From: Haloarchaeobius iranensis
GTDB taxonomy: Archaea; Halobacteriota; Halobacteria; Halobacteriales; Natrialbaceae
NCBI RefSeq assembly: GCF_900103505.1
Contig: NZ_FNIA01000006.1
Coordinates: 62,001 to 126,000 of the forward strand
Direction: 5' to 3'
Length of the DNA stretch: 64,000 nt
Shown here: in pieces, positions 1-64,000 of the stretch
Layout: each line of letters opens with the position of its first letter
Numbering within the stretch: position 1 is the first letter of the stretch
Made by a program: the position numbers and the translations under genes
Notes under the pieces: generated by a model
Told to the model about the DNA's origin: nothing
What the model saw: the letters and a program-made list of their open reading frames with translations, nothing else
Database searches by the model: none

Positions 1-558
1 CGGCTGGCCGACGAGACCGGGAGCCAGGCCGTGGCCGACCTCCAGAACGCCATCACCGAGATCGAGAACCTGAGCGCGAAGGCCCGAACGCTCGAACGTG
101 TCGTCGCCGACGAGACCTACCCCGCGGTCGATACGACCGACATCGTCTCGCGTGTGCGGTCCGTCGTCGACCGGTGTCGGACGCGCTATCCCGCGGCGAC
201 CATCCGGGTCGACCTCCCCGAGCGCGCGGACGCGGTCGCCGACTACCGGCTCGAGCTCGCCATCGAGAACCTGGTCGAGAACTCGGTCGACCACGCGTCT
301 GACGGCGAGCCCGAGATCGTCGTCGACGTGCGAAACGAGTCGACCGCCGTCCTCGTCACCGTGCGCGACGACGGCCCGGGCATCCCGTCGCACGAACGCG
401 CGCTGGTCGCCGGCGAGCGCGACATCACCCAGCTCGAACACGGCAGCGGGCTCGGGCTCTGGATCGTCGCGACGGCGATCCGCTCGCTCGGGGGTGAGCT
501 GACGTTCACCGACGACGCGGCCGGCGCTGCGGTCGAGCTCAGGCTGCACCCCGCGTAG
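1..558 (+). CDS. Sensor histidine kinase, C-terminal part (5' end outside window)
   Basis: This is the end of a two-component sensor kinase, which would autophosphorylate a histidine and pass the phosphate to a response regulator. The frame is open from base 1, so the sensor part and the phospho-accepting histidine lie outside the window. The visible part starts in the second helix of the dimerisation domain and runs through the HATPase_c domain. The N box reads ENLVENSVDHA, the G1 box DDGPGIP and the G2 box GSGLGLW. The lid between G1 and G2 is complete (HERALVAGERDITQ). The target is unknown. A decayed relative of its ATPase domain follows 19 nt after the stop. Confidence 0.9.
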   Translation, partial: RLADETGSQAVADLQNAITEIENLSAKARTLERVVADETYPAVDTTDIVSRVRSVVDRCRTRYPAATIRVDLPERADAVADYRLELAIENLVENSVDHASDGEPEIVVDVRNESTAVLVTVRDDGPGIPSHERALVAGERDITQLEHGSGLGLWIVATAIRSLGGELTFTDDAAGAAVELRLHPA

Positions 559-577
559 GCCAGGAGCGTTACTTCCG

Positions 578-910
578 GTGATCAGGGTGTCGGCACCCGA
601 CTCGGCGACTGCGGTCGCCGACCGCCGGCTCGTGTTCGCGCTGTCGAACGCCATCGAGAACGCGGTCGACCACAACGACCAGCCGTCGGTCGAGATGTCC
701 GTCGAGACGACCGACACGGCCGTCGAGATCCGCGTCGCCGACGACGGGCCGGGCATCCCGGAGCAGGAGCGCGACATCACCCAGCCCCAGCACGGCAGCG
801 GCCTGGGGCTCTGGGCAGTCAACTGGGTCGTCGAGAGCTTCGGCGGGAATCTCGCGTTCGAGACGCCGGAACGGGGCAGTGGCGTCGTGCTGTGGCTCCG
901 CCCTCAGTAG
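578..910 (+). pseudogene. Decayed HATPase_c remnant of a sensor kinase
   Basis: This 110-codon frame with a GTG start encodes only an ATP-binding kinase domain: N box ALSNAIENAVDH, DDGPGIP and GSGLGLW. It has no dimerisation helices and no sensor. It aligns with the upstream kinase from about that protein's residue 60. Seven residues of the ATP lid (ALVAGER in the neighbour) are missing between two ER dipeptides, as expected from slippage. The likely origin is a partial tandem duplication followed by decay. A free-standing ATPase-only protein cannot be excluded, but the shortened lid argues against it. Confidence 0.65.
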
Positions 911-1881
911 TCGACGAGCGGGTCCTGCGCCCAGAACTCGCTGTCCTTCCGCAGCTTCGGCACCCAGGTGTCCGCGTCCCGAGCCAGCAGGGCGACCCGG
1001 GAGCTCGGCACGTCCTTTATCTCGTCGTGCTCGGGCATGTGGGCGGCGACGTCCTCGGCGAACGCGAGCACGTCCTCGTGGTCGGGCATCGCTGACCGGT
1101 CGAGCCGGCCGCGCGAGTGACCGACGTGCATGTACGCCTTCAGCTCCACGAAGTCCGGCCTGGCGCGCCGGTAGAACGCGGCGTACCAGTCCGGGTCGCG
1201 CATGTTCTCGCCGTTCACCAGCGTCGTCCGCAGGACGGTGCGGGTCTCGTCCTTCGCCGCGAGTACGTCCATGGTGTCGACGAGGCGCTCCCAAGCGTCG
1301 TCCTCGACGGCCTTGACCACGTTGTCGAACGTGTGCCGGTCGGGCGCGTCGACGGAGACGTAGAGCTGGGTCGGGTCACAGCGCGCCAGCATCTCGGGAG
1401 CGGTGCCGTTCGAGACGAGGAAGGTCGTGATGTCGCGTGCGTGGAACTCGTCGATGAGCTCGGGCAGGTAGGGATAGAGGGTGGGCTCGCCGTCCAGGCT
1501 GATGGCGACGTGTCGCGGCTCCATCGCCTGCTCGAACACCTCGCGGGGGACCTCGTCGTTCCCGCCGTACCCCGCGAGCAGTTCGCGCTGGAGCTCGAGC
1601 GTGGCGTCGGCGACCGCCGCCGGGTCGTCCCACTCCACGTCGCCCAGCTCGTAGGCGTGACCCGCGTGGTCGCGCCAGCAGAACACGCAGCGCTCGTTGC
1701 ACTTGACGACCGGCGTCATCTGCATGCAGCGGTGGGACTCGATGCCGTAGAAGGCGTACTTGTAGCACTTCCCGTCGCCCGTCAGCGCGTTCTTCGTCCA
1801 GCCGCAGGTCTGGGCCGCGGTGTGGTTGACGCTGTGGTAGTCCGGGTCGTCAACCTGCATCGGGCCGTCGGACTCGCTCAT
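904..1881 (-). CDS. taw1: tRNA 4-demethylwyosine synthase (radical SAM)
   Basis: Archaeal TYW1/Taw1 condenses N1-methylguanosine at position 37 of tRNA-Phe with two carbons of pyruvate, the first committed step to wyosine. The protein has 325 residues, as usual for archaea, without the flavodoxin domain of the eukaryotic enzyme. The radical SAM cluster motif is CNERCVFC, at about residues 62-69. Upstream lies the family block CYKYAFYGIESHRCMQMTP, whose extra cysteines can hold the second iron-sulfur cluster. ISLDGEPTLYP and VSNGT fit the SAM-binding barrel. The stop overlaps the end of the kinase remnant, so the two genes converge. Confidence 0.95.
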   Translation of the reverse strand: MSESDGPMQVDDPDYHSVNHTAAQTCGWTKNALTGDGKCYKYAFYGIESHRCMQMTPVVKCNERCVFCWRDHAGHAYELGDVEWDDPAAVADATLELQRELLAGYGGNDEVPREVFEQAMEPRHVAISLDGEPTLYPYLPELIDEFHARDITTFLVSNGTAPEMLARCDPTQLYVSVDAPDRHTFDNVVKAVEDDAWERLVDTMDVLAAKDETRTVLRTTLVNGENMRDPDWYAAFYRRARPDFVELKAYMHVGHSRGRLDRSAMPDHEDVLAFAEDVAAHMPEHDEIKDVPSSRVALLARDADTWVPKLRKDSEFWAQDPLVDY

Positions 1882-1990
1882 TGCACGGGTCGACGGGTTC
1901 CAGTCCTAAAGAATCCGTTCCCTCGGCACGCCGGGGGCCTCGGACCGGTCGGAGGGAGAGTTCATGTGACGGCGTGACGTACGTCGACGT

Positions 1991-2215
1991 ATGCTCGTTC
2001 GAACGCTCCTCGGACTGCTCGGGCTGGCGGAACTGCTCGCGCCACGTCGGTTCGTCGACTTCTGGATGCGGCTCGCGACGACGTCAGAGGACGTCGAGCT
2101 CCGACGCTGGGTGTACACTGCCGCGCGGCTGGAGGGGCTGGCCATCCTGCTCTGGCTGCTGACCCGCGGCGACGACGACTCCGGCGAGGCCGTCGCCGTC
2201 ACGGCCGAGACCTGA
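1991..2215 (+). CDS. Small membrane protein, 74 aa
   Basis: I do not recognise a characterised family. The protein opens with a hydrophobic stretch ([13 protein letters not shown]), has an amphipathic middle and a second hydrophobic helix near residues 45-58 ([11 protein letters not shown]), then an acidic tail. Two membrane passes are likely. Codon use matches the neighbours. It sits between the start of taw1, on the other strand, and argS. Confidence 0.6.
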
Positions 2216-2262
2216 TATCGCATTCAGAAACCCCTTTACAGTCGCCAGCGGTACGTGGCGGT

Positions 2263-4017
2263 ATGTTCATCGCCGTCCGCGAGGAGGTCGCGGCCGCCAT
2301 CGAGGACGCCCTCGACGCGCTCGACCTTCCGACAGACGACCTCGGCATCGAAGAGCCGCCGGAAGACGTCGACGCCGTGCTGGCGTCGAGCGTCGCCTTC
2401 CGGCTGGCCGGCGAGGTCGGCGCACCGCCGCCGAAGGTGGCCGCCGACATCGCCGACGGGATCGACCCCGACACGTTCGAGTACGTCGGCGCGGTCACCA
2501 CGCAGGGCCCCTACGTCAACTTCCTGCCGAGCGAGGCGTACTTCGACGCGACGCTGTCGGCCGCACAGGACGAGGACTACGGCCACCTCCCCGACCGCGA
2601 CGAGTCGGTCGTCGTCGAGCACACCTCCGCGAACCCGACGGGACCCGTCCACGTCGGCCGTGCCCGCAACCCCATCGTCGGCGACGCTGTCGCGAACGTG
2701 CTCGACTTCGCCGGCTACGACGTCGAACGCCACTACTACGTCAACGACGCCGGCCGCCAGATGGCCGTGTTCACGTGGGCCTACGAGACGTTCGACGAAG
2801 CGGACCTCGGCTCGGAGCCTGCACGCGACCGCATCGAGTACGACCTCGTGCGCTACTACCGCAAGGGCAACGCGTTCCTCGAAGATGGCCCCGACGAGGA
2901 GGTCGAGGCAGCCGAGGCCGCGATACAGGGCATCATGCAGGGCCTCGAAGCCGGCGACGAGGATACCTTCGAACGCGTCAGCGAGGTCGTCGACCAGGTG
3001 CTCTCGGGGATGCAGGAGTGCCTCGCACGCCTCCCCGCCGAGTTCGACCGGTTCGTCAAGGAGAGCCAGTTCATGTTCGACGGCTCAACCGACGACCTGG
3101 TCGACCGGCTCAAGGAGCTCGACGAGGCGGTCTACGAGGAGGACGCCTGGCAGCTCGACCTGAGCGAGTACGGCATCGACAAGCAGCTGGTGTTCCTGCG
3201 CTCGGACGGCACCAGCCTCTACACGACCCGGGACCTCGCCCACCACGAGTGGAAGTTCGAGAACTACGACCGCGCGGTCACCGTCCTCGGCGAAGATCAC
3301 AAGCTCCAGGCCGACCAGCTCCAGCAGGCGCTCTCCCTGCTCGGCAACGACGTCGACCAGCTGGAGAACGTCATCTTCTCGTGGGTCAACCTCCCCGGCG
3401 GGCTCGGGATGTCCACCCGCGCGGGCACCGGCGTCGACCTCGACGACCTGCTCGACGAGGCCATCGACCGCGCCCGTGACGAGGTCGAGACCCGCATGGA
3501 GGAACGCATCCGCGACGACGACCTCACCGAAGCGGACGTCGAGCGCATCGCTCACCAGGTCGGCATCGGGGCCGTGCGCTACGACATCGTCTCCAAGCAG
3601 CCGACGAAGGCCATCACGTTCGAGTGGGACCAGGCGCTCGACTTCGAGGCCCAGTCCGCGCCGTACGTCCAGTACGTCCACGCGCGCTGCTGTGGTATCC
3701 TCGACGAGGTCGACTCCGTGCCGGAGGCGGTCGACGCCGGCGTCCTCGAACGCGAGGAGTCACGTGACCTGCTCCGTGTCATCGCGCGGTTCCCCGGCAT
3801 CATCGACGAGGCCGCGGACGACCTCGAGCCCCACACCGTCGCGACCTACACTCGCGAGTTCGCGGAGACGTTCAACGCCTTCTACCGGGAGTGTCAGGTG
3901 CTCGGTGCGGACGACGAGGCCGTCCGCGACGCCCGCATCGCGCTGGTCGCAGCGGCACGGCACACCATCGCGAACGCGCTCTCGACGCTGGGCGTAGCTG
4001 CGCCGCGCTCGATGTGA
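2263..4017 (+). CDS. argS: Arginyl-tRNA synthetase
   Basis: Class I synthetase charging tRNA-Arg, 584 residues, full length for the archaeal type. The HIGH-type signature is in [14 protein letters not shown] (around residue 128). The KMSKS position reads GLGMSTRAG. The C-terminal helical anticodon-binding (DALR) domain starts around residue 450 with [13 protein letters not shown]. The start is an ATG with a TTTACA box about 28 nt upstream, so the mRNA is probably nearly leaderless. A tiny membrane-protein gene on the other strand ends 1 nt after its stop. Confidence 0.97.
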
Positions 4018-4018
4018 G

Positions 4019-4150
4019 TTAGAACAGGGGTGCGGTCCACGCCATCAGACTTCCGCCGGCGAAGATGACCGCAGCGACGCCGGCGCCCAGTGCCAGTGCG
4101 ACGAACAACAGTATCCAGGAGAGCGGAACCGAGTTATCGTCGTTTGCCAT
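4019..4150 (-). CDS. Very small single-pass membrane protein, 43 aa
   Basis: An ATG on the minus strand opens 43 codons ending in TAA 1 nt past the argS stop. The product starts MANDDNSVPLSWILLFVALA and continues as one long hydrophobic helix (about residues 9-39). A short charged N-terminus followed by one membrane span is typical of haloarchaeal micro-proteins. Codons strongly favour third-position G or C. No function can be assigned. Confidence 0.6.
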   Translation of the reverse strand: MANDDNSVPLSWILLFVALALGAGVAAVIFAGGSLMAWTAPLF

Positions 4151-4203
4151 GGCCGATACTCCGACGTGGTGACCCATAACGGTTTCCAGTCGCCGCCGTC
4201 AGC

Positions 4204-5142
4204 CTACGTGTCCGACTCGGCGTCCGGGATGTCGATACGCGGCTGCCCACCGTCAGTCTCGGAGTCCGCGTCGATCTCGGAGATGGCCGCGGAGACGTCG
4301 TCCTCGCTCGCGGCGCTGGCGCCGCCCTGCTCGGTGTCGTCGCCGTCAGCATCGCGCTGGGGTGGCTGTGACTCGGACCGCGCGGGCGACTCCGACGCCC
4401 CCTCGAACGTCGGCCTGTCCTCGGGGTCCGCCTCGCCGACGAGCCGAGCCGCGAGGTAGCGGTACGCCCGGGAGGCGGGGCTCTTGGGGTCGTGGACAAC
4501 CAGCGGCGTCCCCGCATAGACGCTCTCGCGTACGGTGGGGTCCTCGGGGATGGTCACCAGGAGGGGGAGGTCGAGCTTCTCGGCGATGCCCTCGTGGTCG
4601 ATGTCGCCCGACGGATGCGTCCGGGTGAGAACGACCCCGGCGATGGTGCCACCGGCCCGGTCCGCCAGGTCGCAGGTCTTCTGTGCGTCCTGCACCGACG
4701 CCGGCTCGGGCGTCGAGACGAGCAAGACGGCGTCCGCCAGCCCGAGCGGGAGCACCGTCTCGTGGCTGACGCCCGCGCCGACGTCGAGGAGCACGTAGTC
4801 GAACTGGTCGCGGAGCTCCGCCACGACCTCGCGGAGGTTCTCCGTCTCGACGGACGCGTAGCTGTCGAGCCCGATGCCGCTCGGGACCGCCCAGATCCCG
4901 TCCGCGAGCTCGTACGTTGCCTCCGTCACGTCGGCCTCGCCAGCGAGGACCTGATGGAGTGTCGTGTCCTCGGGCGAGAGGCTCACGAATCCGGCCAGGT
5001 TCGCCATGCCCAGGTCGACGTCGACGATCACGACGCGGTTGCCTGCCCCCGCGAGGGCGGTGCCCAGATTCACCGTCGTCGTGGTCTTGCCCACGCCGCC
5101 TTTGCCGCTGGCGATGGCGTACACCGTCTCCTGCGTGTTCAT
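4204..5142 (-). CDS. MinD/ParA-type ATPase
   Basis: Deviant Walker-A ATPase of the MinD/ParA family, which positions cellular structures on membranes or nucleoids. Haloarchaea carry several MinD paralogues, and at least some act on archaella and chemosensory arrays rather than division. The motif GKGGVGKTTTTVNLG follows the start and DVDLGMANLAG is the switch I region. The 312-residue reading starts at MNTQETVYAIASGKGG; an ATG six codons upstream would add MTLFRH. The last 90 residues are an acidic disordered tail, and I see no obvious C-terminal amphipathic helix. A TATA-like TTTTATTA on the minus strand (5175-5168) lies 26-33 nt upstream. Confidence 0.88.
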   Translation of the reverse strand: MNTQETVYAIASGKGGVGKTTTTVNLGTALAGAGNRVVIVDVDLGMANLAGFVSLSPEDTTLHQVLAGEADVTEATYELADGIWAVPSGIGLDSYASVETENLREVVAELRDQFDYVLLDVGAGVSHETVLPLGLADAVLLVSTPEPASVQDAQKTCDLADRAGGTIAGVVLTRTHPSGDIDHEGIAEKLDLPLLVTIPEDPTVRESVYAGTPLVVHDPKSPASRAYRYLAARLVGEADPEDRPTFEGASESPARSESQPPQRDADGDDTEQGGASAASEDDVSAAISEIDADSETDGGQPRIDIPDAESDT

Positions 5143-5174
5143 GTGTCTGAACAGAGTCACGGACGACTAATAAA

Positions 5175-5304
5175 ACATGAAGCCACGGCTCCGGCGTCGC
5201 GAGCAGGCGGCGATCAGCGCACGCCCCCGGGGGTCGCCGCGCACCCGCCTCGGCCACCGGGGGACCGTCGTCAGGTCACACCGCGTCTGGCCCCGGCTTC
5301 ATGT
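5175..5304. other. GC-rich foldable spacer closed by a 10-bp perfect inverted repeat
   Basis: The arms ACATGAAGCC (5175-5184) and GGCTTCATGT (5295-5304) are exact reverse complements. They enclose 110 nt with further self-complementary blocks, such as AGGCGG/CCGCCT, GGCGA/TCGCC and CCGGGG/CCCCGG. The left arm abuts the minD TATA element. The right arm is followed by TAAAAACC on the plus strand, so the same GGCTTCATGT word precedes an A/T-rich box in each outward direction. The element could be a divergent operator or encode a structured RNA. I cannot tell which. Confidence 0.5.
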
Positions 5305-5402
5305 AAAAACCGTGCGACGAGGCCACGCCGAGAATCACCCGCATGCGAGGGTCTGCCGGGCAAGGAACAGTTACTTACCGCCAGCGGGGCCTAGAACCTC
5401 CA

Positions 5403-6644
5403 ATGAGTCAGCAGGAGGGCGAGGAGTCCGACCGCAAGAAGTACGAGTTCCGGAAGGTGATCGAGGAACTCGACGAGTACGAGGGGTCGGGCACGCAGCT
5501 CGTCACCATCTACGTCCCCGAGGACAGACGGATCAGTGACGTGGTCGCCCACGTCACCCAGGAGCACAGCGAGGCGTCGAACATCAAGTCCAAGCAGACC
5601 CGGACGAACGTCCAGGACGCGCTCACCAGCATCAAGGACCGGCTCCGGTACTACGACAACCCACCGGAGAACGGGATGGTGCTGTTCTCCGGTGCGGTGA
5701 ACTCCGGCGGTGGCCAGACCGAGATGGTCACGAAGGTCCTGGAGGGCCCGCCCCAGTCCGTCGAGTCGTTCCGCTACCACTGCGACTCGGCGTTCCTCAC
5801 CGAGCCGCTGGAGCACATGCTCGCGGACAAGGGCCTCTACGGCCTCATCGTGCTCGACCGGCGCGAGGCCAACGTCGGCTGGCTCCGGGGCAAGCGCGTC
5901 GAGCCCGTGAAGTCAGCCTCCTCGCTGGTTCCGGGCAAGCAGCGCAAGGGTGGCCAGTCAGCACAGCGGTTCGCCCGCCTGCGCCTCGAGGCCATCGACA
6001 ACTTCTACCAGGAGGTCGCAGAGATGGCCAACGACCTGTTCGTCCCCGAGCGCCACGACCTGCAGGGCGTCCTCGTCGGCGGCCCCTCCCCGACGAAGGA
6101 CGAGTTCCTCGACGGCGACTACCTCCACCACGAGCTCCAGGACAAGGTGCTCGGCAAGTTCGACGTGGCCTACACCGACGAGTCCGGCCTCTACGACCTC
6201 GTCGACGCCGCCGAGGACGTGCTCGCCGACGCCGAGATCATGGAGGACAAGGAGCTCATGCAGGACTTCTTCAAGCAGCTCCACGACGGCAACAAGGCCA
6301 CCTACGGCTTCGAGCCGACCCGCGAGAACCTCGTCATGGGCTCCGTCGAGACGCTGCTCATCTCCGAGGACCTCCGCAAGGACGTCGTCACCTACGACTG
6401 CCCCGACGGCACCGAGGAGTACGAGCTCATCGACTCGCGCAAGAACACGCCCACCCACACCTGCGACGACGGCACCGAGGTCGAGGCCGAGGAGCGCGAG
6501 GACGCCATCGAGTTCCTCATCAACATCGCCGAGCAGCGCGGCACCGACACGAAGTTCATCTCCACCGACTTCGAGAAGGGCGACCAGCTCTACAACGCCT
6601 TCGGCGGTATCGCGGGTCTGCTGCGGTACTCTACTGGCGTCTAA
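5403..6644 (+). CDS. prf1: Peptide chain release factor aRF1
   Basis: Class I release factor that reads all three stop codons and triggers peptidyl-tRNA hydrolysis; 413 residues. The N domain has the stop-codon motif NIKS (about residues 60-63). The middle domain has the catalytic GGQ in GKQRKGGQSAQR. The C domain contains a zinc-site-like segment with YDCPDGT and THTCDDGT, leading to binding of the ABCE1/aPelota-type partners. I start at MSQQEGEESDRKK; an ATG 20 codons upstream would add a basic stretch unlike the family. An AGTTACTTA box about 34 nt upstream is a plausible TATA element. Confidence 0.97.
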   Translation: MSQQEGEESDRKKYEFRKVIEELDEYEGSGTQLVTIYVPEDRRISDVVAHVTQEHSEASNIKSKQTRTNVQDALTSIKDRLRYYDNPPENGMVLFSGAVNSGGGQTEMVTKVLEGPPQSVESFRYHCDSAFLTEPLEHMLADKGLYGLIVLDRREANVGWLRGKRVEPVKSASSLVPGKQRKGGQSAQRFARLRLEAIDNFYQEVAEMANDLFVPERHDLQGVLVGGPSPTKDEFLDGDYLHHELQDKVLGKFDVAYTDESGLYDLVDAAEDVLADAEIMEDKELMQDFFKQLHDGNKATYGFEPTRENLVMGSVETLLISEDLRKDVVTYDCPDGTEEYELIDSRKNTPTHTCDDGTEVEAEEREDAIEFLINIAEQRGTDTKFISTDFEKGDQLYNAFGGIAGLLRYSTGV

Positions 6645-6710
6645 AGCTGATTCTCCGGTCCGGAGACGGACCACACAAGACTTTTACAGGTTCTCGGGAG
6701 TCCTGAATCA

Positions 6711-7319
6711 ATGCGACGGAGAACGGTGATTGCCGCCGGTTGGTCGCTTCTCGCTTCGGTCGGACTGGCCGGCTGTCAATTCCTCGGGCTCGGCCCAGAC
6801 TCTTCGGAGTTCCACCTCGAAGCCGAGCCGGTGACCGAGTCGGAAATCTGCGAACAGGCGACAGAGCGACTGGAAGTACTTGGACCACCCGAGGAAGATG
6901 CAGCGAAGCGGGTCATCGCAGGAGAGGACAGCGCAATCGTCGATTTTACCGGGCGGAAGGAACTATATCTGGAGGGTCAGGACCGGTACCACCACGTCGA
7001 GATTCGACATCGAGACGGTGCTGACGACTACCAGCTCTCGCTGGTAGCGAGCGTCGACACGCGGGAAGCGATATGTGAAATCGTCCTCGACGATCTCGTT
7101 GCACAAATCGACCAGTCGACTACGAACCAGACCGTCCGAGAAGTGCTCCGTCAGGCGGCCGCGAACGGCCAGTTCGAAGCCGCGCCGATTAACGAGTCAG
7201 CAGCTGAGACGTACCGATTCGTCTCCGGTCTCACCGTCGATAGGGGATTTCATCCGATATATATCCGGATTGACAGTGAATACTACGAGTTGGACTACCA
7301 GTACGACTCCGGCGAGTGA
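6711..7319 (+). CDS. TAT-exported lipoprotein, 202 aa, unknown function
   Basis: The N-terminus has a twin-arginine start (MRRRTVIAAGW) and a lipobox LAGC with Cys22, so the protein is probably exported folded and lipid-anchored outside the membrane. The mature part is acidic, with no motif I recognise; it ends in tyrosine-rich strands (YYELDYQYDSGE). Third-codon positions are less G/C-rich than in flanking genes, suggesting recent acquisition or fast evolution. A likely TATA element, CTTTTACAGG, lies about 28 nt before the ATG. Confidence 0.65.
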   Translation: MRRRTVIAAGWSLLASVGLAGCQFLGLGPDSSEFHLEAEPVTESEICEQATERLEVLGPPEEDAAKRVIAGEDSAIVDFTGRKELYLEGQDRYHHVEIRHRDGADDYQLSLVASVDTREAICEIVLDDLVAQIDQSTTNQTVREVLRQAAANGQFEAAPINESAAETYRFVSGLTVDRGFHPIYIRIDSEYYELDYQYDSGE

Positions 7320-7364
7320 CCACCCACCAACTGTAAGTCGGTCCACACCAACCCTGTTGACTGA

Positions 7365-8129
7365 ATGGTCGACGAGCTGGCACGGACGTTGCACTGGCGC
7401 AGCGACCTGCTCGCGTTGCTGGTCGAAGAACCGCTGGACAAGCGGGCCCTCGAGGAGCGCGTCGACGCCTCGCGCTCGACCGTCGACCGTGGTATCCGCG
7501 ACCTCGAGGCGGTCGGGCTGGTCGAGCGGACGAACGGCGGCTACGCGGCGACGGTCTCGGGGCGGCTCGCCGCCGAGTCGCGGGCCGCACACGTGGCGGA
7601 GCTCGACGGCGTGGACCGTGCCGGGCCGCTGCTCGACCTGCTGGCGGACGACGGCGACCTCGGCCGCGAGATGCTCGCCGGTGTCGAGGTCGAGCGAGCC
7701 GAACCGCCGTCGCCGGCCGCGCCGCTGGACCGGTTGAAGGACGTCATACGTCGGTCGGACCGGTATCTGGGGATGTCCGCGATGGACACCGGGACGGGGT
7801 TCGGCCAGTTCTTCCACGACCAGGTTGTCGAGGAGGGACTGGACCTCTCGTTCGTGTTCACCCGCGAGATGGCCGGTCATCTGGAGTCGAACCTCGGCGA
7901 CAAAATTCCCCCGATGAAACAGGCCGGCTTCGAGATGGGCGTGGTCGACCACCTCCCATTCGGCCTCGGCGTGGGCTTCGCCGACGACTGGGCCGTGGCC
8001 GTGGTGCTCGTCTACGGCCCCTCGTCCAGACTCGCCGGCATCCTGTTCAACGAGAACCGGGCCGCCGTCGAGTGGGCGACCGGGCTGTTCGACAGGTACA
8101 GCGCGCGTGCCGAGACTGTTCCCCCGTAG
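7365..8129 (+). CDS. HTH transcriptional regulator, FilR1-like (DUF1724)
   Basis: The first 60 residues form a winged helix (WRSDLLALLVEEPLDKRALEERVDASRSTVDR...VGLVERTNGGY). The remaining 190 residues resemble the ligand-sensing domain of FilR1-like archaeal regulators, with the family word FNENRAAVEWATGLFDRY near the end. Such proteins usually respond to small molecules, and many copies occur in each haloarchaeon. The ligand and targets are unknown. The gene stands alone between the lipoprotein and the convergent DUF6276 gene. Confidence 0.8.
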   Translation: MVDELARTLHWRSDLLALLVEEPLDKRALEERVDASRSTVDRGIRDLEAVGLVERTNGGYAATVSGRLAAESRAAHVAELDGVDRAGPLLDLLADDGDLGREMLAGVEVERAEPPSPAAPLDRLKDVIRRSDRYLGMSAMDTGTGFGQFFHDQVVEEGLDLSFVFTREMAGHLESNLGDKIPPMKQAGFEMGVVDHLPFGLGVGFADDWAVAVVLVYGPSSRLAGILFNENRAAVEWATGLFDRYSARAETVPP

Positions 8130-8242
8130 TCCGTCGACGACCCGCCCTGTCTGCCGCCGCATCGCGCGGCACTGGTCGCTATGACGAGTGTCGAAGTAGC
8201 CTTACCTTCCGACGAGGACGCTCACCGGCCGAGTTCTGGTAC

Positions 8243-8248
8243 AAAAAA
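8243..8248 (-). terminator. Oligo-T terminator after the atpD-DUF6276 unit
   Basis: The plus strand has six A residues here, giving T6 on the transcribed minus-strand RNA about 6 nt after the stop of the DUF6276 gene. Haloarchaeal termination is commonly at U tracts without a hairpin. Confidence 0.45.
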
Positions 8249-8253
8249 CTTTG

Positions 8254-8646
8254 TCAACCCATGAGCTGCTCGAGTTGACTGCGGCGACGGCCGATGGCGA
8301 CCGCCGGCTGCAGGCTCGTGTCCGCCTGCAGCTCCTCGAGGACGAGCATCGGGTCCACTCCGCGGTCCTCGACGTGCTCGAGCAGCGTCTCGATCTTCGA
8401 CCGGTTCAGCGCGAGCGAGGAGAGCAGGCCGACCACGAGCGCCATCTCCACGGCCGCCTCCTCGTCGACCGCGAACGCCTCGCTGACCGCCGACAGGTCG
8501 GCGTCATCGTCGGGTGACTCGACGGCGAACACGTTCAGACAGGACGTACAGATGGCCGCCGCAGAACCGTTCCCGGGCGCGAACTCCGAGACGTCGTCGG
8601 GGACGGCGAACGCGACGGTGTCGGAGCGACAGTTCGAACATTGCAT
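8254..8646 (-). CDS. Zinc-ribbon protein, DUF6276-like, 130 aa
   Basis: The N-terminus has two CxxC knuckles (MQCSNC and ICTSC), so it should bind one zinc. The middle is acidic and the C-terminus helical (VEMALVVGLLSSLALNRSKIETLLEHVEDRGVDP). It resembles a haloarchaea-specific uncharacterised family that I would call DUF6276. I start at MQCSNC; an ATG three codons earlier would add MGR. It lies 42 nt after atpD and is probably co-transcribed. No function is known. Confidence 0.7.
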   Translation of the reverse strand: MQCSNCRSDTVAFAVPDDVSEFAPGNGSAAAICTSCLNVFAVESPDDDADLSAVSEAFAVDEEAAVEMALVVGLLSSLALNRSKIETLLEHVEDRGVDPMLVLEELQADTSLQPAVAIGRRRSQLEQLMG

Positions 8647-8688
8647 ACGCCCCACAAGGCGGGGATACCTCTAAAATCTAGGCCGGCG

Positions 8689-9372
8689 TCAGTCCGCGCT
8701 GACGGCCTCTCGCTCGCGCTCCGCCTCGGCCTCGAGTTCGTCCTCCTCGGCCTCCTTCTTGTCCTTGATCTTCTTCATGCGGAAGATCTCCTCGCGCTCT
8801 TGCTCCTCGAGCTTCTGCTCGATGAACTCCTGGTTCTCCTTGAGCTCGGGGAGGAGCTTGAACTCCAGCGCGTTGACACGGCGCTTGGTCGTCTCGATCT
8901 CGGTGAGCATCTTCTTCATCGCCGTCTCGACCTCCGCGGCGAGGATGATGCTCTCCAGCAGTTCCTCGTAGGCCTCGGCGGCCTCGTCGATGCGGGCGGA
9001 CGTGCCCAGGACGCCGTAGCCACGCTCGCCCAGCGACTTCTTCACCTTCGAGGACTCGATCTGCGGGACGACGACGCCCATGATGTTGTTCGACTCGGTC
9101 GTGATCTCCGGGTGCTCCTTCAGCGCGGCCGCAGCCCCACGGACCGCGACGTCGCCCTCCATGGCCCGCGCCATGTTGATCTTCTTCTGGGCGGTGTCGT
9201 AGTCCGACTCCAGGTTCGAACGGACGTCCTGTGCCTCGTCGAGGATGTCCATGAACTCCATGATGAGGCCGTCGCGCTTCTGCTCCAGCGTGTCGTGGCC
9301 CCGCTCGGACAACTCGATGCGGTCCTCTATCGCCATCAAGTTCTTGCGAGTGGGCTTGACGTCCTTGGCCAT
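8689..9372 (-). CDS. atpD: A-type ATP synthase subunit D (central stalk)
   Basis: Subunit D is the coiled-coil axle that transmits rotation between the A3B3 head and the membrane ring. The 227-residue protein starts [25 protein letters not shown], typical of the family. Long N- and C-terminal helices form the antiparallel coiled coil, and the tail is highly charged. The ORF extends 50 codons upstream with no family resemblance, so the internal ATG is chosen. It is separated from atpB by about 0.9 kb holding an opposite-strand RDD gene, so it probably has its own promoter; TAAAGGGTTAAC on the minus strand lies about 30 nt upstream. Confidence 0.95.
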
Positions 9373-9524
9373 TAGGTGAGGCTTGCGCGGCCAGCCTGTT
9401 AACCCTTTACGATTGTCCCCGTACGCGTGCGTACCGTGTGTGGAGGTGTTCGGGACGCGGTTCGACCTCGGTCGGACCGGTGAAGCAGAAGAGGTATGCT
9501 TCCACCCCACAGCACCACGCATTG

Positions 9525-9974
9525 ATGGAACAACATCCGTCTCCGGAGATGGACACGGTCCCCAGTGTGACGGGACCGCGATTGCAGGGGGTCCTCGTGG
9601 ACCACGCCATCGCGTGGGCTCTCATCGTCGCAGTCGCTTTCGTCGGCGTATTCCTCGTCCCGGACCCGACAGCACTCACGGGCATCCTCTTCCTTTCAGG
9701 CGTGCTGTACGTGCCCGTCTTCTTCCTCTACAAGACCGGGATGGAGGCGATCTACGGACGGACCCTCGGGAAAGCTGCTCGCGGGATAACCGTCCGGAGT
9801 TCGGATGGGTCCCCGTGTACCTGGCGGGGAGCCGTCGTCAGGAACGTCCTGCTCGTCGTCGACTTCGCCCCGACCATGTACCTGCTCGGCTGGTACGTCG
9901 CACGGCGGTCTGAGACGGGCCAACGGGTCGGCGACATCGCTGCGGACACCGTCGTCGTCCGTCAGGCCACGTAA
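9525..9974 (+). CDS. RDD-family membrane protein
   Basis: 149-residue integral membrane protein with the RDD pattern: a short N-terminus, two hydrophobic segments ([14 protein letters not shown] and [16 protein letters not shown]), the central [11 protein letters not shown] signature, a third segment near [22 protein letters not shown], and the terminal [15 protein letters not shown] proteins are poorly characterised; some have been linked to ion transport or osmotic adaptation. It lies between atpB and atpD in reverse orientation. The same frame stays open for 76 codons after its TAA. Confidence 0.8.
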
Positions 9975-10205
9975 CCCTCCAAGACGCACCGGTCAATCAG
10001 TTCGGATGCCGTCCGGACGGACCTATCCCAGGAACAGGTCGGCCAGGTCGCCGTCGGAGACCCCCTCGTACAGCTCGGCGTGGTCGGCCCGCCTGTGCTC
10101 TACGCGCTCATCCAGTCCGAAACGAGCGAGAGCGAGGTGCTGGACCGCGCCGACGCGGAACGGCAGGTCAGAAACGACACCGACGACGGCGACAGCCGGC
10201 GGTGA
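9975..10205 (+). pseudogene. Start-less coding-like remnant after the RDD gene
   Basis: In the RDD gene's own frame, the sequence runs open from the RDD stop to a TGA at 10203-10205. The reading is acidic and partly hydrophobic (QVGQVAVGDPLVQLGVVGPP, then VLYALIQSETSESEVLDRAD), with G/C-rich third positions in its second half. No ATG exists and the first GTG falls in the middle. It may be the lost tail of a longer ancestor or the remnant of a separate gene. This is inference from codon usage only. Confidence 0.35.
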
Positions 10206-10258
10206 CCGGACCCACCGCTGGTCGGCCGTCGAAACGGAGAGAGAGTAGAATCCCGAGT

Positions 10259-11668
10259 TCAGGCCTCGACGGCCTCTGCGTCTTCCTGGTAGTACTTCTC
10301 GATGAGCTCCTCGTCGACGCGGTTGAGCTCCGTCTTCGGGAGCGTCGAGAGGAGGTCCCAGCCGATGTTCAGCGTCTCGTCGATGTCGCGGTTCGTGTCG
10401 AAGCCCTGGTCGATGAACTCGGACTCGAACTGGTCCGCGAAGTCGAGGTACTTGTTGTCACGCTCGGACAGTGCCTCGCGACCGACGATGTTCACGAGGT
10501 CGCGCAGGTCCTGGCCCTCCGCGTACGCGGCGTAGAGCTGGTCGGAGACGCCACCGTGGTCCGCACGGGTGAGCCCCTCGCCGATACCGTCGTCCATCAG
10601 CCGGGAGAGGCTGGGCAGGACGTTGATCGGCGGCTTCAGGCCCTGGCTCTCCAGGTCGCGGTCCATCATGATCTGTCCCTCGGTGATGTAGCCGGTCAGG
10701 TCCGGAATCGGGTGCGTGTCGTCGTCACCCGGCATCGTGAGGATGGGGATCTGCGTGATGGAGCCCTCGACGCCCTTCAGGCGACCGGCGCGCTCGTACA
10801 GCTGCGCCAGGTCGGTGTACATGTATCCGGGGTAGCCACGGCGACCCGGGACCTCCTCGCGTGCGGCACCGATCTCGCGCAGTGCCTCACAGTAGTTGGT
10901 CATGTCCGTCAGGATGACGAGCACGTGGTACCCCTTGTCGAAGGCGAGGTACTCGGCGGTCGTCAGCGCCAGTCGCGGCGTGACCGTCCGCTCGACTGCG
11001 GGGTCGTCCGCGAGGTTCATGAAGACGACCGAGCGCTCCAGCGCACCGGTGCGCTCGAAGTCGTCCATGAACTCGTTCGCCTCCTCGGCGGTGATACCCA
11101 TCGCGCCGAAGACGACTGCGAACTCGGAGCCGCCGTCCTCGTCCTCGCCCTCGTCCTCCTCCGGCACGGTCGCCTGCCGGGCGATCTGGAGTGCGAGGTC
11201 GTTGTGCGGCAGCCCGGACGCCGAGAAGATCGGCAGCTTCTGGCCGCGCACCAGCGTGTTCATGCCGTCGATGCCGGAGATACCCGTCTGGATGAACTCC
11301 TCGGGGTACTCGCGAGCGTACGGGTTGATCGCCGCGCCGACGATGTCCCGACGCTCGTCGGGGACGATGTCCGGCCCACCGTCGATGGGGTTGCCGGAGC
11401 CGTCGAGCACCCGCCCGAGGAGGTCCTCGGTGACGGGCATCTTCATCGTCTCGCCCATGAAGCGGACGGACGAGTTCGTGTCGATACCCTCGGTTCCCTC
11501 GAACACCTGGATGGCCACGAGGCCACTGCTGGATTCGAGGATCTGACCGCGCTTGATGTCGCCGCTCGGGGTCTCGATCTCGACGATCTCGTCGTAGCCG
11601 ATATCCTCGTCGACCTCGGCGAACACCAGCGGACCGCTGATCTCCGTGATTGTCTGATACTCCTTCAT
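10259..11668 (-). CDS. atpB: A-type ATP synthase subunit B
   Basis: Non-catalytic regulatory subunit alternating with A in the cytoplasmic head; 469 residues, full length. Family landmarks are the opening [35 protein letters not shown], the [22 protein letters not shown] block, and [21 protein letters not shown]. The classic GxxxxGKT P-loop is absent, as expected for B. An acidic insert (around residues 165-175, [11 protein letters not shown]) fits a salt-in cytoplasm. The start is 2 nt after the atpA stop, so expression is coupled. Confidence 0.98.
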
Positions 11669-11670
11669 TG

Positions 11671-13440
11671 TTAGTACAGCTCCCGGAGCTGCTCCGTGAT
11701 GTCGGCCTCGAGCTCGTCGGTGAACTCCTCGGCCTCCTCGTCCTCAGTCGTCGCGATGCGGTTCAGCTGCGGTGCCGCGTCGATGTTCTGGATCTCCTCG
11801 ACCGGCACGCCGGCGTCGAGCGCCTCGAACGCCTCGTCGTTGAAGTGCTTGATCGCCGTGAGGATACCGTAGGTCTTCTCCGGCGGGCAGTACTGGTCGA
11901 CCTCGATGAACGCGTTCTGCTGGAGCCACGCCTCACGCAGGTAGCGCGCGACCTCGAGCGTCAGCTGCTGGTCCGGCGGCAGCGCGTCCTTGCCGACGAG
12001 CTGGACGATCTCCTGGAGCTCGCCCTCCTCGTCGAGGGTGTCGACGGCCCACTGCCGAACCTCGGGGTAGTCCTCCGCGACGTTCTCTCGGTACCAGGGA
12101 TCCAGCTGATCCTGGTACAGCGAGTACGACTCGTTCCAGTTGATGGCCGGGAAGTGCCGACGCTCCGCGAGGTCGGCGTCCAGCGCCCAGAACGTCTTGA
12201 CGATACGCAGCGTGTTCTGGGTGACCGGCTCGGAGAAGTCACCGCCCGGCGGCGAGACTGCCCCGATGACCGAGATGGAGCCCTCCGTGCCGTTGATGTT
12301 CTCGAAGTAGCCGGCCCGCTCGTAGAACTGCGAGAGGCGCGCGGCGAGGTACGCGGGGTAGCCCTCCTCGCCGGGCATCTCCTCCAGCCGGGAGGAGATC
12401 TCGCGCATGGCCTCGGCCCACCGCGAGGTGGAGTCGGCCATCAGCGCGACGTCGTAACCCATGTCGCGGTAGAACTCGGCGATGGTGATGCCCGTGTACA
12501 CACAGGACTCACGCGCCGCCACCGGCATGTTCGACGTGTTGGCGATGAGGCAAGTCCGTGCCATCAGCGCGTTCCCCGTCTGCGGGTCCGGCAGCTCGGG
12601 GAAGTCGTCGATGACCTCCGTCATCTCGTTGCCGCGCTCGCCGCAGCCGATGTAGACGACGATGTCCGCGTCCGAGAACTTCGCCAGACTCTGCTGCGTG
12701 ACTGTCTTCCCGGAGCCGAACGGGCCCGGAATCGCGGCCGTCCCACCCTTCGCGAGCGGGAACAGGCCGTCGAGGATGCGCTGGCCGGAGACCAGCGGCG
12801 TCGTCGGGGTCTGCTTGTCGGCGCTCGGTCGCGGCCGCCGGACGGGCCACTCCTGGCGCATCTGGATCTCCTCGCCGCTGTCCAACTCGGCGACCGGCTC
12901 CTCGACGGTGAAGTTGCCGGCCTCGATGGCCGTGACCTCGCCGCCGTCGTAGCCCGGCGGCACCATGACCTTGTGATCGATGGTGACGGTCTCCTCGACG
13001 ACACCGACAACGTCGCCGGGTTCGACCTCGTCACCGACCTCGACTTCCGGCTGGAACTCCCAGGTCTTCTCCAGGTCGATACCCGGCGCGTCGACACCGC
13101 GGTCGAGGAACGCCGAGTCCATCTTCTCCTGCAGGACGTCGAGCGGGCGCTGAACGCCGTCGTAGATTGTGTCCAGCATGCCCGGCCCGAGGTCCACGGA
13201 GAGCGGCTCGCCCGTGTTCTCGACGGGTTCGCCCGGCGCGACCGCCGAGGTCTCCTCGTACACCTGAATCGTGGACAGGTTCCCTTCGATTTCGATGACC
13301 TCGCCCATCAGGCCCTCGTCACCGACGTAGACGACGTCGTTCATCTTGGCCCCGAGGTCCGTGGCGGTCACGACCGGACCGCTCACGCTCTCGATGACGC
13401 CGTCCTCGCGAACGGCCTCCGAATCTGTTGCTTGGCTCAT
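11671..13440 (-). CDS. atpA: A-type ATP synthase catalytic subunit A
   Basis: Catalytic subunit, 589 residues. The P-loop [12 protein letters not shown] lies around residue 240, the catalytic glutamate region is [12 protein letters not shown], and the nucleotide-side motif [26 protein letters not shown] is intact. The bulge (non-homologous) region of A-type enzymes occupies about residues 110-190. No intein interrupts the P-loop, although inteins are known at this site in some archaea. It is the sixth-to-last gene of the operon and starts 3 nt after atpF ends. Confidence 0.98.
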
Positions 13441-13443
13441 GTA

Positions 13444-13767
13444 TCAGTCTTCCTCCATCAGGTCGATGCCGATGGCTCGTTTGATCTGTTCGCGCAGTCC
13501 GCTGCTCCCGGCGTCACCGCCGACGGTCACGAACGTCGGCTCGACGCTCGTGTCGACGATGCTGCGTGGTTCGCGCGAGAGGTAGTCGAGGTCCTCCGCG
13601 TGCATCACGACGATGCCGACCTCCTGGTCCCGCGCGACCGACCGGACGGCGTCGTCCAGCTCGTCCGACTTCTCCTCCGGCGTGATGTTCTCGAACTTCC
13701 GAACACCAGCCAGCCGGAATCCGGTGGTGAACTCCGGACTGCCGATGACGGCTATCTCCTGGCTCAT
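13444..13767 (-). CDS. atpF: A-type ATP synthase subunit F
   Basis: Small central-stalk regulatory subunit, 107 residues. It starts MSQEIAVIGSPEFTTGFRLAGV, the conserved F-subunit opening, forming a Rossmann-like core. A flexible C-terminal helix (REQIKRAIGIDLMEED) would contact the head. The ATG overlaps the atpC stop by 4 nt, so translation is coupled. Confidence 0.96.
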   Translation of the reverse strand: MSQEIAVIGSPEFTTGFRLAGVRKFENITPEEKSDELDDAVRSVARDQEVGIVVMHAEDLDYLSREPRSIVDTSVEPTFVTVGGDAGSSGLREQIKRAIGIDLMEED

Positions 13768-14825
13768 ATCGTGACCAGCTCCGCTTCGATCTCGTCCTCG
13801 TTCAGTCCCGCCTCCTTGCCGCGTGCGATGGCGCGGATGTTGTCGGTCTCCCGCTCCTTCGCGATGATGTACGCGAGAACCGGGGTTACCGATATCGGGA
13901 ACGAGTTCGAGAAGTGGTCCGCGTACTCCTGTAGCGCCGCGTCGAGCGCGTTCTCGAACCCGATGAGGCTCTCGGCCTCCTCCAGCTCGTTGAGCGCCGC
14001 GGACAGGTCGTCTCCGTACGCACTGTCGCGGATTCGGGCGACGAGTTCGTCGGTGTTCGTCACCAGCTGGGTCAGCTCGTCCGCGTCGAACAGCCGACCG
14101 CCCTCGATGAAGTACTCCGCGGGGTCGATGTCGGCCCCGCTGCGCGAGAGCCGGAGCGCGTTCCGGACGTTCCGGAAGTCGATCTCCGCCTGGAGGAACT
14201 CCAGGTAGAGCGCTGCCGGACTGTCGACGTCCGTCACCCGCCCGGCGTCGTCGAGCAGGTGCTCGTAGAACGCGCGGTCGACGGCGTTCTCGAGCGGGAC
14301 GAGTGCCTGCGTCTCCTGGTACTGCTCCAGTGCCTCGTCCAGCCCGGGCCCGAAGATGGTGCCCGAGCAGAGCTCGACGATGCCCTCGATGTCCTGCACC
14401 TCGAGGAGCCGTGCGAGGAACGCGTCGTCGAACTCGCCGGCCCGGATGAGGTCGGCCTCGATCTCCTCGCTCGCCGAGTCGGCGTACACGCCGCGCAGAA
14501 TCGTCTTCAGGTTCCACGCGTCGAACTTGCGCAGGTACGCCGCGAGCTGGTCGTACAGCTGCCCACCCGACCAGTCGAGGATGTCCTCGAAGTGCTTCGC
14601 GAGGTTGCGGTTCAGCGCGTACTCGATGAGGTCGACGCCGCTGTAGCGGGAGCCGAGTGCGTTCATCTCGGTCTCGTACTCGGACTCCTCCATGTAGCGG
14701 GCGATCTCACCGGTCCCCATGCGGACGAGCTTGCGGTAGTCCTCGTCGTCGTAGAGCTTCGCACGACGCGCTCTGACCCGGGCGTTGACGTACTCCGGAT
14801 TGGAACCGCTGTCGCTCTTGCTCAT
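13764..14825 (-). CDS. atpC: A-type ATP synthase subunit C (d-type)
   Basis: Funnel-shaped all-helical subunit that docks the central stalk on the proteolipid ring, 353 residues. Family words include YVNARVRARRAKL near the start, EYALNRNLAKHFEDIL, and the C-terminal PVLAYIIAKERETDNIRAIARGK. Its start overlaps the end of atpE by 4 nt. Confidence 0.97.
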   Translation of the reverse strand: MSKSDSGSNPEYVNARVRARRAKLYDDEDYRKLVRMGTGEIARYMEESEYETEMNALGSRYSGVDLIEYALNRNLAKHFEDILDWSGGQLYDQLAAYLRKFDAWNLKTILRGVYADSASEEIEADLIRAGEFDDAFLARLLEVQDIEGIVELCSGTIFGPGLDEALEQYQETQALVPLENAVDRAFYEHLLDDAGRVTDVDSPAALYLEFLQAEIDFRNVRNALRLSRSGADIDPAEYFIEGGRLFDADELTQLVTNTDELVARIRDSAYGDDLSAALNELEEAESLIGFENALDAALQEYADHFSNSFPISVTPVLAYIIAKERETDNIRAIARGKEAGLNEDEIEAELVTI

Positions 14826-15406
14826 TGCTCGTCGAACAGTCGGGTGCTGATTTCCTTGAGTTCGTCCTCCCAGACGTCCTCGACCACCGAGTCGAACGTG
14901 TTGTTGACTCGGAGGCGGCTCTCATCACTCTCGACGACCACGCCGCCGAGGCAGTCGTACTCGCCGGCCCACTCGTAGCCGTCGTAGTCGGCGAGTATCT
15001 CCTCGACGAGCGCCTGGTCGTCGGCGCGGCCGTGGACGAGGACGCCGTCGGCGTCCTCGAACTCCGTCGCGGCGTCGTCGAGCAGCGCACGGGTCAGCTC
15101 CTCGCGGTCCTCGCCCTCGAGGTCGACGATGGCCTCCTCGACGGAGTCACGGACCGATTCGAGCACGTCCCGGCGCGCCTCGAGGCGCATCTGCTTGGCC
15201 TCGAGCTTCGCGCTCGACAGTTCGCGTTCGCGTTCCTGTTCGACGTTCCGTTCCGCCCGGCGCTCGGCCGCTTCGAGGGTCTCCTCGGCGTCCGCCTCCG
15301 CCGCCTCGACGAGCGACTCGGCCTCCGCTTCGCCCTCTCCGCGGATTTCCTCCGCACGCGCGCGGGCTTCCTCTCGTATGTCCTCAACGACTGTTTCCAA
15401 GGTCAT
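14822..15406 (-). CDS. atpE: A-type ATP synthase subunit E (peripheral stalk)
   Basis: Peripheral stalk subunit, 194 residues. The first 95 are a long acidic coiled coil that pairs with subunit H. The globular C-terminal domain carries YDCLGGVVVESDESRLRVNNTFD, the family signature. The gene sits 19 nt after atpK. Confidence 0.97.
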   Translation of the reverse strand: MTLETVVEDIREEARARAEEIRGEGEAEAESLVEAAEADAEETLEAAERRAERNVEQERERELSSAKLEAKQMRLEARRDVLESVRDSVEEAIVDLEGEDREELTRALLDDAATEFEDADGVLVHGRADDQALVEEILADYDGYEWAGEYDCLGGVVVESDESRLRVNNTFDSVVEDVWEDELKEISTRLFDEQ

Positions 15407-15425
15407 TGTAAGAAGGGGGAACGGT

Positions 15426-15719
15426 TTAGACGAAGAGCGCGACGAGCGCGAAGATCGCCAGGGTCTCCGGCAGGACCGTCAGGAAGACGGCGATACCCGT
15501 ACTGATGGAGTCCTCGGCGAGTGCGCCGACGGCGGCTGCACCGATACCACGCTCGGCGTACCCTGCGCCGATCGCTGCGAGGCCGATACCGATCGCGGCG
15601 GCACCCTTCTGGGTGAGCGCGGGCTGGGCGTTCCCGTTGAGTACCTCCTCCTGCATCGGCAGGAAGTTTGCGACACTGTCCATTGTGAGCATACCGGCGT
15701 CGGCGAGAGCTTCGAACAT
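15426..15719 (-). CDS. atpK: ATP synthase proteolipid subunit K (c ring)
   Basis: Ion-translocating ring subunit, 97 residues with two membrane helices: a glycine/alanine-rich first helix (KGAAAIGIGLAAIGAGYAERGIG) and a second (IAVFLTVLPETLAIFALVALFV). The proton-binding glutamate is in LPETLAIF. The hairpin is preceded by about 35 extra residues. Unlike other genes in the operon it has a clear Shine-Dalgarno GGAGGT 10 nt before the ATG and its own TATA element, suiting a subunit needed in many copies. Confidence 0.95.
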   Translation of the reverse strand: MFEALADAGMLTMDSVANFLPMQEEVLNGNAQPALTQKGAAAIGIGLAAIGAGYAERGIGAAAVGALAEDSISTGIAVFLTVLPETLAIFALVALFV

Positions 15720-15729
15720 GATTTCGTGT

Positions 15730-15771
15730 ACCTCCGAACAGGTGGTACTTCACCCTACGGCCTTCATAAAA
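15730..15771 (-). promoter_or_regulatory. Internal promoter and strong RBS for atpK
   Basis: On the minus strand, TTTTATGA (15771-15764) has the position and composition of a TATA element. Transcription would start near 15740, leaving a short leader that contains GGAGGT (15735-15730), 10 nt upstream of the atpK ATG. The atpI-atpK gap is about 180 nt, while all later junctions up to atpB are 20 nt or less. Extra transcripts from here would raise c-ring subunit supply. Confidence 0.55.
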
Positions 15772-15900
15772 CTTCCCAAAAGAAACCGCCGAAATCGCCG
15801 CTCTAAACGCTAATTGGCGGGTTCCAGGGGGATTATAGTTTCGATTGGCGGTGGCTATCGGCGCAAGCGAACAGGAAGAATCGTGAGGAAAGGCCGCGGC

Positions 15901-18090
15901 TCAGTCCTCGGTCGTGAACTCCCGCTCGTAGCCGAACGGGTCGAACGTCCGACCATCGCCGTCGTAGAACTTGTCGAAGAACTCGACGTACTCGAGACGG
16001 ATTCCCTGCAGGCCGGCGCTGGTGATGCCGAGCAGGAGCACGGCGAAGTGACCCACGACGAGGATGACGACGCCGATGAGCGCCATCGCGATGCCGCCGT
16101 GGAGCAGCCCGCCGAACATGATGTCGGCGACCTCGTAGTGGTGGTACTCGATACCCGTCTGGCTCGGCATGCCGCCGGTCCCGAAGTGCCAGGCACCGTG
16201 GGAGTCCTCCCAGGCGCCGAAGAACAGGAGGTTGACGACGAACGCCATCCCCGCCTTCGCCAGCAGCACCGCGGCGAGCCGGAAGTACGAGAGCACGTTG
16301 ACGAGCACGTTGACGCTCTCGAGCGGGCCGACGACCAGCCCGGGCACGCCCATGTGCTGGAACTCGCCGTAGGTCATCACGACGAGGCCGAGCGCGAACA
16401 TCCCGAGGCCGAGGAACGCGGCGGATTCGGGCAGTCCGGTGTAGCCGAGGTTGTAGGCGGCGCCCTCACCACCGAGCGTGTTGAACAGGAACGACGGCTT
16501 GATTCCCTCGGCGGCCGTGCTGAGGATGGCCAGCCAGAGCCCGAGCATCATCGTCAGCCACGAGAGGTCCTCGTAGAGGACCTCCTCGATGCCGTGGCTG
16601 AGGTTGTTGACCACGCCCGAGAAGTACCCGAGCGTCATGTGTGCCAGCCCGGCGAGCACGCTGACGAACAGCCACGTCTGGGCGTACCGCGAGTAGGTCG
16701 GCTGCAGTCCCTTGTGCATCGGTGGCTTGCCGTTGAACAGCACCTCGCCGAGGACGTGTAGTCCGAATATCTCGCCGTACAGCACGCCGAACAGCATCGT
16801 GAACGCACCGGCCCAGATGCCGATGCCACCGAGCGCGCGGATGGCGTCGCTGTCGAACCGGCTGTACATGAAGAAGCCGGCCGCTGCGTAGAGAATCCCG
16901 TAGCCGAGGTCCCCGATCATGAACCCGAAGAACGCCGGGAACGTGAGCATGATGAAGAACGTCGGGTCCAGCTCGTCGTAGCTCGGGAGCCCGACCATCT
17001 TCGTCAGCAGCTCGAACGGCTCCGCGGGGCCGACGTTCTCCTGCATCGTCGGCGGCGAGTCGTTCATCGTGACGACGCCGCCGTCGGTCGCGGCCGTCTT
17101 CCCGGAGCTCTCGCCCTCAGGCGCGACGTGCTCGGTGCTCGTCGCCTGGCCGTCGCGGTACTTGGCGCGCTCGATCTCGTCGACGTCGACGCGGTCCCCG
17201 ACCACGTCGGCGAGCTCGGCCTTCAGGTGGTCGACCTCCTCGGTCGGAATCCAGCCCTCGGCGACGAACGCGCTCTCGGTCGTCGCGAACTGGAGCGGCG
17301 CTTCGGACTTCTGGACGTCGATGGTGAGACGCTCCTCGGCGGCCAGCAGGAAGCCCGCGGCGTCGAGTCGCAGGTCGCCGATCTCGTCCTCGATGGTCGA
17401 GAGCTTCGACTCGAGCTGCTGCTTGCGGTGGCGGAGCTGCTCGATGTACTCCGCAGCGTTGCCCTCCGCGTCCGGAACCTCCGTCCGCGTGAAGCTCGCC
17501 TGCACGAGCAGGTCGTCGAGGATGCTCTCACGTGCGTTGGACTCGGGGTAGGCGAAGACGGCGACGAGCTGGTCTCCGGTCTCGATGTCGAACGAGCGGA
17601 TCGCCTTCGAGTCAGCGAGCACGCGGCGCACTGCCGCCGGGTCGCCCTGACCGACGGCGACCTCCAGCGAGTCGTAGCCCGAGAGCAGGTCCAGGGGAAC
17701 GCCGAGCGCCGTGAACGGCTCGACCTCGTCGATCTCCTCCTCGACCTCGCGGAGCTCGCTCTCGACCTCGTTCCGGCGGTCGTCGAGGTCGTTGGCCTCG
17801 GTCCGGATCTCCTCGAGCTCCTCGTCGAGCGCCTCGTCGGTGACGATGCGGCTCGGTCCGGCTTCGTCCCGGTCGACGTCGAGGATGCTCTCGAGGGAGC
17901 GGACCGTCACGAGCTTCTCGGACGCGTCGTCCGCGTCCGAACGGGGCGTCCCGTTGTCGAACCCCTCCCAGGAACCGTCGTAGTCGCTCAGGTGGACCCG
18001 GTTGAGGTCGTGTACCGTCTCGATGACCGGGTCCATGACCGCCTTGGACCCCGTCACCGAGACCTTGCTCATCTGCTCAGGTCTGAGCAT
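15901..18090 (-). CDS. atpI: A-type ATP synthase subunit I (a-subunit)
   Basis: Membrane stator subunit with the proton half-channels, 729 residues. About 380 N-terminal residues are soluble with two coiled-coil arms (DEELEEIRTEANDLDDRR and RKQQLESKLSTIEDEIGDL). The rest has seven or eight membrane helices, including ATMTFGxx-like ISYFRLAAVLLAKAGMAFVV with the functional arginine. ATG at 18090 overlaps atpH by 14 nt; MSKVSVTG at 18072 is an alternative that avoids the overlap. It is the second gene of the operon. Confidence 0.96.
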   Translation of the reverse strand: MLRPEQMSKVSVTGSKAVMDPVIETVHDLNRVHLSDYDGSWEGFDNGTPRSDADDASEKLVTVRSLESILDVDRDEAGPSRIVTDEALDEELEEIRTEANDLDDRRNEVESELREVEEEIDEVEPFTALGVPLDLLSGYDSLEVAVGQGDPAAVRRVLADSKAIRSFDIETGDQLVAVFAYPESNARESILDDLLVQASFTRTEVPDAEGNAAEYIEQLRHRKQQLESKLSTIEDEIGDLRLDAAGFLLAAEERLTIDVQKSEAPLQFATTESAFVAEGWIPTEEVDHLKAELADVVGDRVDVDEIERAKYRDGQATSTEHVAPEGESSGKTAATDGGVVTMNDSPPTMQENVGPAEPFELLTKMVGLPSYDELDPTFFIMLTFPAFFGFMIGDLGYGILYAAAGFFMYSRFDSDAIRALGGIGIWAGAFTMLFGVLYGEIFGLHVLGEVLFNGKPPMHKGLQPTYSRYAQTWLFVSVLAGLAHMTLGYFSGVVNNLSHGIEEVLYEDLSWLTMMLGLWLAILSTAAEGIKPSFLFNTLGGEGAAYNLGYTGLPESAAFLGLGMFALGLVVMTYGEFQHMGVPGLVVGPLESVNVLVNVLSYFRLAAVLLAKAGMAFVVNLLFFGAWEDSHGAWHFGTGGMPSQTGIEYHHYEVADIMFGGLLHGGIAMALIGVVILVVGHFAVLLLGITSAGLQGIRLEYVEFFDKFYDGDGRTFDPFGYEREFTTED

Positions 18091-18409
18091 GTACCTCCTC
18101 CTGGAAGGTCTCGAGGACGTACGCGACGACGTCGTCGACGCGACCGTCGGCGCGTTCGCGAAGCTCCTCGCGCTCGGCTTCGCCCTCCTCGAGGATGCGG
18201 TCGCGTTCCGCCTCGATTTCTTCTCTGGCCTCTTCGAGCCGCTGCTCTTCGAGCTCGCGTGCCTCCTCCTCCGCCTCCTGACGGATCTCGTCGGCGCGCT
18301 TTCGAGCCTCGGCGATACGGTCGTCGCGGTCGGCCTCCGCCTCGGCGACGATCTCGTCGGCCGCTGTCTCGGCCTCCTTTATTTCTTCGAGAACCTCTGG
18401 CCTCGGCAT
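18077..18409 (-). CDS. atpH: A-type ATP synthase subunit H (peripheral stalk)
   Basis: First gene of the operon, 110 residues, almost entirely one acidic coiled coil (from EVLEEIKEAETAADEIVAEA to ELRERADGRVDDVVAYVLETF). It should pair with subunit E to form the outer stalks. Length and order match the haloarchaeal H-I-K-E-C-F-A-B-D arrangement. Confidence 0.93.
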   Translation of the reverse strand: MPRPEVLEEIKEAETAADEIVAEAEADRDDRIAEARKRADEIRQEAEEEARELEEQRLEEAREEIEAERDRILEEGEAEREELRERADGRVDDVVAYVLETFQEEVHAQT

Positions 18410-18440
18410 GGATTGAACAGTCGAGAGTTTACACAGCGCC

Positions 18441-18447
18441 TATAAGG
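18441..18447 (-). promoter_or_regulatory. TATA element of the atp operon
   Basis: CCTTATA on the minus strand lies 32-38 nt before the atpH ATG, which places the transcript start about 7 nt before the ATG. The leader would be very short, as is common in haloarchaea. Confidence 0.5.
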
Positions 18448-18531
18448 TAGTTGCGAAAGGTGTCTGCCGCGTGGACGGCCGATTCGCGTCGTCACGACAG
18501 AACTTTGTGCCGACGTTCCCAAGCCCCGCCA

Positions 18532-19326
18532 ATGGGTATCCTCGAAAACAAAGCGCGGGCGCGCCTGTTCTACAAGTATCTCTCGCAGGTGTACGACAAG
18601 ATCAACCCGTTCATCTGGAACGAGGAGATGCGGACCGAGGCTATCGGGATGCTCGACATCCAGGCGGACGACCGTATCCTCGACGTCGGCTGTGGCACCG
18701 GCTTCGCGACCGAGGGGCTGCTCGGCCACGAGAACGTCGACGAGGTCTGGGGCCTCGACCAGTCGCCACACCAGCTCGAGAAGGCGTTCGCCAAGTTCGG
18801 CCGCACCGGTCCCGTCCACTTCAACATGGGCGACGCCGAACGGCTCCCGTTCGCGACGGACAGCTTCGACATCATCTGGTCCTCGGGCTCCATCGAGTAC
18901 TGGCCCAACCCGGTCCGGGCGCTCCGGGAGTTCCGGCGCGTCGTCAAGCCCGGCGGGCAGATACTCGTCGTCGGCCCGAACTACCCGAAGACGACCATCA
19001 TGCAGAAGGTCGCCGACGCCATCATGCTGTTCTACGACGAGGCGGAGGCCGACCGGATGTTCAACGAGGCCGGCCTCGAGGACGTGCGCCACCGGCTGAT
19101 GGGGCCGAGCTACGACCCGGATGTCGCCATCACGACAGTCGCACGCGTGCCCGGCGGAGAGGACGAGGTCGCAAGTACCCCGGCCGAGGAGCCCGAACCC
19201 GACATGGCCGGCGACCGCGGTGCCGGTAGCGACAACGTCGAACCCGACGAGGAGCCCGAACCCGACATGGCCGGCGACCGCGGTGCCGGCAGCGACAACG
19301 TCGAACCCGACGAGGCAACCGACTGA
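18532..19326 (+). CDS. SAM methyltransferase resembling plant-type MPBQ/MSBQ methyltransferase
   Basis: Class I SAM-dependent methyltransferase, 264 residues. The opening FYKYLSQVYDKINPFIWNEE, SAM motif I VGCGTGFATEG, the LDQSPHQLEKA acidic-loop region, GDAERLPFATDSFD and SSGSIEYWPNP closely resemble the methyltransferase that methylates the aromatic ring of plastoquinone and tocopherol precursors (VTE3 type). In a haloarchaeon the likely substrate is a menaquinone-type ring (inference). The catalytic domain ends near residue 210. The acidic tail contains a 63-bp tandem repeat (EEPEPDMAGDRGAGSDNVEPD twice in effect, 21 residues per unit) and overlaps an opposite-strand pilin ORF. Confidence 0.85.
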   Translation: MGILENKARARLFYKYLSQVYDKINPFIWNEEMRTEAIGMLDIQADDRILDVGCGTGFATEGLLGHENVDEVWGLDQSPHQLEKAFAKFGRTGPVHFNMGDAERLPFATDSFDIIWSSGSIEYWPNPVRALREFRRVVKPGGQILVVGPNYPKTTIMQKVADAIMLFYDEAEADRMFNEAGLEDVRHRLMGPSYDPDVAITTVARVPGGEDEVASTPAEEPEPDMAGDRGAGSDNVEPDEEPEPDMAGDRGAGSDNVEPDEATD

Positions 19327-19823
19327 CCGGTCGCAACCGACCGGACGCTGGCGACGACCCGCCCCTCGACCACGAGCGTCACGACGACGACATCCCGAGG
19401 AGAGAGCGTCGGCGCGTTCGTCCCCGCGATCACGAAGCTCGCCGATTCGCCCGCCGTCCAGCGCTGATCGGCCGCCGCGTTGAACGGGCCGGTCGGGCCG
19501 GAGACGAACCCCCGCGCGGAGAAGAACGGGACGGGGGGCTGCCGCCGTAGTTTCTCGCCGTCGACCGTGACGACGAGCTCCAGCTCGTCCACGTCGATGG
19601 CCTCGCCCCCTCGGTGGGTGACGATGATTCGGCCCGTCGAACCATCCGCCCTCACGTCCACCGTCGCCTGCGGGGGTGCCGTCTGCTCGGCCGCGAGGTC
19701 GAGCGCACCGACGGCGACGACGCTCGACGTGACGACTGTGAGCGCGAGCAGGAGGGCGATTCCGACGACCGGGCTGACGGCGCGAGCGGCGAGCACACCC
19801 GGTCTGGGCGCGTCATCCGACAA
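19110..19823 (-). CDS. Type IV pilin-like protein with extended, overlapping C-terminus
   Basis: The N-terminus RAVSPVVGIALLLALTVVTS is the archaeal pilin signal, cut by PibD prepilin peptidase before the hydrophobic helix that drives filament assembly. A beta-rich domain follows to about residue 165. The last 72 residues lie entirely across the 3' end of the methyltransferase gene and include two copies of SSGSTLSLPAPRSPAMSGSG. The start is TTG, 5 nt after the preceding gene; a GTG nine codons later is an alternative. Co-transcription with the secreted protein upstream is likely. Confidence 0.65.
   Translation of the reverse strand: MSDDAPRPGVLAARAVSPVVGIALLLALTVVTSSVVAVGALDLAAEQTAPPQATVDVRADGSTGRIIVTHRGGEAIDVDELELVVTVDGEKLRRQPPVPFFSARGFVSGPTGPFNAAADQRWTAGESASFVIAGTNAPTLSPRDVVVVTLVVEGRVVASVRSVATGQSVASSGSTLSLPAPRSPAMSGSGSSSGSTLSLPAPRSPAMSGSGSSAGVLATSSSPPGTRATVVMATSGS
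19186..19311. repeat. 63-bp tandem duplication, two copies
   Basis: Units 19186-19248 and 19249-19311 differ at one base (GGT versus GGC). The unit length is a multiple of three, so it is open on both strands. On the plus strand it encodes part of the methyltransferase tail, on the minus strand the serine/proline-rich tail of the pilin-like ORF. Confidence 0.95.
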
Positions 19824-19828
19824 GAAGG

Positions 19829-21067
19829 TCAGGCCGCGACGGTGGCGTTCGTCGTGCTGGCTGGTCGCTGGAGGACGACCGTCCCGTCGGGCGTCTCGAC
19901 GGTGACGGTGTACTCGTCGGACGGCTGGAGTATCCAGATACTGCCGCCGCCGCCGGTCTGCCCGACCAGCTCACCGTCGACGTACACCTCGGCGGGGACT
20001 GCGTCCCCGGTCAGTGCGTTCGTCGCGACCAGCTTCGCCGGGCCGCCGTTCGGCGTCAACTGCATGGAGACCGTCGTCCCGTTCTCCGTCACGGTCTCGA
20101 CGCCACCGCGTGGCAGGTCGCTCAGCCTGAGCGACTGGTACTCGCGGTAGATCGCTTCGGTGCGGCCGTCGTTGTAGAGCCGGATGTCCCCCTGGTCGTG
20201 GGAGTTCACGTAGACGTTCGTGCCGTCCGTCGTCTCGTCGAGGTCAGCGTCGAAGGTAGTGGCGTACGGATACCGACTGTTGAGCAGGTCGAGGAACTCG
20301 TTCAGGCTGTACGTGTTCGCCCCCTCCTCGTAGTTGTCGAACCGGATCGCCTCCCGGTAGTAGTCGCGGCTGAAGCGGGACTCCGACAGCGCCTGCAGCA
20401 CGAGTCCCGCCTCGGACCCGCGGACGTGGACACGAACCGGCGTGTCCGCCTGTCCGCTCAGCGCCTCGCTGACCTGGGCACGGATCGGTGTCTGGAGTTC
20501 GCCAGCCCGACGCCGGAGGTCGTCCGCGTTGAAGTCGGCCCCGTCTTCCTCGAGCTGGGTCGCGGCCGCCCCGATGGTCGACGCGCTCGAGTGGATCACC
20601 GCGAGGCGGTGCAGTAGCTCGCGCTCCGATATCTCCCCGTTACCGTACGCCAGGAGCACCGCCCACTCACGGTCCCGGAGCTCGGAGATGGCCTGGTTGA
20701 GTCGCTCGACCTCGGCGTCCGCGATGGCCCGTCGCCGGGCGGCCGACCCGGCCCGTTCGACGCGGACCGAGAGGTACTCGAAGCGGAGTCCCTGGTCGAT
20801 ACGCTGTCCGGTCACGGCGACGGTGCTCGCGAGGTCCATGCCCGGAGTCGAGTAGTTCGAGCGGCCAGCCGCCGTGATGTCGAGTCGTCGTGTCGTGTTG
20901 TTCGCCTGTATCGTGACGACCGTGCCGCTTCGCTCGGTGGTCGCTGCGGGCGCGTCCCCGCCCTGGCCGGCCGCGAGCGGGGTGGCGGTGCCGCCGACGC
21001 CAGCCACCGACGCGACCGGCGCGATGGCGAGGAGGGTGAGGAGGAGGGCGAGCGTGAGACGCGTCAT
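19829..21067 (-). CDS. Secreted haloarchaeal protein, 412 aa, unknown function
   Basis: A Sec-type signal peptide (MTRLTLALLLTLLAIAPVASVAGV) is followed by a threonine/serine-rich stretch, a helical region with many arginines and glutamates (residues 100-180), and a beta-rich C-terminal half ending in an asparagine-glycine-rich fold (VYVDGELVGQTGGGGSIWIL). It resembles uncharacterised halobacterial surface proteins (DUF7094/7096 type, from memory). I start at MTRLT; five upstream codons (MYVPA) are possible. It is divergent from the membrane-anchored HTH gene. TTTGTATC about 25-30 nt upstream is a plausible TATA element. Confidence 0.65.
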   Translation of the reverse strand: MTRLTLALLLTLLAIAPVASVAGVGGTATPLAAGQGGDAPAATTERSGTVVTIQANNTTRRLDITAAGRSNYSTPGMDLASTVAVTGQRIDQGLRFEYLSVRVERAGSAARRRAIADAEVERLNQAISELRDREWAVLLAYGNGEISERELLHRLAVIHSSASTIGAAATQLEEDGADFNADDLRRRAGELQTPIRAQVSEALSGQADTPVRVHVRGSEAGLVLQALSESRFSRDYYREAIRFDNYEEGANTYSLNEFLDLLNSRYPYATTFDADLDETTDGTNVYVNSHDQGDIRLYNDGRTEAIYREYQSLRLSDLPRGGVETVTENGTTVSMQLTPNGGPAKLVATNALTGDAVPAEVYVDGELVGQTGGGGSIWILQPSDEYTVTVETPDGTVVLQRPASTTNATVAA

Positions 21068-21232
21068 CGCAGGCACGTACACGGTGGGGATACAAAAAGC
21101 GGTCGAACTGGCCGCTCAGGGGACACTCGGGTGACAGCGAGACGGGAGAACGGGTGAGACCGTTCATAACGCCGTCTGACGTTTTATCAGGATGGAAAGC
21201 GTTTTTTCCTATGAGGCTCCACGTCCAGGCGT

Positions 21233-22516
21233 ATGCGGTCACTCTCCGCGTTCGCCGTCGCCCTCCTCGCACTCTCCCTCGTCGCCGCTCCCGTGGTCGG
21301 CGTGCCCAGCGGCGGGGCCGGTACTGCCGCCGAACAGGGTGACCGGCCGGGCGTTCAGGCCGTCGACTCGCACTCGTTCGAGGAAGCGAGCCCCGCCACC
21401 GTCTTCGAGGTGAACGTGACTGCGTCCGGGGACGCCCGGTGGTCGATCACCTACCGGTACGTGCTGAACTCGTCGAACGAGACCGAGGCGTTCGAGCGCT
21501 TCGGCGAGGACGTCGCGACCGGCACCACCGACGTCGGGTTCTCGCCGCAGATGTTCCAGCGGTTCGCCGAGCGAGCGCAGGCCTGGACCGACCGGGAGAT
21601 GACGATCGAGGCGGCCGGCTGGGAGGAGGTCCGGGTTCGGGAACGGCCGGAACCCGCGGACACGACCACCACGACGGCGACCGGCACGACGGCGACCGGC
21701 ACGGAGAACGGGACCACGACCTACATCGGCGAGCTGACGTACTCGTTCGTCTGGACGAACTTCGCGGCCGTCGAGGAAAACACGGTCGTCGTCGGTGACG
21801 TGTTCGGGACGGAGAACGAGACCTGGTTCAACCAGCTGTACGAGGACCAGCGGTTCGTCCTGAACAGCCCGACGAACTACGGTATCCGCGACTCTCCCGA
21901 CGACAAGGGGCCGGACAACGGGACGCTGGTGTGGGACGGGCCAGCGACGTTCGAGCCGGGGTATCTGGAGGCGACGTACTTCGAACTCGCCTCCCCGAAC
22001 ACGACCACGCCGACCGGGCCCGGGCCCGGCCCGGAAGACGAGAGGCTGTCGCCGTTCCTGCTCGTCGGGCTCGTCGGCATCCTCGTCGTCGCGGCGGCCG
22101 GTGGCGCGTACATGTTCGCGAAACGCCAGTCCGAGACGCCGGCCGGCGGCGGCCCGGCACCGACGCCGAACGGCGGACAGGACGGGACCCTCGACGCCGA
22201 CGACGGCGCCGACCCCACCGACGGCCCGTCCGGCGGTGCGGCGGCCGAGACGGCCGAGACCGAGCCGGACGGAGACGACGACGTCGACGAGGAGCTGCTC
22301 TCCGACGAGGAGCGCGTGCTCAGACTGCTCGACGACAACGGCGGGCGGATGAAGCAGGCGAACATCGTCAAGGAGACGGGCTGGTCGAACGCGAAGGTGT
22401 CACAGCTGCTGTCGGGCATGGCCGACGACGAGGAGATACGGAAGCTCCGCATCGGCCGGGAGAACCTCATCACGCTCCCCGACGAGAGCCTCGGTGAGTT
22501 CGACGACGAGCAGTGA
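21233..22516 (+). CDS. Membrane-anchored HTH regulator with exported sensor domain
   Basis: Layout in order: signal peptide (residues 1-24), extracellular domain (about 40-250) with a threonine-rich linker, one membrane helix (LLVGLVGILVVAAAGGAYMF, about 275-295), an acidic linker, and a C-terminal winged helix (EERVLRLLDDNGGRMKQANIVKETGWSNAKVSQLLSGM). It resembles the DUF7345/DUF7343 type seen in many haloarchaea. The topology suggests signalling from the cell surface directly to DNA in one polypeptide. It is divergent from the secreted protein, which could be its target. Confidence 0.8.
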   Translation: MRSLSAFAVALLALSLVAAPVVGVPSGGAGTAAEQGDRPGVQAVDSHSFEEASPATVFEVNVTASGDARWSITYRYVLNSSNETEAFERFGEDVATGTTDVGFSPQMFQRFAERAQAWTDREMTIEAAGWEEVRVRERPEPADTTTTTATGTTATGTENGTTTYIGELTYSFVWTNFAAVEENTVVVGDVFGTENETWFNQLYEDQRFVLNSPTNYGIRDSPDDKGPDNGTLVWDGPATFEPGYLEATYFELASPNTTTPTGPGPGPEDERLSPFLLVGLVGILVVAAAGGAYMFAKRQSETPAGGGPAPTPNGGQDGTLDADDGADPTDGPSGGAAAETAETEPDGDDDVDEELLSDEERVLRLLDDNGGRMKQANIVKETGWSNAKVSQLLSGMADDEEIRKLRIGRENLITLPDESLGEFDDEQ

Positions 22517-22600
22517 CGCCGCAGACGGCCGCAGAAACGGTTCTCGGTGGACGCCCGGTTTCGTAACCATTTACGTAGGGGGCAGCGTTAGCTTTCGACG

Positions 22601-23398
22601 ATGAAAGTTCTCGTTACCGTCAAGGAGGTAGCCGCCGTCGAGGACGAGTTCCAGATCGCGGGCACGTCCATCGACGAGACGTACCTCGAATACGACCTCA
22701 ACGAGTGGGACGACTACGCCGTCGAGGAGGCCGTCCAGCTTCAGGAGGCCGGCATCGCGGACGAAGTGGTCGCCGTGACCATCGGCCCGGAGCGCAGCGA
22801 GGAGACCATCCGGATGGCGCTCGCGAAGGGTGCGGACCGGGCGGTCCGTATCTGGGACGACGCCCTGGAGGGCGCGGACCTGCTCGACGTGGGCGCGAAG
22901 ACCGCCATCCTCGAGAAGGTCGTCGAGGAGGAGGACCCAGACATCGTCCTCTCCGGCGTGCAGGCCGACGACGACGGCTTCGGCGCGACCGGTGTCTCGC
23001 TGGCCGACGCGCTCGGTTACGAGTGGGCGGCCGTCGTGAACCACCTCGACCAGGACTCCGTCGAGTCCGGCACCGCGTCGGTCCGCCGCGAGCTTGAGGG
23101 TGGCGTCGAGGAGCTCACCGACGTGGAGCTCCCCGCGGTCCTGACCATCCAGACGGGTATCAACGAGCCGCGCTACGCGAGCCTCCGCGGCATCCGGCAG
23201 GCACAGCGCAAGGAAATCGCACCGAAGACGCTCGGCGACCTCGGCCTCGACGCCGCGGCCGTCGAGAACGAACTCGAACTCACCGACATGTACGAACCCG
23301 AGACGGAGAGCGACGCGACGTACTTCGAGGGCGGCCCCGACGAGGCTGCGGGACAACTTGCTGACCTGCTCCGCGAGAAGGGGGTGGGCGCACAATGA
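22601..23398 (+). CDS. etfB: Electron transfer flavoprotein beta subunit
   Basis: FixA/EtfB family, 265 residues; carries electrons from acyl-CoA dehydrogenases to the quinone pool together with EtfA. The start MKVLVTVKEVAAVEDEFQI and the mid-protein block SGVQADDDGFGATGVSLADALG, which lies near the AMP/FAD site, are family marks. It overlaps etfA by 4 nt. No FixC/FixX-type dehydrogenase follows, so the quinone oxidoreductase must be elsewhere. Confidence 0.93.
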   Translation: MKVLVTVKEVAAVEDEFQIAGTSIDETYLEYDLNEWDDYAVEEAVQLQEAGIADEVVAVTIGPERSEETIRMALAKGADRAVRIWDDALEGADLLDVGAKTAILEKVVEEEDPDIVLSGVQADDDGFGATGVSLADALGYEWAAVVNHLDQDSVESGTASVRRELEGGVEELTDVELPAVLTIQTGINEPRYASLRGIRQAQRKEIAPKTLGDLGLDAAAVENELELTDMYEPETESDATYFEGGPDEAAGQLADLLREKGVGAQ

Positions 23399-24351
23399 GT
23401 GATGTCCTGGCCATCGCCGACCACCGGCGCGGCGAGCTCCGTGACATCTCGTTCGAACTCGTGACCGCGGGCCGCGAGCTGGCCAACGAGACGGGCGGTG
23501 ACCTCCACGTCGCCGTCATCTCCGGCGACACCGAGCGCTTCGGTGAGCAGCTCAAGCTCGACGGCGTCGACACGGTCCACACCGTGAACCACGGCGAGGA
23601 GTTCAACCACGGCGTGTACGCACAGACCGTCACGCAGCTGTTCGACGCCGTTGCGCCGCAGTTCCTGCTCATGCCCAACTCGGTCAACGGTCTGGACTAC
23701 GCGCCGGCCGTCGCGAACCGGCTGGACCTCACCTACGTCAGCGACGTGGTCGACATCGGAGTCGACGGGTCGACGCTGACGGCGACCCGCGAGATGTACG
23801 GCGGGAAGGTCGAGACGACGACCGCGGTCGAGGCCGACCAGGTCGCCGTCTCCATCCGCGGTGCCGAGTGGCCCGCGACCGAGGACACCGGCGACGCGAC
23901 CGTCGAGGCGTTCGAGGCCGACGTCGACGAGTCCGCCGTGCGCTCGACGGTCACCGGCTTCGAGGAGGTCGGCGGCGGCGACGTCGACATCAGCGAGGCG
24001 GACGTGCTCGTCTCGGTCGGTCGCGGTATCGAGGAGGAGGAGAACCTCGACCTCGTGCGCGACCTCGCGGACGCGCTCGACGCGACGCTGTCGTCGTCGC
24101 GTCCCATCGTCGACGCCGGCTGGCTGCCGAAGAACCGGCAGGTCGGACAGTCCGGGAAGGTCGTCACGCCGGACGTCTACATCGCCATCGGCATCTCCGG
24201 TGCGGTGCAGCACGTCGCCGGCATGAAGGGCAGCGACACCATCGTCGCCATCAACACGGACCCGAACGCGCCCATCTACGACATCGCGGACTACGGTATC
24301 GTCGAGGACCTGTTCGACGTCGTCCCCGCGCTCATCGAGGAGTTCCAGTAA
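23395..24351 (+). CDS. etfA: Electron transfer flavoprotein alpha subunit
   Basis: FixB/EtfA family, 318 residues. The C-terminal FAD domain is intact: VSVGRGIEEEENLDLV, SRPIVDAGWLPKNRQVGQSG, then YIAIGISGAVQHVAGM and VAINTDPNAPIYDIADYG. It is translationally coupled to etfB. The pair likely serves fatty-acid oxidation, consistent with acyl-CoA synthetases and a thiolase elsewhere in the window. Confidence 0.95.
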   Translation: MSDVLAIADHRRGELRDISFELVTAGRELANETGGDLHVAVISGDTERFGEQLKLDGVDTVHTVNHGEEFNHGVYAQTVTQLFDAVAPQFLLMPNSVNGLDYAPAVANRLDLTYVSDVVDIGVDGSTLTATREMYGGKVETTTAVEADQVAVSIRGAEWPATEDTGDATVEAFEADVDESAVRSTVTGFEEVGGGDVDISEADVLVSVGRGIEEEENLDLVRDLADALDATLSSSRPIVDAGWLPKNRQVGQSGKVVTPDVYIAIGISGAVQHVAGMKGSDTIVAINTDPNAPIYDIADYGIVEDLFDVVPALIEEFQ

Positions 24352-24607
24352 GGGACGCCGTCGGCGTCGGGCCGCCCCCTCGCGCCCGAGCACCGGTTTC
24401 CGTCCCCAGCCGACCGCACGGACCCCCGAGCGCTGCGGCGCGGCACCGACCTTGCGTCCGGAGCGTGTCTCTCGAACTTATATCGTCTCTACTCGACAAT
24501 TGTCCGACGTGTAGTTCCACGTCCGGTGAGGAGTACATTCTCTGAATCGAATAGTTCGGCGGACGTGAAAGCAACTACTAAACGTGTCCTGCCGGCTACT
24601 CAATACG

Positions 24608-25759
24608 ATGGGTTCGAACACACGAAGGCGGTTCCTGACGGTCGCAGGGACAGCGGGCAGTGGGCTGCTCGCTGGCTGTACCGGCGTCCTCGGCACGGGT
24701 GACGCCGCCGGTGACGATGAATCGGACGGCGACGAGACGGACGCGCCGGCGACGACGGCGGCCGACGACGCGACGCACGTCGGCATCGTCTACTCGCTGG
24801 GTGGACTCGGCGACAGATCGTTCAACGACATGGCCAACCGGGGCATCCAGGAGGCACGACTCGACTACGACGTCGAGTACACGAACAAGCTCCCGCAGGG
24901 CTCGGACGAGTTCGGGCCGCTCCAGCAGGCGCTCGCCGGGTCGGACGACCCCGACTACGACCTCACCTGCTGCATCGGGTTCTCGCAGGCCGAGGCACTC
25001 GGCGGGACGGCCGGGGACTACCCCGACGAGCGGTTCATGATCGTCGACTCGGTGGTCGACGCGCCGAACGTCGCGAGCTACGTCTTCCGCGAGGAGGAGG
25101 GCTCCTTCCAGGCGGGCCACCTCGCCGGCCGCCTGACCAGCCGCGACCTGTCCGCGGGCGCGGGGTCGACCGCACCGGATGCATCCGTCGTCGGGTTCGT
25201 CGGCGGGGTGGACGTCCCGATCGTCGAGAAGTTCGAGGCCGGCTACGTCGCCGGCGTCGAGCACGCCGACGCCTCCATCGAGGTGCTCACGGACTACGTC
25301 GGGGCGTTCGACGACCCCGAGGGCGGCCGCGCGGCCGCCGCGGAGATGTACGAGCAGGGGGCGGACGTGGTCTACCACGCCGCCGGCGGCAGCGGCATCG
25401 GCGTCTTCGACGCGGCCCAGTCCGCAGGCCGGTTCGCCATCGGCGCCGACAGCGACCAGTCCGTGAGCGACCCCCGGTACGCCGATGTCATCCTCGCGAG
25501 CGTCGTCAAGCGGGTCGACAGCGCGGTGTACACCGCAGTCGAGTCCCTCATCACGGAGACGTTCGACGGCGGGAGCATCCAGTCCCTCGGCCTCGGCGAG
25601 GGCGGGGTCGAGCTGGTCTACGGCGATCAGCTCGGGGACAGCGTCCCGTCCGAACTGAAGGACGAACTGGCGGTGACGCGCCGTGGCATCGTCGACGGCG
25701 AGATATCGGTGCCGACCGAGCGGAGCGGCGACCAGCGCCAGGAGGTGAGTGACCGATGA
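24608..25759 (+). CDS. BMP-family substrate-binding lipoprotein
   Basis: Binding protein of the BMP/PnrA type, a family whose characterised members bind nucleosides; 383 residues. The start MGSNTRRRFLTVAGTAGSGL is a TAT signal, with the lipobox LLAGC placing the lipid on a cysteine near residue 24. The mature fold is full length, with GDRSFNDMANRGIQEA near its start and VYHAAGGSGIGVFDAAQ in the second lobe. No ABC permease or ATPase genes are nearby. Its end overlaps the transducer gene by 4 nt, so it most likely serves chemotaxis rather than uptake. An ATG nine codons upstream is less likely. Confidence 0.88.
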   Translation: MGSNTRRRFLTVAGTAGSGLLAGCTGVLGTGDAAGDDESDGDETDAPATTAADDATHVGIVYSLGGLGDRSFNDMANRGIQEARLDYDVEYTNKLPQGSDEFGPLQQALAGSDDPDYDLTCCIGFSQAEALGGTAGDYPDERFMIVDSVVDAPNVASYVFREEEGSFQAGHLAGRLTSRDLSAGAGSTAPDASVVGFVGGVDVPIVEKFEAGYVAGVEHADASIEVLTDYVGAFDDPEGGRAAAAEMYEQGADVVYHAAGGSGIGVFDAAQSAGRFAIGADSDQSVSDPRYADVILASVVKRVDSAVYTAVESLITETFDGGSIQSLGLGEGGVELVYGDQLGDSVPSELKDELAVTRRGIVDGEISVPTERSGDQRQEVSDR

Positions 25760-28068
25760 GCGACGCGTCGCTGCTCGCGCGGCTCGTCCCGGGGGTCGTC
25801 CGGAGACGATACGCGGTGAAGTTCACCGTCTCCATCCTCGTCGTCGTGCTGGTCATCGCGGGCGTTGGCGTCGTGGGCTACACACAGGCCGCCGACACTG
25901 TCGAGCAGAGCACCGAGGACCAGCTCACCGAGACCAGCTCCCTCCGCGGCGACTCGCTGGGGAACTGGGTCGAGAGCATGAAGATACAGACGCGGAGCGT
26001 CTCCGCGGGCACCGAGCTCAGACAGGGCGCCGGCGCGAGGGCGTACCTGCGGAGTGAACGGAGACGGCTCTCGTCCGACATCCTCTCGATGCACTACGTC
26101 AACGCCTCGACGGGGACCATCGAGGCGAGCACGGTGACACCGCTCGAGGGCCGCGGGCTCGACGAGGTCGAGGCACCCTGGACCGAGGCCGACGTCGCGA
26201 GCGGCTCCGCGGGCGCGAGCGACCAGGTCTGGGTGTCGAGTCGCTCCTACGAGTCCCCGGTCCACGACAGCGAACCGGTCGTCGCGTTCGCCAGCGCGGT
26301 GCCGGCACACGACGACCGCTACGTCGTCGTGGTCAGCCGCATCCAGACGCACCTCGACACCATCGTCGAGGGCGAGTCCGACGGGACGACGCAGATCGTC
26401 AACGCCGACGGCGAGGCCGTGCTGCGCCCGGACACCGGCATCGACGCCTCCGTCCACGAGTCGGGGCTCGCGAGCGTCCGCAGCGACGGCGACGCGGTGT
26501 TCGACGAGTCCGGCGGCCAGGTCCACGCCTACGCGGCGGTGCCCGGTACGGACTGGGTCGCCATCACGACCGTCGAGAAGTCGACCGCGTTCGCCGTGCG
26601 CGACACGGTCGCGACGAACGTCGGCGGCATCGTCGTCGCCAGCCTGCTCTCGCTCACGCTGGTCGGCGTCGTCCTCGCACGACAGACGGTGACGCCGCTC
26701 GCCGACCTGCGGGACAAGGCGGGCCGCATGGAGGACGGCGACCTCGACGTCGACTTCGAGACCGCGCGGGTCGACGAGATCGGCCGGCTGTACGGCGCGT
26801 TCGGCAGCATGCGTGACTCGCTCCGGCAGCAGATACGGAACGCCAACGAGGCACGCGAGCGGGCCGAACTCGCCCGCGCGGAGGCCGAGGAGCTCAACCA
26901 GCACCTCGAACGCAAGGCCGACCGCTACAGCGAGGTGATGCAGGCGGCCGGCAGCGGCGACCTCACGGTCCGGATGGACCCCGAATCGAAGTCCGAGGCG
27001 ATGACCGACATCGCCGAGGAGTTCAACGAGATGGTCGCCGAGCTGGAGGCGACGACGGACCGCGTGAAGGCGTTCGCCGGCGACGTGGCGGCGGCGTCCG
27101 AGCAGGTCACCGCGTCCAGCGAGGAGGTTCGCTCGGCGTCCGAGCAGGTCACCGAGTCGGTGCAGCAGATCTCGGACGGGGCCGAGCGACAGAACCAGTC
27201 GCTCCGGTCGGTCGACGACGAGATGGACCAGCTGGCGACGACGACCGAGGAGATCGCGGCCTCCTCGAACGAGGTCGCCGACCTCGCCGAGCGCACCGCC
27301 CGCACCGGTCGGGAGGGGCGCGACGCCGCACAGGCGGCCATCGAGGGGATGGACGCCGTCGAGTCCGAGGCCGAGGACGCCGTCGACGCAATCGCCCAGC
27401 TGGAGGCCGAGATGGCCCAGATCGACGAGCTCATCGAGTTCATCACCGACCTGGCGAACGAGACGAACATGCTGGCGCTGAACGCGAACATCGAGGCCTC
27501 CCGCGGCGGCACCGACGGCGACGGGGATGGCCAGGGCTTCGCGGTCGTCGCCCAGCAGGTCAAGGAGCTCGCACAGGACACGAAGGAGGCCGCCGAGGAC
27601 ATCGAGGGGCGCCTCGAGGGAATCAAGGCCCAGACCGACGCGACCGCCGAGGAGGTCGAGGGCACCGCCGACCGCATCGCTGAGCAGGCCAGCTCGGTCG
27701 AACGGGCGGCCGACGCGCTGGACGAGATCGCCGAGTACGCCCAGGAGACGAACACGGGCGTCCAGGAGATATCGGCGGCGACCGAACAGCAGGCAGCGTC
27801 GACGGAGGAGGTCGTGGCGATGGTCGACGACGCGGCGACCATCTCCGAGGAGACCACCAGCGAGGCCGAGAACGTCGCCGCCGCCGCGGAGGAGCAGACC
27901 ACCGCGCTCACCGAAGTGTCCGACAGCGCGAGCGACCTCTCTGACCAGGCGGCACAGCTCAGCGAGGTGCTCGGCCGGTTCGAGACCGACCCCGACGAGG
28001 AGACCGACTCGGACCTCGTCGAGGCGCCCGCGAGCGCGACCGACTCGTCGTTCGAGTTCGGGAACTGA
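25756..28068 (+). CDS. Chemotaxis transducer (Htr-type MCP)
   Basis: 770-residue transducer. An N-terminal helix (VKFTVSILVVVLVIAGVGVVGY, about 22-43), an extracellular dCache/PAS-like domain (about 45-275), and a second helix (VGGIVVASLLSLTLVGVVLA) lead into a HAMP domain (RQTVTPLADLRDKAGRMEDGD). A coiled-coil signalling domain follows, with the hairpin tip around ITDLANETNMLALNANIEAS. Coupling to the BMP lipoprotein matches the BasB-BasT and CosB-CosT logic of Halobacterium. A 165-nt stretch (27757-27921) is identical to the second transducer in this window. Confidence 0.93.
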   Translation: MSDASLLARLVPGVVRRRYAVKFTVSILVVVLVIAGVGVVGYTQAADTVEQSTEDQLTETSSLRGDSLGNWVESMKIQTRSVSAGTELRQGAGARAYLRSERRRLSSDILSMHYVNASTGTIEASTVTPLEGRGLDEVEAPWTEADVASGSAGASDQVWVSSRSYESPVHDSEPVVAFASAVPAHDDRYVVVVSRIQTHLDTIVEGESDGTTQIVNADGEAVLRPDTGIDASVHESGLASVRSDGDAVFDESGGQVHAYAAVPGTDWVAITTVEKSTAFAVRDTVATNVGGIVVASLLSLTLVGVVLARQTVTPLADLRDKAGRMEDGDLDVDFETARVDEIGRLYGAFGSMRDSLRQQIRNANEARERAELARAEAEELNQHLERKADRYSEVMQAAGSGDLTVRMDPESKSEAMTDIAEEFNEMVAELEATTDRVKAFAGDVAAASEQVTASSEEVRSASEQVTESVQQISDGAERQNQSLRSVDDEMDQLATTTEEIAASSNEVADLAERTARTGREGRDAAQAAIEGMDAVESEAEDAVDAIAQLEAEMAQIDELIEFITDLANETNMLALNANIEASRGGTDGDGDGQGFAVVAQQVKELAQDTKEAAEDIEGRLEGIKAQTDATAEEVEGTADRIAEQASSVERAADALDEIAEYAQETNTGVQEISAATEQQAASTEEVVAMVDDAATISEETTSEAENVAAAAEEQTTALTEVSDSASDLSDQAAQLSEVLGRFETDPDEETDSDLVEAPASATDSSFEFGN
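27757..27921 (+). repeat. 165-nt tract identical to the second transducer
   Basis: Every base matches the reverse complement of 63836-64000. The match ends sharply at 27922, after which the two genes differ at most positions. The far end of the identity is cut by the window edge, so the tract may be longer. Confidence 0.97.
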
Positions 28069-28142
28069 GGACGGTCCGGGCCGCCGCCGCAGGCCGGCGT
28101 GTTCCGTCACCTACTTTTCGGGGCGTTCCTAACGCTCTCGCG

Positions 28143-28985
28143 ATGGAGTTCCTGAAGCGTCGGCGCGAGCTGGTGGACGACCGGCTCGTCGAGGTGTTGG
28201 ACGCCGTCGAGCAGCCGGAGCTCGCCGACGAGCTGCGACACGTCTCGCTCTCGGGGGGCAAACGGGTGCGTCCGACGGTGACCGTGCTGGCCTGTGAGAC
28301 CGCTGGCGGCGAGCCTGAGGACGCCGTCGACTTCGGGGTCGGTATCGAACTGGTCCACAACGCGTCGCTCGTCGTCGACGACATCATCGACCAGTCCGAG
28401 GTCCGTCGCGGCACGGCCGCGGCGTGGGCCGAGTACGGCTACGGCCCGGCGATCATCGCCTCCGACGGGCTGCTCGGGGAGGCGTTCGCGCTGTTCTCGT
28501 CGGACCCGCAGGCGATGCAGATCGTCTCCGAGGCGATGGTCGAACTCGGCGAGGGGGAGGCGACGGAGCTCGCCGCACAGCCGACGAACGAACGCGAGTA
28601 CATGGAGCTGGCCCGGCGGAAGACCGGCGCGCTGTTCCGCGCCGCCGCCGAACTCGGCGCGGTCGCGGCCGACGCCGACGCCTACACGGTCGAGGCGTTG
28701 GGCGAGTACGCCGAGCGGGTCGGGGTCGCGTTCCAGATCCGCGACGACGTGCTCGACGCGACCGCGGACGCCGACGACCTCGGCAAGCCCACCGGACAGG
28801 ACGCCGAGATGGACCGGCCCTCGGTCGTGCAGGTGACGGACCTCACACCCACGGAGGCGAACGAGCGCGCGAAGTCCGAGGCGAACGCCGCGCTCGACGC
28901 GCTCTCGACGGTCGACGCGGGCAACACCGACGCGCGGGAGTACCTGGAGGACCTCGCGCGGTTCGTCGTGGTTCGGGAACGATAG
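28143..28985 (+). CDS. Trans-prenyl diphosphate synthase-like protein
   Basis: Polyprenyl synthetase family, 280 residues, shorter than typical GGPP synthases of about 330-350. The first aspartate-rich motif is DDIIDQSEVRRG and the second DDVLD in FQIRDDVLDATAD. SGGKRVRPTV is the diphosphate-binding GGKR region. It could elongate isoprenoids for lipids, quinones or carotenoids; chain length cannot be read off with confidence. A single gene between the transducer and a convergent DUF373 gene. Confidence 0.85.
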   Translation: MEFLKRRRELVDDRLVEVLDAVEQPELADELRHVSLSGGKRVRPTVTVLACETAGGEPEDAVDFGVGIELVHNASLVVDDIIDQSEVRRGTAAAWAEYGYGPAIIASDGLLGEAFALFSSDPQAMQIVSEAMVELGEGEATELAAQPTNEREYMELARRKTGALFRAAAELGAVAADADAYTVEALGEYAERVGVAFQIRDDVLDATADADDLGKPTGQDAEMDRPSVVQVTDLTPTEANERAKSEANAALDALSTVDAGNTDAREYLEDLARFVVVRER

Positions 28986-29014
28986 TCGAGCCGTCGTCGC
29001 CCGCGAGCTGACTC

Positions 29015-30100
29015 TTATCCCGCCTCGACGCGCTCCGAGAAGTGCGTCTCCGCGATGGCGAAGGCGAGCGTGCTCGCCAGCCCCAGCAGCGTGCCGCCCA
29101 GCAGCACCGCCGCCATGCTCGACAGCACCATGAACTGGAGGAAGTAGGCGGCGACGGCGTGGAGCACGACAGCCATCGCCACCACGTAGAACGGCGCGTT
29201 CAGGTAGCGCCACTCCAGCGTGCCGGCGATGTACTCGTCCGTGATCTGGCCGAGGCTGGTGGTGACGCCCGCGGCGGCGAACCAGCGCACGGCCCCGAAG
29301 GTGAGCGCGGCGAGCACCTCGGTCGCCGTGAGGCTGCTCTCGCTCGCGGCCTGGACCGCCTCGAGCTGTTCGACGCCGGAGACGCCGCCGACGACGAGCA
29401 GCGCCGCGGCGACGACGTACGAGATGAGCGTCATCCGGCCCGCGTACAGCCCGCGCCGGGCGCGGTCGACGGCCGCGTCGATGCGTTCGCCGAGGCCGAG
29501 CCCGCGCGAGATGAGGTAGAGGCCGAGCAGCGCCGAGGAGAGCCCCAGCATCGAGCCGGGGAGGTTCAGCAGGTCGCCCAGCAGCGCGAGCGGGTAGATG
29601 AGCACGAGGATGCCGATGGGGACGAGGATGGTCCCCCGCGTCTCGGGGTCGTTCAGCACCTGCTTGATGGTGTAGTACATGGACTCGAGGTCCTGCGCCT
29701 GCCGGACGACCACCCGGCGTACACCGTCGACCTTCACCCGCGAGCGGATGACCGGGATGACGGACTCGTCCTGTGCGCCGTCGGTGACGATGAGCGCCGT
29801 GACCTCCTCGCTGGTCGACAGCCCGGCGAGCACCTCGTCGACCTCCTCGCCGACCTGTCGGTTCGCGCTGACGTCGCCGCGCTCGTTGCCCGCGACCGCC
29901 GCGACCTCGACGGATTCGGTGGCGAACTCGTCGACGAGGTGGACACCCTGGAACAGGACGTTGACGTCGCTGTCCTCGGGGTCCGCCGTGGCGAGCTTCA
30001 CCGCCGCCGCTTCGACGGCGTCACGGCCGACGACCGGCGTTCGCACGTCGGTCTTGCGACCCACGTCGTCGTCGAGGTCGACGCACAACACGAGCAGCAT
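29015..30100 (-). CDS. DUF373 family membrane protein
   Basis: 361 residues. The first 140 are soluble and begin MLLVLCVDLDDDVGRKTDVRTP, with DPEDSDVNVLFQGVHL and ALIVTDGAQDESVIPVIRSR, the conserved DUF373 core. The second part has five or six hydrophobic segments (for example GTILVPIGILVLIYPLALLGDLLNL). The family is widespread in Euryarchaeota and uncharacterised. It is divergent from the frameshifted ATPase gene. Confidence 0.88.
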   Translation of the reverse strand: MLLVLCVDLDDDVGRKTDVRTPVVGRDAVEAAAVKLATADPEDSDVNVLFQGVHLVDEFATESVEVAAVAGNERGDVSANRQVGEEVDEVLAGLSTSEEVTALIVTDGAQDESVIPVIRSRVKVDGVRRVVVRQAQDLESMYYTIKQVLNDPETRGTILVPIGILVLIYPLALLGDLLNLPGSMLGLSSALLGLYLISRGLGLGERIDAAVDRARRGLYAGRMTLISYVVAAALLVVGGVSGVEQLEAVQAASESSLTATEVLAALTFGAVRWFAAAGVTTSLGQITDEYIAGTLEWRYLNAPFYVVAMAVVLHAVAAYFLQFMVLSSMAAVLLGGTLLGLASTLAFAIAETHFSERVEAG

Positions 30101-30274
30101 TCACGTCTCCGTTGGCCGGTACCGGTCAAGTGCTTTTGGTTCCGTGTCAGTGTACGTCTATGTCGGCGGCGGGCGGGCCGTCGGTGCGGGCGCGGCCGGC
30201 CGCACCACCCGTCGCGGCCGACCCGACCGTCGGCCGAGCATACAAGGGCACCCCACTCGTACGGCCAGCAAGAG

Positions 30275-30897
30275 ATGCACGCGACGGTCGGGTCGGTCCT
30301 CGATACCATTCCGGACGGGACGAACGTGCTCGTCGCGGGGCCGCCACTGACGGGGAAGCGAGCACTGCTGTACGAGCTGTTGGGTGGCGACACCAGCGAC
30401 GGGACGGTGTTCGTCTCGACCCGCAAGCGCGCGTCCGTCATCGAGCGGGAGTACCGGCACACGCACCGGAGCCGGCGCTGCGGGTGGTCGACTGCGTGAG
30501 TCGCCAGCTCGGGTCGCACCGCGGCGATGGCCACCACCGGTTCGTCTCCGACGCCGGCGACCTGACCGGAATCGGGATCCGGACGTCGGAGTTCATGCGC
30601 CAGCTGCAGGCGTCGTGTGACACGGTCGGACTGGGGATGCACACCCTGTCGACGACGCTGATGTACGCGGACCTCCGGTCCGTGTACCAGTTCCTGCACG
30701 TGCTGACGGGACGGGTGGGGAGTGGCGACTTCCGGGGCGGGTTCGTCCTCGACGACGTCGGCGACGCCCGGTCGTACTCGGTGCTCAGGCAGCCGTTCGA
30801 CGGGCTGGTCGAGGTGCGCGACGGGGACGAGGCGCGGGAAGTACGGACCCGCGGGCTGGACATCGGCCCGCGGGCGTGGACACCGCTGCCGCGGTGA
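30275..30897 (+). pseudogene. RecA/RAD55-like ATPase gene with a frameshift
   Basis: The first part reads MHATVGSVLDTIPDGTNVLV then a P-loop GPPLTGKRALLYELLGG and stays open to a TGA at 30497-30499. The rest of the same family, LRVVDCVSRQLG through TGIGIRTSEFMRQL, LHVLTGRVGSGDF and FDGLVEVRDGDEAREV, is in the next frame and ends at 30897. The switch falls at about 30452-30475 and equals a loss of one base. Intact relatives are haloarchaeal KaiC/RAD55-type proteins (DUF7504, from memory). It is a recent pseudogene or a sequencing error. Confidence 0.75.
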
Positions 30898-31287
30898 CTA
30901 CAGCTCCTCGTTCTCCAGTTTCTCGAGGGTCCGCTCGATGGTCTCGCTCCCCGCCCGGTCGGCGACGACGACGACGCCGGACCAGTCCTCGTCGGGGAAC
31001 GAGGCGACGACGACCTCGTCGTAGAAGCGGAGCGTCGCGTCGAGGTGGCCGAAGTCGAACAGCGAATCGTCGCTCGGTGGGTCGCCGAGGCCCTTCATCA
31101 TCAGCGTCTGGATGCGGTGCTCGAACTCCTCGTCGGTGAACTGCGCGCTGACGTCGTCGCGGACGTGCAGGGTCTCGTACGACTCGCCCTCGAAGCGGAA
31201 GGCGAGACGGACGTCGTCCCCGAGGTCGAACTCGGAGAGGAGGGCCCGGAGCTGGGGGTCCTCGACGCCGTCGAAGTCGTCGGTCAT
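30898..31287 (-). CDS. Conserved-looking acidic protein, 129 aa, unknown
   Basis: Starts MTDDFDGVEDPQLRALLSEF. It has an alternating charged/hydrophobic pattern ending in helical ERTLEKLENEEL, no membrane segments and no motifs I recognise. The start is the ATG after which acidic composition begins; the much longer open frame upstream is an antisense shadow of serB. It converges directly on the pseudogene, ending 1 nt from its stop. Confidence 0.6.
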   Translation of the reverse strand: MTDDFDGVEDPQLRALLSEFDLGDDVRLAFRFEGESYETLHVRDDVSAQFTDEEFEHRIQTLMMKGLGDPPSDDSLFDFGHLDATLRFYDEVVVASFPDEDWSGVVVVADRAGSETIERTLEKLENEEL

Positions 31288-31419
31288 GGACGGTTGTTCG
31301 CCGGGTCGACACATAAATGATGTGCGCGACCACACCCCGATGCCGGGCCGTGGGCGGCAGGGGGGCCAGCCCTGCGGGAACCTGAACCCCTTTACCGGCC
31401 GGTGTCGAACGAGGAGCCA

Positions 31420-32055
31420 ATGACGCTGGTCGCGTTCGACTTCGACGGGACGCTCTCGGACTCCGAGATGACGGTGCTGCTCGGCCGCCGCTACGACGTG
31501 GCCGAGCAGATGGAGGCAATCACCGCGCGGGCGATGAACGACGAGCTCGGGTACGCCGAGAGCCTGCGCCAGCGCGCGGCGCTGCTCGAGGCACTCCCGA
31601 ACGACGACGCCCAGGCGGCGTTCGACGAGGTGCGTTTGCGCCCCGGTGCGGCCGACCTCATCAGCGAACTGAACGAGGCGGGCGTGACGACGGCGGTGTT
31701 CACGGGCGGGTTCCAGCGCGGCGTCGAGGCCGCCCTCGAACGCGAAGGCGTCACCGTCGACGCCATCGTCTCCAACCGGCTGCCCGTCGCCGACGACGCG
31801 CTGACGGGCGAGGTCGAGGGACCGCTCGTCGAGGGGACGAAGGACGACGCGCTCGAGTCCCACGCGACCGAGCTCGACATCGACGTGGCGGACACCGTCG
31901 CGGTCGGCGACGGGGCGAACGACCTGCCCATGCTGGAGGTGGCGGGGCTCGCAGTCGGCTTCGACCCGAAGCCAGCTGTCGCGCCCGCGTGCGACGAGAC
32001 GGTGACGGCGATGGCCGAGCTGCGCGAGCTGCTGGACGCACGCGGCGTGCTCTGA
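31420..32055 (+). CDS. serB: Phosphoserine phosphatase (HAD family)
   Basis: HAD hydrolase, 211 residues, last step of serine synthesis by family assignment. Motif I is FDFDGTLSDSE with the nucleophilic aspartate, motif II VFTGGFQ, a lysine in EGTKDDALE and motif III GDGANDLPML. I start at MTLVAFDFDG; a GTG six codons upstream is possible. Other HAD phosphatases of similar layout cannot be fully excluded. Confidence 0.83.
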   Translation: MTLVAFDFDGTLSDSEMTVLLGRRYDVAEQMEAITARAMNDELGYAESLRQRAALLEALPNDDAQAAFDEVRLRPGAADLISELNEAGVTTAVFTGGFQRGVEAALEREGVTVDAIVSNRLPVADDALTGEVEGPLVEGTKDDALESHATELDIDVADTVAVGDGANDLPMLEVAGLAVGFDPKPAVAPACDETVTAMAELRELLDARGVL

Positions 32056-32142
32056 GCCGGGGTCGGAGCGAGGACGGGTCCGGGCGTCCACCCGGATTGT
32101 CGCGAGGCCAGCCTCGAAGTAGGTCCGACACCAACCACCCGC

Positions 32143-32622
32143 ATGAGCCTCGAACCCGTCACATCCGTCGTCCCGCCGCTCAGGATTCTCCTCGGCGTCG
32201 TCGCGGGGGTGGTGGCGACCCGCGGGATGGACGTGGTGATGGCGAGACTGCCGGAGGGCGGGACCCCGCCCTTGGTCGCCGCCGGCGTCCTCACCGAGCG
32301 GTCGCCCGACGCTGCGCCCGGCCGCCTGGCTGCGGTCGTCCACCACGTCGCGGGCTGGCTGACCGGTCCGCTGTTCGTGACGCTGCTACTGCTCGCAGAA
32401 GGTGTCCTCGGGACCGGTCCGGTCGCGCTCGCGGCCGCGACGCTCGTGCTGTTCGTGCTGATGGTCGGCTTCTTCGTCGCCGTGGTGCTGCCCCGAGTCG
32501 GTGGGTTCGCTCGCCAGCGGGTGCGCCAGACGGGGCGCGACTGGGCCATCTCCGCGGCGACCTACCTCGTCGTGCTCGTCCCGCTGGTGTGGGCGACCAC
32601 CGAACTGCTGACCGCGCTCTGA
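32143..32622 (+). CDS. Integral membrane protein, 159 aa, unknown
   Basis: Four hydrophobic segments: about residues 10-28 (VPPLRILLGVVAGVVATRG), 65-90, 92-115 and 138-158. A conserved-looking amphipathic loop (RGMDVVMARLPEGGTPP) follows the first. I do not recognise the family. It converges on metY, ending about 20 nt from that stop. Confidence 0.6.
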   Translation: MSLEPVTSVVPPLRILLGVVAGVVATRGMDVVMARLPEGGTPPLVAAGVLTERSPDAAPGRLAAVVHHVAGWLTGPLFVTLLLLAEGVLGTGPVALAAATLVLFVLMVGFFVAVVLPRVGGFARQRVRQTGRDWAISAATYLVVLVPLVWATTELLTAL

Positions 32623-32641
32623 GGGCCGCCCGTGTGGCCGG

Positions 32642-33943
32642 TCAGTTCGTCGCCTGCCCGATTGCCTGGTCGAGGTCCGCGACGATGTCGCCGACGTCCT
32701 CGACGCCGACGGAGAGGCGGACCATGTCGGGCGTGACGCCCGCCGCGAGCTGTTCCTCCTCGGTGAGCTGCTGGTGCGTGGTGCTCGCCGGATGGATGAC
32801 GAGCGTCTTCGCGTCGCCGACGTTCGCGAGCAGGCTCGCGAGTTCGGTCGACTCGACGGTCGTCCGCGCGGCGTCGTAGCCCTGTGCCAGCCCGAACGTG
32901 ATCATGCCGCCGTAGCCGCCGTCGAGGTACTCGCTGGCGGCGTCGTGGGTCTCGTGGTCCTCCAGTCCGGGGTAGTTCACCCACGACACTTCGGGGTGGG
33001 CGGCGAGGTGCTCGGCGACGACCTGGGCGTTCTCGCAGTGGCGGTCCATCCGCATGGGCAGCGACTCCAGCCCCTGGATAGTCTGCCAGGCGTCGAACGG
33101 CGACTGCTGGTTGCCGAGGTCACGCAGCCCGCGGGCGATGGCGGCGTAGGTGAACGCGGCCTCGCCGAAGCGCTCGGCGAAGTTGACGCCGTGGTACGCC
33201 GGGTTGTCCTGGGCGATCTCCGGGTAGTCCTCGGCGTACTCCTCCCACGGGAACGAGCCGCCGTCGACGAGCACCCCGCCGACGGTGGTGCCGGAGCCGT
33301 GGAGCCACTTCGTCGTCGACTCCCAGACGAGGTCCGCGCCGTGCTCCAGCGGGCGGCAGAGGTACGGCGTCGCGAACGTGTTGTCCACGAACAACGGGAC
33401 GCCGTGGTCGTGCGCGATATCGGCGAGGCGCTCGATGTCCGGCGTCACGAGCGCCGGGTTCCCGATGGTCTCGAAGTGGACGTACGCCGTGTCGTCGTCG
33501 ATGGCCTCGGCGTAGGCGTCGTAGTCCAGCGTGTCCACGAACCTGGCTTCGACGCCGTTGCGCGGCGCGGTGTGCGTGAAGTACGTGTACGTCCCGCCGT
33601 ACAGCGACGACGCGGTGACGACGTTGTCGCCCGCGTCGGCCAGCAGGAAGGTCGCGAGGTTCAGCGCGCCCATCCCCGACGCGGTGGCGACCGCGCCGAC
33701 GCCGCCCTCGAGCGCGGCGATGCGCTCCTGGAGCGTGGAGACGGTCGGGTTCATCAGCCGCGAGTAGATGTGCCCCGGCTTCTCCAGGGCGAACTGGGCG
33801 GCGGCATCCTCCGCGTCGTCGAACACGTAAGAGGTCGTCTGGTACAGCGGCGGTGCACGTGCGCCAGTCGCCGGGTCCGGCTCCTGTCCAGCGTGCAGCG
33901 AGTGCGTCGCGAACTGCCGCTCGTCGGAATCCTCGTCTGTCAT
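32642..33943 (-). CDS. metY: O-acetylhomoserine sulfhydrylase, copy 1
   Basis: PLP enzyme of the Cys/Met metabolism family making homocysteine from O-acetylhomoserine and sulfide; 433 residues. The PLP lysine is in [12 protein letters not shown], with substrate-side words [38 protein letters not shown] and HPASTTHQQLT. The ATG at 33943 is chosen over a TTG three codons earlier. About 510 nt with no gene, containing a modular repeat, separates it from metX. It is a full paralogue of the metY copy coupled to metX. Confidence 0.92.
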   Translation of the reverse strand: MTDEDSDERQFATHSLHAGQEPDPATGARAPPLYQTTSYVFDDAEDAAAQFALEKPGHIYSRLMNPTVSTLQERIAALEGGVGAVATASGMGALNLATFLLADAGDNVVTASSLYGGTYTYFTHTAPRNGVEARFVDTLDYDAYAEAIDDDTAYVHFETIGNPALVTPDIERLADIAHDHGVPLFVDNTFATPYLCRPLEHGADLVWESTTKWLHGSGTTVGGVLVDGGSFPWEEYAEDYPEIAQDNPAYHGVNFAERFGEAAFTYAAIARGLRDLGNQQSPFDAWQTIQGLESLPMRMDRHCENAQVVAEHLAAHPEVSWVNYPGLEDHETHDAASEYLDGGYGGMITFGLAQGYDAARTTVESTELASLLANVGDAKTLVIHPASTTHQQLTEEEQLAAGVTPDMVRLSVGVEDVGDIVADLDQAIGQATN

Positions 33944-34457
33944 GCCTGTCAAGTAGGGCCGGTGGGGGTAGTAACGCGGTGGTAGCGGCCGGATTTGACG
34001 CTATGAGTGACGGTCGTTTGGGGAGCCGCGAGATTCCCTGTAGTAACTGCGAACCGTCAGAACGTTCGGTCAGCCGGGGGACTCGTTGGTGACGACAACA
34101 GCCAGAAAGCCCCGACCGTCGTGGGAACGGACTCCACCGCAAACAGCCAGAAAGCCCCGGCAGTCTCGACTCGGGAGGCTCGCTGCGCTCCTCGTGCGTG
34201 CGGTGCTTGGCTGGCGAGACTCCTCCGTCGTCTCGCTGCTTCCCACTCGGTCGCAGGCTCCCTCGCGGGAACGTCGCCTGCCTTCGTCGAGACTGCCGCC
34301 CCTTTCAGTCCCACCCGACCGCACAGCACCGCACCTCATACCTCCCCAGCCTCCTGCGATGCTCACTTCGTTGCGCTTCTCGTCCCTCGCACGTACATGG
34401 CGAGCGGCCTTCGGCACGCTCGCCAGCGCGCGCCAGCGGCTGTGAAGATACCGACCC
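33944..34457. other. Gene-free interval between metX and metY
   Basis: The 514 nt hold the modular repeat described below (34095-34445) and, nearest metY, its presumptive promoter region. The open frames here (up to 119 codons on the plus strand) are arginine- and proline-rich, unlike haloarchaeal proteins, and I regard them as chance. Confidence 0.6.
34095..34445. repeat. Modular intergenic repeat, copy A
   Basis: Two units of GCCAGAAAGCCCCG (34101-34114, 34146-34159) are followed by TCGGTCGCAGGCTCCCT (34247-34263), TGCGATGCTC (34355-34364), a GCGCTTCTC-TCCCTCGC block and TTCGGCACGCTCGCCAG (34410-34426). All of these words recur at 48.5-48.7 kb, with two of them in a different order. Both copies lie between two minus-strand genes. 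Confidence 0.75.
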
Positions 34458-35708
34458 TCAGTCACCGAACAGGCTCGTGTGCACGGGCGCGAACTCGTCG
34501 CCGTCGTCGCTCGATTCGGCGGTGTCGGTGACGGCCTGGCCGGCGACGCCGTCGGCGACGAAATCGGCCAGCGGCGGCCCGACGCGCTCGGGTTCGACGA
34601 GGAAGGCGTCGTGGCCGTGGTCGGAGTCGACGACGTGGTGGGCGACGGGCACGTCGGCCTCGCGGGCGGCCTCTGCGAGTTCCTCGGACTGGCCGACGGT
34701 GAAGTGCCAGTCGCCGGTAAAGGAGAGGCAGAGCAGCTCGCCGTCGAACGCGCCGAGGGCGGCCGCGTCGGACTCGTAGCCGGCGGCGGCGTCGTACTCG
34801 TCCATCGCGCGGAGGAGGTAGAGGTACGCGTTGGCGTCGAAGCGCTCGACGAACCGTTCGGCGTTGTAGTCGAGGTAGGACTCGACGTCGCGGTACGGGA
34901 AGAACGAGGCGGCGGGGTCGGGCGACTCGCGCCCGTGGCCGCGGCCGGCCGAGCGGCGGCCGAACTTGCCGTCCATGGAGGCCTTCGAGAGGTACATGAT
35001 GTGGCCGATGCGGCGGGCCTGCGCGAGGCCGTCGTCGGGGTCCGGGCGGTCGTCGCCGTAGTAGTCGCCGCCGTTCCAGTTCGGGTCGGTGGTGATGGCG
35101 CGGCGCGCGACCGTGTCGAGGCCGAGGCACTGCGCGTCGAGCCGCGGCGCGGCGGCGACGACCGCGACGTGGTCCACGTCGTCGGGGTACTGCACCGCCC
35201 AGTCGAGGGCGTTCATGCCGCCGACGCTCCCGCCGACGACCGCCCGGAGGCGACCGACGCCGAGGTGGTCGAGGAGGCGGCGCTGTGCGCGGGTCCAGTC
35301 GGCGACGGTGACCGGCGGGAAGTCGGTCCCCCAGGGCTCGCCGTCTGGCCCCTCGGTCGGCGGCCCGGAGGAGCCGTAACAGGAGCCCGGGACGTTCGCG
35401 CAGACGACGAACTGCTCGCCGGTGTCGATCGCCTTCCCGGGCCCGACCACGTCACCCCACCAGGCGCGGGCCTGCCCGGCGGTGTCGCTGCTGCCGTCGT
35501 CGTTCCCGCCGTCCCCGCGCTCCGGCCGCCGGGCGACGTGCTGGCTGCCGGTGAGCGCGTGGCAGACGAGCACCGCGTTGCCCGCGTGGCGGTCGCCGTC
35601 GGCGGGCTCGTACTCGCCGTAGGTCTCGTAGGCGATCTCGAGGTGCTCGATGGACTCGCCGCACTCGAACGTGAACTCGCCGAGGTCGGCGACGCCGCGC
35701 TCGTTCAT
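34458..35708 (-). CDS. metX: Homoserine O-acetyltransferase
   Basis: Alpha/beta hydrolase that activates homoserine by acetyl (or succinyl) transfer; 416 residues. The nucleophile elbow is [12 protein letters not shown]. The catalytic histidine lies in [12 protein letters not shown] and the oxyanion region in CHALTGSQH. An acidic insert around residues 60-80 and a glycine/arginine-rich loop near residue 245 are haloarchaeal additions. Its ATG overlaps the stop of the upstream metY copy by 4 nt (35705-35708), so the two enzymes of the route are made together. Confidence 0.93.
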
Positions 35709-37012
35709 CGGGACTCCTCCCCGGCTGCCTGCTGGGAGCCGGTCGCCGCCGCGATGGCCTGCTCGACGTCGGCCAGCAGGTCCGTCGGGTCCTCGATGCC
35801 GACGGAGAACCGGAGCAGGTCCGGCGTGACGCCGGCGTCGCGCTGCTCCGCCTCGGTGAGCTGGGCGTGGGTCGTGCTCGCCGGGTGGATGACGAGCGAC
35901 TTCGCGTCGCCGACGTTCGCGAGGAACGACGTGACATCGACGGCCTCGCAGAAGCGCTTGCCGCCGGCGTAGCCGTTCTCCAGCCCGAACGTGAGCATCC
36001 CGCCGTAGTCGGCGAGGTACCGGCTGGCGTTCCCGTGAGTCGGGTGCGAGTCGAGGCCCGGGTGGGAGACCCAGGCCACGTCCGCGTGGTCGTCGAGGTA
36101 CTCCGCGAGGATGATGGCGTTCTCGCAGTGCCGGTCCATCCGGAGCGGGAGGGTCTCGATGCCCTGCAGGGTCTGCCAGGCGTCGAACGGCGACTGCTGG
36201 TTGCCGAGCGCGCGGAGCGACCGGTACTGGACGGCCTTCGCCAGCGGCGCGTCGAACCGCTCGGAGAAGTCGACGCCGTCGTAGCCCGGACTCTCGCCCG
36301 CGAGCTCGTCGTAGCCGCCGGCCGCCCAGTCGAACGTCCCGCCGTCGACGACGACCCCGCCGACGGTGGTGCCCGAGCCGTGGAGCCACTTCGTCGTCGA
36401 CTCCCAGACCACGTCGGCCCCGTGTTCGAGGGGCCGACAGAGGTGCGAGGTGGCGAACGTGTTGTCGACGACGAGGGGCACGTCGTGGGCGTGTGCGAGT
36501 TCGGCGACGCGCTCGAAGTCCGGCGTCACCAGCGAGGGGTTGCCGACCGTCTCGACGTGGACGTACGCGGTGTCCCCGTCGATTGCGTCGGCGTAGGCGT
36601 CGTAATCGAGCGTCTCGACGAACGTGGTCTCGATGCCGCGTCGCGGGGCGATGTTCGAGAGGTACGAGGTCGTGCCGCCGTAGGTGTCGGTCGAGCAGAC
36701 GACGTTGTCCCCCGCCTCGGCGAGGACGAGCGTGAGGGCGTCCAGGGCCGCCATCCCGCTGGCGGTGGCGGTCGCGCCTGCCGCGTCGTGGAGCGCTGCG
36801 AGCCGTTCCTGGAGGCGGTCGACCGTCGGGTTGGAGATGCGGGAGTAGACGTGGTCGTCGCGGTCGAGCGCGTACCGGGCGGCGGCGTCGTCGGCGTTCG
36901 GGAACGTGTACGAGGTGGTCTGGTAGATGGGGGGCGCGCGGGCCCCTGTCGCTGGGTCCGGCTCCCCGCCCGCGTGGAGGGCGCGGGTGTCGAAGCTGGC
37001 GTCGTCGTTCAT
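35705..37012 (-). CDS. metY: O-acetylhomoserine sulfhydrylase, copy 2
   Basis: 435-residue paralogue of the other metY, with the same PLP site [12 protein letters not shown] and the blocks [19 protein letters not shown] and [11 protein letters not shown]. It leads the metY-metX operon and is the more likely biosynthetic enzyme; the other copy may use different thiols (inference). Stretches of DNA are nearly identical between the copies, for example around the PLP lysine. A TATA element (TTATAC) inside an inverted repeat precedes it. Confidence 0.92.
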
Positions 37013-37382
37013 GTATGTGGTGCATATTGCTGCAAGCCCGTATAACTCTCAGTTACGGCAATATTCGATGGGACCGGCGGTGTGCCGACGTGGCCCACAC
37101 CAGGTGTCCGAGACGCCAGCGGCTGCCGGGGCGTCCGTCGTCGAAGAGGCACGGGAAAGAGAGTCGAATGGTGGTGGATTCAGCAGGCAGTCCGGGTCGG
37201 TCGGGAGTCCGACCCGGGTGGGTGCAGGGGCCGAGTCAGTCCGGTCCAACGAACATGCAGATAGGCGCAGATGGCTCGGCCCGGTCGTGGCTTGAGGTGC
37301 GGAGCGAAAAGAGGGGGCGGCCGATTCCAAGCGACTGAGAATCGGCGGGGCGCTTCAGTAGTCCCGGTCCAATCCGGGCGAC
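37013..37382. other. Gene-free interval upstream of metY-metX
   Basis: This 370-nt stretch holds the metY-metX promoter next to the start codon. I see no coding frame, RNA gene or repeat in the remainder. Confidence 0.6.
37024..37064 (-). promoter_or_regulatory. Candidate met operator around the TATA element
   Basis: The 7-bp arms ATATTGC (37024-37030) and GCAATAT (37058-37064) are exact reverse complements with a 27-nt spacer. Read on the minus strand, the spacer contains GTTATACG, a TATA element about 28-34 nt before the metY ATG. A dimeric repressor binding both arms would block the basal factors. Confidence 0.45.
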
Positions 37383-38834
37383 TCAGTACAGGTTGACGTT
37401 GACGTTCTTGACCTGCGTGTACTCCTCGATGGCTTCCTCGCCCTGCTCGCGGCCGTAGCCGGACTCCTTGTAGCCGCCGAACGGCGTCTGCGGGAAGGTG
37501 ACCGGGTACTCGTTGATGGAGACCATGCCGTACTCCAGGCGCTCGGCGACGCGGTGTGCGCGCTTGATGTCGTTCGTCCAGATGCCCGACATCAGGCCGT
37601 ACGGCGAGTCGTTGGCGATCTCGATGCCCTCCTCCTCGTCGCTGAACTCGATGACCGAGAGCACCGGCCCGAAGATCTCCTCGCGGGCGACGGTCATGTC
37701 GTTGGTCACGTCGGTCAGCACGGTCGGCTCGACGAAGTGACCGACGTCCTTGTCGTCGGGGACGCCACCGCCGGCGGCGACGGTCGCGCCCTCCTCGACG
37801 CCCTGCTCGATGTACGAGAGGACCTCGTCCTGCTGGCTGGCGGAGACCTGCGGACCCATCCGGCCGTCGTCGTCGATGCCGGAGCCGAGCGGCGTCCCCT
37901 CGGCCATCTCGCAGACCATCTCGACCAGCTCGTCGTGGACGTCCTCGTGGACGACCAGGCGCGAGCCGGCCCAGCACATCTGGCCGCAGTTCATGAAGAT
38001 ACCGTTGCGGACGCCCTTCGACGTGGCGTCGAGGTCGGCGTCCGGGAAGACGACGTGCGGGCCCTTGCCGCCGAGTTCGAGCGTGACGCCGGTGACGTGC
38101 TCGCTCGCGGTCTCCATGACGTGCTTGCCGATGGCGGTCGAGCCGGTGAACGCGACGTGCTCGACGCCCTCGTGGCTGGCGAGCGCGTCACCCGCCGTGC
38201 TCCCGCGGCCGGGCAGGACGTTGAACACGCCGTCGGGCAGGCCGGCCTCCTCGGCGGCCTTCGCGTAGTACAGTGCCGACAGCGGCGTCTCGCTCGAGGG
38301 CTTCAGGATGGCCGTGTTGCCGGCGGCCAGCGCGGGCGCGAGCGAGCGGCCGGCGAGCTGGAACGGGTAGTTCCACGGGCTGATGTGGGCGGTGACGCCG
38401 AGCGGCTCCCGGCGGGTGTAGTTCAGGCGCGGGCCGTCCACGGGGATGGTGTCGCCCTGTATCTTGTCGGTCCAGCCGGCGTAGTAGCGGAACGTGTCGA
38501 CGACCATGCCGACGTCGATGGAGGCCTCGAACGGCGTCTTGCCGTTGTCGTGAGATTCGACGAGACCGATCTCCTCGTCCATCGCCTCGATGGCGTCGGC
38601 CATCGCGTGCAGGTGCTGGCCGCGCTCGCCCGGCCCCATGCGACTCCACTCGCTGTCGTGGGCCGACGCCGCCTCGGCCGCCTCGACCGCGCGGTCGACG
38701 TCCTCGGCGCCCGCCGCGGCCACCTCGGCGTACAGCTCCTCGGTCGCCGGGTCGTAGGTCTCGATACTCTCGCCGGACGCCGCGTCCGTCCATTCGCCGT
38801 CGATGTACAGCTGTGTTGGGCCATCGTATGCCAT
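37383..38834 (-). CDS. NAD(P)-dependent aldehyde dehydrogenase
   Basis: ALDH superfamily, 483 residues, full length. The catalytic cysteine is in FMNCGQMCWAGSRL and the general-base glutamate in TLELGGKGPHVVFPDADLD. The cofactor region is FTGSTAIGKHVMETA. Family words SPWNYPF and the C-terminal PFGGYKESGYGREQG are intact. It is similar to betaine/aminobutyraldehyde and general aldehyde dehydrogenases; the substrate is undetermined. I start at MAYDGPTQLYIDGEW; the 37 upstream codons are arginine-rich and not family-like. Confidence 0.92.
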   Translation of the reverse strand: MAYDGPTQLYIDGEWTDAASGESIETYDPATEELYAEVAAAGAEDVDRAVEAAEAASAHDSEWSRMGPGERGQHLHAMADAIEAMDEEIGLVESHDNGKTPFEASIDVGMVVDTFRYYAGWTDKIQGDTIPVDGPRLNYTRREPLGVTAHISPWNYPFQLAGRSLAPALAAGNTAILKPSSETPLSALYYAKAAEEAGLPDGVFNVLPGRGSTAGDALASHEGVEHVAFTGSTAIGKHVMETASEHVTGVTLELGGKGPHVVFPDADLDATSKGVRNGIFMNCGQMCWAGSRLVVHEDVHDELVEMVCEMAEGTPLGSGIDDDGRMGPQVSASQQDEVLSYIEQGVEEGATVAAGGGVPDDKDVGHFVEPTVLTDVTNDMTVAREEIFGPVLSVIEFSDEEEGIEIANDSPYGLMSGIWTNDIKRAHRVAERLEYGMVSINEYPVTFPQTPFGGYKESGYGREQGEEAIEEYTQVKNVNVNLY

Positions 38835-38983
38835 AGACGGTGGTTCGGCGTCAGGCGGATTAGTAGTACCGGAGCGTGGCAAGGCGCGCCGGGTCTCCCG
38901 GCGCGCCAGGCGGACCCCGGAATCGGCCCGGCGCGGGGCACCCACGAGACAGGCTTTTCACCCGGGGGCACGCGCCTCCACGT

Positions 38984-39895
38984 ATGACAGCAGGCGACGT
39001 GAACGAAGTCACGACGGGCCAGTGCTCCGACCTGTACTACGTCGACACCGGGATGTACGGCACCGCCGAGTACGGCGCGGTCTACGTCCTCGACGCCGAC
39101 GAGGTGGCGCTCGTCGACACCGGTATCGGCACCCACCACGACCGCATCCTCGACGCGCTGGACGAGCTCGACATCGCAGCCGATGCGGTCGAACACCTGG
39201 TGGTCACGCACGTCCACCTCGACCACGCGGGCGGGGCGGGCTTCCTCGCCGACACGTGCGAGAACGCGACGGTCTGGGTGCACGAGCAGGGCGCGCGCCA
39301 CCTCGCCGACCCGTCGCGGCTCTGGGAGGGGACGAAGGCCGCGGTCGGCGACCAGATAGAGTGGTACACCGAGCCGGAGCCGGTGCCGGAGGACCGCATC
39401 GAGACGCTGGCCGACGGCGACGCCATCGACCTCGGGGACAGGGAACTGCAGGCAGCGCACGCCCCCGGACACGCACCCCACCAGCACGTGTTCCACGACC
39501 CCGCGAACGACGCGGTGTTCACGGCGGACGCGGCGGGCATCTACGTGCCGAGCCTCGACGTGGTGCGCGAGACGACGCCGCCGCCGCAGTTCGACCTGGA
39601 GCGGGCGCTCGCCGACGTGGAGACCATCCGGTCGTTCGAGCCGTCGACGCTGCTGTACCCGCACTTCGGGCCCGCCGAGACGGACGACCGGCTCACCGAG
39701 TACGAGGCCCGGCTGGAGTCCTGGGTCGCGGCCGTGGCGGAGAAGCGCGACGAGCTGGCCGACGACGAGGCCGTCGTCGAGCACTTCGCGGAGACGACGG
39801 AGATGGCCGAGCTCTGGGGCGAACGCAAGGCCCGAGGCGAGACGGGGATGAACGTCCGGGGTGTGCTCCGGTACCTCGACAGCCGGGAGGAGTAG
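38984..39895 (+). CDS. MBL-fold metallo-hydrolase
   Basis: Metallo-beta-lactamase fold, 303 residues. The metal motif is THVHLDHAGGAGF; further ligands are in AHAPGHAPHQHVF and FTADAAGIY, where aspartate bridges the two metals. The final helical part resembles long MBL hydrolases rather than glyoxalase II. The substrate is unknown. It is divergent from the aldehyde dehydrogenase and upstream of acyl-CoA synthetases, so a role with acyl or thioester compounds is possible (inference). Confidence 0.85.
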   Translation: MTAGDVNEVTTGQCSDLYYVDTGMYGTAEYGAVYVLDADEVALVDTGIGTHHDRILDALDELDIAADAVEHLVVTHVHLDHAGGAGFLADTCENATVWVHEQGARHLADPSRLWEGTKAAVGDQIEWYTEPEPVPEDRIETLADGDAIDLGDRELQAAHAPGHAPHQHVFHDPANDAVFTADAAGIYVPSLDVVRETTPPPQFDLERALADVETIRSFEPSTLLYPHFGPAETDDRLTEYEARLESWVAAVAEKRDELADDEAVVEHFAETTEMAELWGERKARGETGMNVRGVLRYLDSREE

Positions 39896-39937
39896 CCGGT
39901 GTTGCCGTCGGGGAGAAACTGACCGAAAGTTCAGGTG

Positions 39938-39946
39938 TTTTTATCC
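39938..39946 (+). promoter_or_regulatory. TATA element of the first acyl-CoA synthetase
   Basis: TTTTTATCC lies 24-32 nt before the ATG at 39970, an almost leaderless arrangement. The tandem paralogue has TTTTATCA at 42023-42030 at a similar distance from its ATG, so each synthetase has its own promoter. Confidence 0.5.
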
Positions 39947-39969
39947 CCTCTGCAGTACAGGGGTGTGGT

Positions 39970-41919
39970 ATGAACTGGCAGGAGGCGGAGCGAGAGTACA
40001 CCGACGAGGTGACAGGTGAGACGAACCTCGCCCGGATGTTCGAGGACAGCGCCGAGCGACACGCGGGCCGGCCGGCACAGATGTTCAAGGGCGGGGTGTA
40101 CGACCGTTCGCTGACGGACTCCGTCGTCCCGGCGGCGCCGGAGGGCGAGTTTCGCGCCATCAGCTACGACGACATGCGGACCATCGTCCGGCACCTCGCC
40201 GCCGGGTTCCGGGACCTCGGCGTCGGCGCGGGCGACCGCGTCGGTATCTTCTCGAACACGCGGATGGAGTGGGCCCAGTGCGACTTCGGCCTGCTCTCGG
40301 CCGGCGCGGTCGTGACGACGGTGTACTCGGGCTCGTCGTCCCGGCAGGTGCGCTACCTGCTCGACGACCCGAACGCGTCGGGTGTCGTCGTCGAGAACGC
40401 GGACGCGCTGTCGCACGTCCTCGAAGTGGAGGAGGACCTCGACCTCGAGTTCATCGTCTCGATGGACCGCCTCGACGGCCACAACGAGCGCGACGACATC
40501 CTCACGCTCGCCGATGTTCACGACCGGGGCGCGGAGCGGTTCGACCGCGACGAGTACGAGTCCTGGGTGGACTCGCGCGGGCTGGACGACCTCGCGAGCC
40601 TCATCTACACCTCCGGAACGACGGGCCAGCCGAAGGGTGTCCAGCTCACCCACGGGAACTTCCGCGCGAACGTGAACCAGATCAGGAAGCGGTACGGCCC
40701 GCGACCGGACAAAGGTGACCTCCCGGTCATCGACGACAACACCCGGACGGTGTCGTACCTGCCGCTGGCGCACGTGTTCGAGCGGCTCGCCGGGCACTTC
40801 GAGATGTTCGCCTCCGGCGCCTGCGTCGGCTACGCCGAGAGCCCCGACACGCTGCAGGAGGACTTCGCGGCGGTGCAGCCCAACGCGGCAACGAGCGTCC
40901 CCCGGGTGTACGAGAAGATCTACGACGCCATCCGCGAGCAGGCCGAGACCTCCGGCCTGCGCTCGCGCATCTTCGATTGGGCGACCGACGTCGGCGTGGA
41001 GTACCACGAGACCGAGGACCCGGGGGTCGCGCTCCGGGCGAAGGCCAAACTCGCGGACAAGCTGGTGTTCCAGAAGGTTCGCGAGGCGCTGGGCGGGAAC
41101 GTCGACTTCCTCATCAGCGGCGGCGGCTCGCTCTCGGCGGAGCTCTGTGCGCTGTACCACGCGATGGGGCTGCCCATCATGGAGGGCTACGGCCTCACGG
41201 AGACCGCACCCGTCGTCGCGGTCAACCCGCCGGAGGAGCCGAAGATCGGTACCATCGGCCCGCCGGTGGTCGACGTGGATGTCTACATCGACGAGGAGGT
41301 CGTCGAGCAGGCGACGTTCGCCGACGACCCCGGGCAGGTCGGCGAGCTGCTCGTCCACGGCCCGAACGTCACCGAGGGCTACTGGGAGAAGCCCGGGGAG
41401 ACGACACAGGCGTTCACCGAGATTGACGGCAAGCAGTGGTTCCGCACCGGCGACGTGGTCCACCGCCGACCCGACGGCTACATCGAGTTCCGCGAGCGCT
41501 CGAAGCAGATCCTCGTGCTCTCGACCGGGAAGAACGTCGCGCCCGCACCCATCGAGGACGCCTTCGCCGCCTCGCCGGTCGTCGAGCAGTGCATGGTCGT
41601 CGGCGACGGCGAGAAGTTCGTCGGCGCGCTCATGGTGCCGAACCTCGAGCGGCTCCGCGACGAAGCTGCCGAGGACGGCACCGACCTCCCCGACGACGAC
41701 GAGGCGGCCGTCGACCACGAGTACGTCCAGAACCGCGTCCGGGAGGAGGTCGACCGCATCAACCCGCAGTTCGAGACGCACGAACAGATCAAGCAGTTCC
41801 GGCTGGTCACCGAGGAGTTCACCGAGGAGAACGACCTGCTGACGCCGACGATGAAGAAGAAGCGCCGGAACATCATCGACGTCCACGACGAGCTCATCGA
41901 CGACATCTACGCGGAGTGA
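39970..41919 (+). CDS. Long-chain acyl-CoA synthetase, copy 1
   Basis: ANL-family adenylating enzyme that activates fatty acids to CoA thioesters; 649 residues. The P-loop is YTSGTTGQPKGVQLTH, with SYLPLAHVFER, MEGYGLTETAP (adenine site) and RTGDVVHRRPDGY following. The catalytic lysine of the mobile C-domain is in LTPTMKKKRRNI. The FadD/AMP-forming long-chain subtype is likely. It is followed 137 nt later by a paralogue with patches of near-identical DNA. Confidence 0.92.
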   Translation: MNWQEAEREYTDEVTGETNLARMFEDSAERHAGRPAQMFKGGVYDRSLTDSVVPAAPEGEFRAISYDDMRTIVRHLAAGFRDLGVGAGDRVGIFSNTRMEWAQCDFGLLSAGAVVTTVYSGSSSRQVRYLLDDPNASGVVVENADALSHVLEVEEDLDLEFIVSMDRLDGHNERDDILTLADVHDRGAERFDRDEYESWVDSRGLDDLASLIYTSGTTGQPKGVQLTHGNFRANVNQIRKRYGPRPDKGDLPVIDDNTRTVSYLPLAHVFERLAGHFEMFASGACVGYAESPDTLQEDFAAVQPNAATSVPRVYEKIYDAIREQAETSGLRSRIFDWATDVGVEYHETEDPGVALRAKAKLADKLVFQKVREALGGNVDFLISGGGSLSAELCALYHAMGLPIMEGYGLTETAPVVAVNPPEEPKIGTIGPPVVDVDVYIDEEVVEQATFADDPGQVGELLVHGPNVTEGYWEKPGETTQAFTEIDGKQWFRTGDVVHRRPDGYIEFRERSKQILVLSTGKNVAPAPIEDAFAASPVVEQCMVVGDGEKFVGALMVPNLERLRDEAAEDGTDLPDDDEAAVDHEYVQNRVREEVDRINPQFETHEQIKQFRLVTEEFTEENDLLTPTMKKKRRNIIDVHDELIDDIYAE

Positions 41920-42022
41920 CGCCGGCGAGCGCGTCGCGGGGCGACGACAACCCCCTCGACCATCGGCGAACAGGGTGACGGCGGCGCTTGAACTGCCGGC
42001 AACGGGCGAAACTGCCATAACC

Positions 42023-42030
42023 TTTTATCA
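42023..42030 (+). promoter_or_regulatory. TATA element of the second acyl-CoA synthetase
   Basis: TTTTATCA lies 27-34 nt before the ATG at 42057, so the second gene need not rely on read-through from the first. Confidence 0.5.
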
Positions 42031-42056
42031 TGCACCGTCCGTGTTAGTGTCCAGTC

Positions 42057-44039
42057 ATGGATTGGCGGGAGGCAGAACAACAGTTCTCCGACGACGTGAC
42101 AGGCATGAACAGCCTGGCACGGATGTTCCACGACAGCGCGGACCGACACCCGGACCGACCGGCCCAGAAGTACAAGGGGGGTGTCTACGACCGCAGCCTC
42201 GCCTCGGTGGGTGGCGTTGACGAGGCACCGACCGACGGCTACGCGACGCTCAGCTACGCCGAGATGCGGGAGGTCGTCCAGAGCCTCGCGACGGGCTTCC
42301 GGGCCCTGGGCGTCGACACGGGCGACCGGGTGGGCCTGTTCTCGGACACGCGGATGGAGTGGGCACAGTGCGACTTCGGCCTGCTCTCGGCCGGCGCGGT
42401 CGTCACCACCGTGTACGAGTCGTCCTCCCCGGCACAGGTCCGCTACCTGCTCGACGACCCCGGCGCGACGGGCGTCGTCGTCGAGAACCAGGAGCTGCTC
42501 GACCGGGTGCTCGAGGTGTCCGACTCGCTCTCGATACGCTTCATCGTCTGTATCGACGACCTCCCGCCCGAGTACGACGACGAGGAGGGCGTCTACACGC
42601 TCGGCGAGGTGTACGAGCAGGGCAGGAAGCGGTTCGACCCCGACACCTTCGAGTCGTGGCTGGACGAGACCGACGTCGACGACCTCGCGAGCCTCGTCTA
42701 CACGTCCGGGACGACTGGCCAGCCGAAGGGGGTGCGACTGACCCACCGCAACTTCCGGTCGAACGTCAACCAGACGTACCGGCGGTACGGGCCACGTCCG
42801 GACAAGCAGAGCGGGTTCCCGACGGTCGACGAGACCACGCAGACGGTGTCGTACCTGCCGCTGGCACACGTGTTCGAACGGCTCGCTGGCCACTTCCTCA
42901 TCTTCGCCGCCGGCGGCTGTGTGGGCTACGCCGAGAGCGTCGACACGCTGAAGGATGACTTCCAGGCCGTCGAGCCGACCACGGCCACGAGCGTCCCGCG
43001 GGTGTACGAGAAGATATACGACGCCATCCGCGAGCAGGCGTCCGAGAGCGGCTTCAAGGAGCGTATCTTCAACTGGGCGACCGGCGTCAGCCGCGAGTAC
43101 TACCGCTCCGACCGCCCGGGCGCGCTGCTGAAGACGCGGTACTGGCTGGCCGACAAGCTGGTATTCAGCGACGTCCGCCAGGCACTCGGCGGGGACCTCG
43201 ACTTCCTCATCAGCGGTGGCGGCACGCTCTCCGACGAGCTCTGCACCCTCTATCACGGGATGGGGCTGCCCATCTACGAGGGCTACGGGCTGACCGAGGC
43301 CGCGCCCGTCGTGTCGACGAACCCGCCGGAGGACGTCAAGATCGGCACCATCGGCCCGGCGTTCCACGATATCGACGCGCGCATCGACACCTCGGTCGTC
43401 CCCGAGGGCGAGACCGCGGACACGATGGGCAAGCTCGGCGAGCTGCTCATCAAGGGTCCGAACGTGACCGACGGCTACTGGAACAAGCCCGAGGAGACCG
43501 ACGCCACGTTCACCGAGGACGGGTTCTTCAAGACCGGCGACATCGTCCACAAGCGGCCGGACGACTACCTCGTGTTCCGCGAGCGCTCGAAGCAGATCCT
43601 CGTGCTCTCGACCGGGAAGAACGTCGCGCCAGCACCCATCGAGGACGCCTTCGCCTCCAACCATCTCGTCGAGCAGGTGATGGTGATGGGCGACGGGGAG
43701 AAGTTCATCTCCGCGCTCGTCGTCCCGAACTTCGAGGCCCTCCACGAGAGAGCGGCGGCGGAGGGCGTCGACCTGCCCGACGACGACTACGCGGCCTGTG
43801 ACGACGATTGGGCGCACGAGACCATCGAGGCGGAGGTCGCCTCGGTCAACGAGCGCTTCGAGAAGCACGAACAGATCAAGCAGTTCCGGCTGGTCGAGGA
43901 GGAGTTCACCGAGGAAAACGACCTGCTGACGCCGACGATGAAGAAGAAGCGCCGGAACATCAAGGACCGCTACGACCGGCTCGTCGAGGAGATCTACGGC
44001 GACGACGAGCGCGCCGAGGCAGCCGAAGCCGACGACTGA
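42057..44039 (+). CDS. Long-chain acyl-CoA synthetase, copy 2
   Basis: 660-residue paralogue with the same signatures: YTSGTTGQPKGVRLTH, YEGYGLTEAAPVV, KTGDIVHKRPDDY and LTPTMKKKRRNIKD. It is eleven residues longer, mostly in the N-terminal third and the acidic tail. Tandem duplication is clear. Differences in the substrate pocket region (around FLIFAAGGCVGYAES versus FEMFASGACVGYAES) could shift chain-length preference, but this cannot be read from sequence alone. Confidence 0.92.
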   Translation: MDWREAEQQFSDDVTGMNSLARMFHDSADRHPDRPAQKYKGGVYDRSLASVGGVDEAPTDGYATLSYAEMREVVQSLATGFRALGVDTGDRVGLFSDTRMEWAQCDFGLLSAGAVVTTVYESSSPAQVRYLLDDPGATGVVVENQELLDRVLEVSDSLSIRFIVCIDDLPPEYDDEEGVYTLGEVYEQGRKRFDPDTFESWLDETDVDDLASLVYTSGTTGQPKGVRLTHRNFRSNVNQTYRRYGPRPDKQSGFPTVDETTQTVSYLPLAHVFERLAGHFLIFAAGGCVGYAESVDTLKDDFQAVEPTTATSVPRVYEKIYDAIREQASESGFKERIFNWATGVSREYYRSDRPGALLKTRYWLADKLVFSDVRQALGGDLDFLISGGGTLSDELCTLYHGMGLPIYEGYGLTEAAPVVSTNPPEDVKIGTIGPAFHDIDARIDTSVVPEGETADTMGKLGELLIKGPNVTDGYWNKPEETDATFTEDGFFKTGDIVHKRPDDYLVFRERSKQILVLSTGKNVAPAPIEDAFASNHLVEQVMVMGDGEKFISALVVPNFEALHERAAAEGVDLPDDDYAACDDDWAHETIEAEVASVNERFEKHEQIKQFRLVEEEFTEENDLLTPTMKKKRRNIKDRYDRLVEEIYGDDERAEAAEADD

Positions 44040-44122
44040 TCCGGGGCTCGAACGCCGACAGCGACCCTCGTTCCCGGCTCACGCCGCGATTGGACGTCGT
44101 CCAGAAATCCTCTGGCCGCAAA

Positions 44123-44156
44123 CGGGTTGTTTATACACCAAGGGGCCAACAACCCG
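44123..44156 (+). promoter_or_regulatory. Perfect 9-bp inverted repeat around the antiporter TATA
   Basis: CGGGTTGTT (44123-44131) and AACAACCCG (44148-44156) are exact reverse complements separated by 16 nt. The TATA element (TTTATACA) starts in the left arm and runs into the spacer, and the right arm ends 6 nt before the ATG at 44162. A regulator bound here would cover both the TATA and the transcription start. Confidence 0.6.
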
Positions 44157-44161
44157 GGTAC

Positions 44162-46105
44162 ATGGGTGTCCCCGTGACCGACGTGTTCGGAGGGGTAGTG
44201 CTCGCGGGCGAGAGCGGTGGCCACCTCGCGCTCATCGTCGCGCTCATCGTCGCCCTCGGCGTCGGCTCGCAGATCCTCGGCGACCGGTTCCGCACGCCGA
44301 GCGTGCTGTTCCTCATCATCGCCGGCATCCTCGTCGGGCCCGAGGGCATCGGCAACTGGGTCACGTTCATCGACCCCATCGTCACCGAGGACACGTTCGG
44401 CGGCGCGCTGTCGACAATCGTCGGCCTCTCGGTCGCCGTCATCGTCTTCGAAGGGGCGTTCCACCTGAAGATATCCAAGCTCAGGGAGGCCCCCTCCGCG
44501 AACGTCAAGCTCGTCACGCTCGGCGCAGCCATCTCGTTCGTCGGGACCACCGTCGCCGTCCGGTACCTGCTCGGCACCCAGTGGGCCATCGCCGGACTCG
44601 TCGGTGCGCTCCTGATCGCGACCGGGCCGACGGTCATCACGCCGATCCTCGAGGTGGTCGCGGTGCGCGACCGCGTCGAGGCGGCACTCGAGACCGAAGG
44701 CATCGTCAACGACGTGACCGCGGCCATCCTCGCGGTCGTCATCTTCGAGGTGCTCTCGGTCGAGCAGTCGAGTCTCGAGATCTACGTCCAGCGGTTCGCC
44801 GAGCGCCTCGGCACCGGGCTGCTCATCGGGCTCATGGTCGCCGGAATCGTCTGGTACGTGCTTCGTCACCTCGACCTCTCGCCGGACAACGCGCCGCAGA
44901 ACGCCCGGCTGCTGACGCTTGCGGGCGCGGTCGTCGCGTTCGCGGTGGCCAACGAGATCTTCTCCGAGGCCGGCGTCGCCGCCGTCGCCACGGCCGGCAT
45001 CGTCCTCGGCAACGCCGACCTGCCGTACGAGGAGCAGATCGAGGATTTCAAGGGCGACGTGACGCTCATCGTCCTCTCGTTCGTCTTCATCGCGCTGGCG
45101 GCGCTGCTGGAGTTCGAGAAGCTGTTCGGGCTCGGCTGGCAGGGCATCGCCGTGGTACTCGTCGTCGCGCTGGTGCTCCGGCCGCTGCTGGTGTTCGCCA
45201 GTACGACCGGCGGGCAGTTCACGACCTCCGAGCGCTGGTTCATCAGCTTCGTCGGACCACGCGGCATCATTCCGGCGTCCGTCGCGACGTTGTTCGCACT
45301 CGAACTCCAGAACCCGAACACGGTGCCGTTCAACGAGGCCGGCGCGGACATCCTCGTCGGGGCGGTGTTCCTCGTCATCCTCGTCACCGTCGTCTTCGAG
45401 GCCGGACTCGCCAGACAGATAGCGGAGCTACTCGACGTCATACCAATGCGTGTACTCATCATCGGAGGCGGACAGGTTGGCCGCTCGCTGGCCGACCGCC
45501 TCGACGACCGAGGAGAGAACGTCGTCATCATCGAACAGAACCCGGAGATAGTGGAGGTCGCCCGCGAGGCGGGCTTCACCGTCCACAAGGGTGACGGCAC
45601 CGACACGGACGTGTTGCGTGCCGCCGGTGCCGACAACGCGAAGATCGTGGTCGCCGCCACCGGTGACGACGACGCGAACCTCCTCGTGGCACAGCTCGCG
45701 AACAGCAAGTTCTCCGTCGATACCGTCCTCGCACGGGCGAACAACTCGGACAACGTCGAGGCGTTCGAGGATCTCGGTGTCCGGACCATCTCCTCGGCGA
45801 TGGCGACCGCGTGGGCCATCGACAACGAGATAGAACGGCCCGCGCTCTCGGACTGGATCACCCACTTCGGTGAAGAGGGTGATATCCAGGAGATAACGGT
45901 CACCTCGGACGAGCTCATCGGACGGACGCTGTCCGAGATCGGACCGGAGCTGCCGCCGGGCTGTCTCATCGCCCTCGTCTCCCGCGATGGCGAGGTCGAG
46001 GTCCCCGGTGCGGACTTCACGTTGCAGGAGGGTGACAACCTCACGCTGCTGGGCGAGCGCGACAGCGTCCGCGAGGCGATGTCGTTCTGCCATCCCGAGG
46101 ACTGA
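44162..46105 (+). CDS. CPA1 cation/proton antiporter fused to TrkA-N and TrkA-C domains
   Basis: 647 residues. Residues 15-425 form about 12 membrane helices of the NhaP/CPA1 type, with the ion-site motif EGIVNDVTAA (Asn-Asp pair) and the helix GPRGIIPASVATLF. From about residue 429 (MRVLIIGGGQVGRSLADRL) a TrkA-N NAD-binding domain follows, then TrkA-C (EITVTSDELIGRTL...VPGADFTLQEGDNLTLLGE). The nucleotide-binding tail suggests gating by NAD(H) or a cyclic dinucleotide, as in other TrkA/RCK proteins (inference). Na+ or K+ cannot be told. An internal ATG at the TrkA-N start could yield a free regulator. Confidence 0.9.
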   Translation: MGVPVTDVFGGVVLAGESGGHLALIVALIVALGVGSQILGDRFRTPSVLFLIIAGILVGPEGIGNWVTFIDPIVTEDTFGGALSTIVGLSVAVIVFEGAFHLKISKLREAPSANVKLVTLGAAISFVGTTVAVRYLLGTQWAIAGLVGALLIATGPTVITPILEVVAVRDRVEAALETEGIVNDVTAAILAVVIFEVLSVEQSSLEIYVQRFAERLGTGLLIGLMVAGIVWYVLRHLDLSPDNAPQNARLLTLAGAVVAFAVANEIFSEAGVAAVATAGIVLGNADLPYEEQIEDFKGDVTLIVLSFVFIALAALLEFEKLFGLGWQGIAVVLVVALVLRPLLVFASTTGGQFTTSERWFISFVGPRGIIPASVATLFALELQNPNTVPFNEAGADILVGAVFLVILVTVVFEAGLARQIAELLDVIPMRVLIIGGGQVGRSLADRLDDRGENVVIIEQNPEIVEVAREAGFTVHKGDGTDTDVLRAAGADNAKIVVAATGDDDANLLVAQLANSKFSVDTVLARANNSDNVEAFEDLGVRTISSAMATAWAIDNEIERPALSDWITHFGEEGDIQEITVTSDELIGRTLSEIGPELPPGCLIALVSRDGEVEVPGADFTLQEGDNLTLLGERDSVREAMSFCHPED

Positions 46106-46163
46106 CGGCGTCCCACCCGGGACCGAGCGCCCTTTTATGCAGGTCCACTCCCAAGACGTTCAC

Positions 46164-46967
46164 ATGTCAGCGACGGCACTCTACACGCTGAACACGGCCC
46201 ACTGGACGTTCGACTTCTCCGCAGCGGTGCAGATGCAGAACCCGGGCGAGCCGTACCGCGGCACCTGCCCCGCCTACCTCGTCGAGCACCCGGAGGGGAC
46301 GGTGCTGGTCGACACCGGCGTCAGCCCGGACCTGGTCGCCGACCCGGCGTCGTACGGTCCGGCCGGCGCGGCGCACATGGCCCCGCTACTGGAGACGCTG
46401 GAACAGAGCGAGGACCAGCACCTCGTGAACCTGCTCGACGGCATCGGCTACGCACCCGAGGACATCGACATCGTCGTCATGAGCCACCTGCACACCGACC
46501 ACGCGGGGAACATCGACCTGTTCCCCGACGCCGAGTTCGTCGTCCAGAAGCAGGAGCTCCGCTACGCGTTCTACCCGGACGGGGTCCAGCGGCTGTTCTA
46601 CGTCACCGGCGACTTCCACCACCTGCGCCGGATGGACTACGACGTGACCGCCGTCCACGGCGAGTACGACGTGTTCGGCGACGGGAGCGTCGTGGCGTTC
46701 CCGACGCCCGGGCACTCGCCCGGCCACCAGTCGGTACAGGTCGAACTGCCCGACGCAGGGACCGTCATCCTCGCCGTCGACGCGGCGAACCACCGCGAGG
46801 GGTACGAGGGCGAGCTCGCGGCGTCGTTCGCGCACTCGCTCGAGGACTCGGTCGAGTCCATCCAGGCCATCAAGCGGCGGGCCGCCCGGACGGACGCCGA
46901 CGTGTACGTCCACCACGACCCCGACGACATCGGCTCGCTGCCCGAGCCGCCCGCGGCGCTCGAATAG
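46164..46967 (+). CDS. MBL-fold hydrolase, AHL-lactonase-like
   Basis: 267 residues with the HxHxDH motif HLHTDHAGNI; further metal ligands are the histidines in FPTPGHSPGHQS and the aspartate in LAVDAANHREG. The layout (long N-terminal strand region MSATALYTLNTAHW, then CPAYLVEHPEGTVLVDTG) matches N-acyl homoserine lactonase-type proteins. Actual lactone cleavage is not shown by sequence. I start at MSATAL; an ATG nine codons upstream would add MQVHSQDVH. CCCTTTTATGC about 30 nt upstream is a likely TATA element. Confidence 0.85.
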   Translation: MSATALYTLNTAHWTFDFSAAVQMQNPGEPYRGTCPAYLVEHPEGTVLVDTGVSPDLVADPASYGPAGAAHMAPLLETLEQSEDQHLVNLLDGIGYAPEDIDIVVMSHLHTDHAGNIDLFPDAEFVVQKQELRYAFYPDGVQRLFYVTGDFHHLRRMDYDVTAVHGEYDVFGDGSVVAFPTPGHSPGHQSVQVELPDAGTVILAVDAANHREGYEGELAASFAHSLEDSVESIQAIKRRAARTDADVYVHHDPDDIGSLPEPPAALE

Positions 46968-47065
46968 GTAGGTTCGCCGACAGCGTTATTTCGGGGACAC
47001 CCGAAGCGTCTGACGCATGTCCGACGCGGCGGGCGAGTGACTCGTCGGCGGCTGCGTGACCCACG

Positions 47066-47596
47066 ATGCATTCGGCAGTCATCTCGACGTTGCCCGACGA
47101 ACACCACCAGCGAGTGCTCGACATCTGGGACGACCTGGAGGCGGAGTTCGGCATCGACCCGGCCTCCGAGCTGCCGCCGCCGCACGTCTCCTACCACGTC
47201 GCCGACACCTACGACGCCTCGACCGTGGAGTCGCGGCTCCACTCCGTCCGCCCGGAGGTCGAGCCGTTCACCGTCCGGACCGGCGGGCTGGGCGTCTTTA
47301 CCGCCGCACCCGTCGTCTACCTGCCCGTCGCGCGCTCGCCGGAGCTGGCCGACCTCCACGACAGCCTCTGGTCGCGGCTCACCGACTTCGCCGACCGCGC
47401 CGACGACTACTACCACCCCGAGCGGTGGTTCCCGCACGTGACGCTGGCCTACCACAGCCTCGACGCCGAGCTCGCGGGCGAGATGGTGACGTTCCTCTCG
47501 GACCGCGAGTTCGACTGGGAGATGGAGATCCGCGACCTCGCGCACCTGGAGTCCAACGGCACCGAGACGCGAATCTGCTCGCGCGTGGAGCTGTGA
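47066..47596 (+). CDS. 2H phosphoesterase (2'-5' RNA ligase-like)
   Basis: 176 residues with the two HxS/T motifs of the 2H superfamily, PHVSYHV (about residue 39) and PHVTLAYH (about residue 126), which together form one active site. Family members open cyclic phosphates on RNA ends or nucleotides. The substrate here is unknown. A stand-alone gene with TTATTTCG upstream; it converges on the ABC ATPase. Confidence 0.8.
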   Translation: MHSAVISTLPDEHHQRVLDIWDDLEAEFGIDPASELPPPHVSYHVADTYDASTVESRLHSVRPEVEPFTVRTGGLGVFTAAPVVYLPVARSPELADLHDSLWSRLTDFADRADDYYHPERWFPHVTLAYHSLDAELAGEMVTFLSDREFDWEMEIRDLAHLESNGTETRICSRVEL

Positions 47597-47621
47597 GGCC
47601 GCGTGCGGCCGGCCACTGCGT

Positions 47622-48392
47622 CTACTCCGCCGGCGAATCCGGCGTCGCGGCCGCCGCCTCCTCCGTCGTCACCGCGAGGAAGGCGTCCTCCAGGCTGGCC
47701 GCCTCGCCCGTCTCGGCGCGCCGTTTGAGCTCCTCGGGTTCCCCCTGCGCGACGAGCCGGCCGTCGTGGAGCACGCCGATGCGGTCCGCGAGCTCGTCGA
47801 CGACCGGCAGGATATGCGTCGAGAGGAACACCGTCATCTCCTGGTCCGCGAGGTCCGCGATGGTGTCCCGCATCGTGCGCGCCGCACGCGGGTCCAGCCC
47901 CGACGTGGGTTCGTCGAGGAACGCCACGTCGGGCTCGTGCAGCACCGCCTGGATGACGCCCGTCTTCTGGCGCATCCCCTTCGAGTAGGCGTCGACGCGC
48001 TTGTCGGCGTCGTCGAGCAGGTCGAACCGGGCGAGCAGCGACTCGATGCGCTCTTCGGCCTCGTCGTCCGGGATGTCCCGCAGGCCGGCGACGTACTCCA
48101 GCTGCTCGCGTCCCGTGAGCTCCTCGTACAGGGGCGGCTCCTCCGGCAGGTAGCCGATGTGCGGCGTGACCGTCTCGCGGTCCGTGATGGAGTGGCCCGC
48201 GACGTGTGCGGTTCCCGAGGTCGGCCGGGTCAGCGTCGTCAGCATCCGCATCGTCGTCGTCTTCCCCGCGCCGTTCGGGCCGAGGAAGCCGAACACCTCG
48301 CCGCTCTCGATGCGCAGGTCGAGGTCGCCGACCGCCCGTTCTCCGTCGTACTCCTTCGTGAGGCCGTCCGTGACGATGGCCGCGTCGGTCAT
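47622..48392 (-). CDS. ABC transporter ATP-binding protein (orphan)
   Basis: 256 residues. Walker A is GPNGAGKTTTMRM, the Q-loop precedes LPEEPPLYEELTGREQ, the signature is YSKGMRQKTGV and Walker B is VAFLDEPTSGLDP. The switch histidine is in LSTHILPVVDE. It belongs to the ABC-2/drug-exporter-like class (CcmA type). No permease gene is adjacent on either side, so its membrane partner is elsewhere. Downstream, a 2H phosphoesterase converges on it. Confidence 0.92.
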   Translation of the reverse strand: MTDAAIVTDGLTKEYDGERAVGDLDLRIESGEVFGFLGPNGAGKTTTMRMLTTLTRPTSGTAHVAGHSITDRETVTPHIGYLPEEPPLYEELTGREQLEYVAGLRDIPDDEAEERIESLLARFDLLDDADKRVDAYSKGMRQKTGVIQAVLHEPDVAFLDEPTSGLDPRAARTMRDTIADLADQEMTVFLSTHILPVVDELADRIGVLHDGRLVAQGEPEELKRRAETGEAASLEDAFLAVTTEEAAAATPDSPAE

Positions 48393-48753
48393 TGTCGGCG
48401 TCTTCGGGTGCCGGCGGTATGAAGGCTCCGCGGCTGTTTCCGGGCGTGAAAAGTCGAGTCTTCTGTGGGAGCCTGTCTGTCGACGGTCGTGGACGCGATA
48501 CTGGGCCGGTCGCCGTAAACAGCCAGAAAACTCGTGTGAGACTCACTGGACCCGATACAAGCCAGAAAGCCCCGAGCGTCTCGCCAGCCTCTTGCGATGC
48601 TCGGTCGCAGGCTCCCTGCGCTTCTCATCCCTCGCGCGGATGTCTCGCGGCCTCACTGCGTTCGGCACGCTCGCCAGCCGCGCGCCACCCAGCTGGTCGG
48701 GAAGCGTCGCCACTCCTCACCTCGAAAAGACTAAAGACCGCAGAGTCAGTCGG
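48393..48753. other. Gene-free interval between the thiolase and ABC genes
   Basis: This 361-nt interval contains copy B of the modular repeat (48517-48690) and the ABC gene's upstream region. Open frames here are arginine/serine-rich and not coding-like. Confidence 0.6.
48517..48690. repeat. Modular intergenic repeat, copy B
   Basis: This copy carries a degenerate AGCCAGAAAA (48521-48530), GCCAGAAAGCCCCG (48561-48574), TGCGATGCTC (48593-48602), TCGGTCGCAGGCTCCCT (48601-48617), a GCGCTTCTC-TCCCTCGC block and TTCGGCACGCTCGCCAG (48661-48677). The 17-mers are exact matches to copy A at 34.1-34.4 kb. The TGCGATGCTC and TCGGTCGCAGG modules are swapped relative to A, and the whole is shorter. Confidence 0.75.
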
Positions 48754-49944
48754 TTATTCGCCCTCGACCTCGAACTCGATGGCCGCGCCCTGGCCGAAGC
48801 CGACGCAGAGCGTCGCCAGGCCGAGGCCGCCGCCGCGCTTGCGGAGCTCGTGGATGAGCGTCACGGGCAGGCGGGCACCGGACGCGCCGAGCGGGTGGCC
48901 GATGGCGATTGCGCCGCCGTTGACGTTGAAGCTGTCCTCGTCGATGCCGAGCTCTTCACGGGCGTACACCGTCTGGGAGGCGAACGCCTCGTTCAGTTCG
49001 ACGAGGTCGTAGTCCTCGATGTCGCGCCCGTTGCGCTCGAGCAGACCGCGGGTGGCGGGGACCGGGCCGATACCCATGATGGTGGGGTCGACGCCGGCGA
49101 CGTTGTTCATGCCGACCTCGGCGAGTATCTCCAGGTCGTGCTCCTCGGCGAACTCCTTCGAGGTGACGAGCGTCGCGGCCGCGCCGTCGGAGATCTGGCT
49201 GGAGTTCCCGGCGGTGATGTCCTGCATGAACGCCGGCGGGAGGCTCTGGAGGGTCTCGAAGTCGGTGCCGGGGCGGATGCCCTCGTCCTCGGTGATGGTC
49301 CGGGTCTCGGTCTCGACGGGCTCGCCGTCCTCGTCCTCCTCGACGGTGACCTCGGCCTCGATGGGGATTATCTCGTCGTCGAAGCGACCCTCCTCGGTGG
49401 CCGCGGCGGCGCGCTGGTGGCTCTGGACGGCGTAGCGGTCCTGGGCCTCGCGCGAGATGTCGAACTCCTCGGCGACCTTCTCGGCGGTCATGCCCATCTG
49501 GAGCTCGACCATGTTGTACATCTCCTGGAACGCGGGGTGGAACGCACGGCTGTCCATCCCGCCGCCCATCGGCACGCGGGTCATGTTCTCGAAGCCGCCG
49601 GCGATGATGCAGTCGCGGTTGCCGGCGGCGATTGCGTCGGACGCCGAGATGACCGCCTGCATGGAGGAGGCGCACCAGCGGTTGATCGTCGTCGCGGGCA
49701 CGCCCTCGCCGAGTTCGGACATCAGCGCGATGATGCGAGCGACGTTGTTGTCCTGCTCGCCGCGCTGCTGGGCGCAGCCCCACATCAGGTCGTCGACGTC
49801 CTCGCCGGCGAGGTCGTTCTCGGCGAGTATCTCGTCGATGAGCGGGGTGGAGAGGTCCTCGCCACGGGTGTTCTCGTAGACGCCACCCTGGCGACCCTGG
49901 GGTGTCCGGTACGCTGCTGCGATGACGGGCGTGTGCGCTGGCAT
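48754..49944 (-). CDS. Acetyl-CoA C-acyltransferase (thiolase)
   Basis: Thiolase, 396 residues, degrading beta-ketoacyl-CoA or condensing acetyl-CoA. The nucleophilic cysteine is in NRWCASSMQA, the histidine in GHPLGASGAR and the second cysteine in ATLCVGFGQGAAIE. I start at MPAHTPVIAAAYRTPQG; eight codons upstream would be needed for an earlier start. Combined with etfBA and two acyl-CoA synthetases, it fits fatty-acid beta-oxidation, though the genes are scattered. The repeat-bearing gap follows its stop. Confidence 0.94.
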   Translation of the reverse strand: MPAHTPVIAAAYRTPQGRQGGVYENTRGEDLSTPLIDEILAENDLAGEDVDDLMWGCAQQRGEQDNNVARIIALMSELGEGVPATTINRWCASSMQAVISASDAIAAGNRDCIIAGGFENMTRVPMGGGMDSRAFHPAFQEMYNMVELQMGMTAEKVAEEFDISREAQDRYAVQSHQRAAAATEEGRFDDEIIPIEAEVTVEEDEDGEPVETETRTITEDEGIRPGTDFETLQSLPPAFMQDITAGNSSQISDGAAATLVTSKEFAEEHDLEILAEVGMNNVAGVDPTIMGIGPVPATRGLLERNGRDIEDYDLVELNEAFASQTVYAREELGIDEDSFNVNGGAIAIGHPLGASGARLPVTLIHELRKRGGGLGLATLCVGFGQGAAIEFEVEGE

Positions 49945-50133
49945 ACCAGTAGCGAGGGGAGGCACCACCTTAAATCACGGCTGAACGGGCAGTAATCGTG
50001 TCGGGAGTTTATTCTGCCCGCTCGGGAGCCGCCCGAATCGTCCCAGCCACCCGACACGCCGTCGGATACCGGCGACCAGTCCACCGAACGGAACCCAAAA
50101 AGGGTTTAGGCACGCTCTCGCTGGAAGCGAGTA

Positions 50134-52491
50134 ATGACCGACGACCCCACGCCGCCCTCCAGCCGTCCCGCGGACGCACTCCGCGCCGACGGTGGGTCGT
50201 CGTCCCGCCCGACGGACGACCGCGATGGGACCGACGACAGCGACCGAGCCGCCGACCCGGACGCGCCAGTCGGCGACGACCCCGTCGACGGCGCCGACGA
50301 CGAGGCGACGGACGACGAGTGGAGTGAGTGGACGACCGCCGACGCCGTCACCGAGGCGGACGACGCCGTCGGCGAGCCCGACGACGACCGGAGCACCGAC
50401 CCCGAGCCGGGCGGGCTCGCGGGCAACGACGAGTACCCCTGGCCGTCGAGCCCGCGCACGCTCGGCGCGCTGGTGCTCATCGTCGCCGTCGGCCTGGCCG
50501 CGCGGCTCGCGTGGCTCGGCGAGCGGCTCGTCCACCAGGACGAGGGGCGGGTCGCCTACTGGGTGGTCCGCTACCTCGAGACCGGCGCGTACGAGTACCG
50601 CCCCATCGTCCACGGCCCCTTCCTGTTCCACGTCGACAAGTACGTCTTCCAGCTGCTCGGGCCGTCTGACTTCACCGCCCGGCTCCCCGTCGCCATCCTC
50701 GGTGCCGTGTTGCCGCTCTCCGCGTGGCTCTACCGGAAGCACCTCCGGGACACCGAGGTCGTGGCACTCGGGCTGTTCCTGGCGTTCAACCCGGTGCTGC
50801 TGTACTACTCCCGGTTCATGCGCTCGGACATCCCGCTCGTCGTGTTCGTCGCGTTCACCGTCGGGTTCTTCCTGCGGTACTACGACGAGCGCCAGCGCCG
50901 GTACCTCGCCGCCGGGGTCGCGACGCTCGCGCTCGCCCTGACGACGAAGGAGAACGCGCTGCTCTACCCGCTGTGCTGGCTGGGCGCAGCGGCACTCCTG
51001 CTCGACCACCGGCTGTTCCGTGCGCCGGTGACCGACGACCTCTCGGTCTGGGGCGTGTTCGTCGACTACCTCGACTGGGTGCTGCCGTTCGACCTCCGCG
51101 GCTCGTGGGGCGAGCTCGCTGGCGGGAACGTGAACGCGCTCATCGACCGGCACATCGGTTGGTGGCGCACGGGCTGGACCTCCGTCGTGGTCGCAGTCGG
51201 CCTCGTCGTCGAGTTCTTCGCCATCATCGTGCTGTTCTACGCGCCACGCGGCGGTGGCTACACGAAGCAGAACGCGGCGGGCTGGCCCGGGCCGGGGCAG
51301 GCGGGCCAGAACATCGGGCTGTGGAACTCCCTCGGCCAGCTCGCCGGCGGTGACCCCGAGATGTTCGTCGCCGTCGTCTGGGAGTCCATCGTGGGCTCGT
51401 GGGAGGAGTTCACCGGTCAGTGGGCGAGCGACCACGGCAACTCCTACCTCGCGTTCTTCGAGCACTACGTCAACGTGCTCGAGGCGGCCGCGCTCGTGCT
51501 CTGTGCCTTCGCTATCATCGGGTTCGTCGTCGACCGCTACAGCAGCGACGGCCCGCGCGACCTCGTCGCCCTCGCGTCCTACTGGGGCTTCGTCAGCGTG
51601 CTCGGCTACCCCATCGCGACGGACATCCGCGCGGGCTGGGCGACGACCCACGCCATCGTCGCGCTGGCCATCCCCGCGGCGGTCGGCCTCGGCATCGTCT
51701 TCCGCTGGGGCGTCGACTCGTTCACCGACGACGACCCCGTCGGCGTCGCGCTGACGGTCGTCGTCCTCCTGCTCGTCTCCGGCCAGGTCGCAACGACGGC
51801 GGTCGGGCTGGTGTACGTGAACGACCAGGACCCCGACAACATGCTCGTCCAGTACGCCCAGTCCTCCAGCACCGACCTGAAGGACACCCTGCAGGACGTC
51901 GAGCGCATCGGTCGCGAGCAGGGCGGGCCAGACGACGTCGACGTGCTGTTCTACGGCAACGAGTACTACACGTCGAACATCAGCGACGACTTCCAGCCAC
52001 CGGCCTCCAGCGGCTACTACGAACGCCGGACGCTCATGTGGTACATGGAGACCTACCAGTACCGCGCGAACCAGACCGACGGAGAGAGCTTCGTCTACGA
52101 CACGGCCATCACGCTCCGACAGGTCAACCGGACGAACGCGCCGGTCGTCGTCGCCATCGGGAACGGCGAGAACGGCGACGACGCCGAGGACATCCACCAG
52201 TGGCTCATCGAGCAGGGCTACGAGGCCCGCGAGTTCCAGCGCTTCGCCACGGTGAACCGGACCGACCAGGACCTCGGCCCCGGCACGCCCTTCGTCGTCT
52301 ACGTCAACGAGTCGGCGCTGTCGGGGACCGCGGACGTGCCGCCGCCCGAGCGCTCCCAGTCGACGGTGGCGGCGTCGACGTCCTGGACCGACCACCGGCA
52401 GACGGTGGCCCGGAGCGCCGTCGGCGACGGCTGGCTCCGACGCGCGGCGCGGCCGGCCGGAGCGAGCGAGTCCTCCGTTCTCGGGTCGTAA
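50134..52491 (+). CDS. Flippase activity-associated protein, Agl23-like (TIGR03663)
   Basis: 785 residues. About 95 N-terminal residues are acidic and disordered. A large membrane domain of about 12 helices follows, beginning LGALVLIVAVGLAARLAWL, with the glycosyltransferase-like loop GERLVHQDEGRVAYWVVRYL and the PIVHGPFLFHVDKYVFQLLG block. Then come the C-terminal exported part and a serine-rich tail. The family is linked to the archaeal N-glycosylation pathway by its association with the flippase; the exact role is uncertain. It is the first of an apparent pair with the AAA ATPase gene. Confidence 0.82.
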   Translation: MTDDPTPPSSRPADALRADGGSSSRPTDDRDGTDDSDRAADPDAPVGDDPVDGADDEATDDEWSEWTTADAVTEADDAVGEPDDDRSTDPEPGGLAGNDEYPWPSSPRTLGALVLIVAVGLAARLAWLGERLVHQDEGRVAYWVVRYLETGAYEYRPIVHGPFLFHVDKYVFQLLGPSDFTARLPVAILGAVLPLSAWLYRKHLRDTEVVALGLFLAFNPVLLYYSRFMRSDIPLVVFVAFTVGFFLRYYDERQRRYLAAGVATLALALTTKENALLYPLCWLGAAALLLDHRLFRAPVTDDLSVWGVFVDYLDWVLPFDLRGSWGELAGGNVNALIDRHIGWWRTGWTSVVVAVGLVVEFFAIIVLFYAPRGGGYTKQNAAGWPGPGQAGQNIGLWNSLGQLAGGDPEMFVAVVWESIVGSWEEFTGQWASDHGNSYLAFFEHYVNVLEAAALVLCAFAIIGFVVDRYSSDGPRDLVALASYWGFVSVLGYPIATDIRAGWATTHAIVALAIPAAVGLGIVFRWGVDSFTDDDPVGVALTVVVLLLVSGQVATTAVGLVYVNDQDPDNMLVQYAQSSSTDLKDTLQDVERIGREQGGPDDVDVLFYGNEYYTSNISDDFQPPASSGYYERRTLMWYMETYQYRANQTDGESFVYDTAITLRQVNRTNAPVVVAIGNGENGDDAEDIHQWLIEQGYEAREFQRFATVNRTDQDLGPGTPFVVYVNESALSGTADVPPPERSQSTVAASTSWTDHRQTVARSAVGDGWLRRAARPAGASESSVLGS

Positions 52492-52539
52492 TCGGCGCTC
52501 CGACGGCCTTAAGCGGCCGTGGCGTCAACCTCTGAAGGA

Positions 52540-53880
52540 ATGAGTAACGCGGCGCTATCGGTCGTCGAGTTTCTGTTGACCGCCGACGTCTACACCGAGA
52601 ACCGCGAGCTGGACGAGAACGACCTCCCGCCGCGGTTCCGGCGCGTGTTCTACGCCGACGGCGAGGTCGAGCGACCGCTCACGGTGACGAACAAGACGAC
52701 CCGGGCGGCGACGGGCATCGACCACCCCTGGGATGCGGTCTCCGAGCTGTTGTTCACCGACCGCGACGAGTTCTCGGGCAAGCTGAAGCTGACCCAGCCG
52801 GAGATGGCCGAGAACTGGTTCCTCGAGCGCGTGGACGCGGACACGCTCCGCCGCAACCCGACACTCGCCTGGGAGTTCGACGACGCGTTCGACGACGTCA
52901 CCTACGAGGAGGCCCGCGAGGCGAACCGACCCATCCAGGCCGACCGGGTCTGGATCGACTCGCTGCTCGACGAGATGTTCGAGGACGAGGAGGACGAGGA
53001 GATGCTCGACCTCGTCGACATCCGCGCCCCCGAGGAGATCGACCAGACGCTCGACGACATCGTCCTCACCGAGGAGCAGGAGGGTGAGATCCAGAAGGTC
53101 GTCAAGGCCATCGAGCACCGCGACTACCTCGCCGAGATCGGCCTCCGCGAGATCGGCAAGCTGCTGTTCGTCGGCCCGCCGGGGACCGGGAAGACCTCCG
53201 CCGCGAAGGGGCTGGCGTACAAGCTCGACCTCCCCTTCGTCGAGGTGAAGCTCTCGATGATCACCAGCCAGTACCTCGGCGAGACGGCCAAGAACGTCGA
53301 GAAGACGTTCGAGGTGGCCAAGCGGCTCTCGCCGTGTATCCTGTTCATGGACGAGTTCGACTTCGTCGCGAAGACCCGCGGCGGCGACGAGCACAACGCC
53401 ATCAAGCGCGCCGTCAACACGCTGCTGAAGAGCATCGACGACATCTCGCTCATCCAGGACGACGTGCTGCTCATCGGCGCGACGAACCACCCCGACCAGC
53501 TCGACGCCGCGGCCTGGCGGCGCTTCGACGAGATCGTCAACTTCCCCAAGCCCGACCACTCGATGCGCTCTGACATCCTCCGCATCATCACCCGCGCGAT
53601 GGACATCGAGGAGTTCGACCCGGACGCCATCGCCGACATCACCGAGGGGCTCACCGGGAGCGACCTCCGGCTGGTCATGCGCGAGGCGGTCCTCGACGCG
53701 CTCACCGAGGAGCGCACGACCCTGACACAGGCAGACCTCGAGGCCGCGGTCGCCGACTTCGAGGAGCGGGACAACCTGAAGAACATGGACATGATCGAGG
53801 GCGACCACGACGCGCTCGTCGCCGGTGGCGACATCGCGGGCGACGGCTCGGGGCACGACCACGACCACAGCCACGACTGA
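52540..53880 (+). CDS. AAA+ ATPase
   Basis: 446 residues. An acidic N-terminal region of about 180 residues precedes one AAA module: Walker A GPPGTGKTSAAKGLAYKL, Walker B ILFMDEFDFVAK, sensor 1 IGATNHPDQLD and an arginine-finger region AAWRRFDEI. The small helical domain (LTGSDLRLVMREAVLDAL) is intact. The C-terminus is histidine/aspartate-rich (GHDHDHSHD), a possible metal-binding tail. It starts 49 nt after the Agl23-like gene. It resembles the haloarchaeal type-III AAA family near CDC48; the substrate is unknown. Confidence 0.88.
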   Translation: MSNAALSVVEFLLTADVYTENRELDENDLPPRFRRVFYADGEVERPLTVTNKTTRAATGIDHPWDAVSELLFTDRDEFSGKLKLTQPEMAENWFLERVDADTLRRNPTLAWEFDDAFDDVTYEEAREANRPIQADRVWIDSLLDEMFEDEEDEEMLDLVDIRAPEEIDQTLDDIVLTEEQEGEIQKVVKAIEHRDYLAEIGLREIGKLLFVGPPGTGKTSAAKGLAYKLDLPFVEVKLSMITSQYLGETAKNVEKTFEVAKRLSPCILFMDEFDFVAKTRGGDEHNAIKRAVNTLLKSIDDISLIQDDVLLIGATNHPDQLDAAAWRRFDEIVNFPKPDHSMRSDILRIITRAMDIEEFDPDAIADITEGLTGSDLRLVMREAVLDALTEERTTLTQADLEAAVADFEERDNLKNMDMIEGDHDALVAGGDIAGDGSGHDHDHSHD

Positions 53881-53892
53881 CCGTCGTCCGGA

Positions 53893-54258
53893 CTATCCTG
53901 CGACCAGTCGACCCACTCTGACGGCGGCGATTCCACCTGCCAGGCCGAGCGATGCGCTCGCGTAGACGGACAGCGGCGGGTGGACGAGGTGGACAGTCCC
54001 CGCGAGCAGGGCGACCAGCACGGTCAGCACCGCGATTCGACCCCGCCAGTCGACCCAGCCGAAGCCGAGGTCACCGCGCGGACCGACCAGCAGGCCCCAG
54101 CCGCCACCGACGGCCGCCGCGACGGTCAGCGGGCCTGTCGCGACGGTCCCGCTGTCGGCCAGCACGACGACGAACGGGAGCGCCACGAGGAGCAACAGGA
54201 GGAGTTCGAACACCGGCGAGGCGGTGAGCGTGCCGGCTCCGTTCCTGCCGTCGTCCAT
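53893..54258 (-). CDS. Integral membrane protein, 121 aa, unknown
   Basis: Four hydrophobic helices (LLLLLLVALPFVVVLA, VATGPLTVAAAVGGGWGLLVG, IAVLTVLVALLAGTVHLV and ASLGLAGGIAAVRVGRLV), with a WVDWRGR loop. I do not recognise a family. The ATG at 54258 begins MDDGRNGAGTL; longer readings upstream are shadows of the convergent neighbour. It ends 12 nt from the AAA stop. Confidence 0.6.
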   Translation of the reverse strand: MDDGRNGAGTLTASPVFELLLLLLVALPFVVVLADSGTVATGPLTVAAAVGGGWGLLVGPRGDLGFGWVDWRGRIAVLTVLVALLAGTVHLVHPPLSVYASASLGLAGGIAAVRVGRLVAG

Positions 54259-54357
54259 CGGGTCGAAGCGGGCGTCGTGTCGACAAGAAACTGGCGTCAC
54301 GGTCCTGTCGACCGCCAACCCGCGCCTTTTTCGCTCCCGACTGCAAAGGGCGGAACG

Positions 54358-55182
54358 ATGCTGGTCACGCTGCTCGGAACGGGGGACACGACGGGGACGC
54401 CGACCCCCGGCTGCGACTGCGACACCTGCCAGGCGGCCGTCGAGCGCGGCGTCGAACGCACCCGGTTCTCGGTCCACGTCCGCAACGAGCGCACCGGCGA
54501 GTCGCTGCTCGTCGACTGCAGCCCGGACTTCCGCTACCAGTTCCTCCACAACGACGTCGAGCTGCCCGACGCCGCGGTCGTCACGCACATCCACTTCGAC
54601 CACCTCGACGGGCTCGGTAACGCCTACCGGCTGTTCGACGGGCTCCAGGTGTACGCAGCGGACGAGACGGACCCCGAGACGGGCGAGAGCGTCGCCGACA
54701 CCGTCGACCGGAAGTACGACTACCTCGATGCGGTGACGGTCAACCACGAGACGGCGTTCGAGCCGTTCGAGGCCTGCGGTCTGCGGGTGACGCTCGTCCC
54801 CGTCGTCCACCCGCCGCTGGTCTGCTACGGGCTCGCCATCGAGGACCCCGAAACCGGCGCGAAGCTCGCCATCTCGGGCGACACGAGCTACGCGCTGGGC
54901 GAGGCGTCACGCGACGTGCTCCGGGACCCGGACCTGCTGCTCGCCGACGGCATCGTCCCGGCGGCGCTCTGCGAGCACCATCCCCTGGGTGGCGACCATC
55001 CGGACGCGGACGGCGTGTTCCGGACGTTCGGCACGAAGCACATGACCTACGAGGGAGCGCTCGCGCTCGGCGAGGACATCGACGCCGACGTGACGCGGGT
55101 CGTCCACGCGGCGCACTTCTACCCGGTCGAGCAGGCGTTCGACGACGCTATCGCGGTCGACGGGGAGACGTACGAGCTGTAG
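54358..55182 (+). CDS. PhnP-like MBL-fold phosphodiesterase
   Basis: 274 residues. It opens LVTLLGTGDTTGTPTPGCDCDTC, the zinc-knuckle start of PhnP-type cyclic-phosphate hydrolases, and has the core motif THIHFDHLDGLGN plus ISGDTSYAL and VVHAAHFYP. PhnP itself hydrolyses 5-phosphoribosyl 1,2-cyclic phosphate. No other phosphonate (phn) genes are near, so the natural substrate here is open. It is divergent from the small membrane gene upstream. Confidence 0.85.
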   Translation: MLVTLLGTGDTTGTPTPGCDCDTCQAAVERGVERTRFSVHVRNERTGESLLVDCSPDFRYQFLHNDVELPDAAVVTHIHFDHLDGLGNAYRLFDGLQVYAADETDPETGESVADTVDRKYDYLDAVTVNHETAFEPFEACGLRVTLVPVVHPPLVCYGLAIEDPETGAKLAISGDTSYALGEASRDVLRDPDLLLADGIVPAALCEHHPLGGDHPDADGVFRTFGTKHMTYEGALALGEDIDADVTRVVHAAHFYPVEQAFDDAIAVDGETYEL

Positions 55183-55215
55183 AGGATGACAGTCGCGGCC
55201 GTGTGCCCGATCCGC

Positions 55216-55455
55216 TCAGAGCGCCTCGCCGACGAGGTGGACGAGCGCGAACGGGCTCGCGACGACCCCGACGAGGAGCGCGGCGTAGACAGTCAGGCCG
55301 ACGGCGAGGGCCAGACCGGGGACGAGCGTCAGCGCGACCGTCAGCAGCGCGACGACCCCGACGAGTGCGAGCAGGACGCGGCCGAGTCCCTGCGGGACGG
55401 TGGTGGTGGGAGTGCTGTTCTTCGGGCCGAGCGCGGTGGTGGTGTTCGTGCTCAT
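55216..55455 (-). CDS. Small membrane protein A, 79 aa (tandem paralogue)
   Basis: Serine/threonine-rich N-terminus, then VPQGLGRVLLALVG and two membrane helices (LLALVGVVALLTVALTLV and LAVGLTVYAALLVGVVASPFALVHLV). It is paralogous to the 77-residue protein 0.5 kb upstream, sharing VPQGLGR and the same helix spacing. Its promoter is a duplicated module with a candidate operator (55504-55527). Function unknown. Confidence 0.7.
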   Translation of the reverse strand: MSTNTTTALGPKNSTPTTTVPQGLGRVLLALVGVVALLTVALTLVPGLALAVGLTVYAALLVGVVASPFALVHLVGEAL

Positions 55456-55503
55456 TCAACTATACGTATGCCCGCCGACCCCATAAGTGTAATCTGCAAA
55501 ACA

Positions 55504-55527
55504 TTTCTGTAAGCTCGTGTACTGAAA
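55504..55527 (-). promoter_or_regulatory. Candidate operator, copy 1 (TTTCAGTA-N8-TACAGAAA)
   Basis: On the minus strand TTTCAGTA and TACAGAAA form an imperfect inverted repeat (7 of 8 positions) with an 8-nt spacer, 15 nt upstream of a TATA-like ACTTATGG (55488-55481). The surrounding 75 nt (55465-55539) closely match the region before the paralogue. Confidence 0.6.
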
Positions 55528-55716
55528 TTCGTTTCACCACTGGCCGAGCTACGTCTCGGGAGGTAGCGTGGAAGGAACTGGGTCGAGAGAGCCCGGGGGA
55601 ACGACGGCAGCCACTCGGCTGTACAGGGGTCTGCCGACTGGCGTGTGAACGTCAGCGAGGACGACATGGGACGGCCGGACCGACAGGGGTGGGATGACAG
55701 GGTCGTCGTCGAGTCG

Positions 55717-55950
55717 TCAGGCGGACGCGGCGACGGCATGGACGACGGCGACGGGCGCCAGGACTACCAGGGCCAGCAGGCCCGCCCAGAGGGCGAGGCC
55801 CGCGACCAACAGCAGGCCCGGGACGAAGCTGACGGCCAGCCCCGCACCGGTCAGCAGTGCGACGAGGGCGAACAGTGCGCGACCGAGACCCTGTGGGACG
55901 GACACGGTCGGACGGCTGTACTCGGTTCGAGTGTGGGTGGTCGTACTCAT
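55717..55950 (-). CDS. Small membrane protein B, 77 aa (tandem paralogue)
   Basis: N-terminus MSTTTHTRTEYSRPTVS, then VPQGLGRALFALVALLTGAG and two membrane helices ending VVLAPVAVVHAVAA. It has the same architecture as protein A and the same promoter module, 16 nt before its ATG. It lies 142 nt downstream of the zinc-finger HTH gene, on the same strand. Function unknown. Confidence 0.7.
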   Translation of the reverse strand: MSTTTHTRTEYSRPTVSVPQGLGRALFALVALLTGAGLAVSFVPGLLLVAGLALWAGLLALVVLAPVAVVHAVAASA

Positions 55951-56004
55951 CTGCTCTTATGTAGTCGTATGCACGCCGACCCCATAAGTGTCACCTGGAG
56001 GATA

Positions 56005-56028
56005 TTTCTGTAAACGGAGATACTGAAA
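56005..56028 (-). promoter_or_regulatory. Candidate operator, copy 2 (TTTCAGTA-N8-TACAGAAA)
   Basis: It has the same arms and spacer length as copy 1; the spacer bases differ. It lies 15 nt upstream of ACTTATGG (55989-55982), as in copy 1. The 75-nt module covers 55966-56040. Confidence 0.6.
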
Positions 56029-56092
56029 CTCTCTACACCAACTGCTGGCAGGTGAGCAAGGCGGCAGGACGGGGACGAGACGGCGGGACAGG

Positions 56093-56989
56093 TCAGTCGT
56101 CGGCCGGCACCGCGGCCGTGCGCTCGACCTCGGCGACGGCGAGGTCGTCGTCGATGGTGACCGCGAGGGAGTCGCCGCCGAGCTCGATGGTCACGGTGAC
56201 CGAGAACGGGTCCGTCGAGTGGACGGTCGTGCCGTGGTCGGAGACGCACCACGGGAGCTCCCAGTACGGCGTGCCGTTGAGGTCGACGCCGTGCTCGCGG
56301 TGGAAGTGGACCACGTCGGACTGGTCGAGCAACACCAGGCCGATGGCGGAACAGAGCGAGTGCCCACACTGCTGGCAGACGTGCTCGACGCGGACGTCCG
56401 AGCCGATGCAGCAGTCGCCCTCGCGCTCGACGTGGCTCGTCATCTTCCCACTGCACTCCGGACAGACGCCGTCCGCGGCGAGACAGTGGAGGTGCCGGAC
56501 GCGCTGGTCGAACGCGCGCATGACCTCGTCGCGGTCGCGGTCGGTCAGACCGCCCGGCGGGAACGGGTACTCGCCGTGGGGGTGGCCGCAGTCGGCGCAG
56601 TCGACCGCGATGCACTCGTCCTCGTACACGGCGACGAGGGACCCGCCGCAGGTGACGCAGTCGGCGTCCAGCTCGTGGGGGCCCCAGCGCGGGTTCTGGT
56701 TGAACTCGCCGGCGATGACCGCGCGGACGACCTTCTTCCCGGCGTAGCGCAGGTCGTAGCCGTCGTCGGTGTTCACGACGAACTGGTCGGTGAGCTGCTG
56801 GAGGTGGTAGTTGAACTGGGCGCTGTCGCGCATCTCGACGGTCTCTCGGAGGTCCGAGAACCGGACCGGTCGGTCGTCCGCCTGCCAGAGCGCCTCGAGG
56901 ATGGACAGCCGCGTCTCGTTGCCGACCACCGAGAACGCCTCCGCAGGCGCGACGCACGTCTCGCACTCGTTGATGTCCGGTTTGCTCAT
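56093..56989 (-). CDS. HTH regulator with zinc-finger array (DUF7351-like)
   Basis: 298 residues. The N-terminal ArsR-type winged helix spans about 15-80 (FSVVGNETRLSILEALWQAD...DSAQFNYHLQQLTDQFV). Three CxxC pairs follow: CVTC/CADC (near 110-130), CPECSG and CQQCGHSLC, consistent with one or two zinc sites. The C-terminal part is acidic and beta-rich. It is a putative sensor of metals or redox and the nearest regulator to the duplicated operators (inference). Confidence 0.8.
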   Translation of the reverse strand: MSKPDINECETCVAPAEAFSVVGNETRLSILEALWQADDRPVRFSDLRETVEMRDSAQFNYHLQQLTDQFVVNTDDGYDLRYAGKKVVRAVIAGEFNQNPRWGPHELDADCVTCGGSLVAVYEDECIAVDCADCGHPHGEYPFPPGGLTDRDRDEVMRAFDQRVRHLHCLAADGVCPECSGKMTSHVEREGDCCIGSDVRVEHVCQQCGHSLCSAIGLVLLDQSDVVHFHREHGVDLNGTPYWELPWCVSDHGTTVHSTDPFSVTVTIELGGDSLAVTIDDDLAVAEVERTAAVPADD

Positions 56990-57205
56990 GGACAGTATTT
57001 CAACAGCGGTCGAGTAAAGCGTTCCCTCAACTCCGTTTTAGTAGAGTTTCGGACAGGTCTTCGGCCGAGGATTCAAACGGGAAGACGGAACCAACGAGGG
57101 CGTGCCCTGACGAGTCGAGACGGGCCGGTCAGCGGTCGTACGGCACCCCGGCCCGTTCCCCGCCGACTGTGCCGTCTGTTCGCCAGCCAGTCGCGACGGC
57201 CTCGG

Positions 57206-58177
57206 TCAGCCGAAGCGGTCCAGCCCGGCCTGTCTGCTGGCCAGACCGTCCGGCTCCGCCACCCAGCCGGTCCGTCGGTCGCGCTCGCCCGACACGTCGA
57301 CCGATGGCGACTCGCCCTCCTCAAACCCCGGACAGTCCGGGTCACACTCGTTCCCCGGGTCGACGACGCGTCCCTTCCACTCGCAGTGCGGGAGGCCGCC
57401 ACCACCAGCGACGGCTTCGTCCCGGACCCGCGCACAGCCCGGGAACTCGTCGACGCGCCAGCCCTTGCCGTAGGCACGCTCGGCCAGCCGCCGTCGAGCC
57501 CGTTCCTTGGCGGTGGGCGTCGCCACGTGAACCTCGGTCCAGCCGGGGTGTTCCTCGACGATTTCGGTCCCGTACGCGTCCACGTCGAGCGGCCTCGGCT
57601 CCCTGACGACGGTACGCTCCAGCGTCTCTGGGTCGAAGCGCCAGACGCCGACAGCCTCGGGGATGCGGTTCAGGTGCGCCCGGGTGACGTGACTCGCCGT
57701 CGCCAGCACCACCTCGTCGACGAGGCCCAGTCGGACGTCCTTCAGGAGCTGCGTCTCCAGGTCGCCCGGCGTCCCGAGGTCGGGCTTGTTCTCGACGGCG
57801 ACGAGCCGGTCGAACCAGCCGTCCGGGTAGCGACACGCTCGCCGGACGTGCTCGGCTCCCGCGGGCGGGTCGCGCTCGAAGAAACCGACGTCGACCGCGC
57901 GCTCGACGATGCCCTGGGCTCGCTCCGCTGGCAGGTCGAACGCCCCGCGCCAGTCCCGCGAGCGGCCACGGCCCACGTCGCTCTCGATCGCCCGGTGTGG
58001 GATGGTCCGTTCGGTGATGGCAGCGCGGTCGTCGAACGCCGGCCCGGGCTCGACCAGGACCACGTCGAGCACTCGCCGTGCGCTGTGGACGCCGCCGCCG
58101 AGCTGTCGTGCGAGCACGCCGTCGACGGCCCGCTCCAGACAGACACAGAGCCGCTGTTCGAACGCGAATTCGCGCAC
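57206..58177 (-). CDS. DUF5787-like protein, nuclease-fold candidate
   Basis: 323 residues from a GTG start (REFAFEQRLCVCLER). It contains LDVVLVEPGPAFDDRAAIT, LVAVENKPDLGTPGDLETQL and LATASHVTRAHLNRIPEAVGVW, a layout (D...E-x-K, then Q) reminiscent of restriction-endonuclease-fold domains. Family assignment is from memory, and catalysis is inferred from the ENKPDLG/Q pattern only. The longer open frame upstream is not coding-like, and no ATG fits. The interval 56990-57205 before it holds only the HTH promoter. Confidence 0.68.
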   Translation of the reverse strand: MREFAFEQRLCVCLERAVDGVLARQLGGGVHSARRVLDVVLVEPGPAFDDRAAITERTIPHRAIESDVGRGRSRDWRGAFDLPAERAQGIVERAVDVGFFERDPPAGAEHVRRACRYPDGWFDRLVAVENKPDLGTPGDLETQLLKDVRLGLVDEVVLATASHVTRAHLNRIPEAVGVWRFDPETLERTVVREPRPLDVDAYGTEIVEEHPGWTEVHVATPTAKERARRRLAERAYGKGWRVDEFPGCARVRDEAVAGGGGLPHCEWKGRVVDPGNECDPDCPGFEEGESPSVDVSGERDRRTGWVAEPDGLASRQAGLDRFG

Positions 58178-58218
58178 AGCAGGAGTTGGTCTCGGGGGAG
58201 TAAAAGTCCGTCTCCGGC

Positions 58219-58386
58219 TCAGAGCGACGCGCCGATGGCCCGGACGCCGAAGACGAGGCCGGCGACGACGACCGGGAGGAGGCCGGCCCAGGTGAACAGT
58301 AGCAGCGGGAGCGCGAACCGGGCGAGGTTCGAGACGGGGACGGGCTCGTAGTCGATACCGGCGGTGGTGGAGCGGGTGGTGCCCAT
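58219..58386 (-). CDS. Small membrane protein, 55 aa
   Basis: Starts MGTTRSTTAGIDYEPVPVSN and has two adjacent hydrophobic stretches (LARFALPLLLFTWAGLLPVVV and VAGLVFGVRAIGASL). A TATA-like GGGTATATG on the minus strand lies about 30 nt upstream. Divergent from the SLC13-type gene. Function unknown. Confidence 0.55.
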   Translation of the reverse strand: MGTTRSTTAGIDYEPVPVSNLARFALPLLLFTWAGLLPVVVAGLVFGVRAIGASL

Positions 58387-58487
58387 TGAACAACTGGCGG
58401 ACGGCCACGAGGACATATACCCGGAGTTGTACCGGTTCCGTCGGCAGATGGGGTAGCTATTTTTGCTCGACGGGAGAACGACGGACA

Positions 58488-60320
58488 ATGGCGGTCCCAC
58501 AACCGACGACCGCGATGCTCGTGGTGTTCGGCCTCACCGCCGCGGCGCTGCTCGCGTTCGTGAGGGAGGTGGTCTCGCCGGACGTGACGGCACTGGCCGT
58601 CCTCGTCTCGCTTGTCGTCCTCGAGCCGTGGACTACGGTCGATGCAGCGACCGCCATCTCCGGGTTCGCGAGCGCCGCGACCGTGACCATCATGGCGATG
58701 TACATGTTGAGTGAGGGGGTCCAGCGGACCGGCGCCGTCCAGCGGCTCGGCGCGTTCCTCGCCCGCGTGACGGGTGGCGACGAGCGACGGGTACTCGCGG
58801 CGACGGTCGGGACGACGGGGCCGCTCGCCGGCCTCGTCAACAACACGCCCGTCGTCGCCGTCTTCATCCCGATGATCAGCGACCTCGCGGAGGACAGCCA
58901 CCTCTCGCCGTCGAAGTTCCTCATCCCGCTGTCGTATGCTGCGATGCTCGGGGGAATGCTGACGCTCATCGGAACGTCGACGAACATCGTCGCCTCCGAC
59001 CTCGTCGCGACGGACCTGGTGCCCGACCATGGCCCCATCGGGATGTTCGAACTCACGCCGCTCGGCATCGTCGTCCTCCTCGTCGGGAGCGTCTACCTGC
59101 TGACCGTCGCGCCGCACCTGCTCCCCGACCGGGTGCCGCCGACGCTCGACGTGACCGACACGTACGAGGTCACCGACTACCTCGCACAGGTCCGGGTGCG
59201 GGAGTCCTCGGCGCTCGTCGGCCAGCGCGTCGAGGACGCGTTCACGTCGATGGAGCTCGACGTGGACGTGCTCCAGCTCGTCCGCGACGAGGAGGTGTTC
59301 ATCGCGCCGGGCAGCGACCGCGACATCGTGGCCGGCGACGTGCTCACCGTCCGGGCGAACCTGCAGGACGTGAACCGGTTCTCGGAGGCGTACGACCTCC
59401 GGCAGCTCCCCCGCGAGGAGGTGACCGGCGACAGCCTCAGCGCGCCGTGGATCCGTGGCGAACTGCTCGAACTCGTCGTCCCCCCGGAGTCGGACTTCGT
59501 CGGCGACACGCTCGCGGAGCTCCGGTTCAGGGAGCGGTACGGTAGCACGGTCATGGCCATCCGGCGCGGGAGCCAGGTCACCCACGAGCGCCTCGACGCC
59601 TTCGAGCTCTCGGGCGGCGACTCGCTGCTCGTCTACGCCACCTCGACGGCTGCCGAACTCCTCGCGGACGAGGACGAGGTGCTCGTGACGAGAGGGCCGG
59701 CGGGCGAGACGGAGAACCCCCGGCTCTCCCCGAAGACGCCCGTCGCCATCGGCATCCTGCTCGCCGTCATCGGGCTCGCGGCGTTCACGCACTTCCCCAT
59801 CGTCGTCACGGCACTCGGGGGCGTCGTCGCGATGGTCGTCACGGGCTGTCTCGACATCGACGACGCCTACGACGCGGTGTCGTGGAACGTCGTCTTCCTG
59901 CTCGCGGGCATCCTCCCGCTGTCGGCGGCGCTCCGGGCTTCCGGCGGCGCGGGCTACCTCGCGGAGCTGCTGGTGCTGTTGGCCGAGGGCGCCGACCTGC
60001 TGCTGGTCGTCGGCGTGTTCTACGTGCTGACGGGGCTGCTCGCGAACGTCATCACGCCGGTCGCGAGCGTCGCGTTGCTGGTGCCGGTGGCGGCACGGTC
60101 CGCGACCGAACTGGGCGGCGACCCGTTCTCGTTCGTGCTCGCGGTGACGTTCGCGGGCTCGACGGCGTTCATGACGCCCATCGGCTACCAGACGAACCTG
60201 ATGGTGTACGGCCCCGGCGGCTACCGGTTCACCGACTACCTGCGGGTCGGCGCGCCGCTGCAGCTGCTCCTCGCGGTCGTGACGACGCTTGGTATCGGCG
60301 TACTGTGGCCGCCGGGGTGA
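58488..60320 (+). CDS. SLC13/DASS-type permease with two TrkA-C domains
   Basis: 610 residues. N-terminal helices include the family motif NNTPVVAVFIPM and the pore word IGTSTNIVASDL. Two cytoplasmic TrkA-C (RCK_C) domains occupy about 220-405 (VRVRESSALVGQRVEDAF...VAGDVLTVRA and ELVVPPESDFVGDTLAELRFR). The second helix bundle contains WNVVFLLAGILPLSAAL, and TAFMTPIGYQTNLMVYGPGGY repeats the pore pattern. Substrates of this class include sulfate, arsenite and dicarboxylates; it cannot be assigned. GGTAGCTATTTTTG about 30 nt upstream is a likely TATA element. Confidence 0.87.
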   Translation: MAVPQPTTAMLVVFGLTAAALLAFVREVVSPDVTALAVLVSLVVLEPWTTVDAATAISGFASAATVTIMAMYMLSEGVQRTGAVQRLGAFLARVTGGDERRVLAATVGTTGPLAGLVNNTPVVAVFIPMISDLAEDSHLSPSKFLIPLSYAAMLGGMLTLIGTSTNIVASDLVATDLVPDHGPIGMFELTPLGIVVLLVGSVYLLTVAPHLLPDRVPPTLDVTDTYEVTDYLAQVRVRESSALVGQRVEDAFTSMELDVDVLQLVRDEEVFIAPGSDRDIVAGDVLTVRANLQDVNRFSEAYDLRQLPREEVTGDSLSAPWIRGELLELVVPPESDFVGDTLAELRFRERYGSTVMAIRRGSQVTHERLDAFELSGGDSLLVYATSTAAELLADEDEVLVTRGPAGETENPRLSPKTPVAIGILLAVIGLAAFTHFPIVVTALGGVVAMVVTGCLDIDDAYDAVSWNVVFLLAGILPLSAALRASGGAGYLAELLVLLAEGADLLLVVGVFYVLTGLLANVITPVASVALLVPVAARSATELGGDPFSFVLAVTFAGSTAFMTPIGYQTNLMVYGPGGYRFTDYLRVGAPLQLLLAVVTTLGIGVLWPPG

Positions 60321-60375
60321 GGCCGAGACCGCCGAAACCACACCCAGTATCAATCGTCAACTACGACCATCGCCA

Positions 60376-60582
60376 ATGGCTTCATCCAACGGTACCTCCC
60401 CGCTGCTCGGAATCGTCGTGGTCCAGCTCGGCATCCTCATCCTGACGACACAGGGTGCCACCGGTGACCTGGTGCAGGTCGTGTCGATGGTGTTCGGCCT
60501 CGGCGCGGTGGTCGTGACCCCGTTCTGGCTCCTGCTGGCGGCGTACGATTCGGGGCCGAGCGGAACCGAGACGGCCGAGTAA
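60376..60582 (+). CDS. Small two-helix membrane protein, 68 aa
   Basis: Starts MASSNGTSPLLGIVVVQLG with a first membrane helix, then VVSMVFGLGAVVVTPFWLLLAAYDSG as the second and a short acidic tail. Codon use is typical for the genome. It is unrelated to proteins A and B above. Function unknown. Confidence 0.6.
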   Translation: MASSNGTSPLLGIVVVQLGILILTTQGATGDLVQVVSMVFGLGAVVVTPFWLLLAAYDSGPSGTETAE

Positions 60583-60648
60583 CGGGCGTCTGAGAACGGT
60601 GGGTTTATCAAGCGCACAGGGGTAGTCGTAGCCAAGATTACTCTCGAT

Positions 60649-61884
60649 ATGGCAGGAAACCACCAACAACCGGAGGTGAACATCGGACTCGTCGGCCACG
60701 TCGACCACGGGAAGACGACACTCGTGCAGGCGCTCAGTGGCGAGTGGACCGACCAGCACTCCGAGGAGATGAAGCGTGGTATCTCCATCCGCCTCGGCTA
60801 CGCGGACGCCACGTTCCGCCGCTGCCCCGAGTGCGAGGAGCCCGATGCGTACACCGTCGCGGACACCTGCGAGGAACACGATGTGGACACGGAGGTCGTC
60901 CGCACGGTCTCGTTCGTGGACGCACCCGGTCACGAGACGCTGATGGCGACGATGCTCTCCGGCGCGGCCATCATGGACGGTGCCGTCCTCGTCGTGAGCG
61001 CGACCGAGGACGTGCCTCAGGCCCAGACCGAGGAGCACCTGATGGCGCTGGACATCATCGGCATCGAGAACATCGTCATCGCCCAGAACAAGGTCGACCT
61101 CGTCGACGCCGACCGCGCCCGCGAGAACTACGAGCAGATAAAGGAGTTCGTCTCGGGCACCGTCGCCGAGGACGCGCCCGTCATCCCGGTCAGCGCCGGG
61201 CAGGACGTCAACATGGACGTCCTCATCGACGCCATCGAGACGCGCATCCCGACCCCCGACCGCGACCCCGACGCCGATGCACGGATGCACGTCGCGCGGT
61301 CGTTCGACATCAACCGCCCGGGGACGACCTGGGACCAACTCAAGGGCGGCGTCATCGGCGGCTCGCTCGTCAGCGGCCGACTCAACGACGACGACGACAT
61401 CGAGGTCCGCCCGGGGCGCGAGGTCGAGGAGGGCGGACAGACCGAGTACCGCCCCATCGAGACGACCGTCCGCTCGCTCCAGGCCGGCGGCCAGACCGTC
61501 GACGAGGCCTCGCCGGGTGGCCTGCTCGGCGTCGGGACCGGCCTCGACCCGTCCTACACGAAGGGTGACGCACTCGCCGGCCAGATCGCCGGCCCGCCGG
61601 GGAAGCTCCCGCCGACGTGGGAGGCGTTCACGATGTCGGTCGACCTGCTCGACCGCGTCGTCGGCGACGACATGGGCGAGGTCGAGGACATCAACACCGG
61701 CGAGCCGCTGATGCTCACGGTCGGCACCGCCACCACGGTCGGTGCGGTCACCTCCGCCCGCGAGGGCGAGTGCGAGGTCAACCTCAAGCGGCCGGTATGT
61801 GCCCCCGACGGCGCGAAGATCGCCATCAACCGTCGCGTCGGTGCACGCTGGCGGCTCATCGGCGTCGGCACGCTCCAGGGATAG
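60649..61884 (+). CDS. eif2g: Translation initiation factor aIF2 subunit gamma
   Basis: GTPase that carries initiator tRNA to the small ribosomal subunit, 411 residues. G1 is [18 protein letters not shown]3 [10 protein letters not shown] and G4 AQNKVDLV. A zinc knuckle opens with [13 protein letters not shown] in the G domain. The two beta-barrel domains end with ALNRRxxx-like [17 protein letters not shown]. Start is an ATG with GGGTTTATCAAG about 40 nt upstream. It heads a tightly packed run of information-processing genes. Confidence 0.96.
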
Positions 61885-61887
61885 CCG

Positions 61888-62274
61888 ATGTCGACACGGG
61901 TCGCTCTCGATACGAGTGCGCTCATGATGCCCGTCGAGCTTGACGTGCGGCTGTTCGACGAGCTGGACCGCCTCGTCGAGGGAGTCGACCCGGTCGCGCC
62001 GCAGGCAGTCGTCGAGGAACTGCGCCGGCTCTCCGAGAAGGGCGGCGAGGAGGGCACGGCGGCGAACGTCGGCCACGACCTCGTCACGGAACGCTGTCTC
62101 GTCGTCGACACGGAGGAATCGTACGCAGACGACGCCATCGTCGAACTCGCCCGCGAGGGCCACGCCGCGTACGTCGTCACCAACGACCTGCCCCTGCGCG
62201 ACCGCGTCCTCGACGCGGGCGTTCCGGTAATAGCTTTACGGGGCAAGAACAAACTTGCAATAACTCAACCATAA
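61888..62274 (+). CDS. PIN-domain ribonuclease-like protein
   Basis: 128 residues, PIN fold. The first acidic residue is in VALDTSALMMPVELDVRLFDEL; others are in DDAIVELA and TNDLPLRDRVLDAG. No antitoxin partner is adjacent, and the gene starts 3 nt after the aIF2 gamma stop, in the conserved position next to rpo7. An rRNA-processing (Fcf1/Utp24-like) role is more likely than a toxin role (inference). Confidence 0.85.
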   Translation: MSTRVALDTSALMMPVELDVRLFDELDRLVEGVDPVAPQAVVEELRRLSEKGGEEGTAANVGHDLVTERCLVVDTEESYADDAIVELAREGHAAYVVTNDLPLRDRVLDAGVPVIALRGKNKLAITQP

Positions 62275-62278
62275 ACAG

Positions 62279-62848
62279 ATGTACAAACGCGTCAGGCTCA
62301 AGGACACGGTCGAGGTGCCGCCGGAGGAGCTCGGGGACGTCAGCCCGGACCTCGTGAAGAAACTGCTGCAGGACAAGCTCGAAGGTCGCATGGACGAGGA
62401 CGTCGGGAGCGTCGTCACCGTCACGAAGGTGCACGACATCGGCGAGGGGACCGTCCTCCCGAACCGCCCGGGCGTCTACTACGAGGCGGACTTCGACGCG
62501 GTCACGTTCGACCCGAAGATGCAGGAGGTCGTCGACGGGACCGTCGTCGAGGTCGTCGAGTTCGGTGCCTTCGTCGGCATCGGCCCGGTCGACGGGCTGC
62601 TCCACGTCTCGCAGATCTCCGACGAGTACCTCGCCTTCGACCACGAGAACCAGCAGCTCGCCTCCAGCGAGTCCAACCGAACGCTCGGCGTCGACGACGC
62701 CGTCCGAGCGCGCATCGTCACCAAGAGCATCGACGAGCGCAACCCGCGGGACTCGAAGATCGGGCTGACGGCGAAACAGCCCGGCCTCGGCAAGCACGGC
62801 TGGCTCGAGGACGACAGACAGAAGCGCGAAGCGCAGGCGGGTGATTAG
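62279..62848 (+). CDS. rpo7: DNA-directed RNA polymerase subunit Rpo7 (E')
   Basis: 189 residues; forms the stalk of archaeal RNA polymerase with Rpo4. The N-terminal tip domain (MYKRVRLKDTVEVPPEELG) and the S1-like domain (GTVVEVVEFGAFVGIGPVDG) are complete. Together with spt4 it forms the usual rpoE1-rpoE2 pair; spt4 begins directly after its stop codon. Confidence 0.95.
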   Translation: MYKRVRLKDTVEVPPEELGDVSPDLVKKLLQDKLEGRMDEDVGSVVTVTKVHDIGEGTVLPNRPGVYYEADFDAVTFDPKMQEVVDGTVVEVVEFGAFVGIGPVDGLLHVSQISDEYLAFDHENQQLASSESNRTLGVDDAVRARIVTKSIDERNPRDSKIGLTAKQPGLGKHGWLEDDRQKREAQAGD

Positions 62849-63046
62849 ATGGCCCAAGACAGAGTCGTCTGCCGCGAGTGCCACCGGGTGAACGAGCCGA
62901 ACAACGCGACGTGTGAGTCCTGTGGCTCCAGCTCGCTGACGGAGGACTGGGCGGGCTACGTCATCATCGCCCACCCCGAGCGCTCCGACATCGCCACCGA
63001 GATGGAGGTCACCGAGCCCGGCAAGTACGCCCTGAAGGTTCGGTGA
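62849..63046 (+). CDS. spt4: Transcription elongation factor Spt4
   Basis: 65 residues with the zinc site CRECHRV...CESCGS. The core ends in GKYALKVR. It pairs with Spt5 to raise polymerase processivity. The ATG follows the rpo7 stop with no gap. Confidence 0.95.
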   Translation: MAQDRVVCRECHRVNEPNNATCESCGSSSLTEDWAGYVIIAHPERSDIATEMEVTEPGKYALKVR

Positions 63047-63047
63047 C

Positions 63048-63590
63048 GTGAGCGGGGACAGCGACGGAACGGTCGTGCTCACGCTCCCCGAGTCGCTCCG
63101 CAGCGCGTTCAAGGAGCCGCTGGGACCGGTCGAGACCGACGCGAACACCCTTCTGCAGGACGTCACCGGGCCGCTCGTCGCGGTCGGCGACATCGTCACC
63201 TACCACTTCGTGCGCGCCGGGCGACAGCCGGACGTAGCCCTGGTCGACGAGCGGACGAAACGCGCGCCCGTCGACGAGGCCGTCCGCGAGGCGGTCGTCG
63301 ACGCGGACGTCACCGTGCCGAACCCGGCCGGGACCATCACCGCGGAGCTACTCGTCGCGCTTCGCGAGGCGCTCGCCGACGGCGAGGCGACGACCATCTT
63401 CGTCGACGGCGAGGAGGACCTCGCGACCCTGCCCGCGGTACTGCTCGCGCCCGACGGTGCGAGCGTCGTCTACGGACAGCCCGACGAGGGGATGGTCCAC
63501 GTCGAGGTAACGCCGGAGAACAAACGCGAGATGCGGTCGTTGCTCGACCGGATGGACGGCGACCACGAACGGGTCGCCGAGCTGCTCTAG
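63048..63590 (+). CDS. GTP-dependent dephospho-CoA kinase
   Basis: DUF359 family, 180 residues, the archaeal enzyme phosphorylating dephospho-CoA to CoA with GTP. Family words are VGDIVTYHFVRAGRQPDVALVDERTKR, NPAGTITAEL and VDGEEDLATLPAVLLAPDGA, which hold the acidic active-site residues. GTG start 1 nt after the spt4 stop. Its last 4 nt overlap the end of the convergent transducer gene. Confidence 0.9.
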   Translation: MSGDSDGTVVLTLPESLRSAFKEPLGPVETDANTLLQDVTGPLVAVGDIVTYHFVRAGRQPDVALVDERTKRAPVDEAVREAVVDADVTVPNPAGTITAELLVALREALADGEATTIFVDGEEDLATLPAVLLAPDGASVVYGQPDEGMVHVEVTPENKREMRSLLDRMDGDHERVAELL

Positions 63591-64000
63591 TCCTCGTCCG
63601 CACCTTCGCCGAACTCGAACTCCACGTCGTCAGCCGCGGGCTCGTCGGCCGGACCGTCCAGCACCGTCCCCGGGTCGTCCCCTGCCGGGTCCTGCGTCGG
63701 CTGGCCGTCGAGCGAGTCCTCGAGCTGCAGTTCCTCGCCGAGCAGGCCCTCCGCACTGTCGGAGGCGTCCGTATCGAAGCGGTCGAGCGCCTCGCTCAGG
63801 CGGGACGCCTGCTGGCTGAGCGAGCCGGCGCTGTTGGACACTTCGGTGAGCGCGGTGGTCTGCTCCTCCGCGGCGGCGGCGACGTTCTCGGCCTCGCTGG
63901 TGGTCTCCTCGGAGATGGTCGCCGCGTCGTCGACCATCGCCACGACCTCCTCCGTCGACGCTGCCTGCTGTTCGGTCGCCGCCGATATCTCCTGGACGCC
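63587..64000 (-). CDS. Chemotaxis transducer, C-terminal part (5' end outside window)
   Basis: The visible 137 codons cover the end of the coiled-coil signalling domain (QEISAATEQQAASTEEVVAM, then SETTSEAENVAAAAEEQTTALTE) and an acidic tail. The first 165 nt (64000-63836) equal those of the transducer at 25.8-28.1 kb base for base. The gene continues beyond the window, so its sensor type is unknown. Confidence 0.92.
   Translation of the reverse strand, partial: GVQEISAATEQQAASTEEVVAMVDDAATISEETTSEAENVAAAAEEQTTALTEVSNSAGSLSQQASRLSEALDRFDTDASDSAEGLLGEELQLEDSLDGQPTQDPAGDDPGTVLDGPADEPAADDVEFEFGEGADED
63836..64000 (-). repeat. 165-nt tract identical to the first transducer
   Basis: This is the reverse-complement copy of 27757-27921 with no mismatch. 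The difference begins at 63835. The other end of the tract lies beyond the window. Confidence 0.97.

Follow-up and report, generated by a model that had tools for sequence, protein, structure and literature searches.

A conserved double palindrome and a neighbouring DUF7347–DUF7351 protein as a putative local module controlling duplicated mini membrane protein genes in Haloarchaeobius iranensis

Two paralogous genes encoding mini membrane proteins within a 64,000 nt stretch of the Haloarchaeobius iranensis genome (the whole of which is referred to here as the window) are each preceded by a conserved pair of palindromes, and lie beside a gene for a cysteine-rich winged-helix protein of the DUF7347–DUF7351 type. 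These elements appear to constitute a local one-component module, in which the DUF7347–DUF7351 protein would bind the double palindrome and control the mini gene, with its target gene duplicated; we put the probability of this reading at about 80 %. The features concerned are as follows.

55216..55455, minus strand: mini membrane protein 1, 79 aa, with a polar N-terminal tail and a helical hairpin (ORF; AlphaFold2)
55483..55488, minus strand: copy 1 TATA-like ACTTAT within GATTACACTTATG; the preceding conserved GATTA overlaps the expected BRE position
55494..55509, minus strand: copy 1 palindromic site 2, CAGAA-N6-TGCAG, immediately 5′ of the core promoter
55504..55527, minus strand: copy 1 of the operator of the initial annotation, TTTCAGTA-N8-TACAGAAA, equal to the inner part of the double palindrome
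55522..55537, minus strand: copy 1 palindromic site 1, GTGAA-N6-TTCAG (aligned promoters)
55717..55950, minus strand: mini membrane protein 2, 77 aa, paralogue of mini protein 1 (ORF)
55984..55989, minus strand: copy 2 TATA-like ACTTAT
55995..56010, minus strand: copy 2 palindromic site 2, CAGAA-N6-TCCAG (aligned promoters)
56005..56028, minus strand: copy 2 of the operator of the initial annotation, TTTCAGTA-N8-TACAGAAA (pattern search)
56023..56038, minus strand: copy 2 palindromic site 1, GTGTA-N6-TTCAG (aligned promoters)
56093..56989, minus strand: putative cognate regulator, with an ArsR-like winged helix, DUF7347 (residues 15–91), and DUF7351 (108–285) (Pfam, adjacency, co-occurrence)

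According to the initial annotation, each mini gene was served by an operator made of two identical arms around a differing 8 nt spacer, placed at an equal distance from a TATA-like ACTTATGGGG. Both copies were indeed located on the minus strand with arms, spacers and distances to ACTTATGGGG as described, and 46 of 62 core positions are the same between the two. The exact pattern matches only twice in the entire 3.77 Mb genome, both times within the window, against 0 for a reversed-pattern control, and is thus non-random. When up to three mismatches are allowed, the window still holds the same two copies alone, compared with a mean of 0.14 after shuffling.

The arms are likewise kept in promoters of other haloarchaeal genera and families, in keeping with the selection that had been proposed to act upon them. 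Of 146 genomes of the order, 24 contain the 14-base pattern TTTCNGTA-N8-TACNGAAA, almost always singly (reversed controls, 0), and 23 of these 24 have a much longer promoter in common at that place; the other match (locus L005) is without this promoter and looks like chance. A profile of 70 positions, built from the surrounding promoter sequences, matches 246 of 392 Halobacteriales genomes, representing 78 of 95 genera, and the 20-base pattern TTTCAGTA-N8-TACAGAAA-N6-TCAG, searched among 84,980 bacterial and archaeal species, is found in 45 stretches, 44 of which are haloarchaeal. The likeness of the two window promoters might alternatively be no more than the trace of a recent duplication, a repeat or a mobile element with no regulatory meaning, and since the two copies are paralogous a duplication did occur in this genome. 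This explanation is, however, extremely improbable, being already contradicted by the spread of the profile and by an alignment of 112 promoters; the spacers are free whilst the arms are retained, the position ahead of the start codon is fixed, and the viral contigs searched contain no matches to the element. As a separate observation, a single contig of the halophilic archaeon J07HX64 (KE356579.1) carries at least five copies of a unit comprising the promoter and a mini gene of 64–65 aa (L099, L101, L112, L116 and L124).

The conserved unit spans approximately 55 bp, CTGAA-N6-TTCAG-N12-CAGAA-N6-TTCAG-ATTAYACTTAT, and the informative positions across the 112 aligned promoters are C[T/A]GAA, TTCAG, TA, TA, CAGAA, TTC[A/T]G, GATTA and TTAT. 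Judged from these sequences, it is better parsed as two tandem 16 bp palindromes, C[A/T]GAA-N6-TTC[A/T]G, set 28 bp apart from centre to centre with 12 bp between them, the second abutting the region of the expected BRE, ahead of the TATA-like ACTTAT. The 24-mer originally taken for a single dimer site would then consist of the right half of site 1 and the left half of site 2: it is real, and conserved in its arms, but straddles two sites of a longer unit that comprises the double palindrome and the core promoter. Its 8 nt spacer is almost free in the 112 promoters, and each position of the site 1 right half, TTCAG, is kept in 97–111 of them. Some half-sites are imperfect in the window copies: site 1 reads GTGAA/TTCAG in copy 1 and GTGTA/TTCAG in copy 2, and site 2 reads CAGAA/TGCAG and CAGAA/TCCAG, respectively. 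Base covariation between half-sites amounts to 0.09–0.17 bits of mutual information, which alone separates neither parse from the other; the double-palindrome parse is preferred because some promoters keep one palindrome only. Such single palindromes with a TATA box occur in genome G020 (locus L256) and in two groups within the window's own genome, and the pattern CWGAA-N6-TTCWG-N3-A-N3-TTAT is matched 38 times across 99 genomes, and its reversed control nowhere. At two further loci the element start alone (L240) or the first palindrome alone (L254) is left at the regulator stop codon, as if the remaining module had been lost.

The two mini proteins are approximately 43 % identical, and were thus rightly described as paralogues. 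AlphaFold2 predicts a hairpin of residues 22–44 and 46–78 for mini protein 1 (mean pLDDT 75), and a polar tail with a helical hairpin recurs in the target proteins across promoters. An ORF with a hydrophobic segment lies 3′ of 99 of 106 distinct promoters, with 95 of those starts placed 22–35 nt past the core, a spacing that would be expected of leaderless haloarchaeal transcripts. More strictly, an ATG 20–35 nt past the core that opens an ORF of 60–130 aa with at least two hydrophobic segments is present at 81 of the 106 promoters, versus 21 of 5000 random positions. Two further genomes of the genus encode orthologues of mini protein 1, and dN/dS of the mini gene between orthologues is 0.40–0.98 for these short sequences; the gene would appear to be under weak purifying selection at most. 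A BLAST search with mini protein 1 across 146 genomes of the order recovered the window's two copies and no others, and the family came to light through its promoter alone. The mini proteins diverge fast, whilst the promoter stays conserved across families. Searches of Pfam and NCBIfam with the window mini proteins gave nothing above any curated cut-off. For related mini proteins, Phage_holin_3_6 was considered and set aside, as its matches (4 of 24 members, best 7.4e-5) were judged weak and inconsistent. A sub-group of mini proteins (L032, L045, L082 and others) possesses a conserved C-terminal cysteine motif such as VCIPRTGVCIDA.

The candidate regulator matches PF24038 (E 7e-36; 122.8 bits versus a gathering cut-off of 27.6) and PF24042 (E 7e-68; 228.3 versus 31.2). 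Its C-terminal domain of approximately 180 residues harbours eight invariant cysteines, which likely form two zinc ribbons. The AlphaFold2 model has a mean pLDDT of 94.8, and over residues 13–98 it resembles SmtB (Z 10.4) and CadC (Z 10.9, rmsd 1.9 over 81 aligned residues). Comparable scores are obtained with MarR proteins and Rio2, and the model is therefore best read as placing the protein in the winged-helix fold class rather than in ArsR/SmtB exactly. It falls below the ArsR/SmtB cut-offs of NCBIfam HTH_metalloreg (24.6 bits versus 55) and Pfam HTH_20 (22 versus 27). A sequence search of the PDB produced no match, and fold matches of the full model covered the winged helix alone; in the library of papers searched, DUF7351 is named by none and the motif text is in no relevant one, and no description of the family's motif or targets was thus encountered. 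With its ArsR/SmtB-like winged helix and eight invariant cysteines the protein could be a metal or redox sensor, and the stress- or metal-responsive unit suggested in the initial annotation is a conjectural reading.

With regard to the coupling of regulator and promoter, the family of the window's HTH protein is the commonest neighbour among 40 loci (17 loci). Of 106 promoters, 51, drawn from 50 genomes of several families, are no more than 1 kb from the best regulator match of their genome (median gap 96 nt); these share the strand of the regulator without exception, and 46 are immediately 3′ of its gene. Of 197 genomes with a close regulator (E ≤ 1e-90), 174 carry a strong promoter (E ≤ 1e-5), versus 39 of 195 others (Fisher p 2e-45, uncorrected for phylogeny) and 0 of 53 genomes without any regulator match. 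Some genomes with a close regulator are without the promoter. Within one family (f1), the presence or absence of regulator and promoter agrees without exception in genera g3, g7, g59, g60 and g61. A natural loss is displayed by a genome of the same genus as the window (G267; L239, C6:22500-26500, from ~1928 on), in which a junction links the left part of operator 2 with the 3′ end of mini gene 1: the module is deleted, and the regulator is intact and 93 % identical to that of the window.

DUF7351 genes number 3–17 per genome in the eight genomes counted. A scan of their flanks shows that many paralogues have a diverged element of this architecture nearby, in some cases in the promoter of an MFS transporter or another membrane protein; many paralogues, including most in the window's genome, are without a recognisable nearby element. 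At C24:12500-21500 of the window's genome (L295), three M29-aminopeptidase-like genes, similar to one another, come after a paralogue, and every one of them has a C[A/C]GAA-N6-TTCTG palindrome on its 5′ side; at C47:104000-110000 (L296), CAGAAGAGCCGTTCTG occupies positions 3597–3612 between a paralogue and a divergent ABC-transporter operon (genes at both loci being named from translations). The exact motif CWGAA-N6-TTCWG occurs six times in this genome, three of these at the C24 and C47 paralogue loci. Mapping 'element nearby' onto a tree of 56 regulators requires 11 changes, versus 15.4 for shuffled labels, and the coupling is therefore spread over the regulator family. An inspection by eye for operator changes that accompany changes in the recognition helix yielded too few cases to support such a link. 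Two side observations belong here: at L171, L170, L161, L164 and L163 a DUF7351 gene is directly followed by a diverged element and an MFS transporter gene, and on C47 of the window's genome (L262, 1959–1974) a CTGAA-N6-TTCAG ends 10 nt 5′ of a transcription factor B-like ORF, possibly by chance.

One might suppose that the element is bound by another haloarchaeal factor of more global reach, with the DUF7351 gene merely a conserved neighbour, all the more so as around half of the compared promoters do not lie beside the genome's best-matching DUF7351 gene. Such a factor is nevertheless improbable, because the presence of promoter and regulator co-varies, also within genera, because related elements accompany different paralogues before unrelated genes, such that the common factor is the regulator family, and because the palindrome core matches the one used by the fold class to which the regulator belongs. 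The neighbouring HTH/zinc-ribbon protein (DUF7347–DUF7351) very probably regulates the mini genes, going by these genomic comparisons; adjacency, co-occurrence and paralogue-linked elements all agree with its nomination, in the initial annotation, as the candidate regulator.

In the mechanism that we propose, dimers of the regulator would sit on the two tandem 16 bp palindromes just 5′ of BRE/TATA at each mini gene and, once bound, would turn on (less likely off) leaderless transcription of the small two-helix membrane protein. Activation is favoured on the ground that archaeal regulators usually activate from sites upstream of BRE/TATA, and repress from sites on or beyond it (TrmBL1, OxsR, TFB-RF1; PMC4706686, PMC9426492, PMC5937170); judged from the position of its sites alone, the protein is somewhat more probably an activator. 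The same regulator and sites could instead operate as a classical ArsR/SmtB repressor that blocks TFB/TBP at an overlapping BRE and is freed by ligand or oxidation, an appreciable if not a favoured possibility, as ArsR/SmtB proteins are mostly repressors (PMC8790569), and as palindrome 2 ends at the expected BRE, where an abutting or overlapping site would suit a repressor too. Repression sits less easily, however, with sites that lie upstream of the TATA-like box and never across the start, the arrangement typical of archaeal activators. The TATA-like ACTTAT also looks weak, which would presumably suit an activator-dependent promoter.

Viewed more broadly, an order-wide regulatory family with a common double-palindrome code might control fast-diverging membrane mini proteins, as in an undescribed envelope-stress, competition or defence system. 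This extension is speculative and rather unlikely; were it true, promoter and regulator would stay fixed whilst the effector sequence drifts beyond recognition. As for the local module, it attaches a DNA motif, a class of target genes and a likely regulator to the DUF7351 family, which is widespread in haloarchaea, multi-copy and found here described solely as a domain of unknown function. It also provides a case in which a promoter is retained from one family to another, whilst the protein under its control has no BLAST-detectable relatives in 146 genomes of the order. The predictions are directly testable in tractable haloarchaea.

Amongst known systems, the module resembles those of ArsR/SmtB proteins (SmtB, CadC, AzuR) in its winged-helix fold and in a half-palindrome equal to the TGAA-N6-TTCA core of the ArsR/SmtB 12-2-12 operator (PMC8790569 Table 2), which here reads CTGAA-N6-TTCAG; two operator copies per promoter are sometimes found there as well. 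It differs in the extra C-terminal domain with its eight cysteines, in the archaeal core promoter, in the two palindromes at a fixed 28 bp spacing with sites upstream of TATA, and in having unannotated mini membrane proteins as targets. TFB-RF1, TrmBL1 and the haloarchaeal OxsR similarly possess a site directly upstream of BRE/TATA, where their binding activates, but their own motifs differ, and TrmBL1 and OxsR are of the TrmB family; membership of the OxsR regulon was rejected on its motif (CGGnCGnGCG versus CWGAA-N6-TTCWG). CsmR of Haloferax volcanii, which regulates motility and cell shape, is likewise a small winged-helix regulator with a semi-palindrome beside the TATA box (PMC13286277), and its regulon too was discounted, the CsmR motif being TATCA-N4-TGATA, with a spacing of 4 versus 6 here. 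Finally, the haloarchaeal proteins of Pfam DUF7347 and DUF7351 are direct kin of the window regulator, which belongs to both families above their curated cut-offs.
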